Assembly: GCA_023269735.1 (NCBI GenBank)
Contig: JAGDWA010000005.1
Location: 1-43,352 of the forward strand
Length of the DNA: 43,352 nt
DNA from: Thermofilum sp.
Lineage (GTDB): Archaea > Thermoproteota > Thermoprotei > Thermofilales > Thermofilaceae
Reading direction: 5' to 3'
Made by a program: the position numbers and the translations under genes. Under the pieces are notes generated by a model, which ran no database searches, was not told where the DNA came from, and saw nothing but the letters and a program-made list of their open reading frames with translations. Every line of letters begins with the position of its first letter. Position 1 is the first letter of the stretch. This document shows, piece after piece, positions 1 to 43,352 of the stretch.

Positions 1-68
1 GGTTTGGCAGGGTTTGGCAGCCGGGGAGCGGCGTGGGGGCCGGGGCGCGCGGGGCGAGGGAGAGAAGG

Positions 69-80
69 GAATAAATAATA
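69..80 (+). promoter_or_regulatory. TATA-like element (gaataaataata) upstream of the small-ORF operon
   Basis: AT-rich aataaata box in GC-rich DNA just upstream of the ORF at 93; GTG at 99 would fit a leaderless start. Confidence 0.45.
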
Positions 81-92
81 GAGCAGCGCCCA

Positions 93-326
93 ATGCCCGT
101 GGAAGCGGTCCTCACCCAGCAGGCGGCGCGCGCTAAGCTGGCGCTGGAGCTCGCCCGGGAGGCCAGGGGCGACATCCTGAGCGCGGCGAGGAAGCTCGCG
201 GCGGCGGCCGCCCTCCTCGGCTTGGACGGCGCCTCCGACGGGCTCGCGCGCGAGCTCGGGGGGCTGGCCGCCTCGCTGGAGCGCATCTCTGAGGAGCTTC
301 GCAAGGTTCAGAGGGGGGCGCCATGA
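93..326 (+). CDS. small helical protein of unknown function, first ORF of T4SS-like cluster
   Basis: 77-aa ORF; its stop overlaps the next start (ATGA at 323-326); Ala/Leu/Glu-rich helical composition. Confidence 0.6.
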   Translation: MPVEAVLTQQAARAKLALELAREARGDILSAARKLAAAAALLGLDGASDGLARELGGLAASLERISEELRKVQRGAP

Positions 327-676
327 GGCACCTGGAGGCCGCCGCGATCGCCCTGGCGTACGCCTTCGCCGCGGTCTACATGGCGGCCCTGGCCGCGAGG
401 CAGGCAGCGCCGGTGCACCACGTGGGTGCGCAGAGGGCGCTGGCGTGGGCGCTCCTCAACGCCCAGGACCCGCGGAGGGTCTCGGGCCTGCTCGGCCTGG
501 CGCTCAGCGGCGCGCGGGCGCAGGTGCTCGCCGCGGAGGCTGGAGACCTCGCCGCGGCGGCCGGCCAAGCGCAGGCCCAGCTCTCCGGGGTCCAGCTCCC
601 GGTCTGCTACAGCGCCGCGCTCTACAACGCGACGACGGGCGGGTGGGCCCTCGTGACGGTCTGCGCCGGCCCCTGA
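323..676 (+). CDS. small membrane-anchored secreted protein, 2 Cys in C-terminal part
   Basis: 117-aa ORF; N-terminal hydrophobic helix (AAAIALAYAFAAVYMAALAA) then short ectodomain with C..(~20)..C and NAT sequon. Confidence 0.65.
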   Translation: MRHLEAAAIALAYAFAAVYMAALAARQAAPVHHVGAQRALAWALLNAQDPRRVSGLLGLALSGARAQVLAAEAGDLAAAAGQAQAQLSGVQLPVCYSAALYNATTGGWALVTVCAGP

Positions 677-677
677 G

Positions 678-1400
678 GTGGCTTGCATGGGGAGGAGGGG
701 GCAGCTCGCCCTGGTCGGCGCGCTGGCGCTCCTGCTCGCGCTGGTCGCGCTCGTTTCGCTGAGGAGCCCGGAGCCCATTGTGGCCTGCGAGCGGGGCCAC
801 CTGCAGGCGGCGCAGCTCGTGCACCTGGCCAGGGCCTGCATGGCGACGAGGCGGTGCGACCTCGCGGCGCTGAGCTGGCTCGTCCAGCAGCTCTATCAAC
901 TCAACAACACCTACGGCCTCCCGCTCCGCCTCTACCCCACCCGCGTAGTGCGGGCCCCCAACCCTGGCACCATATCTCTGAGGGGGAGGGCGATTACTGT
1001 CACTAACACCACGACCTTCACGATCGCAACGCTGAGGAGCGCGGTGAGTGGGCAGCTCGACGCAGTCGAGGTCGTCGTCACCGCCGCCTCGGAGCCCACC
1101 GGCAGGACCTACCTGAAGGTGGTGGAGGGGAGGGAGTACGCCATGGTCGAGGTGAGGTTGACCTACAGTCACGAGTACCGGTCGCCGTTCTTCAATGTGA
1201 CTCTGTGCCCCTCGCTGGGCGCGCTTGACGGGGTGGCCGACATCAAGCGCGTCGGCGCCTGCGAGTGGCTGGTCGGGGTGCCGCTCCAGCTGGCCCGGCC
1301 CGCTGACATCAACGTCCAGCCGGGGCTGGGCGTGAAGGGCTACAGGTACGAGCTGGTGGACGAGTTCGGCGTCCCCGTGGTCGTGCTGTTCAGGTGGTAG
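678..1400 (+). CDS. membrane-anchored secreted protein with several Cys and sequons
   Basis: 240-aa ORF; N-terminal TM (LALVGALALLLALVALVSL) followed by beta-rich ectodomain; NNT, TNT/NTT, NVT sequons. Confidence 0.65.
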   Translation: MACMGRRGQLALVGALALLLALVALVSLRSPEPIVACERGHLQAAQLVHLARACMATRRCDLAALSWLVQQLYQLNNTYGLPLRLYPTRVVRAPNPGTISLRGRAITVTNTTTFTIATLRSAVSGQLDAVEVVVTAASEPTGRTYLKVVEGREYAMVEVRLTYSHEYRSPFFNVTLCPSLGALDGVADIKRVGACEWLVGVPLQLARPADINVQPGLGVKGYRYELVDEFGVPVVVLFRW

Positions 1401-1732
1401 CCGTGGAGAGGCTCCTCCTCTACCTCGCGCTGGCGGCCGCGGTCGCGTTGATCCTGCTCCAGCTGCCGAGGCTGAGGCCCCAGCCGGACTACTGCGCCGA
1501 GGCGAGGCGGCTCACTGCCACCATCCTGGCCGTCTGGGCGGGCGGGGGCAGCGTCACCGACGCCTTCGACCTGAGGGGCGTGGCGGTGACGCCCACAGGA
1601 GTCAGCTGCGCTCCGTGCGGCGTGAGCGCCAGCGCCCCCATCGAGAGCAGGCTGGGCAGCGGCGAGCTGAGCGGGAGGTGGAGGCTGAGGATCCGCTACC
1701 AGGGCGGCAAGGTCGTTCTGGAGCCCGCGTAG
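1394..1732 (+). CDS. small membrane-anchored secreted protein (pseudopilin-like architecture)
   Basis: 112-aa ORF overlapping previous ORF; N-terminal TM (LLLYLALAAAVALILLQL) and small ectodomain with 3 Cys. Confidence 0.6.
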   Translation: MVAVERLLLYLALAAAVALILLQLPRLRPQPDYCAEARRLTATILAVWAGGGSVTDAFDLRGVAVTPTGVSCAPCGVSASAPIESRLGSGELSGRWRLRIRYQGGKVVLEPA

Positions 1733-1793
1733 GCGGCTGGAAGCTCTGGCTGGGCCGTCCCCCTGTATTACTTTCGGCCTCCTTTCACAACCT

Positions 1794-1803
1794 AAAATAA
1801 ATA
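1794..1803 (+). promoter_or_regulatory. TATA-like box (aaaataaata) for pilin candidate
   Basis: AT-rich box about 35 nt before ATG 1835, followed by ggtgga SD-like sequence at 1828-1833. Confidence 0.5.
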
Positions 1804-1834
1804 CTAGAGGTTGAAGCAGCACCCTCGGTGGACC

Positions 1835-2221
1835 ATGGTGAGGAGGAGAGCAGCGTTGCTGCTGTGGCTCGCGACGGTCTCTCTCCCATGGAATGTGTAC
1901 GCGGAGGGCCCCACCGTAAACTGGGACAGCTTGAGGGGGTACGCTGTTCTGGCAGCAAAGCTGGCGGTGACAGCTACGGGCATCATGGTGTTCCTCGGGG
2001 CTATCGCAAGGAGTGCCATCGCCGCGCTGAAGAGGCACTTGGGGGGCGCCGCCACAGCTATGGCTCAGAGGGAGATCTATGAGGCCATCGAGGGTCCGCT
2101 CTACTGGCTGATCGCCCTGGCGCTCGCGGCTTGGCTGCCCGACATACTTGTCTCTATAGGGCTGCTGCCCAAGGGAACCCCCTTCACCGTCAGCTGGGAT
2201 GAAATCTTCGGCAGGCCCTGA
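1835..2221 (+). CDS. VirB2/TraA-like (CedA1/TedC-like) two-TM pilin candidate with signal peptide
   Basis: From ATG 1835: MVRRRAALLLWLATVSLPWNVYA|EGPTVNW, then two hydrophobic helices separated by a basic loop (ALKRHLGG). Track ORF begins at TTG 1811; 1835 is preferred because of promoter and SD. Confidence 0.6.
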   Translation: MVRRRAALLLWLATVSLPWNVYAEGPTVNWDSLRGYAVLAAKLAVTATGIMVFLGAIARSAIAALKRHLGGAATAMAQREIYEAIEGPLYWLIALALAAWLPDILVSIGLLPKGTPFTVSWDEIFGRP

Positions 2222-2227
2222 GGGCTT

Positions 2228-3022
2228 ATGCAGTCAATTTTATTAGAATTCTCCATAGCTGCTGCAGCCATCGTGGCGGAGTTCGCCTACGGAGCTTGGC
2301 TCCTGAACCTACCTGCACCGCAGCTCAAGGCCCGCGGGTACGAGGTGATCTACGGGGCGCTGGAATCCTGCGTGGCCGGCGCAATCCTAGCAGCCATCCT
2401 GGTGTGGGCACCCACCGCCCTCAGGGCCCTCGGTATCGGATTCGTGAGCCCTGGTGCTGCCCTCGAGAGCTACGCAGCCGCGCGCGACCGCTACGTGAAG
2501 TACGCTGTCGACCTGGCCCTCGTGGCGCGCGACCTTACGCTGACGGGAGTGCTGGCGCCCCTCGCGACGACCTGGTATGCGTCCAGCGGCCTCGCAAACC
2601 TCTTCACCGGGTACCTCGCGGCTCTCTCGAGCGCGCTGCTCGTAGCATCGCGCACCTGCCTGGTCCTCGGTCCCTCCCTCATGAGCCTCGGAATAGTGCT
2701 CGCTGGCGTCAGCAGGCTCAGAAGGCTCGGTGCCACCCTGGCCATCAGTATAGCTTGCCTCGAAGTGGTCGCCGGGGCCCTAGCGCCCTATTTCGCTGCG
2801 AACGCCGCATCGCTTAGGTTCAAGTACGCTGGGGTGCCGCTCTCCGGCATAGCGCAGTACTTCGCTGGCGCCGTCAACGACGTGCTTGAGGACGTGAAGC
2901 TGATGGGTGAGTTCTCCGCCTGGGTCAGTCTCGCGATCGGTCTGGCAGCTGCGGTCAGCGCCGGCCTCTCGCTAGCCTTGGGGGGCCTTCCGGAGACACT
3001 AGTGTCCAGGCTGAGGGCGTGA
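2228..3022 (+). CDS. polytopic membrane protein, CedA/VirB6-like
   Basis: 264 aa, about 6-7 hydrophobic segments; directly downstream of pilin candidate and upstream of VirB4-like ATPase gene cluster. Confidence 0.55.
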   Translation: MQSILLEFSIAAAAIVAEFAYGAWLLNLPAPQLKARGYEVIYGALESCVAGAILAAILVWAPTALRALGIGFVSPGAALESYAAARDRYVKYAVDLALVARDLTLTGVLAPLATTWYASSGLANLFTGYLAALSSALLVASRTCLVLGPSLMSLGIVLAGVSRLRRLGATLAISIACLEVVAGALAPYFAANAASLRFKYAGVPLSGIAQYFAGAVNDVLEDVKLMGEFSAWVSLAIGLAAAVSAGLSLALGGLPETLVSRLRA

Positions 3023-3026
3023 GCCC

Positions 3027-6000
3027 ATGAGTCCTAGGCCGCTCCTGCCGCTCGTGCTGCTCGCTGAGGCCGCCGCCTCTGCAGCCCTAGCCAGGCGAAG
3101 GGGGGAGCGGCTCGCTGAGGCCGCGATCGCGCTTGTGATCGCGGCCCTCCTAACGACGCTGGACGTGGCCGAGCTGGCGTCGCTGGTGGGAGGTGTACCA
3201 TCGGGGTTCTTCTCGCCCCAGACGACGAGGGCCATCGGCCTCCAGCTAATGAAGGCGTGCGAGGCATTGGTCGCGAGAGCGGCCAGCTGGAGCTTCCGCA
3301 CCTCGATAATCTCTTCCATCGCGTTGGCCGCGCTAACCGTTGCACTGGCGGGGAAGGGGAGTGTAGTCGCCGCGTCGCTGGCCCAGGGTGGGCTGAGCTT
3401 CGTGCAGAGCCTAGCCAACGCCTACCTGACCCTTTCGCTCACGTTCAGGTTCGTTGGGCAGCTGTACCTCTCGGTCGCCTCAGCGGCGGAAAGGGCGCGG
3501 GAGGTCATGCCGGCCGTGGGCCTGCTCCTCGTTCCTCGCGCCACGCGGCGCGCTGCGGCAGCGCTACTGCTAGCGCTGGCGCTAGTGGCACTCGCGCTAC
3601 CGCTGGCCCTCAATTCGCTGGCGCTCCGATTGAGGGCCCCTCGAGAGGCGCCGGGCAACTGGACGGGAGTGGGCGTGGTCTGGCTCCGAGGCAGCATGGT
3701 GGTGCCTGTGGCCGCTCTGGAGGATGGCTCAGTGAGAGTCTACAGCGAGGCCTACCCCTTACCCCCGGGCGCCGTCGCTGTGCTGAGGGGCCCCGGTGGC
3801 AGCGTGTTTGCGCGTCCGCTGGGCGCTTGGCACCTGTTGCCGGCTGCTAGGTACCTCGTTGAGAGGCTGACCTACGCCGGCTTCGTGCTACCTCTCGCTA
3901 ACGCCACCGCCTTCAGCGTGCCAGACGTCGTCAGCACCCGCCTCGAGTGCACCGAGGAGGCCGTCTGCACGCCCCGAGCGACCAACGCGACCGCGGTGGA
4001 TCTCCGTGTGGGGGGCACCCAGGGTGCTCTCGTGCTATTCTACGATACTGTGGCACAGGGCTGGGGCTACTGGCTGGGCAGGGGCTTCTTCGTCTTGGCG
4101 GGCACCGCCAGGAGGGGATCCCCCCTCCCTTGGTACGGTGATGGGGGCTACCTCACGGACCACGAGGTCGTCGCCCCCCTCCACCCGGACTACGGCAGTA
4201 GCAGGGAGTTACGAGAGCGGATAGCCCTGAACGGCTCGGGGGGGCTCGTTGAAGTCGACGTGAGGGTCGTGGAGGTGGAGGCGTGGATAGAGGGGACTCT
4301 CGACCCCAGGTCGCTGTGCGATCAGGGCGTCCCGGCAACCGCTGAGAGGGGCCTGAGCAGGCTCGTAATCAACGGGACGGAGTACGCGCTAGAGCCGAAG
4401 CTGTCCTGCGAGGTAGCCTACGTCGATCCTTCGCTCGAAGACGCGAGGGCCGATGAGGCTCGGTGGTTCGACCAGTGGGCGCGGGTGCTCAACGCGTCTC
4501 TGCCACCAACCTACAACCACTCTTCGAGGTGCTTCTACGGGGGAAGCCTGGTGCAGGCCCTCACCTTCGAAGGCCGCCTCTACTACTCCCGAGCCCTCTG
4601 GCCACGACCCAAGGTGCCCAGGGTTCTCGTGAGGGCCAAGTACTACGGCGAGATCGCAAGGCCGGCCGTAGTCCGCGGTAGGGTCGGCGGAGTCGCTTAC
4701 ACCTTCACAGCCAAGTTGAAGTTGGTGGGCGGCACGGGTGAGTGCGAGGCAGAGCTCACGATCTCGAATTACACGATGATGAGCAGCGAGGCTGTCGCAG
4801 GCCTCCTCTACGACAGTGACTTCGAGCCCGTGCTCAACGGTAGCGTCGCCAAGCAGATAGTGGTGGAGGCCTCCGACCTCTTCAACCACGTGGGCACCCT
4901 CGCTACACTGGTGACGTATGTTTACGCGGCTGTGGTAGCCATCGGAGTGGTGGGCGGAGGGGGTCGGGCGCCGCGTCTGCTGAGGGGGCTGCTGCGGCCT
5001 TCGCGCGAGGCCTTCGAGCTGCTGGGCTCGGGGGTGACCGCGCTCGCTGGGAGCATTTTATCGATCGCCTTTGCGAAGGGTAGGGATCGCTCTCCGAGGG
5101 TGCCTCTCGTCCTGGCCGCCACCGACCTCGCGGAGGAGCTAAGGAGGGAGCAGAGGAGGCTGAGGATGGGCCTCAGAGCCCTAGTACAGGAGGGGCGGGC
5201 TAGGAGGCTGGCGAGGAAGGGGCTGGCGACGCTGGCCAGCTACGGTAGGCTGCACCCCCTGCCGGCCCTGCTGCGGGCATTCAGCGATGTTGCGCGAGAG
5301 CTGGCATTGCGCAGGGTGAGGTTGGACGTCCCCTACCTGGAGAGGCTCAGGCTGGCCCTCTGGGATCCGCTGGCCCGTCGGCTGATGGTGGCGAGCGACG
5401 TTCTGTACGCAGCCTCGTGGCTGCTGGAGTCGAGGCTCCTCTCCGCGGCGCCAGCCATGGCCTTCGCCAAGCGGCTCTGGAGGGGCTACAGGCTGATCGC
5501 TCCCGGAGGGCCCACAAGGGGAGGGTCGGAGCGCCTGAGGAGCTTGGACGAAAGTCTCATCTCCGCGGCGAGGAGGATGCTGGAGGACCGCTACTCCGCC
5601 GCCTGCTGGGGCAGAGTGGTTCAGAACCTGAGCAGGCACGTGAGCCTCAGGGGCCTTCTCGAGCGGGCGGCCGGCGGCCTAGAGGCAGGTTCGCCTCAGG
5701 AGGCCGCCTTAAAGCTGCTGATCGTGGCGGCCGCGAGGGGCCTTGAGAGGGAGGAGTTCTTCAGGCTGCTAGCCAAGTATCCCTCGGTGGCGCTAAGCCT
5801 AGCCGACCTGGCTGCGCAGGGGAGGATCCTCCTCAACCGTACGTGGAGGAGGGAGGTCGCCCTCTCCCTCTCCAGGCTTAATGTGGGGGCTAGCATCGAT
5901 CTGGGGTCGGTGTGGTTGTCATCAATCGAGCGGGGCGAGGGGTGGCGCTACTTGGCTGTTCGCTACGCGCTAGACCGAGAGCTCACGGGGGGCCAAGCTA

Positions 6001-6743
6001 CCCAGGGGGTGCCCCCCGGCGCCAAAAGCCTGCTGGACAGAGCGTTGGGGCCCCTATCGAGGGGCGAAGTCCCGGAGGATGAGATCGTGAGGTTGCTCGA
6101 GAGTGGCTTCGGGGAGTGGGAGGAGAGGTTCCTGCGGGGCTTCGCCGACGCCGCGGGGGGCGGTGGTGTGAGTGCGGCAGAGGCTGTTGAGGCGCTGCTC
6201 ATGAGTGGGGACGCGTACTGGGCTGGGTGGGTCGCGGCCCTGGCGGGGAGGGGCGAGGTGTCGCTGGACCTGCTCGAGAGGGCCGTCGGAGCTGTGGCTG
6301 AGAGCGGAAGGGCGAGGGGAGGGCCCGCTGAAGCGGCGGTGAGGAGGGTGGAGCAGTTCCTGGAGAGGAGTTACCGGGGGCTTGCCGACGCCCGTTTCGA
6401 GCTCGAGAAGGCTCTCGACGTGATGAGGCAGCAGCTCGCGCTGCCCTCGCCCGGCGCTAGCGTGGCGTTGAGGCTGGCGGAGAGGAGGGAGGCGGCGGAG
6501 CTGGCCGCGAGACTGGAGGAGGTGGGAGAGGGGGTGGAGCGGGCCGTCTCGCTCGTCAACGCCCTGCTGGCGGAGTACGAGGAGGTGAAGCGAGCTACGA
6601 TCGGTCTGCCGCACGAGTGGGCCGAAGAGCTGACCAGAGCGCTGGAGGTCTGGCGCAGCGCGGCCTACTCCACGCTGAACGACCTCTACCGAGCGCAGCT
6701 CGAAGCGGACGAGCTGCTTAAGAGGCTCAGGCCGGGTGCGTAG
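3027..6743 (+). CDS. large membrane protein: N-terminal multi-TM, sequon-rich ectodomain, C-terminal TMs and long helical (probably cytoplasmic) domain; T4SS-like channel component candidate
   Basis: 1238 aa; N-terminal TMs resemble the 264-aa protein; about 9 N-x-S/T sequons between the TM blocks; Arg/Glu/Leu-rich helical C-terminal half. Confidence 0.6.
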   Translation: MSPRPLLPLVLLAEAAASAALARRRGERLAEAAIALVIAALLTTLDVAELASLVGGVPSGFFSPQTTRAIGLQLMKACEALVARAASWSFRTSIISSIALAALTVALAGKGSVVAASLAQGGLSFVQSLANAYLTLSLTFRFVGQLYLSVASAAERAREVMPAVGLLLVPRATRRAAAALLLALALVALALPLALNSLALRLRAPREAPGNWTGVGVVWLRGSMVVPVAALEDGSVRVYSEAYPLPPGAVAVLRGPGGSVFARPLGAWHLLPAARYLVERLTYAGFVLPLANATAFSVPDVVSTRLECTEEAVCTPRATNATAVDLRVGGTQGALVLFYDTVAQGWGYWLGRGFFVLAGTARRGSPLPWYGDGGYLTDHEVVAPLHPDYGSSRELRERIALNGSGGLVEVDVRVVEVEAWIEGTLDPRSLCDQGVPATAERGLSRLVINGTEYALEPKLSCEVAYVDPSLEDARADEARWFDQWARVLNASLPPTYNHSSRCFYGGSLVQALTFEGRLYYSRALWPRPKVPRVLVRAKYYGEIARPAVVRGRVGGVAYTFTAKLKLVGGTGECEAELTISNYTMMSSEAVAGLLYDSDFEPVLNGSVAKQIVVEASDLFNHVGTLATLVTYVYAAVVAIGVVGGGGRAPRLLRGLLRPSREAFELLGSGVTALAGSILSIAFAKGRDRSPRVPLVLAATDLAEELRREQRRLRMGLRALVQEGRARRLARKGLATLASYGRLHPLPALLRAFSDVARELALRRVRLDVPYLERLRLALWDPLARRLMVASDVLYAASWLLESRLLSAAPAMAFAKRLWRGYRLIAPGGPTRGGSERLRSLDESLISAARRMLEDRYSAACWGRVVQNLSRHVSLRGLLERAAGGLEAGSPQEAALKLLIVAAARGLEREEFFRLLAKYPSVALSLADLAAQGRILLNRTWRREVALSLSRLNVGASIDLGSVWLSSIERGEGWRYLAVRYALDRELTGGQATQGVPPGAKSLLDRALGPLSRGEVPEDEIVRLLESGFGEWEERFLRGFADAAGGGGVSAAEAVEALLMSGDAYWAGWVAALAGRGEVSLDLLERAVGAVAESGRARGGPAEAAVRRVEQFLERSYRGLADARFELEKALDVMRQQLALPSPGASVALRLAERREAAELAARLEEVGEGVERAVSLVNALLAEYEEVKRATIGLPHEWAEELTRALEVWRSAAYSTLNDLYRAQLEADELLKRLRPGA

Positions 6744-6745
6744 CG

Positions 6746-8959
6746 GTGTACGTTCCGGGTCTCCACCTCTTGGTACTCTACCTCCTCTTCACGCTGGCCC
6801 TACTGGTAGCCCTAGCGGCTAAGACGCCGCTCCCCCCAACCCTCCTAGCGGCGGTGCTCGGCGGGTACTTCGCGTACCTGAAGAGGCGCGAGCTCCTGGA
6901 GGTGATCTACGGCGAGAGGTGCCTCCTCCTCCTGCGCTTGTCGGAGGTTAAAGTGAAAAAGGATTACATAGCTTTGAAAATGAAGTCTAAGGTGATCATA
7001 AGCGCATTCCTTAAAATTGAGAACGTAGATTTTCCTGAAAGTGATGCGAAGCTTGGAGAAACAACCTCACGTTTCATTTCGTCGCTCTTCCTCCCCTCCG
7101 CCACCGTCAACGTGATCTCCCTCGGTCAGGGCGGTCAGCGCAGCTACTACCTAAAAGTGAACTTTTTAGTTGATATGATTCACCTATCTAGTTTGCTAGT
7201 CAACTTGTCGGCCGTGCTAAGGGAGCTCCAACGCCGCCTCCTGTCGCTGGGTGTCCGCGCGGAGCCGGCTGACCCCTCCGAGGTCCTCCCCTCGCTCGTC
7301 GAAGTAGCCACGAGGAGGTACTCCCCCACGCCGCCCCTCGTGACCTTAGCCACGGCGGCCCTGGTGCTCCTCCTGGCTGCGGTTAACCCCCACTTACTGC
7401 CGCTGGCCCTTGTCGGGCTTCCGTTAGTGCCCCTAGAGCTGAGGTTGTCGAGGGGCGGCGAGGTGCCGCTCAGGTTCAAGCCGCTGTCCCCAGTGAGCTA
7501 CGCTATCAACGAGATCCCTGACCACTTCGGGGCGGCCTCCCAGGTTCGCAGCTTCGCCGGTGCCCTCGTTTGGAGCGACGACGTCTTCGTGGCCCTGCTG
7601 GTGCCGGAGGATCTGGCGTTGTTCAGCGCGAAAGCCCGCAAGGCCATGGAGGTGCTGGAAGCCGGTCGGGTTGGCGTCGGCAAGCTTGAGGACGAGTTCA
7701 AGGCCATGAACGTGGTCAGCATGAAGCAGGCCCTTGAGGCCGGGGCGAAGCCCTTCAGGGTGGCCTTCCTCGTGGGTGGGGAGCCGTGGCGCTACGAGCC
7801 CCTGGGGCTCGAGCGTGTCGCCTCCCTGCCCGCGCTGGTAAGAGGGTCGTCGTATCTGGCTGCAGCGGGCGTGGTGCTGGGCCTAGCGCCCAGCGCCTCC
7901 GCCGTCAAGATCAGCCCCCAGCTGGCGTGGCTGGCCCCCCACTCATTCCTGCGCCCCCGCACGCGCCGCACGCCCCGCGCCGTGTACCTGGGCCGCGGCC
8001 TCCGCAGGGACGAGGAGGTGTGGCTGGAGCTCGACCTCCTGGAGAACGTGCACGGGCTCATCGTCGGCCCGATGGGCAGCGGCAAGAGCACGACCGCGCG
8101 CACGCTGGCGCTCAGGGCGCTCGAGAGGGGGATCGTCCCCATCATCGTCGACCCGAGCGGCGAGTACAGGCCGTTCGCCCGGCGGGCTGGCTTCGAGGTG
8201 GTGGACCTGTGGGACCGCCCGTTCAACCCCCTGCGCGCGAGCCCCTTCGACATCGAGAGATCGCTGTCTCACGTGGCGCCGCTGAGCGAGTACGAGGCGC
8301 ACCTCCTCAGGTCCCACTTGGGGGAAGCGCCCCGCTCCCTTGGGGAGCTCATCGAGGCTTGCAGGGGCACCAGCCTAGCGTGGAAGCTCGAGAGGCTTCA
8401 GCCCTACTTCAGCGGCGAGGGCACCAGGGTCGATGAGCTGCTCGCGGCACGGAGGGCCTTCGTCCTCTGCATGGGCAGCACCTCATCGGGCAGGTACGTC
8501 GCCATGCCCGTGGAGGTCCAGAGGACCGCCTTCGAACTCCTCCTGGCCCAGCTGAGAGACTACGTGGTCGCGCAGGGCCTGAGCGAGCCCAGGTGGATGC
8601 TGATAGTCGACGAGGGGCATCTCTTCATGGTGCCCCCACCCGGCTTCAGCGAGCCGCTGGTTGTGACCATGGCGAGGATGCTGAGGAAGTTCGGCCTGGC
8701 CGTGGTCGTCCTCACCCACGAGTGGGGCGACGTCCCCGAGCAGTTTCGGAGGGCCGCCGGCTGGAAGCTAGCGCTGGCCCACAGCGACCCGGACTACGTC
8801 TCGATGACGAGGGTATACATGGCTCTCACGACGAGCGAGCTGGCGTGGTTCCAGGCCGGGGTCAGGGGCAGGGCCATCCTCAGGAGGGGGCACGAGCCCT
8901 ACAACATCCTGGTTGAAATAGAGCCCGCCGCGGCGGCGATTGCACCTGGGAGCGATTGA
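6746..8959 (+). CDS. membrane-associated VirB4/HerA-family ATPase (CedB/TedB-like)
   Basis: 737 aa; Walker A GPMGSGKST, IVDPSGEY, Walker B WMLIVDEGHLF; two pairs of N-terminal hydrophobic segments. Confidence 0.8.
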   Translation: MYVPGLHLLVLYLLFTLALLVALAAKTPLPPTLLAAVLGGYFAYLKRRELLEVIYGERCLLLLRLSEVKVKKDYIALKMKSKVIISAFLKIENVDFPESDAKLGETTSRFISSLFLPSATVNVISLGQGGQRSYYLKVNFLVDMIHLSSLLVNLSAVLRELQRRLLSLGVRAEPADPSEVLPSLVEVATRRYSPTPPLVTLATAALVLLLAAVNPHLLPLALVGLPLVPLELRLSRGGEVPLRFKPLSPVSYAINEIPDHFGAASQVRSFAGALVWSDDVFVALLVPEDLALFSAKARKAMEVLEAGRVGVGKLEDEFKAMNVVSMKQALEAGAKPFRVAFLVGGEPWRYEPLGLERVASLPALVRGSSYLAAAGVVLGLAPSASAVKISPQLAWLAPHSFLRPRTRRTPRAVYLGRGLRRDEEVWLELDLLENVHGLIVGPMGSGKSTTARTLALRALERGIVPIIVDPSGEYRPFARRAGFEVVDLWDRPFNPLRASPFDIERSLSHVAPLSEYEAHLLRSHLGEAPRSLGELIEACRGTSLAWKLERLQPYFSGEGTRVDELLAARRAFVLCMGSTSSGRYVAMPVEVQRTAFELLLAQLRDYVVAQGLSEPRWMLIVDEGHLFMVPPPGFSEPLVVTMARMLRKFGLAVVVLTHEWGDVPEQFRRAAGWKLALAHSDPDYVSMTRVYMALTTSELAWFQAGVRGRAILRRGHEPYNILVEIEPAAAAIAPGSD

Positions 8960-9146
8960 AGGGGCCTTAGGCACGGGGCCGCCGCACCGCCTAGCGATCG
9001 GGTCAGCCCGGCGCAGGCGTAAGAGGCTATCGGCCGGGAGCCGCGGGGTATGCTGGGGAAACGCTAATTAGCGGGATCGTGCTGCCCTCGCTGGGATGAC
9101 GCGCGTTCCCCTTACCGAGGGGTGAGGAGAGATAGGTAGGCGGACT

Positions 9147-9216
9147 GGCCCCGCTGGCGCACGCGCTGCGGACGCGGCGAGCGCCGGGGATGAGGGGGCG
9201 CGCCGGCAGCGGGGCC
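9147..9216. other. intergenic long stem-loop (GGCCCCGCTG...CAGCGGGGCC), possible structured RNA or leader
   Basis: 10-bp perfect inverted repeat with further GC pairs inside, in a ~280-bp non-coding gap. Confidence 0.35.
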
Positions 9217-9239
9217 ACAAATCCGCGCGCAATGCTGAA

Positions 9240-10346
9240 GTGCGCCAGAAGCCTCCGCGTCCCGTGCTCAAGACCCGCGTGTGGCGCGTCGATGCGGCGC
9301 GGCCCGACCCCTCCGCGATTAGGGAGGCTGCGGAGGTGCTGAGGGGGGGCGGCCTCGTAGCGTTCCCGACGGAAACCGTTTACGGGCTGGGAGCCGACGC
9401 CTACAACGCGAGCGCCGTGCGGCGCATCTTCGAGGTTAAGGGCAGGCCCCCCGACAACCCCCTGATCGTCCACATATCCAGGCTCGAGCAGCTGGAGGAG
9501 CTCGCGAGCTCCCTTCCGCCTGCGGCGGAGGAACTCGCTAGGGCCTTCTGGCCCGGCCCCCTAACGATCGTGGTGCCGAGGTCGCCCAGGGTGCCCGATG
9601 AGGTAACAGCTTCCCTGCCCAAGGTGGCGGTGCGGATGCCGGCGCACAAGGTCGCGCTCGCGCTCATCGAGGAGCTGGGCTCGCCGATAGCGGCGCCCAG
9701 CGCGAACCTCTCGGGGCGGCCCTCCCCGACTAGCGCGGAGCACGTCCTGAGGGACCTGGGCGGGAGGGTAGAGGGAATCCTGGACGCAGGCGACACCCTC
9801 TACGGGGTAGAGTCGACGATCGTAGACCTGACGTCGGAGCCCCCCGTGCTCCTGAGGCCTGGCGCGCTGCCCCTGGAAAGGATCGAGCACGTCCTCGGAG
9901 TGAAGGTCAGCGTGCCAGAGTTCGCGCGCGGCCTCAGGGAGGCTGAGGTGGCCCTCGCGCCGGGGATGCGGTACAGGCACTACGCCCCGCGGGCTGCGAT
10001 GGTGGTGGTCGAATCGAGCGACTACGGCGACCTGGCTAGGGTTGCCCGGACTGTCGCAAGGCTGGCGCTGGAGGAGGTCCGCAGGGGCAGGAGGGTCTGC
10101 GTGCTCTGTACCGACGAAACGCTCGGCTATTACTCCGAAGCGGCGGCCGAGGGCGTGGGGCTCAAGAGCCTGGGCACCCGCGAGGACCCCTTCACGATCG
10201 CTAGGAACCTCTTCCGGAGGCTGCGCGAGGTCGACGATGAGGGCTACGAGTTCGTGGTGGCGGAGGGGGTCGAGGAGCGCGGGTTGGGCCTCGCGATAAT
10301 GAACAGGCTCCGCAAAGCCTCCGGCTTCAACATTATCAGGGTTTGA
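9240..10346 (+). CDS. sua5: threonylcarbamoyl-AMP synthase, Sua5/YwlC/YrdC family
   Basis: FPTETVYGLGADA, KGRPPDNPLIVH, APSANLSGRPSPT, plus C-terminal Sua5 domain (APGMRYRHYAP). Confidence 0.92.
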   Translation: MRQKPPRPVLKTRVWRVDAARPDPSAIREAAEVLRGGGLVAFPTETVYGLGADAYNASAVRRIFEVKGRPPDNPLIVHISRLEQLEELASSLPPAAEELARAFWPGPLTIVVPRSPRVPDEVTASLPKVAVRMPAHKVALALIEELGSPIAAPSANLSGRPSPTSAEHVLRDLGGRVEGILDAGDTLYGVESTIVDLTSEPPVLLRPGALPLERIEHVLGVKVSVPEFARGLREAEVALAPGMRYRHYAPRAAMVVVESSDYGDLARVARTVARLALEEVRRGRRVCVLCTDETLGYYSEAAAEGVGLKSLGTREDPFTIARNLFRRLREVDDEGYEFVVAEGVEERGLGLAIMNRLRKASGFNIIRV

Positions 10347-10411
10347 ACCGCCTGGCCTACCGACCTACTCGCGCCCACCCGGTTGCAGGGTCTATCGGTG
10401 GACCCTGACCC

Positions 10412-11470
10412 TTACGCTTCCGCTGTCGCCCGGCGGGCTTGCGCTTCCACGAGCAGCTGGCGGCAGCTGGCTCCGCAGCCGGCGATCCTGGCCGCGTGCT
10501 CGAGCACCTCCCGGCTGAGGGGCCTCCCCCTGACCTCCTCGAGCTCCCTGATCCTCGCCGCGAGGAGATCGATGCTGCAGCGTCTCGCAACCAGCATGCC
10601 GAGGTACCATGCAGCGTCCCTGTTGCTCATCGATAGCATCACTGCCCTCCTGAGCCCCTCCCCGCCTAGCATAACCCTCAGGACCACCTCCAGGATCGCG
10701 TGGAGCCGGTGGGGCACGGCTGCGGTGATGCCGTCGAGCTCTATCCTGTACCTATCCAGCTCAACGCCCACCTCTCTCGAGAGCTCCTCTGCGATCCTCT
10801 TCGTAGCCCCCCTCATGGACTTCGCCCTATCGACGATCCCTCCGATGATCACCACCGAGGAGCGCCTCAGCTCCTCCTCGCTGAGGACCTCCGGGCCCAT
10901 GGGGTCGAGCACTACGGCCCTGTCGCCCGACCTCAGGAGGTCGAGGAACTCGCCGCTGCTAAGGAACCTGACCTTAGCGCCCGCGTTAACCTCGGCGAAC
11001 TTACGCGCGAGAGCCTCGGGGGAGTTCAGCATGACCATGTTGCCGTCCCACAGCCACCTCCTCAGCGTGCTGAGTGAGAGGGAGAGCTGTAGGATCGCTT
11101 TGCGCTGATCTGGGGCGGCGAGCTCGCTGAAGAGCCTGTTCTCGAACACTATGAGGGGGCGGTCGGGAGCCCTCGCCGACAGCTCCTCGGCCGGCAGGTA
11201 GTCCGACCCCGGGTACTCCAGCTCGGCCGGCTCCTCCCCCCTTCCCGCTAGGAACCTGAGCACCCTGCCGGGGTACGCCCTCTCGGCCAAAAGGGTTCCG
11301 CGCCTCGAGCTAGCGCCGAAGCCGTGGCCCCTGAGCAGCGCGTGGACGACGAGCGCCTGGAGGGGGTTCTCCCTGAAGAGGCTCCTCCCGGCAACCCCCC
11401 TTGCCGCCACGTAGATCCGATCGTGGTGCAGCTGCCTGAGGGCCCACCTCCACAGCGGCTCGTGAGCCAT
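10412..11470 (-). CDS. Trm10-like archaeal SPOUT tRNA (m1A/m1G) methyltransferase
   Basis: VVLDPMGPEVLSEEEL..SSVVIIGGIVDRAKSMRGATKRIAEEL resembles archaeal Trm10 SPOUT core. Confidence 0.65.
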   Translation of the reverse strand: MAHEPLWRWALRQLHHDRIYVAARGVAGRSLFRENPLQALVVHALLRGHGFGASSRRGTLLAERAYPGRVLRFLAGRGEEPAELEYPGSDYLPAEELSARAPDRPLIVFENRLFSELAAPDQRKAILQLSLSLSTLRRWLWDGNMVMLNSPEALARKFAEVNAGAKVRFLSSGEFLDLLRSGDRAVVLDPMGPEVLSEEELRRSSVVIIGGIVDRAKSMRGATKRIAEELSREVGVELDRYRIELDGITAAVPHRLHAILEVVLRVMLGGEGLRRAVMLSMSNRDAAWYLGMLVARRCSIDLLAARIRELEEVRGRPLSREVLEHAARIAGCGASCRQLLVEAQARRATAEA

Positions 11471-11479
11471 CCTCGCCGC

Positions 11480-12274
11480 CTAGCGCAGCTGCATTTTCGC
11501 GAGGAGGGCCCTCAGGTAGCCCACACCCATGCCGACGCCCAGCACCTGATCCCTGCGGCCCTCGTACTCAACGGAGAGGAAGTTGCGGTACCCAACCCTG
11601 CTGAGCGCCCCGATTATCGCCTCGAAGTCGATGAGCCCCTCTCCCGGGGCGCAGGCCCTGCCCCACGCGTCCACGTCCTTCGCGTGGAAGTGCTCCACCC
11701 ACTGCCCCAGCCTACGGGCCGCCTCGAGCGGGCTGTCGCCGGCGAAGGCGAAGTTGCCCGCGTCGAACGTCAGGCGCAGGCTCCCCGAGCCCACTCGCCT
11801 GAGGATCCTCTCGACGACGTCCACCCTGCTGAAGTGCCTCCCGTGGTTCTCGAGGGCTAGGACCACGCCCTCGCTTGACGCGTAGTCGGCCGCCTCAGCG
11901 AGCCCCTCAACGGCCCACCTCTCTGCCTCCCCCGCTTCGAACCCGGGCTTCAGGTCGCCCGCGAACACCCTTACGCGCTTCGCGTCGAACTTCTTCGCGT
12001 CGAGGATTGCGGCCTTCACCTTCTCGAGCTCGACCCTCCTCTCCTCGGGGCTCGGCTTGACGAAGTCGTTGGCGGTGATGTAGATCGCGAGCTCGAGGCC
12101 GGTTGCTCTGAGAGCGCGCCTCGCCTCCGCCTTCTCGTCCTCACCCCTCCAGTAGTAGCCCAGGTCGACCCCGTCCGCCCCCAGCTTCGCTGCAAGCTCT
12201 ATGAAGCGGGGGACGTCTAGCCTCCCGCCTGCGAAGTAATCCCTCAGGCTGTACACGGTGATCGAGATCTTCAC
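11480..12274 (-). CDS. sugar phosphate isomerase/epimerase (xylose isomerase-like TIM barrel)
   Basis: KISITVYSLRDYFAGG..., ALENHGRHFSRVD, TFDAGNFAFAGD, HAKDVDAW. Start GTG at 12274 overlaps upstream stop (GTGA). Confidence 0.8.
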   Translation of the reverse strand: MKISITVYSLRDYFAGGRLDVPRFIELAAKLGADGVDLGYYWRGEDEKAEARRALRATGLELAIYITANDFVKPSPEERRVELEKVKAAILDAKKFDAKRVRVFAGDLKPGFEAGEAERWAVEGLAEAADYASSEGVVLALENHGRHFSRVDVVERILRRVGSGSLRLTFDAGNFAFAGDSPLEAARRLGQWVEHFHAKDVDAWGRACAPGEGLIDFEAIIGALSRVGYRNFLSVEYEGRRDQVLGVGMGVGYLRALLAKMQLR

Positions 12275-13149
12275 CCCCGGGCACCCCTCAGCGCCGCGTC
12301 CACTATCGCCCTTAAATTCCGCGCGCAAAGGGCCGAGGCGTACTCCCCCGCCTCGGAGTAGGCCTCGCCGCCGGGCATCTCCACCAGCTCCCTGGGCAGC
12401 TGCCGCGGCCTCCAGTGCGTCTCGAGTGAGAGGTAGCCGGAGTACCCGTCCTTGATCAGCGCCCCGACCTGCCCGAGCCAGTCGACGTCCCCCTCGCCCA
12501 CGGGGACGAACTCGTGGCCCTGGGGCGTGCGCCTGCCGTCCTTGACGTGCACGTGAGCGACAAGACCCTTTACGTAGCTGTAGCCGTCCGGGAACGGGCG
12601 CTCGCCCTCGGGGTCCCAGACGTCGTTGCCGGGGTCCCAGACGGCCCTAACGACGTTGGGCTTGGACACGGCGCCGAGGAACTGCCGTAGCCTCCTGCCG
12701 TTGTTAACGTGCGTGGAGGGTTCGTTCTCGACCGCTAGCACCACCCCCTCGTCAGCCGCCACGTCCACCGCCGGCATGAAGGCCTGGAGCACGGCGCTCA
12801 GCCTCTCGTCCAGGCTCCCCGTGCGCCAGAACGTGAAGACCCTAACCACCGGCGCGTCGAGGGCCTTCGCCAGGGCGATGCAGCGCGAGAGGATGCCCAC
12901 GTGCTCGCGGACCTCGGCCTCCGAGCCCAGGTTGCACTTGAAGACGGGCGACGCTATGGCGCTGACCTCGAGCCCCTCCACCTCCAGGGCCCTCCTGATC
13001 TCGCCGGCTTTGTCCACCAGCTCGTGAGGCCTCCTGTTCCACAGCGTCCTGACCTCGACGCCCTGGAGGCGGTGCTCCCTGGCGAACTTCACGACCCTCT
13101 CGAGGTCCTGCGAAACCTCGTCGGTTATGACCGAGAGCTTCAGGCTCAC
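12271..13149 (-). CDS. sugar phosphate isomerase/epimerase (xylose isomerase-like TIM barrel)
   Basis: LKLSVITDEVSQDLERVV, AVENEPSTHVNNG, VWDPGNDVWDPEG, HVHVKDGRR. Start GTG 13149 chosen from TATA (cataaatgc) at about -26; track ORF starts at 13182. Confidence 0.8.
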   Translation of the reverse strand: MSLKLSVITDEVSQDLERVVKFAREHRLQGVEVRTLWNRRPHELVDKAGEIRRALEVEGLEVSAIASPVFKCNLGSEAEVREHVGILSRCIALAKALDAPVVRVFTFWRTGSLDERLSAVLQAFMPAVDVAADEGVVLAVENEPSTHVNNGRRLRQFLGAVSKPNVVRAVWDPGNDVWDPEGERPFPDGYSYVKGLVAHVHVKDGRRTPQGHEFVPVGEGDVDWLGQVGALIKDGYSGYLSLETHWRPRQLPRELVEMPGGEAYSEAGEYASALCARNLRAIVDAALRGARG

Positions 13150-13220
13150 GCGCGTCAGCTCCCGCCACCGGCATAAATGCATGGCGAGGGGTTGAAGAGG
13201 GCGCGGGAGCCGGGAGGGGG

Positions 13221-13273
13221 GCGATGAAGAGCCTACGGCCCCGGAGCGGTGAAGGTCATGAGCTGTTAGCTGA
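13221..13273 (+). ncRNA. possible C/D-box sRNA
   Basis: GCGATGA (C-like) at 13221, CGGA/GGTGAAG (D'/C'-like) near 13242-13254, CTGA (D) at 13270-13273, in intergenic space with typical archaeal spacing. Confidence 0.25.
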
Positions 13274-13287
13274 GCCCCGCGGCCGGC

Positions 13288-14136
13288 TCACAGATCACCC
13301 GGCTCCACCCCGTACAGCTCGCTCACGTTCCTGACTAGGATCCTCTCGGCGACGCTCTCCGAGATCCTCCCGCTCTTGATCAGCCTGGTGAACAGCCTCT
13401 GGATGCTCCATGGGGCCACCACCGCCCCTGGGCGCCTGGGGTCGTCAAGGAAGTCGCTCTCGACGACGAAGTCGCTCGTCCCGGAGAGGGCGGCGAGCAC
13501 CTCCGCCTCCCTGCCCGGGACCGAGGGGATCAGCCCCCTATCGCGCGCGTAGCCCGCGTAGGCGCCCTCGGCGTGGTGGAGGACGAACTTACCCCGTAGG
13601 CGGCCGAGCCTCGAGGCGAGGTCGTCGATCGTGCCCGCGCCCCCGCGCTCCACGTGGAGGTGCACCGCGCACCCTAGCTCCTCCGCCAGCGCGGCCACCC
13701 GCTCCAGCACCTCGTTGCAGGCGCGCACCACCGCCGGTGGAGCGCTCCAGTGGGGGCGCCCGACCTCCCCCAACCCGTCCGCCTCCCCCCTCCTCACGTA
13801 CTCGGCCGCCAGCTCGTACGCCCTCATGACCACGTCCCTCCCCCTCTCCGGCCTCACGCCGCTTTCGACCATCCTGGCCAGCTCAGCTGGGTGGGGGCCC
13901 AGGATCACTGCTACCGCGAGCCCCTCCTCCCTCAGCTCCCTGGCCGCGCCCAGCGTAGCTTCGTACACCCTCTCGTAGTCCGAGGGCTCGCGGGCGGTGA
14001 CCCCCAGAGACCACGAGGTCAGGTTGACCAGGCCCACGAACCACCCCCCGGCGCTCCTGAAGCGCTTAGCGAACGCCCTGACCCCCATCCCCCTGACGGG
14101 GTTGAGGTGGCAGTGGTTATCGCCGACCCTCAACAT
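13288..14136 (-). CDS. TatD-related metal-dependent hydrolase (amidohydrolase superfamily)
   Basis: VGDNHCHLNPVRGMG, HLHVERGG, FVLHHAEGAYAG, FVVESDFLDDP metal-ligand pattern. Confidence 0.75.
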   Translation of the reverse strand: MLRVGDNHCHLNPVRGMGVRAFAKRFRSAGGWFVGLVNLTSWSLGVTAREPSDYERVYEATLGAARELREEGLAVAVILGPHPAELARMVESGVRPERGRDVVMRAYELAAEYVRRGEADGLGEVGRPHWSAPPAVVRACNEVLERVAALAEELGCAVHLHVERGGAGTIDDLASRLGRLRGKFVLHHAEGAYAGYARDRGLIPSVPGREAEVLAALSGTSDFVVESDFLDDPRRPGAVVAPWSIQRLFTRLIKSGRISESVAERILVRNVSELYGVEPGDL

Positions 14137-15019
14137 TGTGCAGCGCACCCTTGACCGCTACGCGCGTGATGATGGGCCTGTAGTCCGGCAGGACCCGGAG
14201 GACCTCCCTTACCACATCCTCGGCCCTCTCCTCCTCAGCGAGGGCGAACAGGGAGGGACCGGCGCCCGATATGTTGAAGGCTAGGGCGCCTGCGCGCAGC
14301 GCTGCTGCCTTGGCCTCCCAGTACCCCGGGATGAAGCGGGCTCGGGCGGCCTCGACTGGCCCCCCCTCGCTGGCGAAGCTCAGGCACCGCTTGACCCCCC
14401 GCGCCAGGCCCGCTGCGAAGGCTGCGGCAGCGAAGGCCCACCGGCTGGCGTCGCCCAGCCTGACCGTCTCCGGCAGGACGCCCCTCATCGCCCGCGTCTT
14501 GGCCAGCGCTGGGGAGCTCTTGACGAAGAGCACGACGCGGAGCCACTCGGGCGGCTCGAAGAGCACGTACGTCCTGGGGTTTACTGGGTCGAGTAGCACG
14601 ACGCCGCCCAGCAGCGAGGCGGCCGCGTTGTCGTAGTGCGGCTCGCCGGCCCCCGCCGCCAGCAGCAGGTCCCCAGTGCTCGCCCCGATGCCGAGGAGCT
14701 CGTTGACCGCCGCCACCGTCGCTGCCGCGGTGGCGCCGGAGGAGCCCAGGCCCGAGCCGACCGGCACGCCCTTCCTGACCACTATCCTCAGCCCGGTCTC
14801 CCTGCCGTAGACGTTGAGGAGCAGGTGCCGCGCTGCCTCGTAGGCCACGTTCATCTTGCCGGCGGGCACGCGCCACCCCTCTGCTTTGACCTCGAGGCCG
14901 CCGGTCGCCTCCTCCACCTCCACCTCGTCCGAGAAGGCCTCCACTGCCATCGCCGCTGCGTCGAAGAGGCAGCCTAGGTTGGCTACGCTCGCGGGGGCGC
15001 GTGCTAGCGCCTTGCCCAT
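14117..15019 (-). CDS. thrB: homoserine kinase (GHMP kinase)
   Basis: ARAPASVANLGCLFDAAAMAV, GVPVGSGLGSSGATAAATV (GHMP motif), ISGAGPSLFAL. Confidence 0.88.
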   Translation of the reverse strand: MGKALARAPASVANLGCLFDAAAMAVEAFSDEVEVEEATGGLEVKAEGWRVPAGKMNVAYEAARHLLLNVYGRETGLRIVVRKGVPVGSGLGSSGATAAATVAAVNELLGIGASTGDLLLAAGAGEPHYDNAAASLLGGVVLLDPVNPRTYVLFEPPEWLRVVLFVKSSPALAKTRAMRGVLPETVRLGDASRWAFAAAAFAAGLARGVKRCLSFASEGGPVEAARARFIPGYWEAKAAALRAGALAFNISGAGPSLFALAEEERAEDVVREVLRVLPDYRPIITRVAVKGALHNVEGRR

Positions 15020-15066
15020 CGCCGGCCCGGTGCGCCCGGCGCGCTTTTTAAGCTAGCCAGCACGCG

Positions 15067-16137
15067 TCACGCGCGCTCGAGCCACATGCCCTCCATCATC
15101 GCCTCCGCCAGGGCCGCTATGTTCTCTAGGGGGGTCGGTGGATGGACCTCGGCGTAAAGCATCAGACCACCTCTCTCCGAGCCCAGCACCCTAAACACCC
15201 TACCGATGTACGAGCGTATCTCGCCGGGCGACCCGAAGGGTATGAGGTGCTGCCTATCGATGTCCAGGTCGATGCAGACCCTCCCCCAGAGCCTCTCCCG
15301 GATGCCCTCGGGCCCCCCGTTGACCCGGTCCTGGAGGTTCAGGATGTCCACCCCCGCCTCCAGCAGCTGGTCGGCAACCTCCATGATCCCCCCGTCCGTG
15401 TGCAGCCGCACGCGCGCGCCCCGCGAGTGGGCGTAGGAGAAGAACTTGGCGTAGGCCGGGAAGATGAACTCGCGGAACGTCGCGGGGCTGATCGGCATTC
15501 CGGTTTGCGTGCCCAGGTCATCGCCGAAGCTCACAACGTCGACCCTCCCGAACTTCAGCAGCCTCCTCAGCAGCTGCATGTTGTACTCCGTCAGCGCCTC
15601 AACTAGCTCGTATATCTGGGGGGGCCTCAGGACAAAATCCCTGAGGAGGTTCCTGAAGCCCCTCAGGTAGTACAGCCTCTGGAAGAAGAAGCCGTGCGGC
15701 ATCGGCGCCACCACGAGCGACCCCGACTCCCTCGCCCTGTCCATCTGCTCGTACAGGGTCTCCCAGGGTATGAGGCTCGCGCCCCCCTCGACCGGGAGGC
15801 CCGCCTCCGGGTCGGGCAGCCTGTACTCCCTCCACCTGCTCCAATCCTCGAGCGGGTGCTTCACCACCTGGCCCTGGTACCCCTTGATGGTGAAGTGCCA
15901 CACGCAGCCGAAGGGGTCGACGCGGGTTTCGTCGGTGTACACGACGCCGGGCTCACCCTCGTACCTTATGCTCCCCCGCCTGAAGCCGGGGAAGAGCAGC
16001 GGGTAGCGCTCAGCAAGCTCCTCGAGCCTCTCCCTGTGCGTGTTCCACACGGGCCAGAAGACGCTGATGACGCAGGGCACGTACTCGGGGTACGCGAAGT
16101 CGGCTGCCCTCAGGTAGTTCTCCCGCCACGAGAGCAC
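15067..16137 (-). CDS. uroporphyrinogen decarboxylase (URO-D) family protein, function uncertain
   Basis: VDVVSFGDDLGTQTGMPISPATFREFIFPAY, LHTDGGIMEVADQLLEAGVDILN typical of UroD/methyltransferase family. Confidence 0.75.
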   Translation of the reverse strand: MLSWRENYLRAADFAYPEYVPCVISVFWPVWNTHRERLEELAERYPLLFPGFRRGSIRYEGEPGVVYTDETRVDPFGCVWHFTIKGYQGQVVKHPLEDWSRWREYRLPDPEAGLPVEGGASLIPWETLYEQMDRARESGSLVVAPMPHGFFFQRLYYLRGFRNLLRDFVLRPPQIYELVEALTEYNMQLLRRLLKFGRVDVVSFGDDLGTQTGMPISPATFREFIFPAYAKFFSYAHSRGARVRLHTDGGIMEVADQLLEAGVDILNLQDRVNGGPEGIRERLWGRVCIDLDIDRQHLIPFGSPGEIRSYIGRVFRVLGSERGGLMLYAEVHPPTPLENIAALAEAMMEGMWLERA

Positions 16138-16195
16138 AGGCTCTGCCCGGTCGGGGGAGGAGGGGAGGGAAAAAGAGCTTTCTTTCGTGTCGACC

Positions 16196-17170
16196 TCAGA
16201 CTTTGACCTCCCTCTCCACGTAGTAGACGGAGTACGATATGCTGACGGCCCTGCTCGCCTCGTCTATCAGGCGCCAGTCCTCGAGCCTCAGCCTCCAGCC
16301 GGCGGCGCCCGCGATCTCCTCCACTTGCTCGGGCGACTTGGCGCCAGGGATCGGCACAACCACGGGGCTCGAAGCTATGAGCCAGTTCAGCGCCACCTGC
16401 GTTGGCGTCTTACCGTACTTCTCCCCGACGGCCTTCAGCAGCTTGACCAGCTCGTAGACCTTGGCGAAGTTCGAGGGGTGGAAGACGGGGTCCGCGGCCC
16501 TTACGTCGGCGAAGCGGGGGAGGTTCTCGGGCGTGTACTTCCCGGTGAGCGCCCCCTTGGCTATCGGGCTCCACGCTTGGACGGTTATCTGGCAGCTCTC
16601 CGCGTAGGGTATGACCTCCTCCTCGGCCCACCTCTCCACGAGGTTGTACCTGTGCTGGAAGACCTCGACGTCCGCCCTGGAGAGGCTGCTCCTGAAGCTC
16701 TCGACGAGCTCTACGGGGAAGTTGCTCAGGCCTAGGTACCTCACGGCGCCGGAGTTGACGAGCTTCTCCAGCGCCCTAGCGTAGACGCGGGTCGGGTAGT
16801 TGTGCCAGGCTGGGGGCCAGTGCACCAGCAGCGCGTCGATGTAGCCCAGGCCCAGCAGCTTCAGCGACTTCTCGACAGCCCGCGGAATGTCGAGGGGGTT
16901 AAGGAAGTCGGCCGGTATCTTCGTGGTGACGACGACCTCGTCGCGCTTCACGCCGAGCTCCTTGAGGGCCTTGCCCAGCATCGCCTCGCTGAGGCCGTTC
17001 CCGTAGACCATCGCCGTGTCGAAGAAGTTGATCCCCAGCTCGAGGGCCCTGCTAACGACGGCCTTGGCCTTCTCATAATCAGTGAGGCCCCAAGCCTCGC
17101 TGAACTGCCACGCGCCCAGGCCGATCCTGGATATCTTCTCCTTGGTCTTGCCCAGGGTCGTGTGCTCCAC
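16196..17170 (-). CDS. aldo/keto reductase
   Basis: GLGAWQFSEAWG, FFDTAMVYGNGLSEAMLGKAL, LLVHWPP, IPGAKSPEQVEEIAGA. Confidence 0.9.
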   Translation of the reverse strand: MEHTTLGKTKEKISRIGLGAWQFSEAWGLTDYEKAKAVVSRALELGINFFDTAMVYGNGLSEAMLGKALKELGVKRDEVVVTTKIPADFLNPLDIPRAVEKSLKLLGLGYIDALLVHWPPAWHNYPTRVYARALEKLVNSGAVRYLGLSNFPVELVESFRSSLSRADVEVFQHRYNLVERWAEEEVIPYAESCQITVQAWSPIAKGALTGKYTPENLPRFADVRAADPVFHPSNFAKVYELVKLLKAVGEKYGKTPTQVALNWLIASSPVVVPIPGAKSPEQVEEIAGAAGWRLRLEDWRLIDEASRAVSISYSVYYVEREVKV

Positions 17171-17250
17171 GCGGGGGATGCCACTGTCACAATATTTAAG
17201 CCTAGCGGGGCACGCAGCGCTTAAAAAGCGTGATCCCCCTTGGAGCCCCC

Positions 17251-18408
17251 GTGCGCCTTGCGACCAAGCTGGTGCACGGGCACGGGTACTTCGATGAGGG
17301 TACGGGCGCCTTCATACCGCCCATCTACCAGAGCGCGATGTTCGAGCAGCCGGAGAGGTCCACGGGCCAGACCCGCCTGAGCGATAGGGGCACCGAGCTC
17401 AAGTACTCGCGGGAGGAGAACCCAACCGTCAGGGCCCTCGAGAGGGCGCTCGCCGCCGTGGAGGGGGCGGAGGACGCGCTGGCCTTCTCCAGCGGGATGG
17501 GCGCGATCTCGACGACGTACTTAGCCCTCCTCAAGCAGGGGTCCCGCATCCTCGTGACGATGGAGGGCTACGGCACGACCATACAGCTCGCCACGGACCT
17601 CGAGAAGTTCGGTGTCCGGGCCGCGAAGGTGTGGCCCTCCGCGGAGGCGTTCGTCGAGGAGGTGAAGGAGGGCGACCTCGTGCTCGTCGAGACGGTGACC
17701 AACCCCACCCTCCGCGTCGTCGACGTGCCGGAGGTGGCCAAGCACTGCAGGGAGGTGGGGGCCACGCTGATCGTAGACAACACCTTCGCGACCCCGGTCA
17801 TCTTCAAGCCGGTGCGCGCGGGGGCAGCGATGGCCGTCGAGAGCCTGACGAAGTACATCGCGGGCCACAACGACGTGATCGGCGGCTGCGTGGCGGGGTC
17901 GAGGGGGACCATCGGGGACCTCTGGGAGTGGAGGAGGAAGCTGGGGACGATCATGAGCCCGTTCGAGGCTTTCCTCGTGCTGAGGGGGCTCAAGACGCTG
18001 GAGGTCAGGTTCGAGAGGCTGTCGCGGACGGCTCTTGAGCTCGCCGAGTTCCTAGAGGACCACCCGGCGGTGGAGGAGGTGCTCTACCCGGGCCTCAGCT
18101 CCAGCCCCTACAAGAGCATCGCGGACAGGATCTTCGAGAGGAGGCTGTACGGGGGCGTCCTCTCCTTCAAGGTGAAGGGCGGGCGCAGCAAGGCTCTCGA
18201 GGTGCTCAGGCGGGTGCGGATCATTAAGCCGGCGCCCAGCCTGGGCGGAACCGAGAGCCTGCTGACCTACCCAGTCATCAGCGCGGCCAAGACGATGCCG
18301 GAGGAGGACAGGCTGAAGCTGGGCATCACCGACAACCTGCTGAGGCTCTCGGTGGGCCTTGAGGACCCAGAGGACCTCAAGGAGGATCTGTCCGCAGCTC
18401 TTGCATAG
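17251..18408 (+). CDS. Cys/Met metabolism PLP-dependent enzyme (cystathionine gamma-synthase/lyase family)
   Basis: YSREENPTVRALERALAAVEGAEDALAFSSGMGAI, VDNTFATP, ESLTKYIAGHNDVIGG. Start GTG 17251 proposed from ttaaaaag TATA; track ORF starts at 17230. Confidence 0.9.
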   Translation: MRLATKLVHGHGYFDEGTGAFIPPIYQSAMFEQPERSTGQTRLSDRGTELKYSREENPTVRALERALAAVEGAEDALAFSSGMGAISTTYLALLKQGSRILVTMEGYGTTIQLATDLEKFGVRAAKVWPSAEAFVEEVKEGDLVLVETVTNPTLRVVDVPEVAKHCREVGATLIVDNTFATPVIFKPVRAGAAMAVESLTKYIAGHNDVIGGCVAGSRGTIGDLWEWRRKLGTIMSPFEAFLVLRGLKTLEVRFERLSRTALELAEFLEDHPAVEEVLYPGLSSSPYKSIADRIFERRLYGGVLSFKVKGGRSKALEVLRRVRIIKPAPSLGGTESLLTYPVISAAKTMPEEDRLKLGITDNLLRLSVGLEDPEDLKEDLSAALA

Positions 18409-18452
18409 CGTGAAAAAAAAGTTAAAGGAGAGCCCGAGACGAGGTTTACCCC

Positions 18453-18662
18453 GTGAGGCCTGAGGAGGTGTTCGGGGTCAACGCCGGTAAGGTCTGGAAG
18501 GCCTTGAAGGACGCGGGGCGCCCAATGACGGCCAAGGAGATCGCCGGGTCCTCGGGGCTCAAGATCACGGACGTGTACGCGGCGCTAGGGTGGCTGGGGA
18601 GGGAGGGGAAGATAGAGATCATCAGGGAGAAGAAGAAAATACTATACAGGCTGCTCGAGTAG
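18453..18662 (+). CDS. small winged helix-turn-helix protein (DUF2582-like)
   Basis: 69 aa; NAGKVWKALKDAGRPMTAKEIAGSSGLKITDVYAALGWLGREGKIEI wHTH. Confidence 0.75.
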   Translation: MRPEEVFGVNAGKVWKALKDAGRPMTAKEIAGSSGLKITDVYAALGWLGREGKIEIIREKKKILYRLLE

Positions 18663-18666
18663 CCCG

Positions 18667-19356
18667 GTGGAGCGGGGGTTGAGGAGGGGCGAGCTAGCCA
18701 AGCTCATCGATTACGCACTGGTCAAGCCGACCCACACGCTCGCCGACGTCGAGAGGGCCTGCAGAGAGGTGGTCGAGCTTAGGATCGGGGCCCTGTGCGT
18801 CCTCCCGCCCTTTGTTAGGTACGCGTCCGCCGCGCTCGCTGGGCGCGGCAGGGTCTGCGCGGTCGTGTCGTTCCCCTTCGGCGCGGACCCGACCGAGGTC
18901 AAGGTCAGGGAGGCCGAGCACGTCGTAGGAGAAGGGGCCGACGAGATCGACTTCGTCATCAACCTCCCCCTCTTCAAGTCCGGGAGGTACGAGGAGGTGC
19001 TCAGGGACATTGAGGCGGTCACGCACGCGGCCAAGAGGGCCGGGGAGAGGCTGGGCAAGGAGATCGTCGTGAAGGCGATCATCGAGACCGGCTACCTGAC
19101 CCCGGAGGAGGTGGTTACCGCGAGCAGGCTGGTCGAGGAGGGCGGGGCCGACTTCGTGAAGACCTGCACGGGCTTCGGCCCCCGGGGCGCCACGCTGGAT
19201 GACGTGAGGCTCATCTTGAGCGCCGTGAGGAGGGCCAGGGTCAAAGCGGCAGGCGGGATCTCGACGTACGAGAGGGCAGTCGAGTTCGTGAGAGCAGGGG
19301 CGAGCAGGATAGGGACGTCGCACGCCGTCGAGATCCTCAGCTCCGCCCCCCACTGA
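18667..19356 (+). CDS. deoC: deoxyribose-phosphate aldolase
   Basis: DEIDFVINLPLFKSG, VVKAIIETGYLT, ADFVKTCTGFGPRGAT, VKAAGGISTYERA, RIGTSHAVEI. Confidence 0.92.
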   Translation: MERGLRRGELAKLIDYALVKPTHTLADVERACREVVELRIGALCVLPPFVRYASAALAGRGRVCAVVSFPFGADPTEVKVREAEHVVGEGADEIDFVINLPLFKSGRYEEVLRDIEAVTHAAKRAGERLGKEIVVKAIIETGYLTPEEVVTASRLVEEGGADFVKTCTGFGPRGATLDDVRLILSAVRRARVKAAGGISTYERAVEFVRAGASRIGTSHAVEILSSAPH

Positions 19357-19750
19357 GCGCCTGCGGGACGAGGAACCTCCGCACCCACGCCACGCCCCTC
19401 ACCCCGGTCAGCTCCCTGACGAGCTGCTTGACCCGCCCCCCGTCGCCCCTGACCACGAGCACCTCCATGCACTCATCCTCCCCAACGTGGACGTGGAGCG
19501 TGGAGACGATGGTATCGAGGTAGCGGTGACCCAAGCCCCTTAGCTCTTCCGCTGCGTGCCCCGAGTACCTGTAGATGATGACGCCCATGACAGGCCCCCT
19601 GGGCTCCTCCGAGTACGCCTCCAGCAGCAGCCTTACTGCTTCCGCCACTGCCTGGCTTCGGCTCCTGAAAGCGGTCGACGAGAGCTCGTCTAGAGCGGCA
19701 GCAAGGTGCTGGGGGAGGGTGACCGATATGCGGACGAGCCTCTCGCCCAC
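19337..19750 (-). CDS. nikR: NikR-like ribbon-helix-helix nickel-responsive regulator
   Basis: RISVTLPQHLAAALDEL RHH N-terminus; Ni-site-like HVHVGEDECMEVLVVRG. Confidence 0.85.
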   Translation of the reverse strand: MGERLVRISVTLPQHLAAALDELSSTAFRSRSQAVAEAVRLLLEAYSEEPRGPVMGVIIYRYSGHAAEELRGLGHRYLDTIVSTLHVHVGEDECMEVLVVRGDGGRVKQLVRELTGVRGVAWVRRFLVPQALSGGRS

Positions 19751-19834
19751 TTGCGGCTGGCCCCTCGGTCGGATAAGAAGGTAGCGCGTCCGCGATAGAG
19801 CTTAAAAGGCTGCGCCGGTGGGAGAGGGGGGCCA

Positions 19835-20107
19835 ATGAGCGCGGCGGGGCGGAGGGCCTTCATACTGTGCTACCGGCGCGGGAGCGGCTCCCAGAGCGAG
19901 CACTATGTCCTACTCGAGGTAGAGGGGGTCAGGAGTCGCGAGGAGGCCTCGCACCTCGTTGGCAGGAAGGTTGTCTGGGTCCGCCCAGACGGTAGGAGCT
20001 TCGTCGGGAGGATCGTGCGCGCCCACGGCGGGAGAGGGAGGGTCATCGCGAGGTTCAGGAGGCCTCTGCCCGGCCAAGCGCTGGGGACGCAGGCGGTGGT
20101 TCTCTGA
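19835..20107 (+). CDS. rpl35ae: 50S ribosomal protein L35Ae
   Basis: YVLLEVEGVRSREEASHLVGRKVVW...GRIVRAHGGRGRVIARFRRPLPGQALGTQAVVL. Confidence 0.85.
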   Translation: MSAAGRRAFILCYRRGSGSQSEHYVLLEVEGVRSREEASHLVGRKVVWVRPDGRSFVGRIVRAHGGRGRVIARFRRPLPGQALGTQAVVL

Positions 20108-20152
20108 GCCGGCGCGGTAAAGCATATATCTGAAAAAAGGGAAAGAGCTTGG

Positions 20153-20386
20153 ATGAGGTATTGGCGGGGCACGGTCGTCGAGGTCGAGGTCGATCATAGG
20201 AGGGTGACCTACGTCGAGTTCGTGAGGATAGTGGGCGAGCTCAACGGCAAGATCGTCGCGCGCGACGGCTTCTGGCCCCTCGCCAGGTACAAGGTGCTCC
20301 TCCCCAAGAAGAACGTGAGGGAGCTGCTCCGCACTATTGAGGAGGCTCAACGAAGCGGAGCCGAAGGGCAGACAGGCGCCCCATGA
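20153..20386 (+). CDS. hypothetical protein, 77 aa
   Basis: ATG after AT-rich promoter-like stretch (gtaaagcatatatctgaaaaaaggg); KIVARDGFWPLARYKVLLPKKN. Confidence 0.6.
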   Translation: MRYWRGTVVEVEVDHRRVTYVEFVRIVGELNGKIVARDGFWPLARYKVLLPKKNVRELLRTIEEAQRSGAEGQTGAP

Positions 20387-20798
20387 CCAGGCTCACGAAC
20401 CTGTCGATCTCCGCAGCCCCTACCCCCCTCTCCTCGGCCCTCCTCTTCACTAAGCTCTCGACCACCGCGTACCGCTTATAGCGCTCGTTCAGCTCCTTCC
20501 ACGGTAGCCCGGCGAGAGCCCTCGCGATCCTCTCGTCGTAGGGGAGCAGCCCCCTCAGCATCAGCACCGCGATTATCGGGTAGCCCACGTACCCCCTGAG
20601 CCTGGTGCCGTTGTCGTCGCTGTACGCCTCACCCCTCTCGACGTCCACGTAGACCGTGTACGTGCGGTCGCCCATCGAGGACTCGACCCGCGCCCTGCGG
20701 TCGTCTAGCAGCGTGACGCGCCCATCGGCTATCGAGCCCAATGCCTCCAGGACCTTGATCCTGGGCGGCGGCTCCAGGACTCTCCCCGCGGCTGCCAC
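20334..20798 (-). CDS. hypothetical protein, 154 aa
   Basis: coherent basic/acidic composition; occupies otherwise empty strand between 20386 and 20835. Confidence 0.6.
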   Translation of the reverse strand: MAAAGRVLEPPPRIKVLEALGSIADGRVTLLDDRRARVESSMGDRTYTVYVDVERGEAYSDDNGTRLRGYVGYPIIAVLMLRGLLPYDERIARALAGLPWKELNERYKRYAVVESLVKRRAEERGVGAAEIDRFVSLVMGRLSALRLRFVEPPQ

Positions 20799-20834
20799 GG
20801 GTGGACGGGCGCGCAGCGGCTAAATCCCTACCGG

Positions 20835-23054
20835 TTACCTCCTGAGGCGCACCACCCTCCCGCGGCACTTGATCTTGAGCAGCTGCCCCTCCCTCGCGCC
20901 CTCCCCTCCCTCCACCTTGACGTCTCCCTCCGCCCTCACGACCAGCGTCCCCGCCTCCCTCAGCATGAGCACCACCTCGTCCTCGAACGCGGCCGCGGCA
21001 TCGATGCCGCGCGGCATCAGGTAGATGTCCGCGAGGCCTATGGGCACTAGCCAGCTCGAGCGGGGCGCTATCACGAAAAGCTTGACGCCCATGGGCTCGA
21101 GCTCGAATTCCGCGCGCTGGCTCTTAAGCTCCCCGCTGAAGTACTCGTACAGCAAGTAGTCGCCCTCGGGGAGCAGCGCGTCGGAGGGCGAGACGCTCCC
21201 CCTGACCTTAGCGTCATCCTTGTGGATGTTGAAGGCGGCCACGATGCCGTAGGTGCCCACGCCCTCCACGCTCACCCTCGTGAAGACCTTCAGGGGCACT
21301 GGCTCGTTGTAGGGGTCCCTCATCAGCACGTCCTCGGTCGGCAGCGCCGGGTGGTCGGGCAGCGGGAGGCTCCCGTCGCTGAAGGCGAGCGGCCTAACGA
21401 CCTCCGCCACAGTCTTGCCGGGCTCGTCGGTGATGTAGACGGGGCCGCCGCTGACGGCCCTCGCCACCGCCTGCTGGAGGGCCCACGGGTCGTGGCTCTG
21501 GAACATGTCCCAGTCAGGCCAGACGACCTGCGACATGAAGAGCGCGTTGTAGGCGTTGAAGTACAGGTGCAGCTTGTCCCTCGACTTCCTGTGGGGCACG
21601 ATGTAGTCCACGCAGTTCCTCGCGACGGTCGAGCGCAGCCAGTTGAAGACGTTCTCCGGCTGCTGCGCCATGCAGTTGAGCACCTCGAGCGAGTTGACGT
21701 GGGCCGCGGCCTCGAGCCCCTCGTGGAGCCTGCGGGCCGCCTCCTCCACAGGCAGTCGGCCGGCGTACGCGTACCCGACGAAGGACTGGTTGTCGACCTT
21801 GACGAAGTCGAAGCCCCAGCCCCTCAGCGTGGCGTACCAGTCCCTGAACAGCTCGAAGGCCCTCGCCGGGTCGGGGATCCGGTAACCGTCGGCCTCCACG
21901 AGGAGGCCCCTCCAGCGCTCGTCGAGCTCGCTCCCCTTCGCCACGCCGCCCCAGTGGACGTTGAGCGTGTGCCAGAGCCCCACGTACTTGATCCCCATCC
22001 TCTTCAGCTCCCCGACGAGCGGGGCGAAGCCCGCTGGGAACTTCCGCGCGTCGGGCGCCAGCCTCCTGATCCTCTGGCCGGGCCACGGGGCTGCCTCCTC
22101 GTCCTGCCAGCCGTCGTCAATCAGGACGAAGCCCAGCCTTATGCCCTTCTCCGCTATCGACCTGCACGCCGAGAGGATTCTGTCAGCCGTCGGCTCGCGC
22201 CAGCAGGCGTTCCAGCTGCACCAGCCTAGGTAGCGGAAGGGCTCGGCGAGCTTCTTGCTCCTCCTGAGCGACCCTGCCTTCCCAATCAGCCCGAAGGCGG
22301 CTTCGTACCCCCTCTCCACCGCTGCGTAGGGGCTGGTTGAGGTCGAGAAGACGAGCAGCGAGACCCTCCTCCAGCGCCCTCCCACGCCCCTGTGCAGCAT
22401 CACGCTGAAGCCACCCCCCTCGAACCTCGAGATGTAGCCCCGGCAGCCGGCGTCCGAGACGGGCAGGAGGAACGCGTAGCCCCTCTCGTTCTTCGCCAGG
22501 AGCTGCGAGACCTTGAGGTTCCTCGGCAGCCCCTCGAGGCCGGCAGCATGGATGGGGTAGCTCCAGGGGCAGTACTCGAGCTCACCCGCCTCCCTCAGCT
22601 GGGGGTACGCGTAGGGCTCCGCGTCCCCGAAGTACTTGTCGGGGTCGTAAGTGAAGTGGTAGAGCAGGAGCCTGCCGAACCCCTCCAGCCGACCCCTCAC
22701 CTCGGCAACGACGCCGTCTGAGCTGTAACCGTCGGCCTCCGCCACGATCGCCGTGACGCCCTCGAGCGGCTCCGAGACGTGGAGCACAGCGCTCCCCTCC
22801 GCGAACCTGAGCCGGATCTCGCCGCCTACCGCCTCCATCGAAGTAGGCTCCGCAAGGGGCCCAGAGAGCGCAAGACGGGGTCTCAAGGTCAGCCTGAAGC
22901 CCAGCCCCTCGACCACTAGGTCGGTGGCCCTGACCGTCAGGCCCGCCACGAGGCCGAAGGGTCGGGGGATGTAATTAATGTATCGTGCGCGGGGTTTTTG
23001 CCGCAGGGGGGAGGGGTAGAGGGGGTCGAGCTGGCCAGGGTAGTGGAGGTGCAC
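20835..23054 (-). CDS. GH36-like alpha-galactosidase / raffinose synthase (Sip1) family; exact start uncertain (probably near 22980)
   Basis: FRYLGWCSWNACWREPTADRIL, LGFVLIDDGWQDEE, GFDFVKVDNQSFV, VWPDWDMFQSHDPWA, SGGPVYITDEPGKT. Confidence 0.85.
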   Translation of the reverse strand: MHLHYPGQLDPLYPSPLRQKPRARYINYIPRPFGLVAGLTVRATDLVVEGLGFRLTLRPRLALSGPLAEPTSMEAVGGEIRLRFAEGSAVLHVSEPLEGVTAIVAEADGYSSDGVVAEVRGRLEGFGRLLLYHFTYDPDKYFGDAEPYAYPQLREAGELEYCPWSYPIHAAGLEGLPRNLKVSQLLAKNERGYAFLLPVSDAGCRGYISRFEGGGFSVMLHRGVGGRWRRVSLLVFSTSTSPYAAVERGYEAAFGLIGKAGSLRRSKKLAEPFRYLGWCSWNACWREPTADRILSACRSIAEKGIRLGFVLIDDGWQDEEAAPWPGQRIRRLAPDARKFPAGFAPLVGELKRMGIKYVGLWHTLNVHWGGVAKGSELDERWRGLLVEADGYRIPDPARAFELFRDWYATLRGWGFDFVKVDNQSFVGYAYAGRLPVEEAARRLHEGLEAAAHVNSLEVLNCMAQQPENVFNWLRSTVARNCVDYIVPHRKSRDKLHLYFNAYNALFMSQVVWPDWDMFQSHDPWALQQAVARAVSGGPVYITDEPGKTVAEVVRPLAFSDGSLPLPDHPALPTEDVLMRDPYNEPVPLKVFTRVSVEGVGTYGIVAAFNIHKDDAKVRGSVSPSDALLPEGDYLLYEYFSGELKSQRAEFELEPMGVKLFVIAPRSSWLVPIGLADIYLMPRGIDAAAAFEDEVVLMLREAGTLVVRAEGDVKVEGGEGAREGQLLKIKCRGRVVRLRR

Positions 23055-23504
23055 GCAGGCAGACTGATCTTCGTCAAGGCCAGCGACCGATCCACGACGA
23101 TCTTCGCGGTACCTGTGCCCAGCAGGAAGGGCTCCGCGCTGCTTCTCTTCGCGGCCCGCTCAGGCAGCGGGGGGAGGAGGTGGTGGTCCCCAACGCTGGC
23201 GCTCGCCGGGGCGCCCCTGCGCGCGTTCGTCGAGTCGCTACTGAGGATAGCCGAGCGCGGGGGGTCGGCGGCTTACAGGTCGAGGAAGAGCGGGCTGTTC
23301 GTGGCCGTGAGGCGGAGGGGGTCGGGCTACGTACTGCTGCTGGGGGGCGCTGGCGGTGTGTTCGCCTCGCTGAGGTTGAGCCGGGGCGACCTCCGCAAGG
23401 CGGCCGAGCTCCTAGAGGGCGTCACGCGCGCGGCCCCGAACGAGCTCCCCCTCCCCCTCACGTGGAAGGTCAAGGAGGCCGTCTTCGGGCCCCACGCTAG
23501 CTGA
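22998..23504 (+). CDS. hypothetical protein, 168 aa
   Basis: ORF fills the gap between divergent GH36-like gene and the convergent kinase gene; start may be internal. Confidence 0.5.
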   Translation: MPQGGGVEGVELARVVEVHAGRLIFVKASDRSTTIFAVPVPSRKGSALLLFAARSGSGGRRWWSPTLALAGAPLRAFVESLLRIAERGGSAAYRSRKSGLFVAVRRRGSGYVLLLGGAGGVFASLRLSRGDLRKAAELLEGVTRAAPNELPLPLTWKVKEAVFGPHAS

Positions 23505-24483
23505 CGAGCCCCAGCCTCCTCAGGCCGGCCCTGATGTTCTCCACCAGCCCTTCCCCGACCTCGACGCCCTCCAGCATGTAGGAGAGCAGCAGTGCGCCGG
23601 CGACCGGCGGGAGCTGGGGCTCGATGATCTCCACCTTGAAGTGCTCCTCCAGGAGGCTCCTGAAGGGCTCCAGGATCACGCTACCGGCCCTGAACACTCC
23701 CCCCACAACCGCCACCTTGATCGGCTGCTCGCCCTCCATCCGCAGCCTCCTGACGAGCGCCAAGACGTGGAGCGCGAGGTGCCGCGCAGCTGCCACCACT
23801 ATGCTCCTGGCCACGGCGTCGCCCCTCGCAGCGAGGCTAGTGACGAGAGGCGCCAGCCTGGCGATCTCCGTGACGCTGAGCTTCTCCACGTAGAGCTTCC
23901 TGACGAGCTCCTCGGGCGACCCGACCCCTAGGGCCCTCGTGAGCTCCTCCACCAGCGCGGTGGGCTCCCCCCTACCGTCGTATGCCCAGAGCACGGCCCT
24001 GAGGGCCTCGCAGGCTATGTAGTAGGCGCTGCCCTCGTCCCCAACCAGGTAGCCCCAGCCACCGCACCTGGCGTACTCGCCCGCCCTGTTCCTGGCGCCC
24101 GCGACCGACCCCGTGCCCGCTATCACTATCACGCCCGGCTGGCCCAGCGTGGCGCCGACCAGCGCGATCTCAGCGTCGTGTCGCACGTAGACCCTCCTGC
24201 TGGCCACGCGAGGCGCCGCCTCCCTCTCGAACAGCTCGAAGTCGTAGGAAGTGTCCATTCCCGCCAGGCCTAGCACGGCCACGTCAGCCGCCTCGGCTCC
24301 CGCGGCGGCTATCGAGCTCCTAATGGCCGCGTTGATGTTGCTAATCGCGCCCTCCAGCCCCACGATGTGGTAGTTGGAGGGGCCGCTCTCGCCGGAGCCC
24401 AGGACGAGGCCATCCTCGTCCGCCGCCACGGCGAGCGTCTTTGTGGCGCCACCGTCCACCCCTACGAATATCCTCCCCGGCAC
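23497..24483 (-). CDS. BadF/BadG/BcrA/BcrD-type ATPase, N-acetylglucosamine kinase-like
   Basis: IFVGVDGGATKTLAVAAD, VIVIAGTGSVAGARN, GGWGYLVGDEGSAYYIA, VAVVGGVFRAG. Confidence 0.88.
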   Translation of the reverse strand: MPGRIFVGVDGGATKTLAVAADEDGLVLGSGESGPSNYHIVGLEGAISNINAAIRSSIAAAGAEAADVAVLGLAGMDTSYDFELFEREAAPRVASRRVYVRHDAEIALVGATLGQPGVIVIAGTGSVAGARNRAGEYARCGGWGYLVGDEGSAYYIACEALRAVLWAYDGRGEPTALVEELTRALGVGSPEELVRKLYVEKLSVTEIARLAPLVTSLAARGDAVARSIVVAAARHLALHVLALVRRLRMEGEQPIKVAVVGGVFRAGSVILEPFRSLLEEHFKVEIIEPQLPPVAGALLLSYMLEGVEVGEGLVENIRAGLRRLGLVS

Positions 24484-24558
24484 ACCGGGCCGCTCCCAGG
24501 CCGCCTTAATAGGGCTTGCACCGCTAAGCTAATTAGTGTTTCAGGCGCCGACCTCAGC

Positions 24559-25593
24559 GTGAGGGTTGGCGTCATAGGCTGCGGCTCGATTGGGAAGGTG
24601 CACATCAAGAACCTCAAGGCCGTGGGCGCCGAGGTCGTGGCGGCCTGCGACATCGACGAGGCCGAGCTGAAGTACGTCAAGAGCAACTTCGGCGTGGAGC
24701 ACGTCTACAAGGACTACCGGGACCTGGTAGCGCGCAGCGACCTGGACGCGGTGGTGGTGGCGACCCCGAACTACCTGCACTCCCGCATGACCATCGACGC
24801 GCTTAGGGAGGGCAAGCACGTGCTCTGCGAGAAGCCGCCGGCCCTCACGGCGCGCGAGGTCAAGGAGATGTACGAGGCGAGCCGCAGGTACGGGAGGTCC
24901 CTGCTTATCGGCCTGACCCTCAGGTTCAGGGCCGACAGTCGCGCGCTGAGGAGGTACGTGGAGGAGGTCGGCATCGGGGAGCCCTACTACGCCCGCGCAT
25001 CGCTCCTGAGGAGGTCCGGCATCCCGGGCTACGGCAGCTGGTTCACGCGCAAGGCTGAGGCCGGCTCGGGGCCGCTGTACGACATCGGGGTCCACGCGCT
25101 CGACATCACGCTCTGGCTGATGAATGACTTCGGGGTCAGGGAGGCGTGGGCGTCGACGTACGCCAAGTTCGGGCCGCGGGGCAGGGGGCTTGGCACCTGG
25201 GGCAAGCCGGTTCCAGGGGGCCCCTTCGAAGTCGAGGACCTTGCGGCTGCGATGTTCAGGATGGAGAGCGGCGCCACGGTCCTCCTGGAGGTCAGCTGGG
25301 CCGGTCACATAGCGGCCGACCACTTCAGGGTGATCGTGCTGGGCGACAGGGGCGGTCTCGAGTTCCCCGGCGCGAAGGTGTACGGCGAGGAGGGCGTGCT
25401 CGTGGACAAGCAGCTGAAGTACGCCGAGGAGGACCCCTACCTGGTCGAGGCGAGGCACTTCAAGGAGGTAGTGGAGAAGGGCGTCGAGCCGGTGACGAAG
25501 CAGGAGGAGATGGTGATGCTGCAGGCCGCGCTCGAGGCGGCCCTTAGGTCGGCGGCCGAGGGTAGGGTTGTCAGGATCTCGGAGGTGCTCTAG
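24559..25593 (+). CDS. Gfo/Idh/MocA family oxidoreductase
   Basis: VRVGVIGCGSIGKVHIKNL, VATPNYLHSRMTIDALREGKHVLCEKP. Start GTG 24559 preferred over track start 24367. Confidence 0.9.
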   Translation: MRVGVIGCGSIGKVHIKNLKAVGAEVVAACDIDEAELKYVKSNFGVEHVYKDYRDLVARSDLDAVVVATPNYLHSRMTIDALREGKHVLCEKPPALTAREVKEMYEASRRYGRSLLIGLTLRFRADSRALRRYVEEVGIGEPYYARASLLRRSGIPGYGSWFTRKAEAGSGPLYDIGVHALDITLWLMNDFGVREAWASTYAKFGPRGRGLGTWGKPVPGGPFEVEDLAAAMFRMESGATVLLEVSWAGHIAADHFRVIVLGDRGGLEFPGAKVYGEEGVLVDKQLKYAEEDPYLVEARHFKEVVEKGVEPVTKQEEMVMLQAALEAALRSAAEGRVVRISEVL

Positions 25594-25606
25594 GGGTTAC
25601 GACCCA

Positions 25607-26695
25607 TCAGGGGTTGACAGCAGCCCTTTCTGCAGCTTCCCTCAGCTTCAGGAGCACGCTCGTCACTTTGAAGCCCCACTTGACGGAGGGGAGGGGCTCC
25701 TCGCCCTTAGCCACGCACTGGGCCAGGTGGTCCACCGATTCATGGTAGTAGGGCCTCACCTCGCCTATCTCGCTCCTCCCGAGGCTCCGGGTGCCGGCTC
25801 TTGTCACCAACGTTATGAGCGGTGCCCACGGCTGCACTGCCGCCGCCCCGTCCGTGCAGTAGACCTGGAAGGGGGGCATCTGGAGCCCGTGGAAGGTGGT
25901 GTAATTGGCTAGGATCGCGGCTACCCCCCCGTCGTACTCGAGCAGCCCCGCGAAGTTGTCGAACGCGTTCACCTCGACGGGCACGCTGGGCTTGAGGTCG
26001 TGGAAGTAGTACACGCCCCGCCCGTACGTCGCTTCGCTGATGGCCCTCGTGACGCTCTCGGGGTCTATGACAAGCCTCTGCCTGAGCAGCACGGTGCCGA
26101 TGGCGGCAACCCGGCGGGGCTCCCCGAAGAGCGCGAGGAGCCTGGCGACGTCGTAAACCGCCAGGTCGAAGAGGACGCCACCGCCCCTCTCCTCCCTGAA
26201 GAACGCCTCGGACCACGTGGGCCCGCTGTGCCCCGTGTGGCAGACCGCGAAGCACAGGCGGCCCAGCTGCTGCAGCTCCCTCTTCAGCGCACGGTAGACT
26301 GGCGAGAGGAGGGCTTCGGAGGGCTCTGCCACAGCTAGGACGCCGCTCTTCTCGACGCTCCTGACGACCATCTCCGCGTCCCTCAGGCTGGTCGCCATCG
26401 GCTTCTGTACGATGAAGTGCTTCCCGCTCTCAGCTGCCTGCACGGCGAGGCTGGCGTGGGTGTCGTGGGGGGTCGCGATGACCACCGCCTCCACCTCCGG
26501 GTCCGCGAGGAGCTTTGACGGCTCGCCGTACCACCTCTCTGCCTTCCAGAGCGCCGCGCTCCTCCTCGCCCTCTCCGGGTTAACGTCGGCGACCGCCACG
26601 AGCCGGTAGTTCCTGGCGATGTACGGGAGGTAGTAGTTGTTGGCTACGTTGCCGCAGCCTATAACCCCGAAACCCAGCTTCCCGCCCCTGGGCAC
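25607..26695 (-). CDS. Gfo/Idh/MocA family oxidoreductase
   Basis: KLGFGVIGCGNVANNYYLPYIA, VIATPHDTHASLAVQAAESGKHFIVQKPMA. Confidence 0.9.
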   Translation of the reverse strand: MPRGGKLGFGVIGCGNVANNYYLPYIARNYRLVAVADVNPERARRSAALWKAERWYGEPSKLLADPEVEAVVIATPHDTHASLAVQAAESGKHFIVQKPMATSLRDAEMVVRSVEKSGVLAVAEPSEALLSPVYRALKRELQQLGRLCFAVCHTGHSGPTWSEAFFREERGGGVLFDLAVYDVARLLALFGEPRRVAAIGTVLLRQRLVIDPESVTRAISEATYGRGVYYFHDLKPSVPVEVNAFDNFAGLLEYDGGVAAILANYTTFHGLQMPPFQVYCTDGAAAVQPWAPLITLVTRAGTRSLGRSEIGEVRPYYHESVDHLAQCVAKGEEPLPSVKWGFKVTSVLLKLREAAERAAVNP

Positions 26696-26716
26696 TCGGC
26701 GCGGGAGCCGATCTCG

Positions 26717-27427
26717 CTATAAATCGTTTGCTGCGCTGGGCACTAAGTCGGCAAGCCTCGCGAACCCCTTGACCTCTACCTCGTAGTCCACGGGGGGGAC
26801 CTCGAGCCGGCAGCCGTAGTCCGCGATGCTCCTCGGCGAGCCGGTTCTAGCGGCGTACTCCTCATCATCTTCGAGCAGCGTGAGGATGTACGCAGCCAGC
26901 TCGCGGCTGAGCACGAGCCCCCCGCGGCCCACCGGGTAGCAGTAGGGTAGGTGCACCTCCACGAAGCCGCTCCTCAGCGCCACCCCGCGCGCGACGACCA
27001 CGTCGCCTAGCCTGATCCCGCGCGCCACTTGGGCGGCGACGTAGACCGCGCCGTCGACGCTCAGCTGGCAGGCGCCGAGGTTCCTCGCCTCAGCCCCCAG
27101 GCGGCTGGTGAGGAGCTTCTGAGTCCGACCCCTCGGCGGGTAGTCGCCCATTATCCCCCCGACCACGACGTACTCGAAGCGCTCGAAATCCTCGCTGGAC
27201 AGCGGGCGCGCGGCCCGCGGGTCGAGCACCAGGATCTCCTCCCTCTTGGCTACCTCGGCCACGCTCTCGGCCATCACGTCCACGTAGGGCTCCAGGCACG
27301 CCCTCTCCCCCTCGTTCCTCACGTTCGTGATGATCAGGCGGGGGGCCAGCTGGGCTGCGTGCTTGTACTCCAGGTAAGCCCAGGGCGTCACCACGGGCTC
27401 CAGGTGCTCGATCACGAAGGTGGCCAC
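26717..27427 (-). CDS. SFM1-like SPOUT methyltransferase
   Basis: FVIEHLEPVVTPWAYLEYKHAAQL, EYVVVGGIMGDYPPRGRTQKLLTSRL, GACQLSVDGAVYVAAQVARGI. Confidence 0.7.
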   Translation of the reverse strand: MATFVIEHLEPVVTPWAYLEYKHAAQLAPRLIITNVRNEGERACLEPYVDVMAESVAEVAKREEILVLDPRAARPLSSEDFERFEYVVVGGIMGDYPPRGRTQKLLTSRLGAEARNLGACQLSVDGAVYVAAQVARGIRLGDVVVARGVALRSGFVEVHLPYCYPVGRGGLVLSRELAAYILTLLEDDEEYAARTGSPRSIADYGCRLEVPPVDYEVEVKGFARLADLVPSAANDL

Positions 27428-27481
27428 GAGCTGCCGGCGGAGGCAACTTTTTTACCTCTGCCCCACGCGCGGCGGGGAGCC

Positions 27482-28321
27482 GTGAAGCTCGCCGCCGAAG
27501 GTGCGTTCCCCGGAATCCTCGCGCCAAAGCCCCGCGAGCGCGCCAAGGCCACAGTGATTGCGGTGGCTGACGCGCAAGAGGCCTCCCGCTGGCTCGTGCG
27601 TAGGCTGAGGGCTGTGGGCTACGAGGTTAGCGGGCCGGTCAGCGCGCCCCCAGTGCCCTCCGAGATCGAGTCGCTGCTGTTGGCCGCCCTCGGGGATTCG
27701 GACCTCGTGGTGGTGGCTGGGGGGCTAGGCCCCGGCTCAGCTCCGACGCTGCGGGCAGTGGCCTCGGCGCTGGGAAGGCAGCTCGTCGAGAACGAGGAGG
27801 CCAGGCAGCTCGTGGAGGAGTACTACTACATGCTCACGGGAGTGCCCCACAGCGTGCCGGAGGAGGCGAGGGCTCTGTACATGCTGCCCGAGCACTCGAT
27901 CGTGCTGAGGAACTCGAGGGGCCCCTCGCCCGGCGTCCTGCTCGACGAGGGCGACAAGTACGTGATCTGCCTGCCCGGCGACGCGGCTGAGGCGAGCTCC
28001 GTGGTGGAGGACGAGGCGGACCCCTACATCAGGGGGCTGCTGGGGGTGGGCCTCTCAGCTACCGTGCACCTCCTGACCAGGACGTGGGACCAGGGCCTCC
28101 TCGAGCGCGCCGCCGAGAGCATCTCGGAGGCCGACCCCTCAGTCTTCGCGGAGGTCAGGCGAATGTTCTACTCCAGGGAGGGCCTGGGTGTGACCCTTAC
28201 CGTGTTCGCCCGGGAGCCGGAGGAGCTGAGCTCCAAGCTCGCCCGCGCAGTGAGGATCGCCGAGGAGGAGCTGGCGAGGAGGGGCATCGAGTTCGTGAGG
28301 AAGGGCCTCGAGGAGCTTTGA
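27482..28321 (+). CDS. MoaB/CinA-like molybdopterin-binding domain protein
   Basis: DLVVVAGGLGPGSAPTLRAVASALGRQL, VICLPGDAAEASSVVEDEADPYI. Start GTG 27482 preferred over track start 27029. Confidence 0.75.
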   Translation: MKLAAEGAFPGILAPKPRERAKATVIAVADAQEASRWLVRRLRAVGYEVSGPVSAPPVPSEIESLLLAALGDSDLVVVAGGLGPGSAPTLRAVASALGRQLVENEEARQLVEEYYYMLTGVPHSVPEEARALYMLPEHSIVLRNSRGPSPGVLLDEGDKYVICLPGDAAEASSVVEDEADPYIRGLLGVGLSATVHLLTRTWDQGLLERAAESISEADPSVFAEVRRMFYSREGLGVTLTVFAREPEELSSKLARAVRIAEEELARRGIEFVRKGLEEL

Positions 28322-28375
28322 GCGGCGCGGACCGGGGCAAGCCTTATCTGGAGCCCGAGCGGACCCCGCGGCTGT

Positions 28376-29020
28376 ATGCGCCTGGTGTTCATGGGCCCGC
28401 CAGGCGTGGGCAAGGGCACCTACGCAAGCGCCCTCTCGCGGAGGTGCGGGATCCCTCACATCTCCACGGGCGACATGATACGCGAGGAGATAAGGAGGGG
28501 GACGGAGCTGGGCCGGCGCCTGAGGGAGTACGTTGAAAGGGGGCTCCTCGTCCCCGACGAGCTGGTGACCGAGATGCTCCGCCGGAGGCTCCAGCAGGAG
28601 GACTGCCAACGCGGCTTCATCCTCGACGGGTACCCCCGCACGCTAAGGCAAGCGGAGGAGCTGGACAGGATGACGAGGGTGGACCTCGCTCTCTACTTCA
28701 CAGCGCCGGACGAGGTGATAATCGACAGAGTGAGCGGAAGGAGGGTGTGCAGGAGCTGCGGCGCGATATACCACGTGAGGTACATGCCCCCGAGAGTGCC
28801 GGGCGTCTGCGACAGGTGCGGGGGTCCGCTTTACCAGCGCGAGGACGACAGGCCCGAGGTCGTGAAGAGGCGGCTCGAAGTATTCAGGGAGCAGTTCGCG
28901 CCTGTGCTCGATTACTACAGAGGGAAGGGCATCCTGGTGGAGATCGACGCCAGCGAGCAAGCTGAAGTGGTAGTACCCCGGGTCTTCTCGACCCTCGAAT
29001 CTCGAGGCTTTAAGTGTTAA
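28376..29020 (+). CDS. adk: adenylate kinase with zinc-finger lid
   Basis: MRLVFMGPPGVGKGTYASAL, HISTGDMIREEI, ILDGYPRTLRQAEEL, CRSCGAIYH...CDRCGGPLYQREDD. Confidence 0.95.
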   Translation: MRLVFMGPPGVGKGTYASALSRRCGIPHISTGDMIREEIRRGTELGRRLREYVERGLLVPDELVTEMLRRRLQQEDCQRGFILDGYPRTLRQAEELDRMTRVDLALYFTAPDEVIIDRVSGRRVCRSCGAIYHVRYMPPRVPGVCDRCGGPLYQREDDRPEVVKRRLEVFREQFAPVLDYYRGKGILVEIDASEQAEVVVPRVFSTLESRGFKC

Positions 29021-29066
29021 AAGGTTCATAGAAAAGCATAAATCCAATGCTGCGAGCCCTCCCCAC

Positions 29067-30992
29067 GTGGAAGGGGGCACCGAGAGGCGCACTGGCCTGA
29101 CCAAGAGGATCCTGTTCCTCCTGGTGCTCCTGATACCCCTGCTCGTCGCCGCGAACGTCTACGTTGCGCTCGCCGGTGGAGCCTTCGGAGTGCTCAGCAC
29201 CCAGACGCTGGTCCTGCTCTTCGTCTACGTCAGCAGGTACCTCGGCACGGACCTCACAAGGCAGGAGGTCTTCGTCCTGTACTACGCGCTGGCCTTCTCC
29301 TGGATCTTCTTCAGCGCCTACCCCATCCTGTACAGGGCGTACCTGAGGGTGGGTGAGGTCACGAACTCCTTCATGATCGGCGGGGAGCCCGTGGCGAAGC
29401 TGCTGCCAACCTGGTTCGCGCCCCCCGCGAACTCCCCCGTCTACAGGCTGAGGACGCTCTTCCACCCCGACATGGCGCTGCCCTTGCTGGTGCCGCTCGC
29501 CTTCTCCGTCCTCTGGCTCGTCGCCGAGTTGGCGATGCTGATGATGGCGTCCTTCCTCTTCGTGGAGGTGGAGGCCCTTCCCTTCCCCTTCGCACAGGTC
29601 GACTCCGCCTTCATCACGATGATCTCCGAGAGACCGGCCGAGTACCTGAGGGGCTTCCTGCCGATGCTGGGCCTCACCTTCATTTTCGCCTTCCTCATAT
29701 ACCTGCCGAGCGTCGGCATCATCGTTGGGCTACCGGTGCCACCCATCGGCTTCTACGACTTCACGCCGCAGATAACGGACTGGCTGCCCGGCGGCGTCCT
29801 CGGCGTGGAGTTCGTCCCGTGGAGGATCTTCCAGGGCATCATGATGCCCCTGGACGTGACGGCGGCTGCGCTCGTGACCTCAATCGTCGTCTGGACTCTC
29901 CTCAACTCCCTGTTCGTCACCAACCCCTTCCTGAGGTCCCTCTTCCCCGACTGGGCCCAGGAGTACAGGAGGGGCATGTCCTACGGGATGATCGTCGAGA
30001 GGTCCACGCTGAGGATCTGGGCCCCGATCCAGATGGGGTCCCAGCTCGCCCTCTCACTCATGCTGGTGGCCCGCTACCGCAGGGAGATCGCGCGCGCCCT
30101 CTCGGCGCTGGCTAGGGCCAGCAGCGCGCAGGCGCGCGAGTACCCGCCCCTCAAGGTTCTGCTGGGCATGTTCTTCGCTGCCACGCTCGCGGCGAGCGTG
30201 CTCTACTGGCTGCTGATGCCCGGCATCCCCCTCTACCTGATTATGCTGATGGTAGTGGGGCTCGGCCTCCTCATCCCCATAACGAACGCCTACATGACCG
30301 GGAAGGCCGGCCCCTCGCTCGGCATGCCGCCCTACGCGTGGCACTCCGTAGTCTACTCGCTGATCGGCCACATACCGCCGTCCACGCAGGTGACCGCCAT
30401 ACTCTTCGGCCCACCGATGGTGGGCGGCATGACGGGCGGCGGAGCGCAGGCGGTCAAGGTTGCGAGCCTCATCGGCGCTAGGCCCATGGATCTGATCAAG
30501 GTGATAGTAATCTCCTACGTGCTGGGCACAGTTGTCAACATCTTCGTGGTGGACTTGCTGTGGAGGCTGGCGCCGATACCCAGCATGGCCTACCCCAGCA
30601 CCCCCGGCATGAGGGACGCATCGGCGTACGACTGCGTCGTGGCATCCGGCGTGCTCCCGCTGAAGCCCAACGTGATACTGCCGGCGACTGGTATCTTCCT
30701 GCTCATCTATACGGCGATGGAGTCCCTGAACATGGCGTTCCACTGGCCCCTATCGGTGGCAGGAGTCGCGATGGGGCTGACCAACACCCCGGCCACGACG
30801 ATCATGTGGTTCATCTCGTCCGTGCTCGCCAGCATCGCCATACCCAAGCTGGTGGGCAAGGAGAGGGCCGCCCAGTGGAGCAGCCTCAAGGGAGTCTTCG
30901 TGGCAGCGGCCTTCCTCGGCGACGGGCTGGCCAGCACGATCTTCGCGCTAATGGGTTTATTAGGTAGGGCGAGCTGGACGTGGCCGTGGTGA
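29067..30992 (+). CDS. polytopic membrane protein, oligopeptide transporter (OPT)-like
   Basis: 641 aa, many TMs; FGPPMVGGMTGGGAQAVKVASLIGARP and NVILPATGIFLLIYTAMESLN. Confidence 0.55.
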   Translation: MEGGTERRTGLTKRILFLLVLLIPLLVAANVYVALAGGAFGVLSTQTLVLLFVYVSRYLGTDLTRQEVFVLYYALAFSWIFFSAYPILYRAYLRVGEVTNSFMIGGEPVAKLLPTWFAPPANSPVYRLRTLFHPDMALPLLVPLAFSVLWLVAELAMLMMASFLFVEVEALPFPFAQVDSAFITMISERPAEYLRGFLPMLGLTFIFAFLIYLPSVGIIVGLPVPPIGFYDFTPQITDWLPGGVLGVEFVPWRIFQGIMMPLDVTAAALVTSIVVWTLLNSLFVTNPFLRSLFPDWAQEYRRGMSYGMIVERSTLRIWAPIQMGSQLALSLMLVARYRREIARALSALARASSAQAREYPPLKVLLGMFFAATLAASVLYWLLMPGIPLYLIMLMVVGLGLLIPITNAYMTGKAGPSLGMPPYAWHSVVYSLIGHIPPSTQVTAILFGPPMVGGMTGGGAQAVKVASLIGARPMDLIKVIVISYVLGTVVNIFVVDLLWRLAPIPSMAYPSTPGMRDASAYDCVVASGVLPLKPNVILPATGIFLLIYTAMESLNMAFHWPLSVAGVAMGLTNTPATTIMWFISSVLASIAIPKLVGKERAAQWSSLKGVFVAAAFLGDGLASTIFALMGLLGRASWTWPW

Positions 30993-33900
30993 AGAGCATG
31001 AGGGCGCGCCTGATCGCTCTGCTCGCGCTCCTGCTCGCCATACCCCTGCCGCTCAGCCTGGCCCAGCGCCAGAGCGCAGCGGAGGACGCGGCGCTGAGGG
31101 CGATGCGGGGCTTCAACTACACCCGCGTCCTCGAGCTGGCCGAGCGCATCGCCTCCCTGGGCCCCCGGGCCCCAGGCTACCCCGGCTTCGAGAGGGCCTT
31201 CGAGCTGATCGTGGGGGAGGCGCGCAGGCTCAACCTGACGTACGTCGTCCAGAACTTCACGATGCTCGCGCCCGTTGAGACGGAGAGCTACGTTGAGGTG
31301 CTGGAGCCCGTGCACCTGAGGCTCAGGGCGTACAGCCTCTGGCCCAACGGGGGCCTCTTCGCCGGGTCCGGCGTCGTGGAGGGGCCGCTCGTCTACGCCG
31401 GCAGGGGCTCGCTGGAGGAGCTCGACGGGAGGCCCGTGAACGGGAGCATCGTCGCGCTGGAGTACGACGGCAGCGGGGACAGCTGGCTCAACGCGCTCCG
31501 CTTCGGCGCTAAGGCGGTCGTCTACCTGGGCGGCGGGAGGCCGCAGAGGGAGGCGCTCAGCAAGTTCGACCCGCTCGTCCCCGTCCCCTTCATGAGGCTC
31601 TACCTGCCGCCGGCGGAGGCGGGGGCCCTGAGGGGGCTGCTGAGGGGGCCCGTGAGGGTGAGGGTGGGCACGGACATGGAGCTGAGGGAGGTGGTCGGCC
31701 GCAACGTCCTCGTCGAGGTTCCGGGGGTGGAGAAGCCGGACGAGGTGATAATGCTCGTCGCCCACTTCGACTCCTGGTGCGTCGCCCCGGGCCTGGCGAA
31801 CTCGACCGAGGAGGCCCTCTCCACCGCCGCGCTCCTCGAGCTGATGAGGTACTTCGCCGCCAACAGGCCGGCCAGGACCCTCTGGCTCCTCTTCACCTCG
31901 GGCCACTGGAACGGGCTGGTGGGGCCGAGGTACTTCGTCGAGAACTTCATCCTGAGGCGCCCCGACATCGTGAGGGGCGAGAGGACGGTCTGGTGCGTGG
32001 TGGGCCTCGACATCAGCGCGGACCTGCCGGTGGCCTCCCTCACCTACGTGGGCCACTTCTACGTGGCGGCCAGGACCTTCATCACGACGAAGCTGTACTG
32101 GTTCCAGGGCCTCGCCAACACTCTCGTCCCAGTGATCGAACAGTTCCTCAACGAGTCGGGGCTGCCCCAGCACGAGGGGCTCCGAAGCGTGATAAGGAGG
32201 CTCGACGTGCTAAGGCCGATCGACCTCACCCACGGCCCTGACTGGATGTGGTCCAGCACGATGAGCAAGCCCTACGTCCTCGACACGGAGCCGTTCGTCG
32301 TTGCGGGGATGGCTGCGTTCACCCTCAGGACGAGCTACAGCTACAGGCCCTACGAGGGCGAGCCCGCCAGCGACCTGGCGTACGTGAGGGAGAACTTCAG
32401 GGACAGGGTCGTGCCGCAGCTGGCGGCTGCAGCGGCGCTGGCGGCGGCGCTACTGAACGTGCCCGAGATCGGGGTGATGAAGAGCCTGATCCTCCCCACG
32501 CGGCTCCACCCGCTGCTGTACTGGGGCTTCCTCCAGCTGAGCGTCCAGGTCCTCCAGTACAACATCACGAGGGGCTGGTACGACACCGTCCCCCACGCGA
32601 TCGTGAGGGTCGGCAGGTGGAGCAGCTACCCGTTCGCCTGGATCTTCGAGAGGGCGGACAGCAACGGGACGGCCCTCATCTACGGCGTCACCCCCCAGGG
32701 CCTGAACTCGTGGTACGTCGAGGCGTGGAAGCCCCTCAACGGGACCTGGGTCGTGGCCCCGGCCTGGGGGATGCGCAGCGGGGGGCCGCAGTGGATCAGC
32801 CTGCTCGTGCCGAGGGGCTACGTCAGCGTCTACGTGATGCCGATGCGGTACAGGATCCTCGTTGACATGTACAACCCGAGGCTGATGAGGCGCACGCTTG
32901 AGGACCCCAGGTACGGTTCGATGGACGTCTGGGCTGGAGGAGGGGCCTGGCCCACGCCCTTCGAGACATCGACCGGCATCGTCCCACTCTACCAGTTCGT
33001 CTCCGCGTTCGATAGGACCGGCGTCTACATGCAGTTCCTCTCCCGCGTCGAGAACCTGACTGTAACGCTCAGCGCGGGCATGAGGTGGCCGGTTGGCATC
33101 GCGATCGGTAAGGAGAGGGTCTACTGGGCTCTCGACTACGCCGTGGGCACCTACACGGTGGCTGAGCAGAGGTACTCGCTGCTCAGCGCGAGGGAGGTGA
33201 GGAGGCTGAGCGCCGACCTGATGCTGGACTACGCTCGCGATTACTTGAGCGAGGCGGAGAGGGCCCTCGAGAACCTGAAGTGGAGCTCCGCGTACGGGAG
33301 CGCGCTGGCGGCGTGGAGCTTCGCTTCGAGGGCCTACACCGACGAGGTGATGCCGCTGTTCGAGGAGTGCATCAGGTCCGCCACGCTCTTCGTCCCCTTC
33401 GTGGTGGTCAGCGGGTACTTCCTGGAGAGGCTCCTGACGAGGGGCGAGGGCTTCAGGATGATCCTCAACGTCTTCGCGTTCGAGATGGCGCTCTTCCTAC
33501 TATTCGCTTTCACCCACCCGGCATTCTGGGTCGTGCCCAGCACCACGCTGGCGGCCCTGGCGATAGGCATGATGATACTCATGGCGATCGTCCTGTGGAT
33601 CTTCTACAGGGAGGCCCGCGACATAGTGTCCGAGGTGGCGGCCAAGACCCTGGGCTACCACGAGGTGGTCACCGAGAGGACGGCGGCCACCCTCATGGCA
33701 ATTTCGCTATCGACGGAGCACATGAGGAAGCGCCCGCTGAGGTCGATCCTCACGCTGGTCCCCATCGCCGTCTTCGCGATGGCCGCCGTCTCGCTGGCCT
33801 CGGTATCACCGTACACCATCGTGCTGGAGAAGCAGGTAGAGGGGGCCACGCCGCTATTCTACGGCTTCACCCTGAAGAGGGGCTTCGCAACGCTGGGCGA

Positions 33901-35458
33901 CTTGCTCGATTACCCGACGGTCGACATGGTGAAGGCGATCGTCGGCAACAAGGGGTACGTGTGCCCGCGCATCGTCTACTACTCGCCGTCCGTCATCAAC
34001 CTAGGGCCCTACGGGCTGCTGATCTCTCACAACTACAGCATCCCGGTACCGGCGGTCGTCGGCCTCACGCCGGAGATGGCCGCTTACTTGATGGGGAGGG
34101 CGATGGTCAAGGGCCTGCCCAAGCCGTTCCTCAGCGAGGATCAACCGGCGATACTCCTGCCCTCCACGCTGGCCCAGCTGCTGGGCGTGGACGTGGGCGA
34201 CGAGGTGGAGCTCTACGGCATGAAGCTCACAGTGACGGGGATCTACTCGGACACCGCGATGGACGCCCTGCGCGACCCCGACGGCCTGAGAATATCCCCG
34301 ATGGACTCGGTGTACTACGCGCAGCTGCACGGCTTCGCCGTCCCGATGGGCACGGGCGTCGTCCCCCAGCCCTACGAGTGGGGTCGAATAGCGATAGTGC
34401 CCAGCGGAGTAGCCAAGATGCTGGGCGGCAAGGTCTACGTGATCGACGTGATCCTGAAGCCCAACGTGACTGAGAGCGAGTACGAGGAGATAGCGAGAAG
34501 GCTCGCCTACTCGGTCGACGCGTCTTGCTACGGGGGCAAGAGGGACGGCAGCGTCGTGGCCTACTCCAGGTTCCCGACGTACACGGCGATGGGCTGGGAG
34601 ATGATGGTAGCGCCCTTCGCCATAACCTCTCTCAGCATCGTCGTGTCGCTCCTGGGCAGCGTGAGGGAGAGGACGAGGGACATCTACGTCTACAGCAGCG
34701 TGGGGCTCTCGCCGGCGGGCGCGATGCTCATGTTCCTCACGGAGTTCGCCGTCTACGGGTTCCTGGGCGCGACCATCGGCTACTTCGCGGGCTGGGCGAT
34801 GAGCAAGGTGATGAGGGCTTTCGGCGTCCTGCCGGCGACGTTCGTCTTTAACTACGCCTCCATCGCCATCAGCAGCGTCCTGGTCCTAGTGCTGACTTCG
34901 ACGCTGGTAGCAGCCTCCTACCCAGCGTACCTCGCCTCCAAGATCATCACGCCGTCGCTGGAGAGGAAGTGGAAGATACCGAGGGCGCCCAGGGGCACCA
35001 TGTGGGACATACCGCTCCCCTTCAGGGTGCCGACGGAGAGGGAGGCGCAGGCCGTCCTGCTGTACCTGCAGGAGTACTACATGGGGGCCGGCTACGAGAA
35101 GAAGGTGTTCAAGGTCTCTAGCGACCCCAGGGTGGACGTGGGGGAGAAGCGGCTGACGCTGAACGTCATGCTCTACCCGTTCGACGCAGGGACCGAGCAG
35201 GAGGTCACGATCTACTTCGTGAGGGAGAGGGCCGGCGGCTGGAGGGCAGCTGCGAGCCTCAGGCTGCTGAAGGGCCTGGGCTCTGTGTGGACGGGGCCCT
35301 CGCAGTACGGCTTCATAGACGACCTGAGGAAGCAGATGCTGCTGTGGGGCACGCTGCCCTCAGCCGAGAGGGCGAAGTACATAAGGAGGGTCTACGAGCT
35401 CCTGAGCGAAGTGATGAAACCCGAGCAGGAGAGCGGTGAACGCGAGCCTAAAGGCTGA
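30980..35458 (+). CDS. secreted M28-like (pseudo)peptidase fused to FtsX/MacB-type permease module
   Basis: signal peptide; NVLVEVPGVEKPDEVIMLVAHFDSW...LLFTSGHWNGLVGPRYFVENF (M28-like); C-terminal MacB-PCD/FtsX-like region (KRPLRSILTLVPIAVFAM ... SIVVSLLGSVRERTRDIYVYSSVGLSPAGAMLMFLTEFAVYGFLGATIGY). Confidence 0.75.
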   Translation: MAVVKSMRARLIALLALLLAIPLPLSLAQRQSAAEDAALRAMRGFNYTRVLELAERIASLGPRAPGYPGFERAFELIVGEARRLNLTYVVQNFTMLAPVETESYVEVLEPVHLRLRAYSLWPNGGLFAGSGVVEGPLVYAGRGSLEELDGRPVNGSIVALEYDGSGDSWLNALRFGAKAVVYLGGGRPQREALSKFDPLVPVPFMRLYLPPAEAGALRGLLRGPVRVRVGTDMELREVVGRNVLVEVPGVEKPDEVIMLVAHFDSWCVAPGLANSTEEALSTAALLELMRYFAANRPARTLWLLFTSGHWNGLVGPRYFVENFILRRPDIVRGERTVWCVVGLDISADLPVASLTYVGHFYVAARTFITTKLYWFQGLANTLVPVIEQFLNESGLPQHEGLRSVIRRLDVLRPIDLTHGPDWMWSSTMSKPYVLDTEPFVVAGMAAFTLRTSYSYRPYEGEPASDLAYVRENFRDRVVPQLAAAAALAAALLNVPEIGVMKSLILPTRLHPLLYWGFLQLSVQVLQYNITRGWYDTVPHAIVRVGRWSSYPFAWIFERADSNGTALIYGVTPQGLNSWYVEAWKPLNGTWVVAPAWGMRSGGPQWISLLVPRGYVSVYVMPMRYRILVDMYNPRLMRRTLEDPRYGSMDVWAGGGAWPTPFETSTGIVPLYQFVSAFDRTGVYMQFLSRVENLTVTLSAGMRWPVGIAIGKERVYWALDYAVGTYTVAEQRYSLLSAREVRRLSADLMLDYARDYLSEAERALENLKWSSAYGSALAAWSFASRAYTDEVMPLFEECIRSATLFVPFVVVSGYFLERLLTRGEGFRMILNVFAFEMALFLLFAFTHPAFWVVPSTTLAALAIGMMILMAIVLWIFYREARDIVSEVAAKTLGYHEVVTERTAATLMAISLSTEHMRKRPLRSILTLVPIAVFAMAAVSLASVSPYTIVLEKQVEGATPLFYGFTLKRGFATLGDLLDYPTVDMVKAIVGNKGYVCPRIVYYSPSVINLGPYGLLISHNYSIPVPAVVGLTPEMAAYLMGRAMVKGLPKPFLSEDQPAILLPSTLAQLLGVDVGDEVELYGMKLTVTGIYSDTAMDALRDPDGLRISPMDSVYYAQLHGFAVPMGTGVVPQPYEWGRIAIVPSGVAKMLGGKVYVIDVILKPNVTESEYEEIARRLAYSVDASCYGGKRDGSVVAYSRFPTYTAMGWEMMVAPFAITSLSIVVSLLGSVRERTRDIYVYSSVGLSPAGAMLMFLTEFAVYGFLGATIGYFAGWAMSKVMRAFGVLPATFVFNYASIAISSVLVLVLTSTLVAASYPAYLASKIITPSLERKWKIPRAPRGTMWDIPLPFRVPTEREAQAVLLYLQEYYMGAGYEKKVFKVSSDPRVDVGEKRLTLNVMLYPFDAGTEQEVTIYFVRERAGGWRAAASLRLLKGLGSVWTGPSQYGFIDDLRKQMLLWGTLPSAERAKYIRRVYELLSEVMKPEQESGEREPKG

Positions 35459-35469
35459 AGCTCTTACCG

Positions 35470-36876
35470 TCAACTCCCCCTCTTCTTTCTGACAACCGCG
35501 CTAGAGGGATCCAGCGAGGTCCACTCCACAGTGTACCCGAGGCTCTCCAGAACCTTCACCGCCCGATCCTCCTCCACCCCCCTGGCCTTCAGCACCTTCA
35601 GCGCCTCGCTGAGGGGCTTACCGTCGAGGTCGGGCAGGTCCAGCGGCGCCACGCCCCCCTCCTCGGCCCCCTCCCTCGCGGGCCCCCCCAGCAGGCGCTT
35701 GAGGACCGGGTAGACGTCCGCCCCCCTCAGCCTCCGCTTGAACACCACCACCTCGTGCGGCAGCTCCTTCAGCGAGGAGCAGGCGAGCTCCTCGTTCACC
35801 GCCACGACGACCTTGACGCCCCTGAGCTCGCGTAGCTTCTCCAGCTTCCTCTCCAGGTACTCCCTGGTCCAGAAGCCCAGTATCTCGATGTATACGGTCT
35901 GGTCCCCCCGCGACACGGAGAAGTCGGGGATCAGGATGCGGCCGCCTGCCACCAGCGGCTCGGGCTCGCGCCTGACCGTCCACCCGGGCGCGAGAGCCGA
36001 GAGGCTCCTGTAGAACTCCCGCTCCAGCTCGCTGTCGAAGAGCGGCTCGAGCTCCGGCTCGAGCTTCGGGAAGAGGCCGGACGAGCTGTCGTCGAGCTCG
36101 AACGTGAGCGTGCGCCCCCTCCCCTCGATGTCGGCCCTGATGCTCCACTCCTCGGCCTGCATCACGTAGGGCACGAGCTTGGCCAGGCGGGTCCCGTACC
36201 TCCTCGTCTGCCTGAGCAGCGACGCCGGCCCGTCGATGGCGATGCTAACCCCCCTCCCAGCCCGCTCCGCCATGTAGAGGAGCCCCAGGAGCTTCACGGC
36301 GCGCAGCAGGCGCTTGACCGTGGCCCCGTCGGCCACCACCGCCGCCTCGAGCCGGAGGGCCCTGAAGAGGAGGGTCTGCACGGCCGACAGGTTGTACCTT
36401 CTCACCAGCTCCTCGGCCGAGATGCTGGGGGGCTCCGCGAGCACCTCGTCCGCTTGCGAGGAGATGAGCTCCTCCAGCACTTGAGCGCTACACCCGAGCC
36501 TCGCTGCAACCCTCTCGAGGACGGCTTCCCTCTCCCCCTCCGTCACAGCTACGCCGTACATGCTCGCCGCTGCCTCGTACACCTCCAGCCGGGCCCTGAC
36601 GGGGTCCAGCGGGAGCCTCGGCCTCTCGAAGCGGGAGGCCCTCAGCGCCAGCGTGAGCATCGCCTTGACCACGCGCAGGTCCATCCCGGCCTCTAGGGCG
36701 AGCTCCATCAGGTCCTCCGCCTCGGCGAGCAGCGTGCCCCTGCTCTTACCGACGCCGCCCCGGATCCGCTCGAGAACCTCGCTGGCGATGGCCAGCGGGA
36801 TGCCCTCGGGCTTCAGCAGGAGGGGCTCCACCCTGCCGCCGCGAACCCTGGCCACCAGGAGGTTTGAGGGCAGCAC
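35470..36876 (-). CDS. bax1: Bax1-like (DUF790) nuclease, XPB partner
   Basis: MLPSNLLVARVRGGRVEPLLL; nuclease-like ILIPDFSVSRGDQTVYIEILGFWTREYLERKLEKL; adjacent to XPB gene. Confidence 0.85.
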   Translation of the reverse strand: MLPSNLLVARVRGGRVEPLLLKPEGIPLAIASEVLERIRGGVGKSRGTLLAEAEDLMELALEAGMDLRVVKAMLTLALRASRFERPRLPLDPVRARLEVYEAAASMYGVAVTEGEREAVLERVAARLGCSAQVLEELISSQADEVLAEPPSISAEELVRRYNLSAVQTLLFRALRLEAAVVADGATVKRLLRAVKLLGLLYMAERAGRGVSIAIDGPASLLRQTRRYGTRLAKLVPYVMQAEEWSIRADIEGRGRTLTFELDDSSSGLFPKLEPELEPLFDSELEREFYRSLSALAPGWTVRREPEPLVAGGRILIPDFSVSRGDQTVYIEILGFWTREYLERKLEKLRELRGVKVVVAVNEELACSSLKELPHEVVVFKRRLRGADVYPVLKRLLGGPAREGAEEGGVAPLDLPDLDGKPLSEALKVLKARGVEEDRAVKVLESLGYTVEWTSLDPSSAVVRKKRGS

Positions 36877-36893
36877 GCCCCCTCCACCCGCGC

Positions 36894-38252
36894 TTAGGGC
36901 TCTGACGGACCTATCGCGCTCCTGCGCTTGCGCGAGATCGCGACCTCCTTCGTGCCCGCCGTCACCACCTCGTAGAGGATCGCTCGCTTGCCCCCCTTGG
37001 GCCTCAGGACGCGGCCGAGCCTCTGCAGGAACTCCCGCCTGCTGCCGGTGCCGCTGAGCACGATGGCCACGTTCGCCTCCGGCACGTCGACGCCCTCCTC
37101 GAGCACCTTGCTCGTCACCACCGCGCGCACCCTCCCCTCCTTGAACGCCGCCAGCACGGCCCTGCGCTCCACCTCGGGGGTCTTGTACGTGATCATCGGT
37201 ATCAGGAAGCGCGAGGAGATGGCCCTCACTACGTCGGTGTGCTCGACGAACACGAGGACCCTGTCGTTGCGGTGCCTCGCCAGCAGCTCGCCCAGGATCT
37301 CCAGCTTGGATTGCGCGTGGAGCGCGATCCTCCTGGCCCTGTACCAGGCCAGCAGGGCCTCGCGCGCCTCGGCGTCCCTGACGCTGAGCGCCACCAGCCT
37401 CTCGAAGGCCCTCGGGTCGCCGGGCCTGATACCCCTCTTCCTAAAGAACTCCCTGTAGACCCTCGTCAGCCTCCTGTACTCTTCCCTCTCCTCATCCCCC
37501 ATGCGCGCGTAGACTCGCACTATGTCGAACTCCGCCAGCCACCTTCCCGCCATCTCCCTCACGTACCGCCTGTACACGACGGGCCCCACCAGGTACGGCA
37601 GGTCGACGTGCAGCCCGTCCTCGCGCTCGGGCGTCGCGGTCAGCCCCATCCGCCAGGGGGCCGCTGAGAGCTCCGCAATCTGGCGGTAGCCGGGGCTCGG
37701 GAGGTGGTGGACCTCGTCGAAGACGATGAGCAGGAACTTGTCGCCCAGCTGCTCGACGTTGAGGTAGGCTGAGTCGTACGTCGCCACGGTCACGCAAGCC
37801 ACCTCCTTGTCCCCCCCGCCGTAGCGCCCCGGCCTCACCCCGAGCAGCTGCCTGATGCTCGCCTCCCACTGGCTCATGAGCTCCAGCGTGGGCACGACGA
37901 CGAGCGTGGGGCAGGCGAGCCTCGCGATGGCGGCCAGCGCCACCCTCGTCTTCCCGGCTCCCGTGGGGAGCACGATCACGCCCCTGCGGTCCCTCATCCA
38001 GGCTTCGAGGGCCTCGCGCTGGTAGTCCCTGAGCTCCAGCTCCCTGGGCTCGATGCTGCAGGGCAGGGGGTGGAGGACGTCGTCCTCGTAGGGCTCGCCC
38101 AGGTCCCTCAGGCGCTCAACGACCCACCGGTACTGGATCGCTAAGCTCCTGTAGCACCTGACGCGGGGGTCGTACCTGAAGAAGGGCGCGAGGGCCGGGG
38201 GCAGGTCCCCCTTAGCCACGATAGTCCCCGCGCTCCACTCCAGCCTCAGCAT
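36894..38252 (-). CDS. xpb: XPB-family DNA repair helicase (SF2)
   Basis: VLPTGAGKTRVAL, VFDEVHHLPSP, LTATPEREDGLH, LQRLGRVLRPKGGK. Confidence 0.92.
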   Translation of the reverse strand: MLRLEWSAGTIVAKGDLPPALAPFFRYDPRVRCYRSLAIQYRWVVERLRDLGEPYEDDVLHPLPCSIEPRELELRDYQREALEAWMRDRRGVIVLPTGAGKTRVALAAIARLACPTLVVVPTLELMSQWEASIRQLLGVRPGRYGGGDKEVACVTVATYDSAYLNVEQLGDKFLLIVFDEVHHLPSPGYRQIAELSAAPWRMGLTATPEREDGLHVDLPYLVGPVVYRRYVREMAGRWLAEFDIVRVYARMGDEEREEYRRLTRVYREFFRKRGIRPGDPRAFERLVALSVRDAEAREALLAWYRARRIALHAQSKLEILGELLARHRNDRVLVFVEHTDVVRAISSRFLIPMITYKTPEVERRAVLAAFKEGRVRAVVTSKVLEEGVDVPEANVAIVLSGTGSRREFLQRLGRVLRPKGGKRAILYEVVTAGTKEVAISRKRRSAIGPSEP

Positions 38253-38279
38253 CCGAGCTGGAGGGTCCCTGGGGGTGAT

Positions 38280-38318
38280 AAGCGTTGCACGGACAGGTGG
38301 GCGAAGGTGACAACGCTT
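38280..38318. promoter_or_regulatory. divergent promoter pair with inverted repeat AAGCGTTG...CAACGCTT
   Basis: 8-bp perfect arms at 38280-38287 and 38311-38318; each is about 25-30 nt from a divergent start codon. Confidence 0.5.
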
Positions 38319-38343
38319 AATTGCGCTGGGGCGCCGGGGGCCC

Positions 38344-39342
38344 GTGGAGGAGGTTTACGACGTGCTCGTGGTGGGGGCAGGCATCGCCGGTATGACGGCC
38401 GCGCTCTACAGCGCGCGGCAGGGCCTGAAGACCCTCGTGGTGAGCGCAGACGTGGGCGGCCAGCTCCTGCTGGCCCCCGTCATAGAGAACTACCCCGGCC
38501 TCGAGAGCGTGAGGGGCTTCGAGCTGGCCCAGCGGGCTGAGGCCCAGGCCAGGGCTTACGGCGCTGAGGTGGTCTTCGACGAGGTCCAGGAAGTCAGGAG
38601 GGAGGGCCAGCTGTTCGTTGCGAGGGGCCTCTACGGCGAGTACAGGGCGCTCGCCCTCATACTGGCCTGCGGCAAGGCGCCCAAGGAGCTGGGCGTGCCG
38701 GGCGAGAGGGAGCTGAAGGGGAGGGGCGTGTCCTACTGCGTGGTCTGCGACGCCCCGCTCTACAGGGGCAGGACTGCCGCGCTGGTGAGCTGGGGCTACC
38801 ACGGCTGGGAGAGCGCGGGGGTCCTGGCGAGCCACGCGAAGAAGGTCTACTGGGTCTTCCCGGGCGAGAGGCCGTACGAGGACGAGGAGGCGGTCGGGTC
38901 CCTGCTGGCCAGGGGCAACGTTGAGCTCGTCCCCCACGCCCAGCCGGTCGAGATCAGGGGCTCGGGGCGCGTCGAGGCGCTGGTGGTCAGGGACCGGAGG
39001 AGCGGCGAAGAGAAAGTGCTCCAGGTGGACGGGGTGTTCATCGAGGTGGGCTACGAGCCGAAGACGGGGTTCCTGAGGGGGTTCGTGGAGCTGAACGAGA
39101 GGGGCGAGGTGGTCGTCGACAAGGAGTGCAGGACCTCGCAGCCGGGGGTCTTCGCGGCTGGCGACGTGACGGACCTACCCTACAAGCAGGCCGTCATCTC
39201 TGCTGGGATGGGCGCTGTAGCCGCCCTCTCGGCCTACAGGTACGTGATGGAGCTGAAGGGCAGGAGGGTCGCTGCGGTGAGCGACTGGCGCCACATCAGG
39301 CCGAAGAGGGAGGGCGCCGGCCTCAAGCTGAGCCTAACCTAG
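38344..39342 (+). CDS. thioredoxin reductase-like flavoprotein
   Basis: YDVLVVGAGIAGMTAALYSARQGLKTLV, VSYCVVCDAPLYRG redox motif, GVFAAGDVTDLPYKQAVISAGMGAVAAL. Confidence 0.85.
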   Translation: MEEVYDVLVVGAGIAGMTAALYSARQGLKTLVVSADVGGQLLLAPVIENYPGLESVRGFELAQRAEAQARAYGAEVVFDEVQEVRREGQLFVARGLYGEYRALALILACGKAPKELGVPGERELKGRGVSYCVVCDAPLYRGRTAALVSWGYHGWESAGVLASHAKKVYWVFPGERPYEDEEAVGSLLARGNVELVPHAQPVEIRGSGRVEALVVRDRRSGEEKVLQVDGVFIEVGYEPKTGFLRGFVELNERGEVVVDKECRTSQPGVFAAGDVTDLPYKQAVISAGMGAVAALSAYRYVMELKGRRVAAVSDWRHIRPKREGAGLKLSLT

Positions 39343-40837
39343 GGGCCGAGTACCACCTGCTGAACAGGGGGGCCAGCAGCTCGTAAGCCTCGAGGAACCT
39401 CCGGTACAGCTCGCGGTACACCTCGACCAGCCTCTCGTCGGGCTCGACCACGTCGACGTCCCCCCTCGACCAGCCCAGCCCCTCGAGGTCGCTCGCCGCG
39501 CCAATCGCGAGGTAGGCCAGGGCAGCGGCCCCCACGCTCGACGCGTGCTCGCCGCCCGCGACCCTCACGACCGGTACCTCCGTGGCGCTCGCGATGATCG
39601 AGGCCCACAGCCTGGACCGCAGACCTCCCCCGCCCCCCACTAGCCTTGAGGGCCTCCGGTGGGCGTCGGCTAGCGCGTCGACGATGGCCCTCAGCGTCAT
39701 CGCCACGCCCTCCATGAACGCCCTCGCCAAGTGCCCCCTCCCGTGATCGTAGCGCAGCCCGATGAGGACGCCGCGGGCGTAGGGGTCGCGGAACGGGAAC
39801 CTCTCCCCGGCCAGGAAGGGCAAGCAGATCAGCCCGGAGGCCCCCGGCTCCACCCCCTCGGCCTCCGAGCTCAGCAGGCTGTAGGGGTCGGGGCCCGGCT
39901 CCCCGGCGGGGGGCTGCAGCAGCACGCCCCTGAGCCACCTCAGCACCGAGCCGCCGTTGTTCGTGCTCCCCCCGAACGCCCAGTAGCCCCTTGCGGCGTA
40001 GTAGCAGAAGAGCCGCATGCCTCGGGGGTCCAGGAGGGGCTCCCGCGCGAGAGCCCTCACCACGGCCGTCGTCCCCAGGTTCAGGGCGGCCTCGTCACCG
40101 GCCACGACCCCCAGGCCGAAGTTCTGGGCGGCCCCGTCGAAGGTCCCGAGGACCAGGGGGGTGCCCGGCTCTACCCCGAAGGTGGAGGCCCCTCTGCCCC
40201 CCAGCTCGCAGAGCACCCCTGAGCCCTCGGCAGGCTCCGCCAGCTGCTCCTCCCCGATCCCCGCCACGCTGAGCGCAAGCTCGTCCCACCTGAGCTCCCT
40301 TATGTTGAAGAGCTGGGAGCCCGACGCGTTGCCGTAGTCCACGTACGGCTCCCCCACGGCCCTCGCGACCACGTAGTCCTTGACCAGGAGGAAGCGCGAG
40401 GCCCTGCTGACCACGCCGGGTCGCTCGTGCTTCAGCCAGAGGATCTTGGGCAGGGCGTACACGAAGAGGGGAGGGCAGCCGGTCCTCCTGTAGAGCTCCA
40501 GGGGGTCGCACTCGCGCTCCACCACCTTGACGAAGGGCGCCGAGCGGCAGTCCATGTGCGTGATGATCCCGGTCAGCGGCTCCAGGTTCCTGTCGACTGC
40601 GAGGAGCCCGTGCTGGTAGCACGAGAGGGCGACGGCCTCGACCCTGAGCCCCTTGGCGGCGAGCCTCGAGGTCTCCTGCACGGCGGCCATCAGCTCCTCG
40701 GGCGAGTGCTCAGCGGCCCCCGGCTCCGGGAAGAGGAGGGTCAGCTCGCGAGAGGCTGCCCTCAGCACGCGCCCCCTCTCGTCGACCGCGGCCGCCTTGA
40801 CGTTCGTCGTCCCGATGTCTACGGCCAGGACGGCCAC
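39323..40837 (-). CDS. FGGY-family carbohydrate kinase (xylulokinase/gluconokinase-like)
   Basis: VLAVDIGTTNVKAAAVDERGRVL, GTTAVVRALA, ICLPFLAGERFPFRDP, LVGGGGGLRSRLWASIIASATEVPVVR. Start GTG 40837 preferred over track start. Confidence 0.9.
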   Translation of the reverse strand: MAVLAVDIGTTNVKAAAVDERGRVLRAASRELTLLFPEPGAAEHSPEELMAAVQETSRLAAKGLRVEAVALSCYQHGLLAVDRNLEPLTGIITHMDCRSAPFVKVVERECDPLELYRRTGCPPLFVYALPKILWLKHERPGVVSRASRFLLVKDYVVARAVGEPYVDYGNASGSQLFNIRELRWDELALSVAGIGEEQLAEPAEGSGVLCELGGRGASTFGVEPGTPLVLGTFDGAAQNFGLGVVAGDEAALNLGTTAVVRALAREPLLDPRGMRLFCYYAARGYWAFGGSTNNGGSVLRWLRGVLLQPPAGEPGPDPYSLLSSEAEGVEPGASGLICLPFLAGERFPFRDPYARGVLIGLRYDHGRGHLARAFMEGVAMTLRAIVDALADAHRRPSRLVGGGGGLRSRLWASIIASATEVPVVRVAGGEHASSVGAAALAYLAIGAASDLEGLGWSRGDVDVVEPDERLVEVYRELYRRFLEAYELLAPLFSRWYSAPRLGSA

Positions 40838-40841
40838 GCCC

Positions 40842-41846
40842 TCAACCCCTGAAGCGCAGCCCCCTCTCGTAGACCTCGGGGTTGGCCAGGCGGAGCGGCC
40901 TCTCGCCCCTGAAGAAGCGGACAAGGTCCTCGGCGTTCGCCATGTCCATCCTGTGCAGGGCCTCCCTCGTGAACGCGGCCACGTGGGGAGTGAGGACGAC
41001 GTTGGGCAGCTCCAGCAGGGGGCTGCCGGCGGGCGGCTCCCGCTCGAACACGTCCAGCCCCGCGTAGAGCACCCTTCCCTCTCTGAGCGCCTCGCAGAGC
41101 GCGGCCTCGTCCACGACCGCCCCCCTCGAAGTGTTCACGACGATCGCGCCGGGCTTGAGCCTCCTGATGCGCTCGGCGCTCAGCAGGCCCCTCGTCTCGC
41201 GCGTGAGCGGCACGTGGACCGTGACCACGTCGCTCTCCCCCAGCAGGGTGTCGAGGTCGACCCTCTCGACGCCAAGCTGCCTGAAGACCTCGTCCGGCAC
41301 GTAGGGGTCGTAGGCCAGCACCCGCATGCCGAACCCGTTGCGCATGATCCTGGCGACCTCCCTGCCTATGGCCCCCAGACCCACGACCCCCAGCGTCTTC
41401 CCCCTGAGCTCGAGCCCCACCAGCCGGACCCTATCGTGCCAGCGGCCCTCGCGAACCGCCCTATCGGCCTCCGGCAGCCTGCGCGCGCAGGCCAGTATCA
41501 GCGCGACGGTGTGCTCGGCGACGCTGACCTCCTCCCCCGTGTGCCTGCAGTAGGTCACCGGGATCCCCAGGTCGGTGGCCGCCTCCAGGTCGACGTTGTC
41601 GAGGCCGATGCCGTGCCTCGCCACGATCTTGAGGTTCGCTGCCGCCTCCATGACCCTCCGCGTCAGGGGCCCCCCGGCGCCCAGGATGAGGGCGTCCGCG
41701 TCCCCGACCTTGGCGATCATGGAGTCCTCCGGCTCGCCCACCCTGACGTCGGCTCTCTCGATCCTGTCGAACACCTGCGCCAGCAGCCGCAGGGCCTCGG
41801 GGGCGTGCACGCCGTAGGATGAGGAGGCGATCACGAGCTTCGGCAC
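40842..41846 (-). CDS. D-isomer 2-hydroxyacid dehydrogenase (phosphoglycerate dehydrogenase-like)
   Basis: IVARHGIGLDNVDLEAA, TLGVVGLGAIGREVARI, NTSRGAVVDEAALCEAL, LTPHVAAFT. Start GTG 41846 preferred over track start 42173. Confidence 0.9.
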   Translation of the reverse strand: MPKLVIASSSYGVHAPEALRLLAQVFDRIERADVRVGEPEDSMIAKVGDADALILGAGGPLTRRVMEAAANLKIVARHGIGLDNVDLEAATDLGIPVTYCRHTGEEVSVAEHTVALILACARRLPEADRAVREGRWHDRVRLVGLELRGKTLGVVGLGAIGREVARIMRNGFGMRVLAYDPYVPDEVFRQLGVERVDLDTLLGESDVVTVHVPLTRETRGLLSAERIRRLKPGAIVVNTSRGAVVDEAALCEALREGRVLYAGLDVFEREPPAGSPLLELPNVVLTPHVAAFTREALHRMDMANAEDLVRFFRGERPLRLANPEVYERGLRFRG

Positions 41847-41851
41847 GGGAT

Positions 41852-41884
41852 CCCGGCGAGAGGCGGATATATACTCTCGCCGGG
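41852..41884. promoter_or_regulatory. 11-bp perfect inverted repeat CCCGGCGAGAG-N11-CTCTCGCCGGG containing TATATA; candidate operator/promoter
   Basis: Direct reading; lies in the 48-bp divergent intergenic region between starts at 41846 (-) and 41895 (+). Confidence 0.7.
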
Positions 41885-41894
41885 GCGGCGGGGC

Positions 41895-42722
41895 GTGCTC
41901 GGGAGGCTCCCCGAGCTCCTGAGGAGGGGGGAGGTCGCCCTGGGGACGTGGGTCACCATACCGGACCCCGAGGTCGTCGAGATGCTGTCCCTGCTGGGCT
42001 TCGACTGGCTCCTGCTCGACATGGAGCACGCCCCCATCGACGTGAGGGAGCTGGAGCACATGCTGATGGCCGTCAGGGGGGACGCGACCCCGCTCGTGCG
42101 CGTTCCCGCCAACGACCCGGTCTACGCGAAGAGGGTCCTCGACCTGGGGGCGGCGGGCCTGCTCATCCCCCACGTCAGCACGGCCGAGGACGCCAAGCTG
42201 GCCGTTAGGTCGGCCAGGTACCCGCCTCGCGGCATCAGGGGCGTGGGGCCGCGGAGGGCGGCGCGGTACGGGCTGGCGGCGGCCGAGTACTTCGAGAGGG
42301 CGGACGAGGTCCTGGTGGTGGTCCAGCTGGAGACGAGGGAGGCGGTCGAGAACGCGGAGTCGATACTGGCGGTGGAGGGCGTGAGCGCCTTCTTCGTGGG
42401 GCCCAACGACCTCTCGTTCTCCCTCGGATGCAGGTCCTGGAGGGAGGAGCCGGTCAGGAGGGCGATCGAGAGGCTGGCCGAGGCCTCCCGCGCCACGGGG
42501 GTCCCAGGCGGCATGTACTGCGCCGACGACGACGCCCTGGCCTTCGCGCTAAAGCTCGGGTTCAAGCTGATCGCGCTGGGCAGCGACTACCGGTACCTGA
42601 TCGCGGGGGCCAGGTCCCGGCTCGAGGCGGCGCGAAGGCTGCTGAAGGCGGAAGGGGGAGAGAAAAAGGGGGAGGGGTCTGGTACGGCCGCCGTCACTTG
42701 CGCTCGGAGAGGGCCTCTATGA
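41895..42722 (+). CDS. HpcH/HpaI-family aldolase/citrate lyase-like
   Basis: ALGTWVTIPDPEVVEMLSLLGFDWLLLDMEHAPID, RVLDLGAAGLLIPHVSTAEDAKLAV, FVGPNDLSFSLG. Confidence 0.92.
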   Translation: MLGRLPELLRRGEVALGTWVTIPDPEVVEMLSLLGFDWLLLDMEHAPIDVRELEHMLMAVRGDATPLVRVPANDPVYAKRVLDLGAAGLLIPHVSTAEDAKLAVRSARYPPRGIRGVGPRRAARYGLAAAEYFERADEVLVVVQLETREAVENAESILAVEGVSAFFVGPNDLSFSLGCRSWREEPVRRAIERLAEASRATGVPGGMYCADDDALAFALKLGFKLIALGSDYRYLIAGARSRLEAARRLLKAEGGEKKGEGSGTAAVTCARRGPL

Positions 42723-43296
42723 TGAGCGCGCAGAACTCCGGCAGATCGTCGGGTACCCTCCCGGTGATTATGTTGCCGTCCCGGACGGCGGGCTCGTCGA
42801 CGAAGATGGCGCCGGCGTTCACGAGGTCATCCCTTATGGCCCTGTAGGCGGTGACCCTCCTACCCCTCACGAGCCCGGCCGAGATGAGGACCTGGGGCCC
42901 GTGGCATATCGCAGCGATGACCCTCCCCGCGGCGTAAGCGCGCCTGACGAACTCAAGGACCCTCTCCTCCACCCTCAGGTGGTCGGGTGAGAAGCCGCCG
43001 GGTATCACTATGGCATCGAAGTCCTCGGGCCTCACCTGCTCCAGCTCCCTTACCACGTACCTCACGCCCTCGCCAAAGACCTCGAGCGGCACGGGCGTGC
43101 CGTACCTGCCGGTGACGGGCTTGCCGGGGATCGCTGGGCGGGGGGGCAGGCCGACCCTCACGGGTATGATCGTAACTTCAGCCCCCTCCTCGCTGAGCCT
43201 CAGGAACGGGTAGAGGAGCTCCACGTCCTCGAACTCATGGGATACGATGAAGGCCACCCTCTTGCCCTTCAGGCGCGTACTAGGGCCCGTCCTCAC
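42694..43296 (-). CDS. DJ-1/PfpI family protein
   Basis: RVAFIVSHEFEDVELLYP, IVIPGGFSPDHLR, VIAAICHGPQVLISAGLVRGRRVTAY. Confidence 0.9.
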   Translation of the reverse strand: MRTGPSTRLKGKRVAFIVSHEFEDVELLYPFLRLSEEGAEVTIIPVRVGLPPRPAIPGKPVTGRYGTPVPLEVFGEGVRYVVRELEQVRPEDFDAIVIPGGFSPDHLRVEERVLEFVRRAYAAGRVIAAICHGPQVLISAGLVRGRRVTAYRAIRDDLVNAGAIFVDEPAVRDGNIITGRVPDDLPEFCALIIEALSERK

Positions 43297-43352
43297 ACTC
43301 CGATGGCGATCCTTCGCCTTAATATCCCTGCTGCCGCGAGTGGGGGGTAAAG

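Follow-up and report, generated by a model that had tools for sequence, protein, structure and literature searches.

A Thermofilales gene for a probable VirB2/TedC-type pilin within a chromosomal locus of Ted-like make-up

The closest described relatives of the locus considered here are two archaeal systems, the Ted system of the Thermoproteales, whose pilin TedC is known from P. calidifontis (PDB 8DFT; PMC9905601), and the Ced system (CedA1, CedA, CedB and CedD) of the Sulfolobales and Desulfurococcales (PMC9905601, PMC11868833). As far as the accessible portions of the literature go, homologues of VirB2, VirB4 and VirB6 only are described for Ced and Ted. With Ted, the present locus shares its chromosomal location, a two-helix hairpin pilin whose leader ends in A-X-A (cleavable in TedC and predicted to be so here), a pilin gene directly before tedA, a VirB4-like ATPase and a giant membrane protein encoded after tedA. 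It differs from that system in having no BLAST-level similarity to it; here the TedB gene adjoins that of the giant protein, termed BIG (1238 aa, as against a 5058-aa ORF in P. calidifontis), and Thermofilales loci include class III pilins, a candidate platform protein and a VirB11-type ATPase.

With Ced, and with CedA1 by description, the locus has in common a two-helix pilin, a VirB6-like channel, a HerA/VirB4-like ATPase and a pairing with type IV pili (Ups). However, CedA1 is reported to be uncleaved (PMC9905601, PMC11868833), whereas the leader here is predicted to be cleavable, and Ups is a system apart from Ced, while in the present case the type IV pilin genes lie within the locus itself. 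Bacterial conjugation pilins of the VirB2/TraA kind are similar by description (signal peptide, hairpin, basic loop, VirB4 and VirB6 homologues), and a VirB11-type ATPase is a further common element in many related Thermofilales loci; unlike in bacterial conjugation, VirB7/9/10 outer-membrane core genes and a relaxase were not seen. Lastly, the type IV pilus loci of the Thermoproteales (Makarova 2016, PMC4858521) resemble it in their VirB11-family ATPase, MinD/ParA-type ATPase, small helical proteins and large secreted proteins, but in the accessible part of that paper they are not linked to Ted genes, and the Thermofilales ATPases form a clade of their own.

The window analysed is a stretch of 43,352 nucleotides from a thermophilic and little-studied archaeon, the entire contig C15 of a 1.5 Mb Thermofilales genome in 148 contigs, and its annotated features are collected in Table 1. 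The first-pass annotation had proposed a VirB2/TraA-like pilin with its own promoter, and this feature was confirmed overall, as the ORF, the leader, the two helices, the basic loop and the TATA-like box are all present. The pilin reading has moved beyond hydropathy alone, since it is now supported by profile similarity to TedC, by the TedA, BIG and TedB genes next in line and by conserved synteny. The gene probably encodes the pilin subunit of a Ted-like DNA-exchange system, an identity most likely because the pilin profile links to TedC and because TedA and the BIG N-terminus also match Ted proteins. Judged from sequence, TedA and BIG can be taken as homologues of the Ted proteins, and the pilin more weakly so.

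Table 1. Features annotated around the pilin gene (window coordinates; a slash marks a predicted cleavage site).
Feature	Coordinates	Strand	Basis or remark
77-aa ORF overlapping next gene	93..326	+	own AT box AATAAATAATAG
Small secreted/anchored protein, one N-terminal TM, minor pilin-like	323..676	+	homologues directly upstream in G003, G006, G009
Minor pilin-like protein, class III leader-like site RG/QLAL	678..1400	+	site kept in G003, G009 homologues; synteny
Small secreted/anchored protein, one N-terminal TM, minor pilin-like	1394..1732	+	homologues directly before pilin in five relatives
TATA-like promoter element AAAATAAATA	1794..1803	+	unique match in window; AT-rich boxes in relatives
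TedC/VirB2-type pilin precursor (probable), 128 aa	1835..2221	+	ATG start, TGA stop
Predicted Sec leader, residues 1-23, cleavage VYA/EG	1835..1903	+	[AV]-X-A junction; leader divergent vs conserved mature part
Hydrophobic helix 1, residues 39-57 (modelled helix 30-69)	1949..2005	+	hydropathy; AF2
Basic interhelical loop ALKRHLGG, residues 64-71	2024..2047	+	translation; basic in close relatives
Hydrophobic helix 2, residues 93-111 (modelled helix 74-107)	2111..2167	+	hydropathy; AF2
TedA/CedA/VirB6-like polytopic membrane protein, 264 aa	2228..3022	+	hhalign to Thermoproteaceae TedA
BIG, 1238 aa	3027..6743	+	N-terminus match to giant ORF after Pyrobaculum TedA
TedB/VirB4-like ATPase, 737 aa	6746..8959	+	Pfam, NCBIfam, matches to TedB-type ATPases elsewhere

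The pilin ORF is coding and under purifying selection, which is firmly established because dN of the mature part is 0.20-0.28 in four relatives with synonymous sites near or at saturation (in the comparison with G001, dN is 0.20 and dS 2.0). The mature part is 64-75% identical to these four relatives, in which merely 2-5 positions of leader residues 2-22 match. The leader reads MVRRRAALLLWLATVSLPWNVYA, followed by EGPTVN, and the conserved block GPTVNWDALR begins exactly behind the predicted cut, the leader itself being almost unconserved. On the basis of motif and conservation, with [AV]-X-A at the junction in 8/8 homologues, a signal peptidase I-type junction is predicted; the earlier claim of a Sec-type signal stood, and its motif AYA/EG was a small misreading of VYA/EG. 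The two hydrophobic helices and the short basic loop were likewise borne out by the peaks of the hydropathy window and by an AlphaFold2 model, an antiparallel hairpin and hence the fold foreseen, with a mean pLDDT of 72.8 from an alignment of two sequences only. Foldseek and VIA returned only unspecific helical hairpins, with no pilus chain among the matches, so the fold search speaks neither for nor against a pilin.

Homologues of the pilin are confined to the Thermofilales, with confident matches in 8 of 398 genomes. Searches of the PDB, Pfam and NCBIfam gave zero matches, the pilin belonging to no database family; nothing matched among plasmids and viral contigs, and a scan of genome contigs matched one locus, in Thermofilales archaeon isolate RSNS8. 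The TedC family was rebuilt from P. calidifontis and relatives, the P. calidifontis gene agreeing at 99% identity across 95 aa with the sequence of the 8DFT pilus subunit, as read from the 8DFT alignment. Compared with this family by hhalign, the profile of window-type pilins gave E 3e-4 and P 40, and the six closer relatives alone P 3.5. A combined profile of window-type pilins and a second Thermofilales pilin type reached P 88 and E 2.7e-6 over 103 columns with a score of 42.3, whereas none of 60 block permutations scored above 34.3 and the reversed control gave an E of 0.14; reversed controls were negative for the window-type profile as well. The pilin profile also matches the TedA N-terminus (E 9e-5), as reported for CedA1 and CedA.

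The pilin gene is the first in a tightly packed block with the TedA-like, BIG and TedB-like genes, so that the window holds TedA beside the pilin and TedB in the locus. TedA aligned to Thermoproteaceae TedA at P 92 and E 5e-7 over 231 columns (reversed control E 0.34); its AlphaFold2 model, at pLDDT 36, was unusable. BIG is laid out as an N-terminal TM domain, a long loop, further TMs and a cytoplasmic C-terminus, and at its N-terminus it is matched by the giant ORF behind Pyrobaculum tedA, again in the N-terminal part (P 97, E 1.6e-10). As the N-terminal domains of BIG and TedA are weakly related (E 1e-5 to 1e-3), BIG may represent an extended, second protein of the VirB6-like kind. TedB matches Pfam DUF87/HerA (1e-7), the VirB4 and CedB/CedD models of NCBIfam and TedB-type ATPases in other genomes. 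As to the size of the giant ORF, an uninterrupted frame of 5058 codons follows tedA in the P. calidifontis-like genome G031 (L138:515-15691), with an N-terminal TM domain that matches BIG, and genomes related to it have open frames of >2700 aa in the same place.

The order pilin-TedA-BIG-TedB is conserved in G001, G002, G003 and G006. The first three genes lie together on one contig in G007 and G018, with the TedB-like gene on a different contig, while in G009 the three larger small upstream genes, pilin, TedA and BIG are kept in order and TedB lies about 20 kb upstream. A Sua5/TsaC gene follows the block in the window and three congeners. Among the genes examined no relaxase was found. Elsewhere in the window, a 1492-aa ORF (30980-35458) seems to combine a peptidase-like extracellular portion with one that resembles a permease.

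Two other ways of reading the gene can be weighed against these data. It might encode a membrane-resident accessory subunit of the same machine, a two-TM protein like VirB3 or CedA2 that does not polymerise; a two-helix membrane protein directly before a VirB6-like gene would suit such a role, and the fold search cannot separate pilins from other hairpins. The profile similarity to TedC, the conserved [AV]-X-A junction of the leader, the tedC-like position before tedA and the lack of any other TedC candidate in the block all argue against it, and it is considered unlikely. Still harder to sustain is a small membrane protein unrelated to pili that is merely located in the operon: the product is short, hydrophobic and devoid of Pfam or NCBIfam matches, but the synteny is conserved over several genera and the TedC similarity exceeds both the permutation and the reversed controls, which leaves this quite improbable.

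Upstream of the pilin gene, the proposed TATA-like box was found as the sole match at <=1 mismatch in the window, with 0.01 expected, and most relatives, G006 and G009 among them, have AT-rich boxes 5' of the pilin start. A promoter belonging to the pilin gene is plausible and conserved. The GGTG Shine-Dalgarno-like site is indeed present (1827-1830), but it is too short to carry evidential value. The gap to the preceding gene is 102 bp in the window, as against 26 bp in G006 and 10 bp in G009. The small ORFs upstream can be called separate, as had been proposed, only in the sense that a promoter boundary may lie between them and the pilin gene: in several genomes three of the four keep synteny with the pilin, and these three are probably part of the same apparatus. 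The middle one of the three may start at ATG 687 instead. No homologue was found in a search with the 77-aa ORF; the box directly before it (AATAAATAATAGAG, window 66-92) resembles that of the pilin gene.

The region upstream in G003, G006 and G009 also encodes ParA, an ATPase of the T2SSE/VirB11 family (PF00437, E 2e-15) and a short protein with a coiled coil, together with small pilins whose leaders are class III-like, a polytopic protein of 405-421 aa and large secreted proteins. The polytopic protein, present in 8/8 genomes with the window-type pilin and not recognised by Pfam or NCBIfam, is a candidate TadC-like platform, so labelled because it has transmembrane segments and is encoded next to genes for class III pilins and for a secretion ATPase. 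The source genome carries these wider-locus genes on another contig, C12; as no convincing overlap with the window start was found, the two were left unjoined. The VirB11-type ATPase gene on C12 (L115:1936-3173) is broken at a 10-N scaffold gap (2464-2473), and its reading frame cannot be judged because of it. The minor-pilin and large secreted genes there (L115:6606-9682) run opposite to the G003 order, through inversion or scaffolding error. In G009, Rad51-family, Cas4-like, zinc-finger, AAA and ParB-like genes lie between TedB and the pilus genes (L055:4636-8671), and a Rad51-family gene recurs in Ted loci of Pyrobaculum and Thermoproteus.

Ten Thermofilales genomes carry another set of genes, here called type 2 (L147, L059, L190-L195, L198, L199): a pilin (pilin2) of a separate family with a GGSFGRS loop, TedA and BIG2 and, where the contig is long enough, a short TedB2 and an additional protein of about 355 aa. 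Since the latter matches the TedB N-terminal domain (E 1.2e-6 over 277 columns, reversed control negative), the type 2 VirB4 looks split into two genes. TedB2 matches the CedD model, and for that reason it may be what was recorded as CedD in Thermofilales (PMC11868833). Both Ted types occur in G009. A ParA gene lies divergently beside pilin2 in G009, G011, G012, G013, G014, G015 and, partly, G016, and is followed by the VirB11-type ATPase in G009, G011, G012, G013 and G015; in G014 the ATPase is absent at that spot. In G024, ParA, the ATPase and a TadC-like gene stand beside TedA. The type 2 loci have pilin and TedA and no class III pilins, and in the near-complete G011, G012 and G013, where the ATPase adjoins Ted genes, the TadC-like family had zero matches.

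That the pilin gene instead encodes a type IV pilin or pseudopilin of the neighbouring type IV pilus genes is the least probable reading of all: class III-leader pilins, a VirB11/TadA-type ATPase and a candidate platform do occur in the same locus of relatives and on C12, and RRRA/AL near the pilin start loosely resembles a class III site, but that site is not conserved and no PibD-type site is conserved in the homologues, two helices rather than one N-terminal helix follow the leader, the profile similarity goes to TedC, and type 2 loci pair pilin and TedA without class III pilins.

Many Thermofilales Ted loci thus hold a VirB11-type ATPase beside a ParA gene. In a maximum-likelihood tree, 14 Ted-linked ATPases (one of which, G018_C12, adjoins ParA but not Ted genes on its contig) stood apart from 10 other family members of the same genomes with support of 100/100; because the tree has long branches, is midpoint-rooted and contains no bacterial outgroup, it speaks for a distinct clade and not for VirB11 identity. 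Several of the 10 others adjoin two ordinary TadC-like genes. The best NCBIfam match was VirB11 for the type 2 ATPase (E 6e-9) and the TadA family for a type 1 ATPase. A role of the VirB11-type ATPase in the Ted machine rather than in a type IV pilus is favoured, because it shares type 2 loci, which lack class III pilins, with Ted genes and also occurs in genomes that have no match to the TadC-like family, and the cluster seems to carry motor genes so far unreported for the archaeal Ted machine. Neither VirB11 in Ced or Ted nor a Thermofilales pilin is reported in the accessible text of PMC9905601 and PMC11868833, the literature search having lain largely outside subscription papers.

For a TedC-like pilin, the following scheme can be proposed. 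The precursor would pass through Sec and be cut after VYA by signal peptidase I, leaving a membrane-embedded hairpin whose basic loop lies on one face. The VirB4-like TedB would extract the subunits, with TedA (VirB6-like) and BIG forming the membrane platform, and, by analogy, hairpins and lipids would assemble into a narrow pilus, distantly related to bacterial conjugation pili, with the basic loops lining its lumen. Through such a pilus, single-stranded DNA might pass from cell to cell and serve recombinational repair, both the formation of the pilus and the transfer of DNA being extrapolated from the Ced and Ted work (PMC9905601, PMC11868833).

The gene would extend conjugation-type pili to another archaeal order, one with cultivated members. 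Two features go beyond the published Ted and Ced systems, namely the VirB11-type ATPase beside ParA and, in the locus of the window lineage, the type IV pilins with the candidate platform. It is possible, though rather less than evenly so, that the ATPase and the ParA/VirC1-like protein are true Ted components and that the type IV pilus module belongs to this lineage's locus, which would make a fuller machine than Ced or Ted. The VirB11-type ATPase, the conserved BIG and the split VirB4 are concrete candidates for missing parts, and, with type IV pilin genes lying in the same locus, the link of aggregation pili to DNA-transfer pili can be put to the test. If the fuller machine is real, cell-cell contact (the role of Ups) and DNA transfer (the role of Ced) would come from one gene cluster.

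Follow-up and report, generated by a model that had tools for sequence, protein, structure and literature searches.

Paired small and extended VirB6-like proteins in a Thermofilum locus as probable parts of a Ted-type DNA-exchange machine

The locus described here raises the question of how two adjacent membrane proteins of very different length are related, and what the larger of them contributes to the genes around it. The window analysed, a stretch of 43,352 nucleotides, stems from a Thermofilum sp. genome of 1.5 Mb (93% complete) whose nearest named relatives are the Thermofilaceae MAGs JANXEW010000001 and CALHPJ010000001. A preliminary description had regarded the two proteins as duplicated CedA/VirB6-like channel proteins, one of which had acquired an extracellular domain and a cytoplasmic arm. 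Both open reading frames exist as described, are separated by 4 bases and are conserved in at least five relatives. The first encodes a TedA/CedA/VirB6-like polytopic membrane protein of 264 amino acids with 6-7 transmembrane helices (small VirB6; 2228..3022, + strand), the second an extended VirB6-like paralogue of 1238 amino acids (large VirB6; 3027..6743, + strand).

The transmembrane (TM) blocks of the two proteins were compared by profile-profile alignment with hhalign. With six sequences per family the match was not significant (P = 0.094), although it picked out the same motif that had been quoted earlier. With ten sequences each, P was 1.4e-5 (score 43.5), with columns 6-202 colinear with columns 1-219, and it fell to 1.6e-11 (score 82.5) when the small family comprised 26 sequences and the large one 25. 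As hhalign P-values apply to a single comparison, we relied on shuffled controls. None of 450 block-shuffled profiles reached the real score in the ten-sequence comparison (maximum 33.5, mean 14-16; reversed profiles approximately 20), and 60 block-shuffled profiles scored 14.4 ± 2.9 (maximum 24.2; reversed 16.5) in the largest one. In addition, the HMM of the large family matched small proteins in whole genomes with E = 5e-14 to 7e-10 (HMMER). The paralogy that had been proposed by eye was thus borne out by a profile relationship exceeding all shuffled controls.

Residues 1-200 of the large VirB6 (3027..3626) make up the TM block paralogous to the 264-amino-acid protein. The insert is followed by a final TM helix (residues 621-650; 4887..4976). 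Its alignment to the last helix in the small protein runs to a conserved GG (P = 0.0017, weak when taken alone), so that the order of elements noted before holds for both proteins. Because the post-insert helix aligns with this last helix, the insert is located in the last extracellular loop. The large VirB6 thus corresponds to a protein of the small VirB6 type that carries two additional parts, one of about 420 residues within the last extracellular loop and one of about 590 residues as an arm at the C-terminus.

A tree of small and large proteins comprising 61 rows was used to study the history of the duplication. The labels small and large need four changes on this tree compared to about 20 for shuffled labels, and three after removal of long branches. 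A single clean split between the two groups was not rejected (AU p = 0.28), and the tree resolves no single duplication. The only mixing was the joining of genome G122 with CedA, a long-branch join flagged as unsafe by the tree program. In no genome are the small and the large copy mutual nearest relatives, from which it follows that the duplication is older than the sampled lineages. It is an old event and not a local one. Of the originally proposed duplication with insertion of a domain, the paralogy was retained, while a recent tandem event at this locus was not, given that the pair occurs across two orders and its labels separate in the tree.

Composition was then used to assign the membrane sides of the added parts. 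In the ectodomain of the window protein (residues 201-620; 3627..4886) nine of ten Asn residues lie in N-x-S/T sequons, i.e., nine sequons compared to 1.05 expected, a number reached in none of 5000 shuffles (counted over residues ~200-620). The same region contains six Cys. The initial counts of about nine sequons and several Cys were therefore correct. The arm (residues 651-1238; 4977..6740) is helix-prone over its approximately 590 residues, in agreement with the helical domain of about 600 residues noted previously, and has two sequons and one Cys. Family-wide, 219 sequons were observed in ectodomains compared to 42.5 expected, and 20 in arms compared to 19.1; Cys is likewise more abundant in ectodomains than in arms. 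Moreover, Arg residues abound in the short loop preceding TM6 of either protein (RLRR in the small VirB6), so that this loop is assigned to the inside and the next one to the outside. Taken together, there is strong indirect evidence that the 420-residue insert is extracellular and the 590-residue arm, which lacks sequon enrichment, cytoplasmic, as the preliminary description had proposed. Neither of the two outcomes that it had named as contrary, unrelated TM blocks or a sequon-rich region inside the cell, was observed. The ectodomain is probably N-glycosylated and rich in β-structure.

AlphaFold models built from three-row alignments were of low confidence (pLDDT 48.5 for residues 1-700 of the large protein and 61.8 for the ectodomain alone); in them the ectodomain is β-rich and the TM block helical. 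Foldseek searches of these models against the PDB did not yield a match at E ≤ 1e-3, so that the characterization of the ectodomain as adhesin- or DNA-receptor-like found no support. Neither the profiles of the small VirB6, the large VirB6 and the pilin nor approximately 4,000 residues of the giant Pyrobaculum calidifontis relative (see below) retrieved anything meaningful in sequence searches of the PDB. Among close relatives the ectodomain is conserved to about 44% and the TM block to 42-44%, i.e., the ectodomain is no faster-evolving.

The pair is embedded in a group of genes on the + strand. Immediately upstream, an ORF for 136 amino acids (1811..2221) codes for a VirB2/TedC-like pilin, as indicated by family alignment, by its sequence and by the position of tedC in P. 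calidifontis. Its likelier start is the ATG at 1835, which gives the predicted signal peptide MVRRRAALLLWLATVSLPWNVYA/EGPTVNW (the slash marking its end) followed by two hydrophobic helices, and it ends 6 bases before the small VirB6 start at 2228. An A/T-rich TATA-like box, ACCTAAAATAAATAC (1790..1804), precedes the pilin ORF; it is possibly the archaeal promoter of the unit formed by pilin, TedA-like protein, large VirB6 and ATPase. The ATPase (6746..8959), a 737-amino-acid protein of the HerA superfamily and of the VirB4/TedB/CedB type with an N-terminal TM, begins 2 bases behind the large VirB6 gene. It matches DUF87 (1e-7) and the VirB4 structure 4ag5 (E = 5e-6); its matches to the NCBIfam VirB4, CedB and CedD models remain below the cut-off. 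In a scan of the cassette with Pfam and NCBIfam the ATPase was the only protein to receive a family name. The sequence shows four components encoded back to back, namely a pilin, a channel protein, another VirB6 paralogue of the extended type and an ATPase of the VirB4 type. Four relatives (L010-L013) have the identical order; at L009 (genome G026), the fifth, approximately 20 kb separate the ATPase gene from the cassette. In Thermofilum-type loci (L074:11723-13851, L076:11758-13884, L078:4243-6369) two consecutive genes for a 356-amino-acid TM protein and a HerA-like ATPase of 348-395 amino acids were found in place of the single VirB4-like gene, as if VirB4 were split. VirB11/T2SSE-like secretion ATPases are located near cassettes at L025:4712-5965, L074:5779-6942 and L013:2636-4054, with ParA-like ATPases nearby.

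Three further ORFs for single-TM proteins are located upstream of the pilin gene, none of which matched a database family. The first (117 amino acids; 323..676) is a conserved partner with matches at the equivalent place in L009 and L012. The second (240 amino acids; 678..1400), with one N-terminal TM and an extracellular domain carrying three sequons, is kept upstream in every Thermofilaceae relative with a contig of sufficient extent (L009-L013, L028); it may represent an additional subunit with a VirB5- or VirB8-like role. The third (112 amino acids; 1394..1732) was delineated by position and size only; its place is taken in L009, L011, L012 and L013 by single-TM ORFs of 109-123 amino acids to which it has no detectable sequence similarity.

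The small protein provides the link to known systems. Its family aligned to five TedA-type proteins, including Pcal_0766, with an hhalign probability of 98.4% and P = 5e-15 over 239 columns, and the CedA/VirB6-like identity assigned to it at the outset is supported by way of this TedA homology. TedA and CedA have been related to bacterial VirB6 by Beltran et al. (2023; PMC9905601). A genuine CedA (NF041796, 367 bits) and CedA1 (NF041797), both over the NCBIfam cut-off, are present in genome G176, and this CedA was matched by the small (2e-5) as well as the large profile (1e-5). Neither the 264- nor the 1238-amino-acid protein matched the NCBIfam CedA or CedE (NF053657) models. The Pfam model PF04610 (TrbL/VirB6) had no match in the cassette; since genuine CedA and TedA escape it as well, the model is uninformative here. 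Three pilins (L009:5809-6213, L081:9968-10387 and L084:1423-1851) match the N-terminal part of the small VirB6 profile with E-values of 2e-6 to 3e-4, which repeats in a new family the published N-terminal homology of CedA1 and CedA.

The Ted system of Thermoproteales consists of the pilin TedC, the VirB6-like 7-TM protein TedA and the VirB4-like AAA+ ATPase TedB (PMC9905601). Like Ted, the locus is chromosomal and has a homologous TedC-type pilin directly upstream of the TedA channel gene, in the same order, and a TedB-like, VirB4-type ATPase gene nearby. It differs from Ted as published in that the ATPase gene directly follows the cassette and in that the host belongs to the Thermofilaceae, which widens the range of the system and is no argument against homology. 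No extended VirB6 downstream of TedA is named in the main text on Ted (PMC9905601). The Ced system of Sulfolobales (CedA, CedA1, CedA2, CedB; CedD, CedE) shares CedA, homologous to both the small protein and the TM block of the large one, and a second VirB6 paralogue, CedE, which Saccharolobus requires for import and which also assists export (PMC11868833). Unlike the large VirB6, CedE is small (260 positions in the NCBIfam model) and lacks ectodomain and arm.

A small VirB6 gene immediately followed by a large one was found at 26 loci in Thermofilales, Thermoproteaceae and two more distant lineages. A recognizable pilin gene lies just upstream in 19 of them; that of the window, masked by an overlapping ORF, would make 20. 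Large relatives measure 783-1403 amino acids throughout Thermofilales, approximately 1,970-4,870 amino acids or more in other Thermoproteaceae and a further lineage (G248), and 839-1,788 amino acids in family f13, which has its small gene elsewhere. Small VirB6 genes with no large one adjacent occur as well (L081, L085, L086, L089, L149), also at Ced loci such as L140, which on inspection, unlike the cassette here, had no extended VirB6; the large protein is therefore not required by every archaeal system. Searches of viral contigs with three profiles and of plasmids with the ATPase profile did not reveal relatives, as expected for a domesticated system, and a mobile-element origin of this copy is consequently unsupported.

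In Pyrobaculum calidifontis TedC is Pcal_0765 and TedA is Pcal_0766 (PMC9905601). In genome G063, which we take to be this species, the signal peptide of the pilin ends at AVA/QA (residues 20-24), as published for TedC, and tedC and tedA are followed directly by a large-family ORF of 5,058 codons. Its membership is indicated by comparison of the TM-block families LT and GT (P = 2e-8) and by an HMM match with E = 1e-45 (in-sample). The predicted protein has five detectable N-terminal TMs, a sequon-rich stretch of 722 amino acids, a TM near residue 953 and an arm of approximately 4,000 amino acids. Between P. calidifontis and G076 this arm is conserved to 45%, the TM block and ectodomain to approximately 31-32%. 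Giant ORFs following tedA (L102:416-15592 in P. calidifontis, L105:635-15208, L072:1-9073, L146:1711-15495 and L138:335-14953) are 4,500-5,058 codons long where complete; genome G076 has two copies and G064 four matches. Some very large uncharacterized Thermoproteaceae genes (4,500-5,058 amino acids) are thereby assigned a likely role.

By the definition of a 2025 review, an extended VirB6 protein has at least five hydrophobic helices and, centrally or near the C-terminus, at least one large hydrophilic domain of unknown role (PMC12857230). This definition applies to the large VirB6, in which a TM block homologous to TedA and CedA is combined with a central domain of 420 and a C-terminal domain of 590 residues. 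Rickettsia has five extended VirB6 paralogues of 674-1154 amino acids (PMC2653234), and the Anaplasma protein VirB6-4 ranges from 4,322 to 9,935 amino acids (PMC7648143). The archaeal protein resembles these and other bacterial examples (Rickettsiales RvhB6a-e, Gram-positive MPF-FA, TraG of F) in joining a TM block to large hydrophilic domains and in the tandem arrangement of paralogues. No relation at the sequence level was detected, and the large VirB6 stands outside every named family. In Anaplasma the C-terminal parts are surface-exposed, whereas in the large VirB6 it is the sequon-rich central domain that lies outside, the C-terminal arm apparently lying inside. No paper naming the large gene or describing it as part of the Ted machine was found in the open-licence literature, including the main text on Ted. 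We call the large VirB6 a newly recognized archaeal variant of extended VirB6. It offers an independent archaeal case for the question left open in the review, namely the role of the extra domains (PMC12857230).

We consider it probable (roughly 0.62) that the operon 1811-8959 encodes a chromosomal Ted-type DNA-exchange machine, i.e., a domesticated archaeal type IV secretion system (T4SS), in which the large VirB6 contributes to the pore, to an outer collar and to an arm that holds ATPase and DNA strand. The TM blocks of TedA and of the large paralogue would together form the membrane base and pore for pilus assembly. The glycosylated ectodomain might form the collar of this pore on the outside, where it would lead pilus or DNA across the S-layer or make contact with the partner cell. 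The arm could reach inward to hold the incoming strand as well as the VirB4 ATPase; its binding to the latter is a guess from its membrane side and from synteny. Homologues of VirB3 and VirB8 are reported to be absent from archaea (PMC11868833), and the large VirB6 may cover the work of bacterial VirB3, VirB8, VirB10 and VirB5. The Ted system as published was left with three parts, lacking VirB3/VirB8-like connectors and a demonstrated way across the S-layer; the large VirB6 is a concrete candidate. According to the same study, Ted species are not genetically tractable (PMC9905601). Only tentatively do we extend the proposal to Ted machines in general. These may use two VirB6 proteins, the second being a hitherto unrecognized core subunit that reaches from the surface to the cytoplasm and replaces the missing VirB3, VirB8, VirB10 and VirB5, and its arm (up to approximately 4,000 residues in Pyrobaculum and relatives) may form a chamber for DNA handling or ATPase docking that has no parallel among described T4SSs.

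The large, glycosylated and Cys-containing ectodomain would also suit a protein that acts mainly in cell-cell recognition, i.e., a mating-pair adhesin on a borrowed VirB6 anchor whose arm would have no role beyond signalling or anchoring. In Sulfolobales separate Ups pili carry out the partner step, which is glycan-based (PMC11868833); according to the Ted paper P. calidifontis lacks such pili (PMC9905601), which makes a stand-in for partner recognition plausible. However, no adhesin fold or family was found with Pfam, NCBIfam or Foldseek against the PDB, the ectodomain varies no more than the TM block although more variation would be expected of a species-specific recognition domain, and arms of up to approximately 4,000 residues that are better conserved than the ectodomain (45% versus 31%) are left unexplained. 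We regard this role as unlikely.

Less likely still, the large VirB6 is an archaeal counterpart of F-plasmid TraG or of the extended VirB6 of Rickettsiales, with an extension that is either released or displayed to the partner (for entry exclusion, for stabilization or as an effector). The plan is the same, in that a VirB6-type TM block carries a huge hydrophilic extension and stands in tandem with further VirB6 copies, and Anaplasma VirB6-4, of at least 4,322 amino acids, exposes its C-terminal parts at the surface (PMC7648143). Yet the sequon counts, at expectation in arms and strongly enriched in ectodomains, argue that the arm most likely stays cytoplasmic, and neither the window protein nor the first ~4,100 residues of a Thermoproteaceae giant contains a known family, toxin or peptidase. 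It is similarly improbable that the cassette is an unrelated pilus, secretion or defence system built from the same parts and not devoted to DNA exchange. VirB11-like (T2SSE) and ParA-like ATPases adjoin several cassettes, and the best PADLOC match of the ATPase is the MADS/HerA defence model. Against this speak the profile-based assignment of the small protein to TedA and the pilin in syntenic position; besides, ParA next to Ted was also reported by Beltran et al. (PMC9905601). The defence reading based on PADLOC was set aside, as the match covers only the generic HerA ATPase core.

Elsewhere in the window, two overlapping neighbouring genes on the - strand (11480-12328 and 12271-13182) encode paralogous proteins (29% identity) that resemble sugar isomerase/TIM-barrel enzymes.
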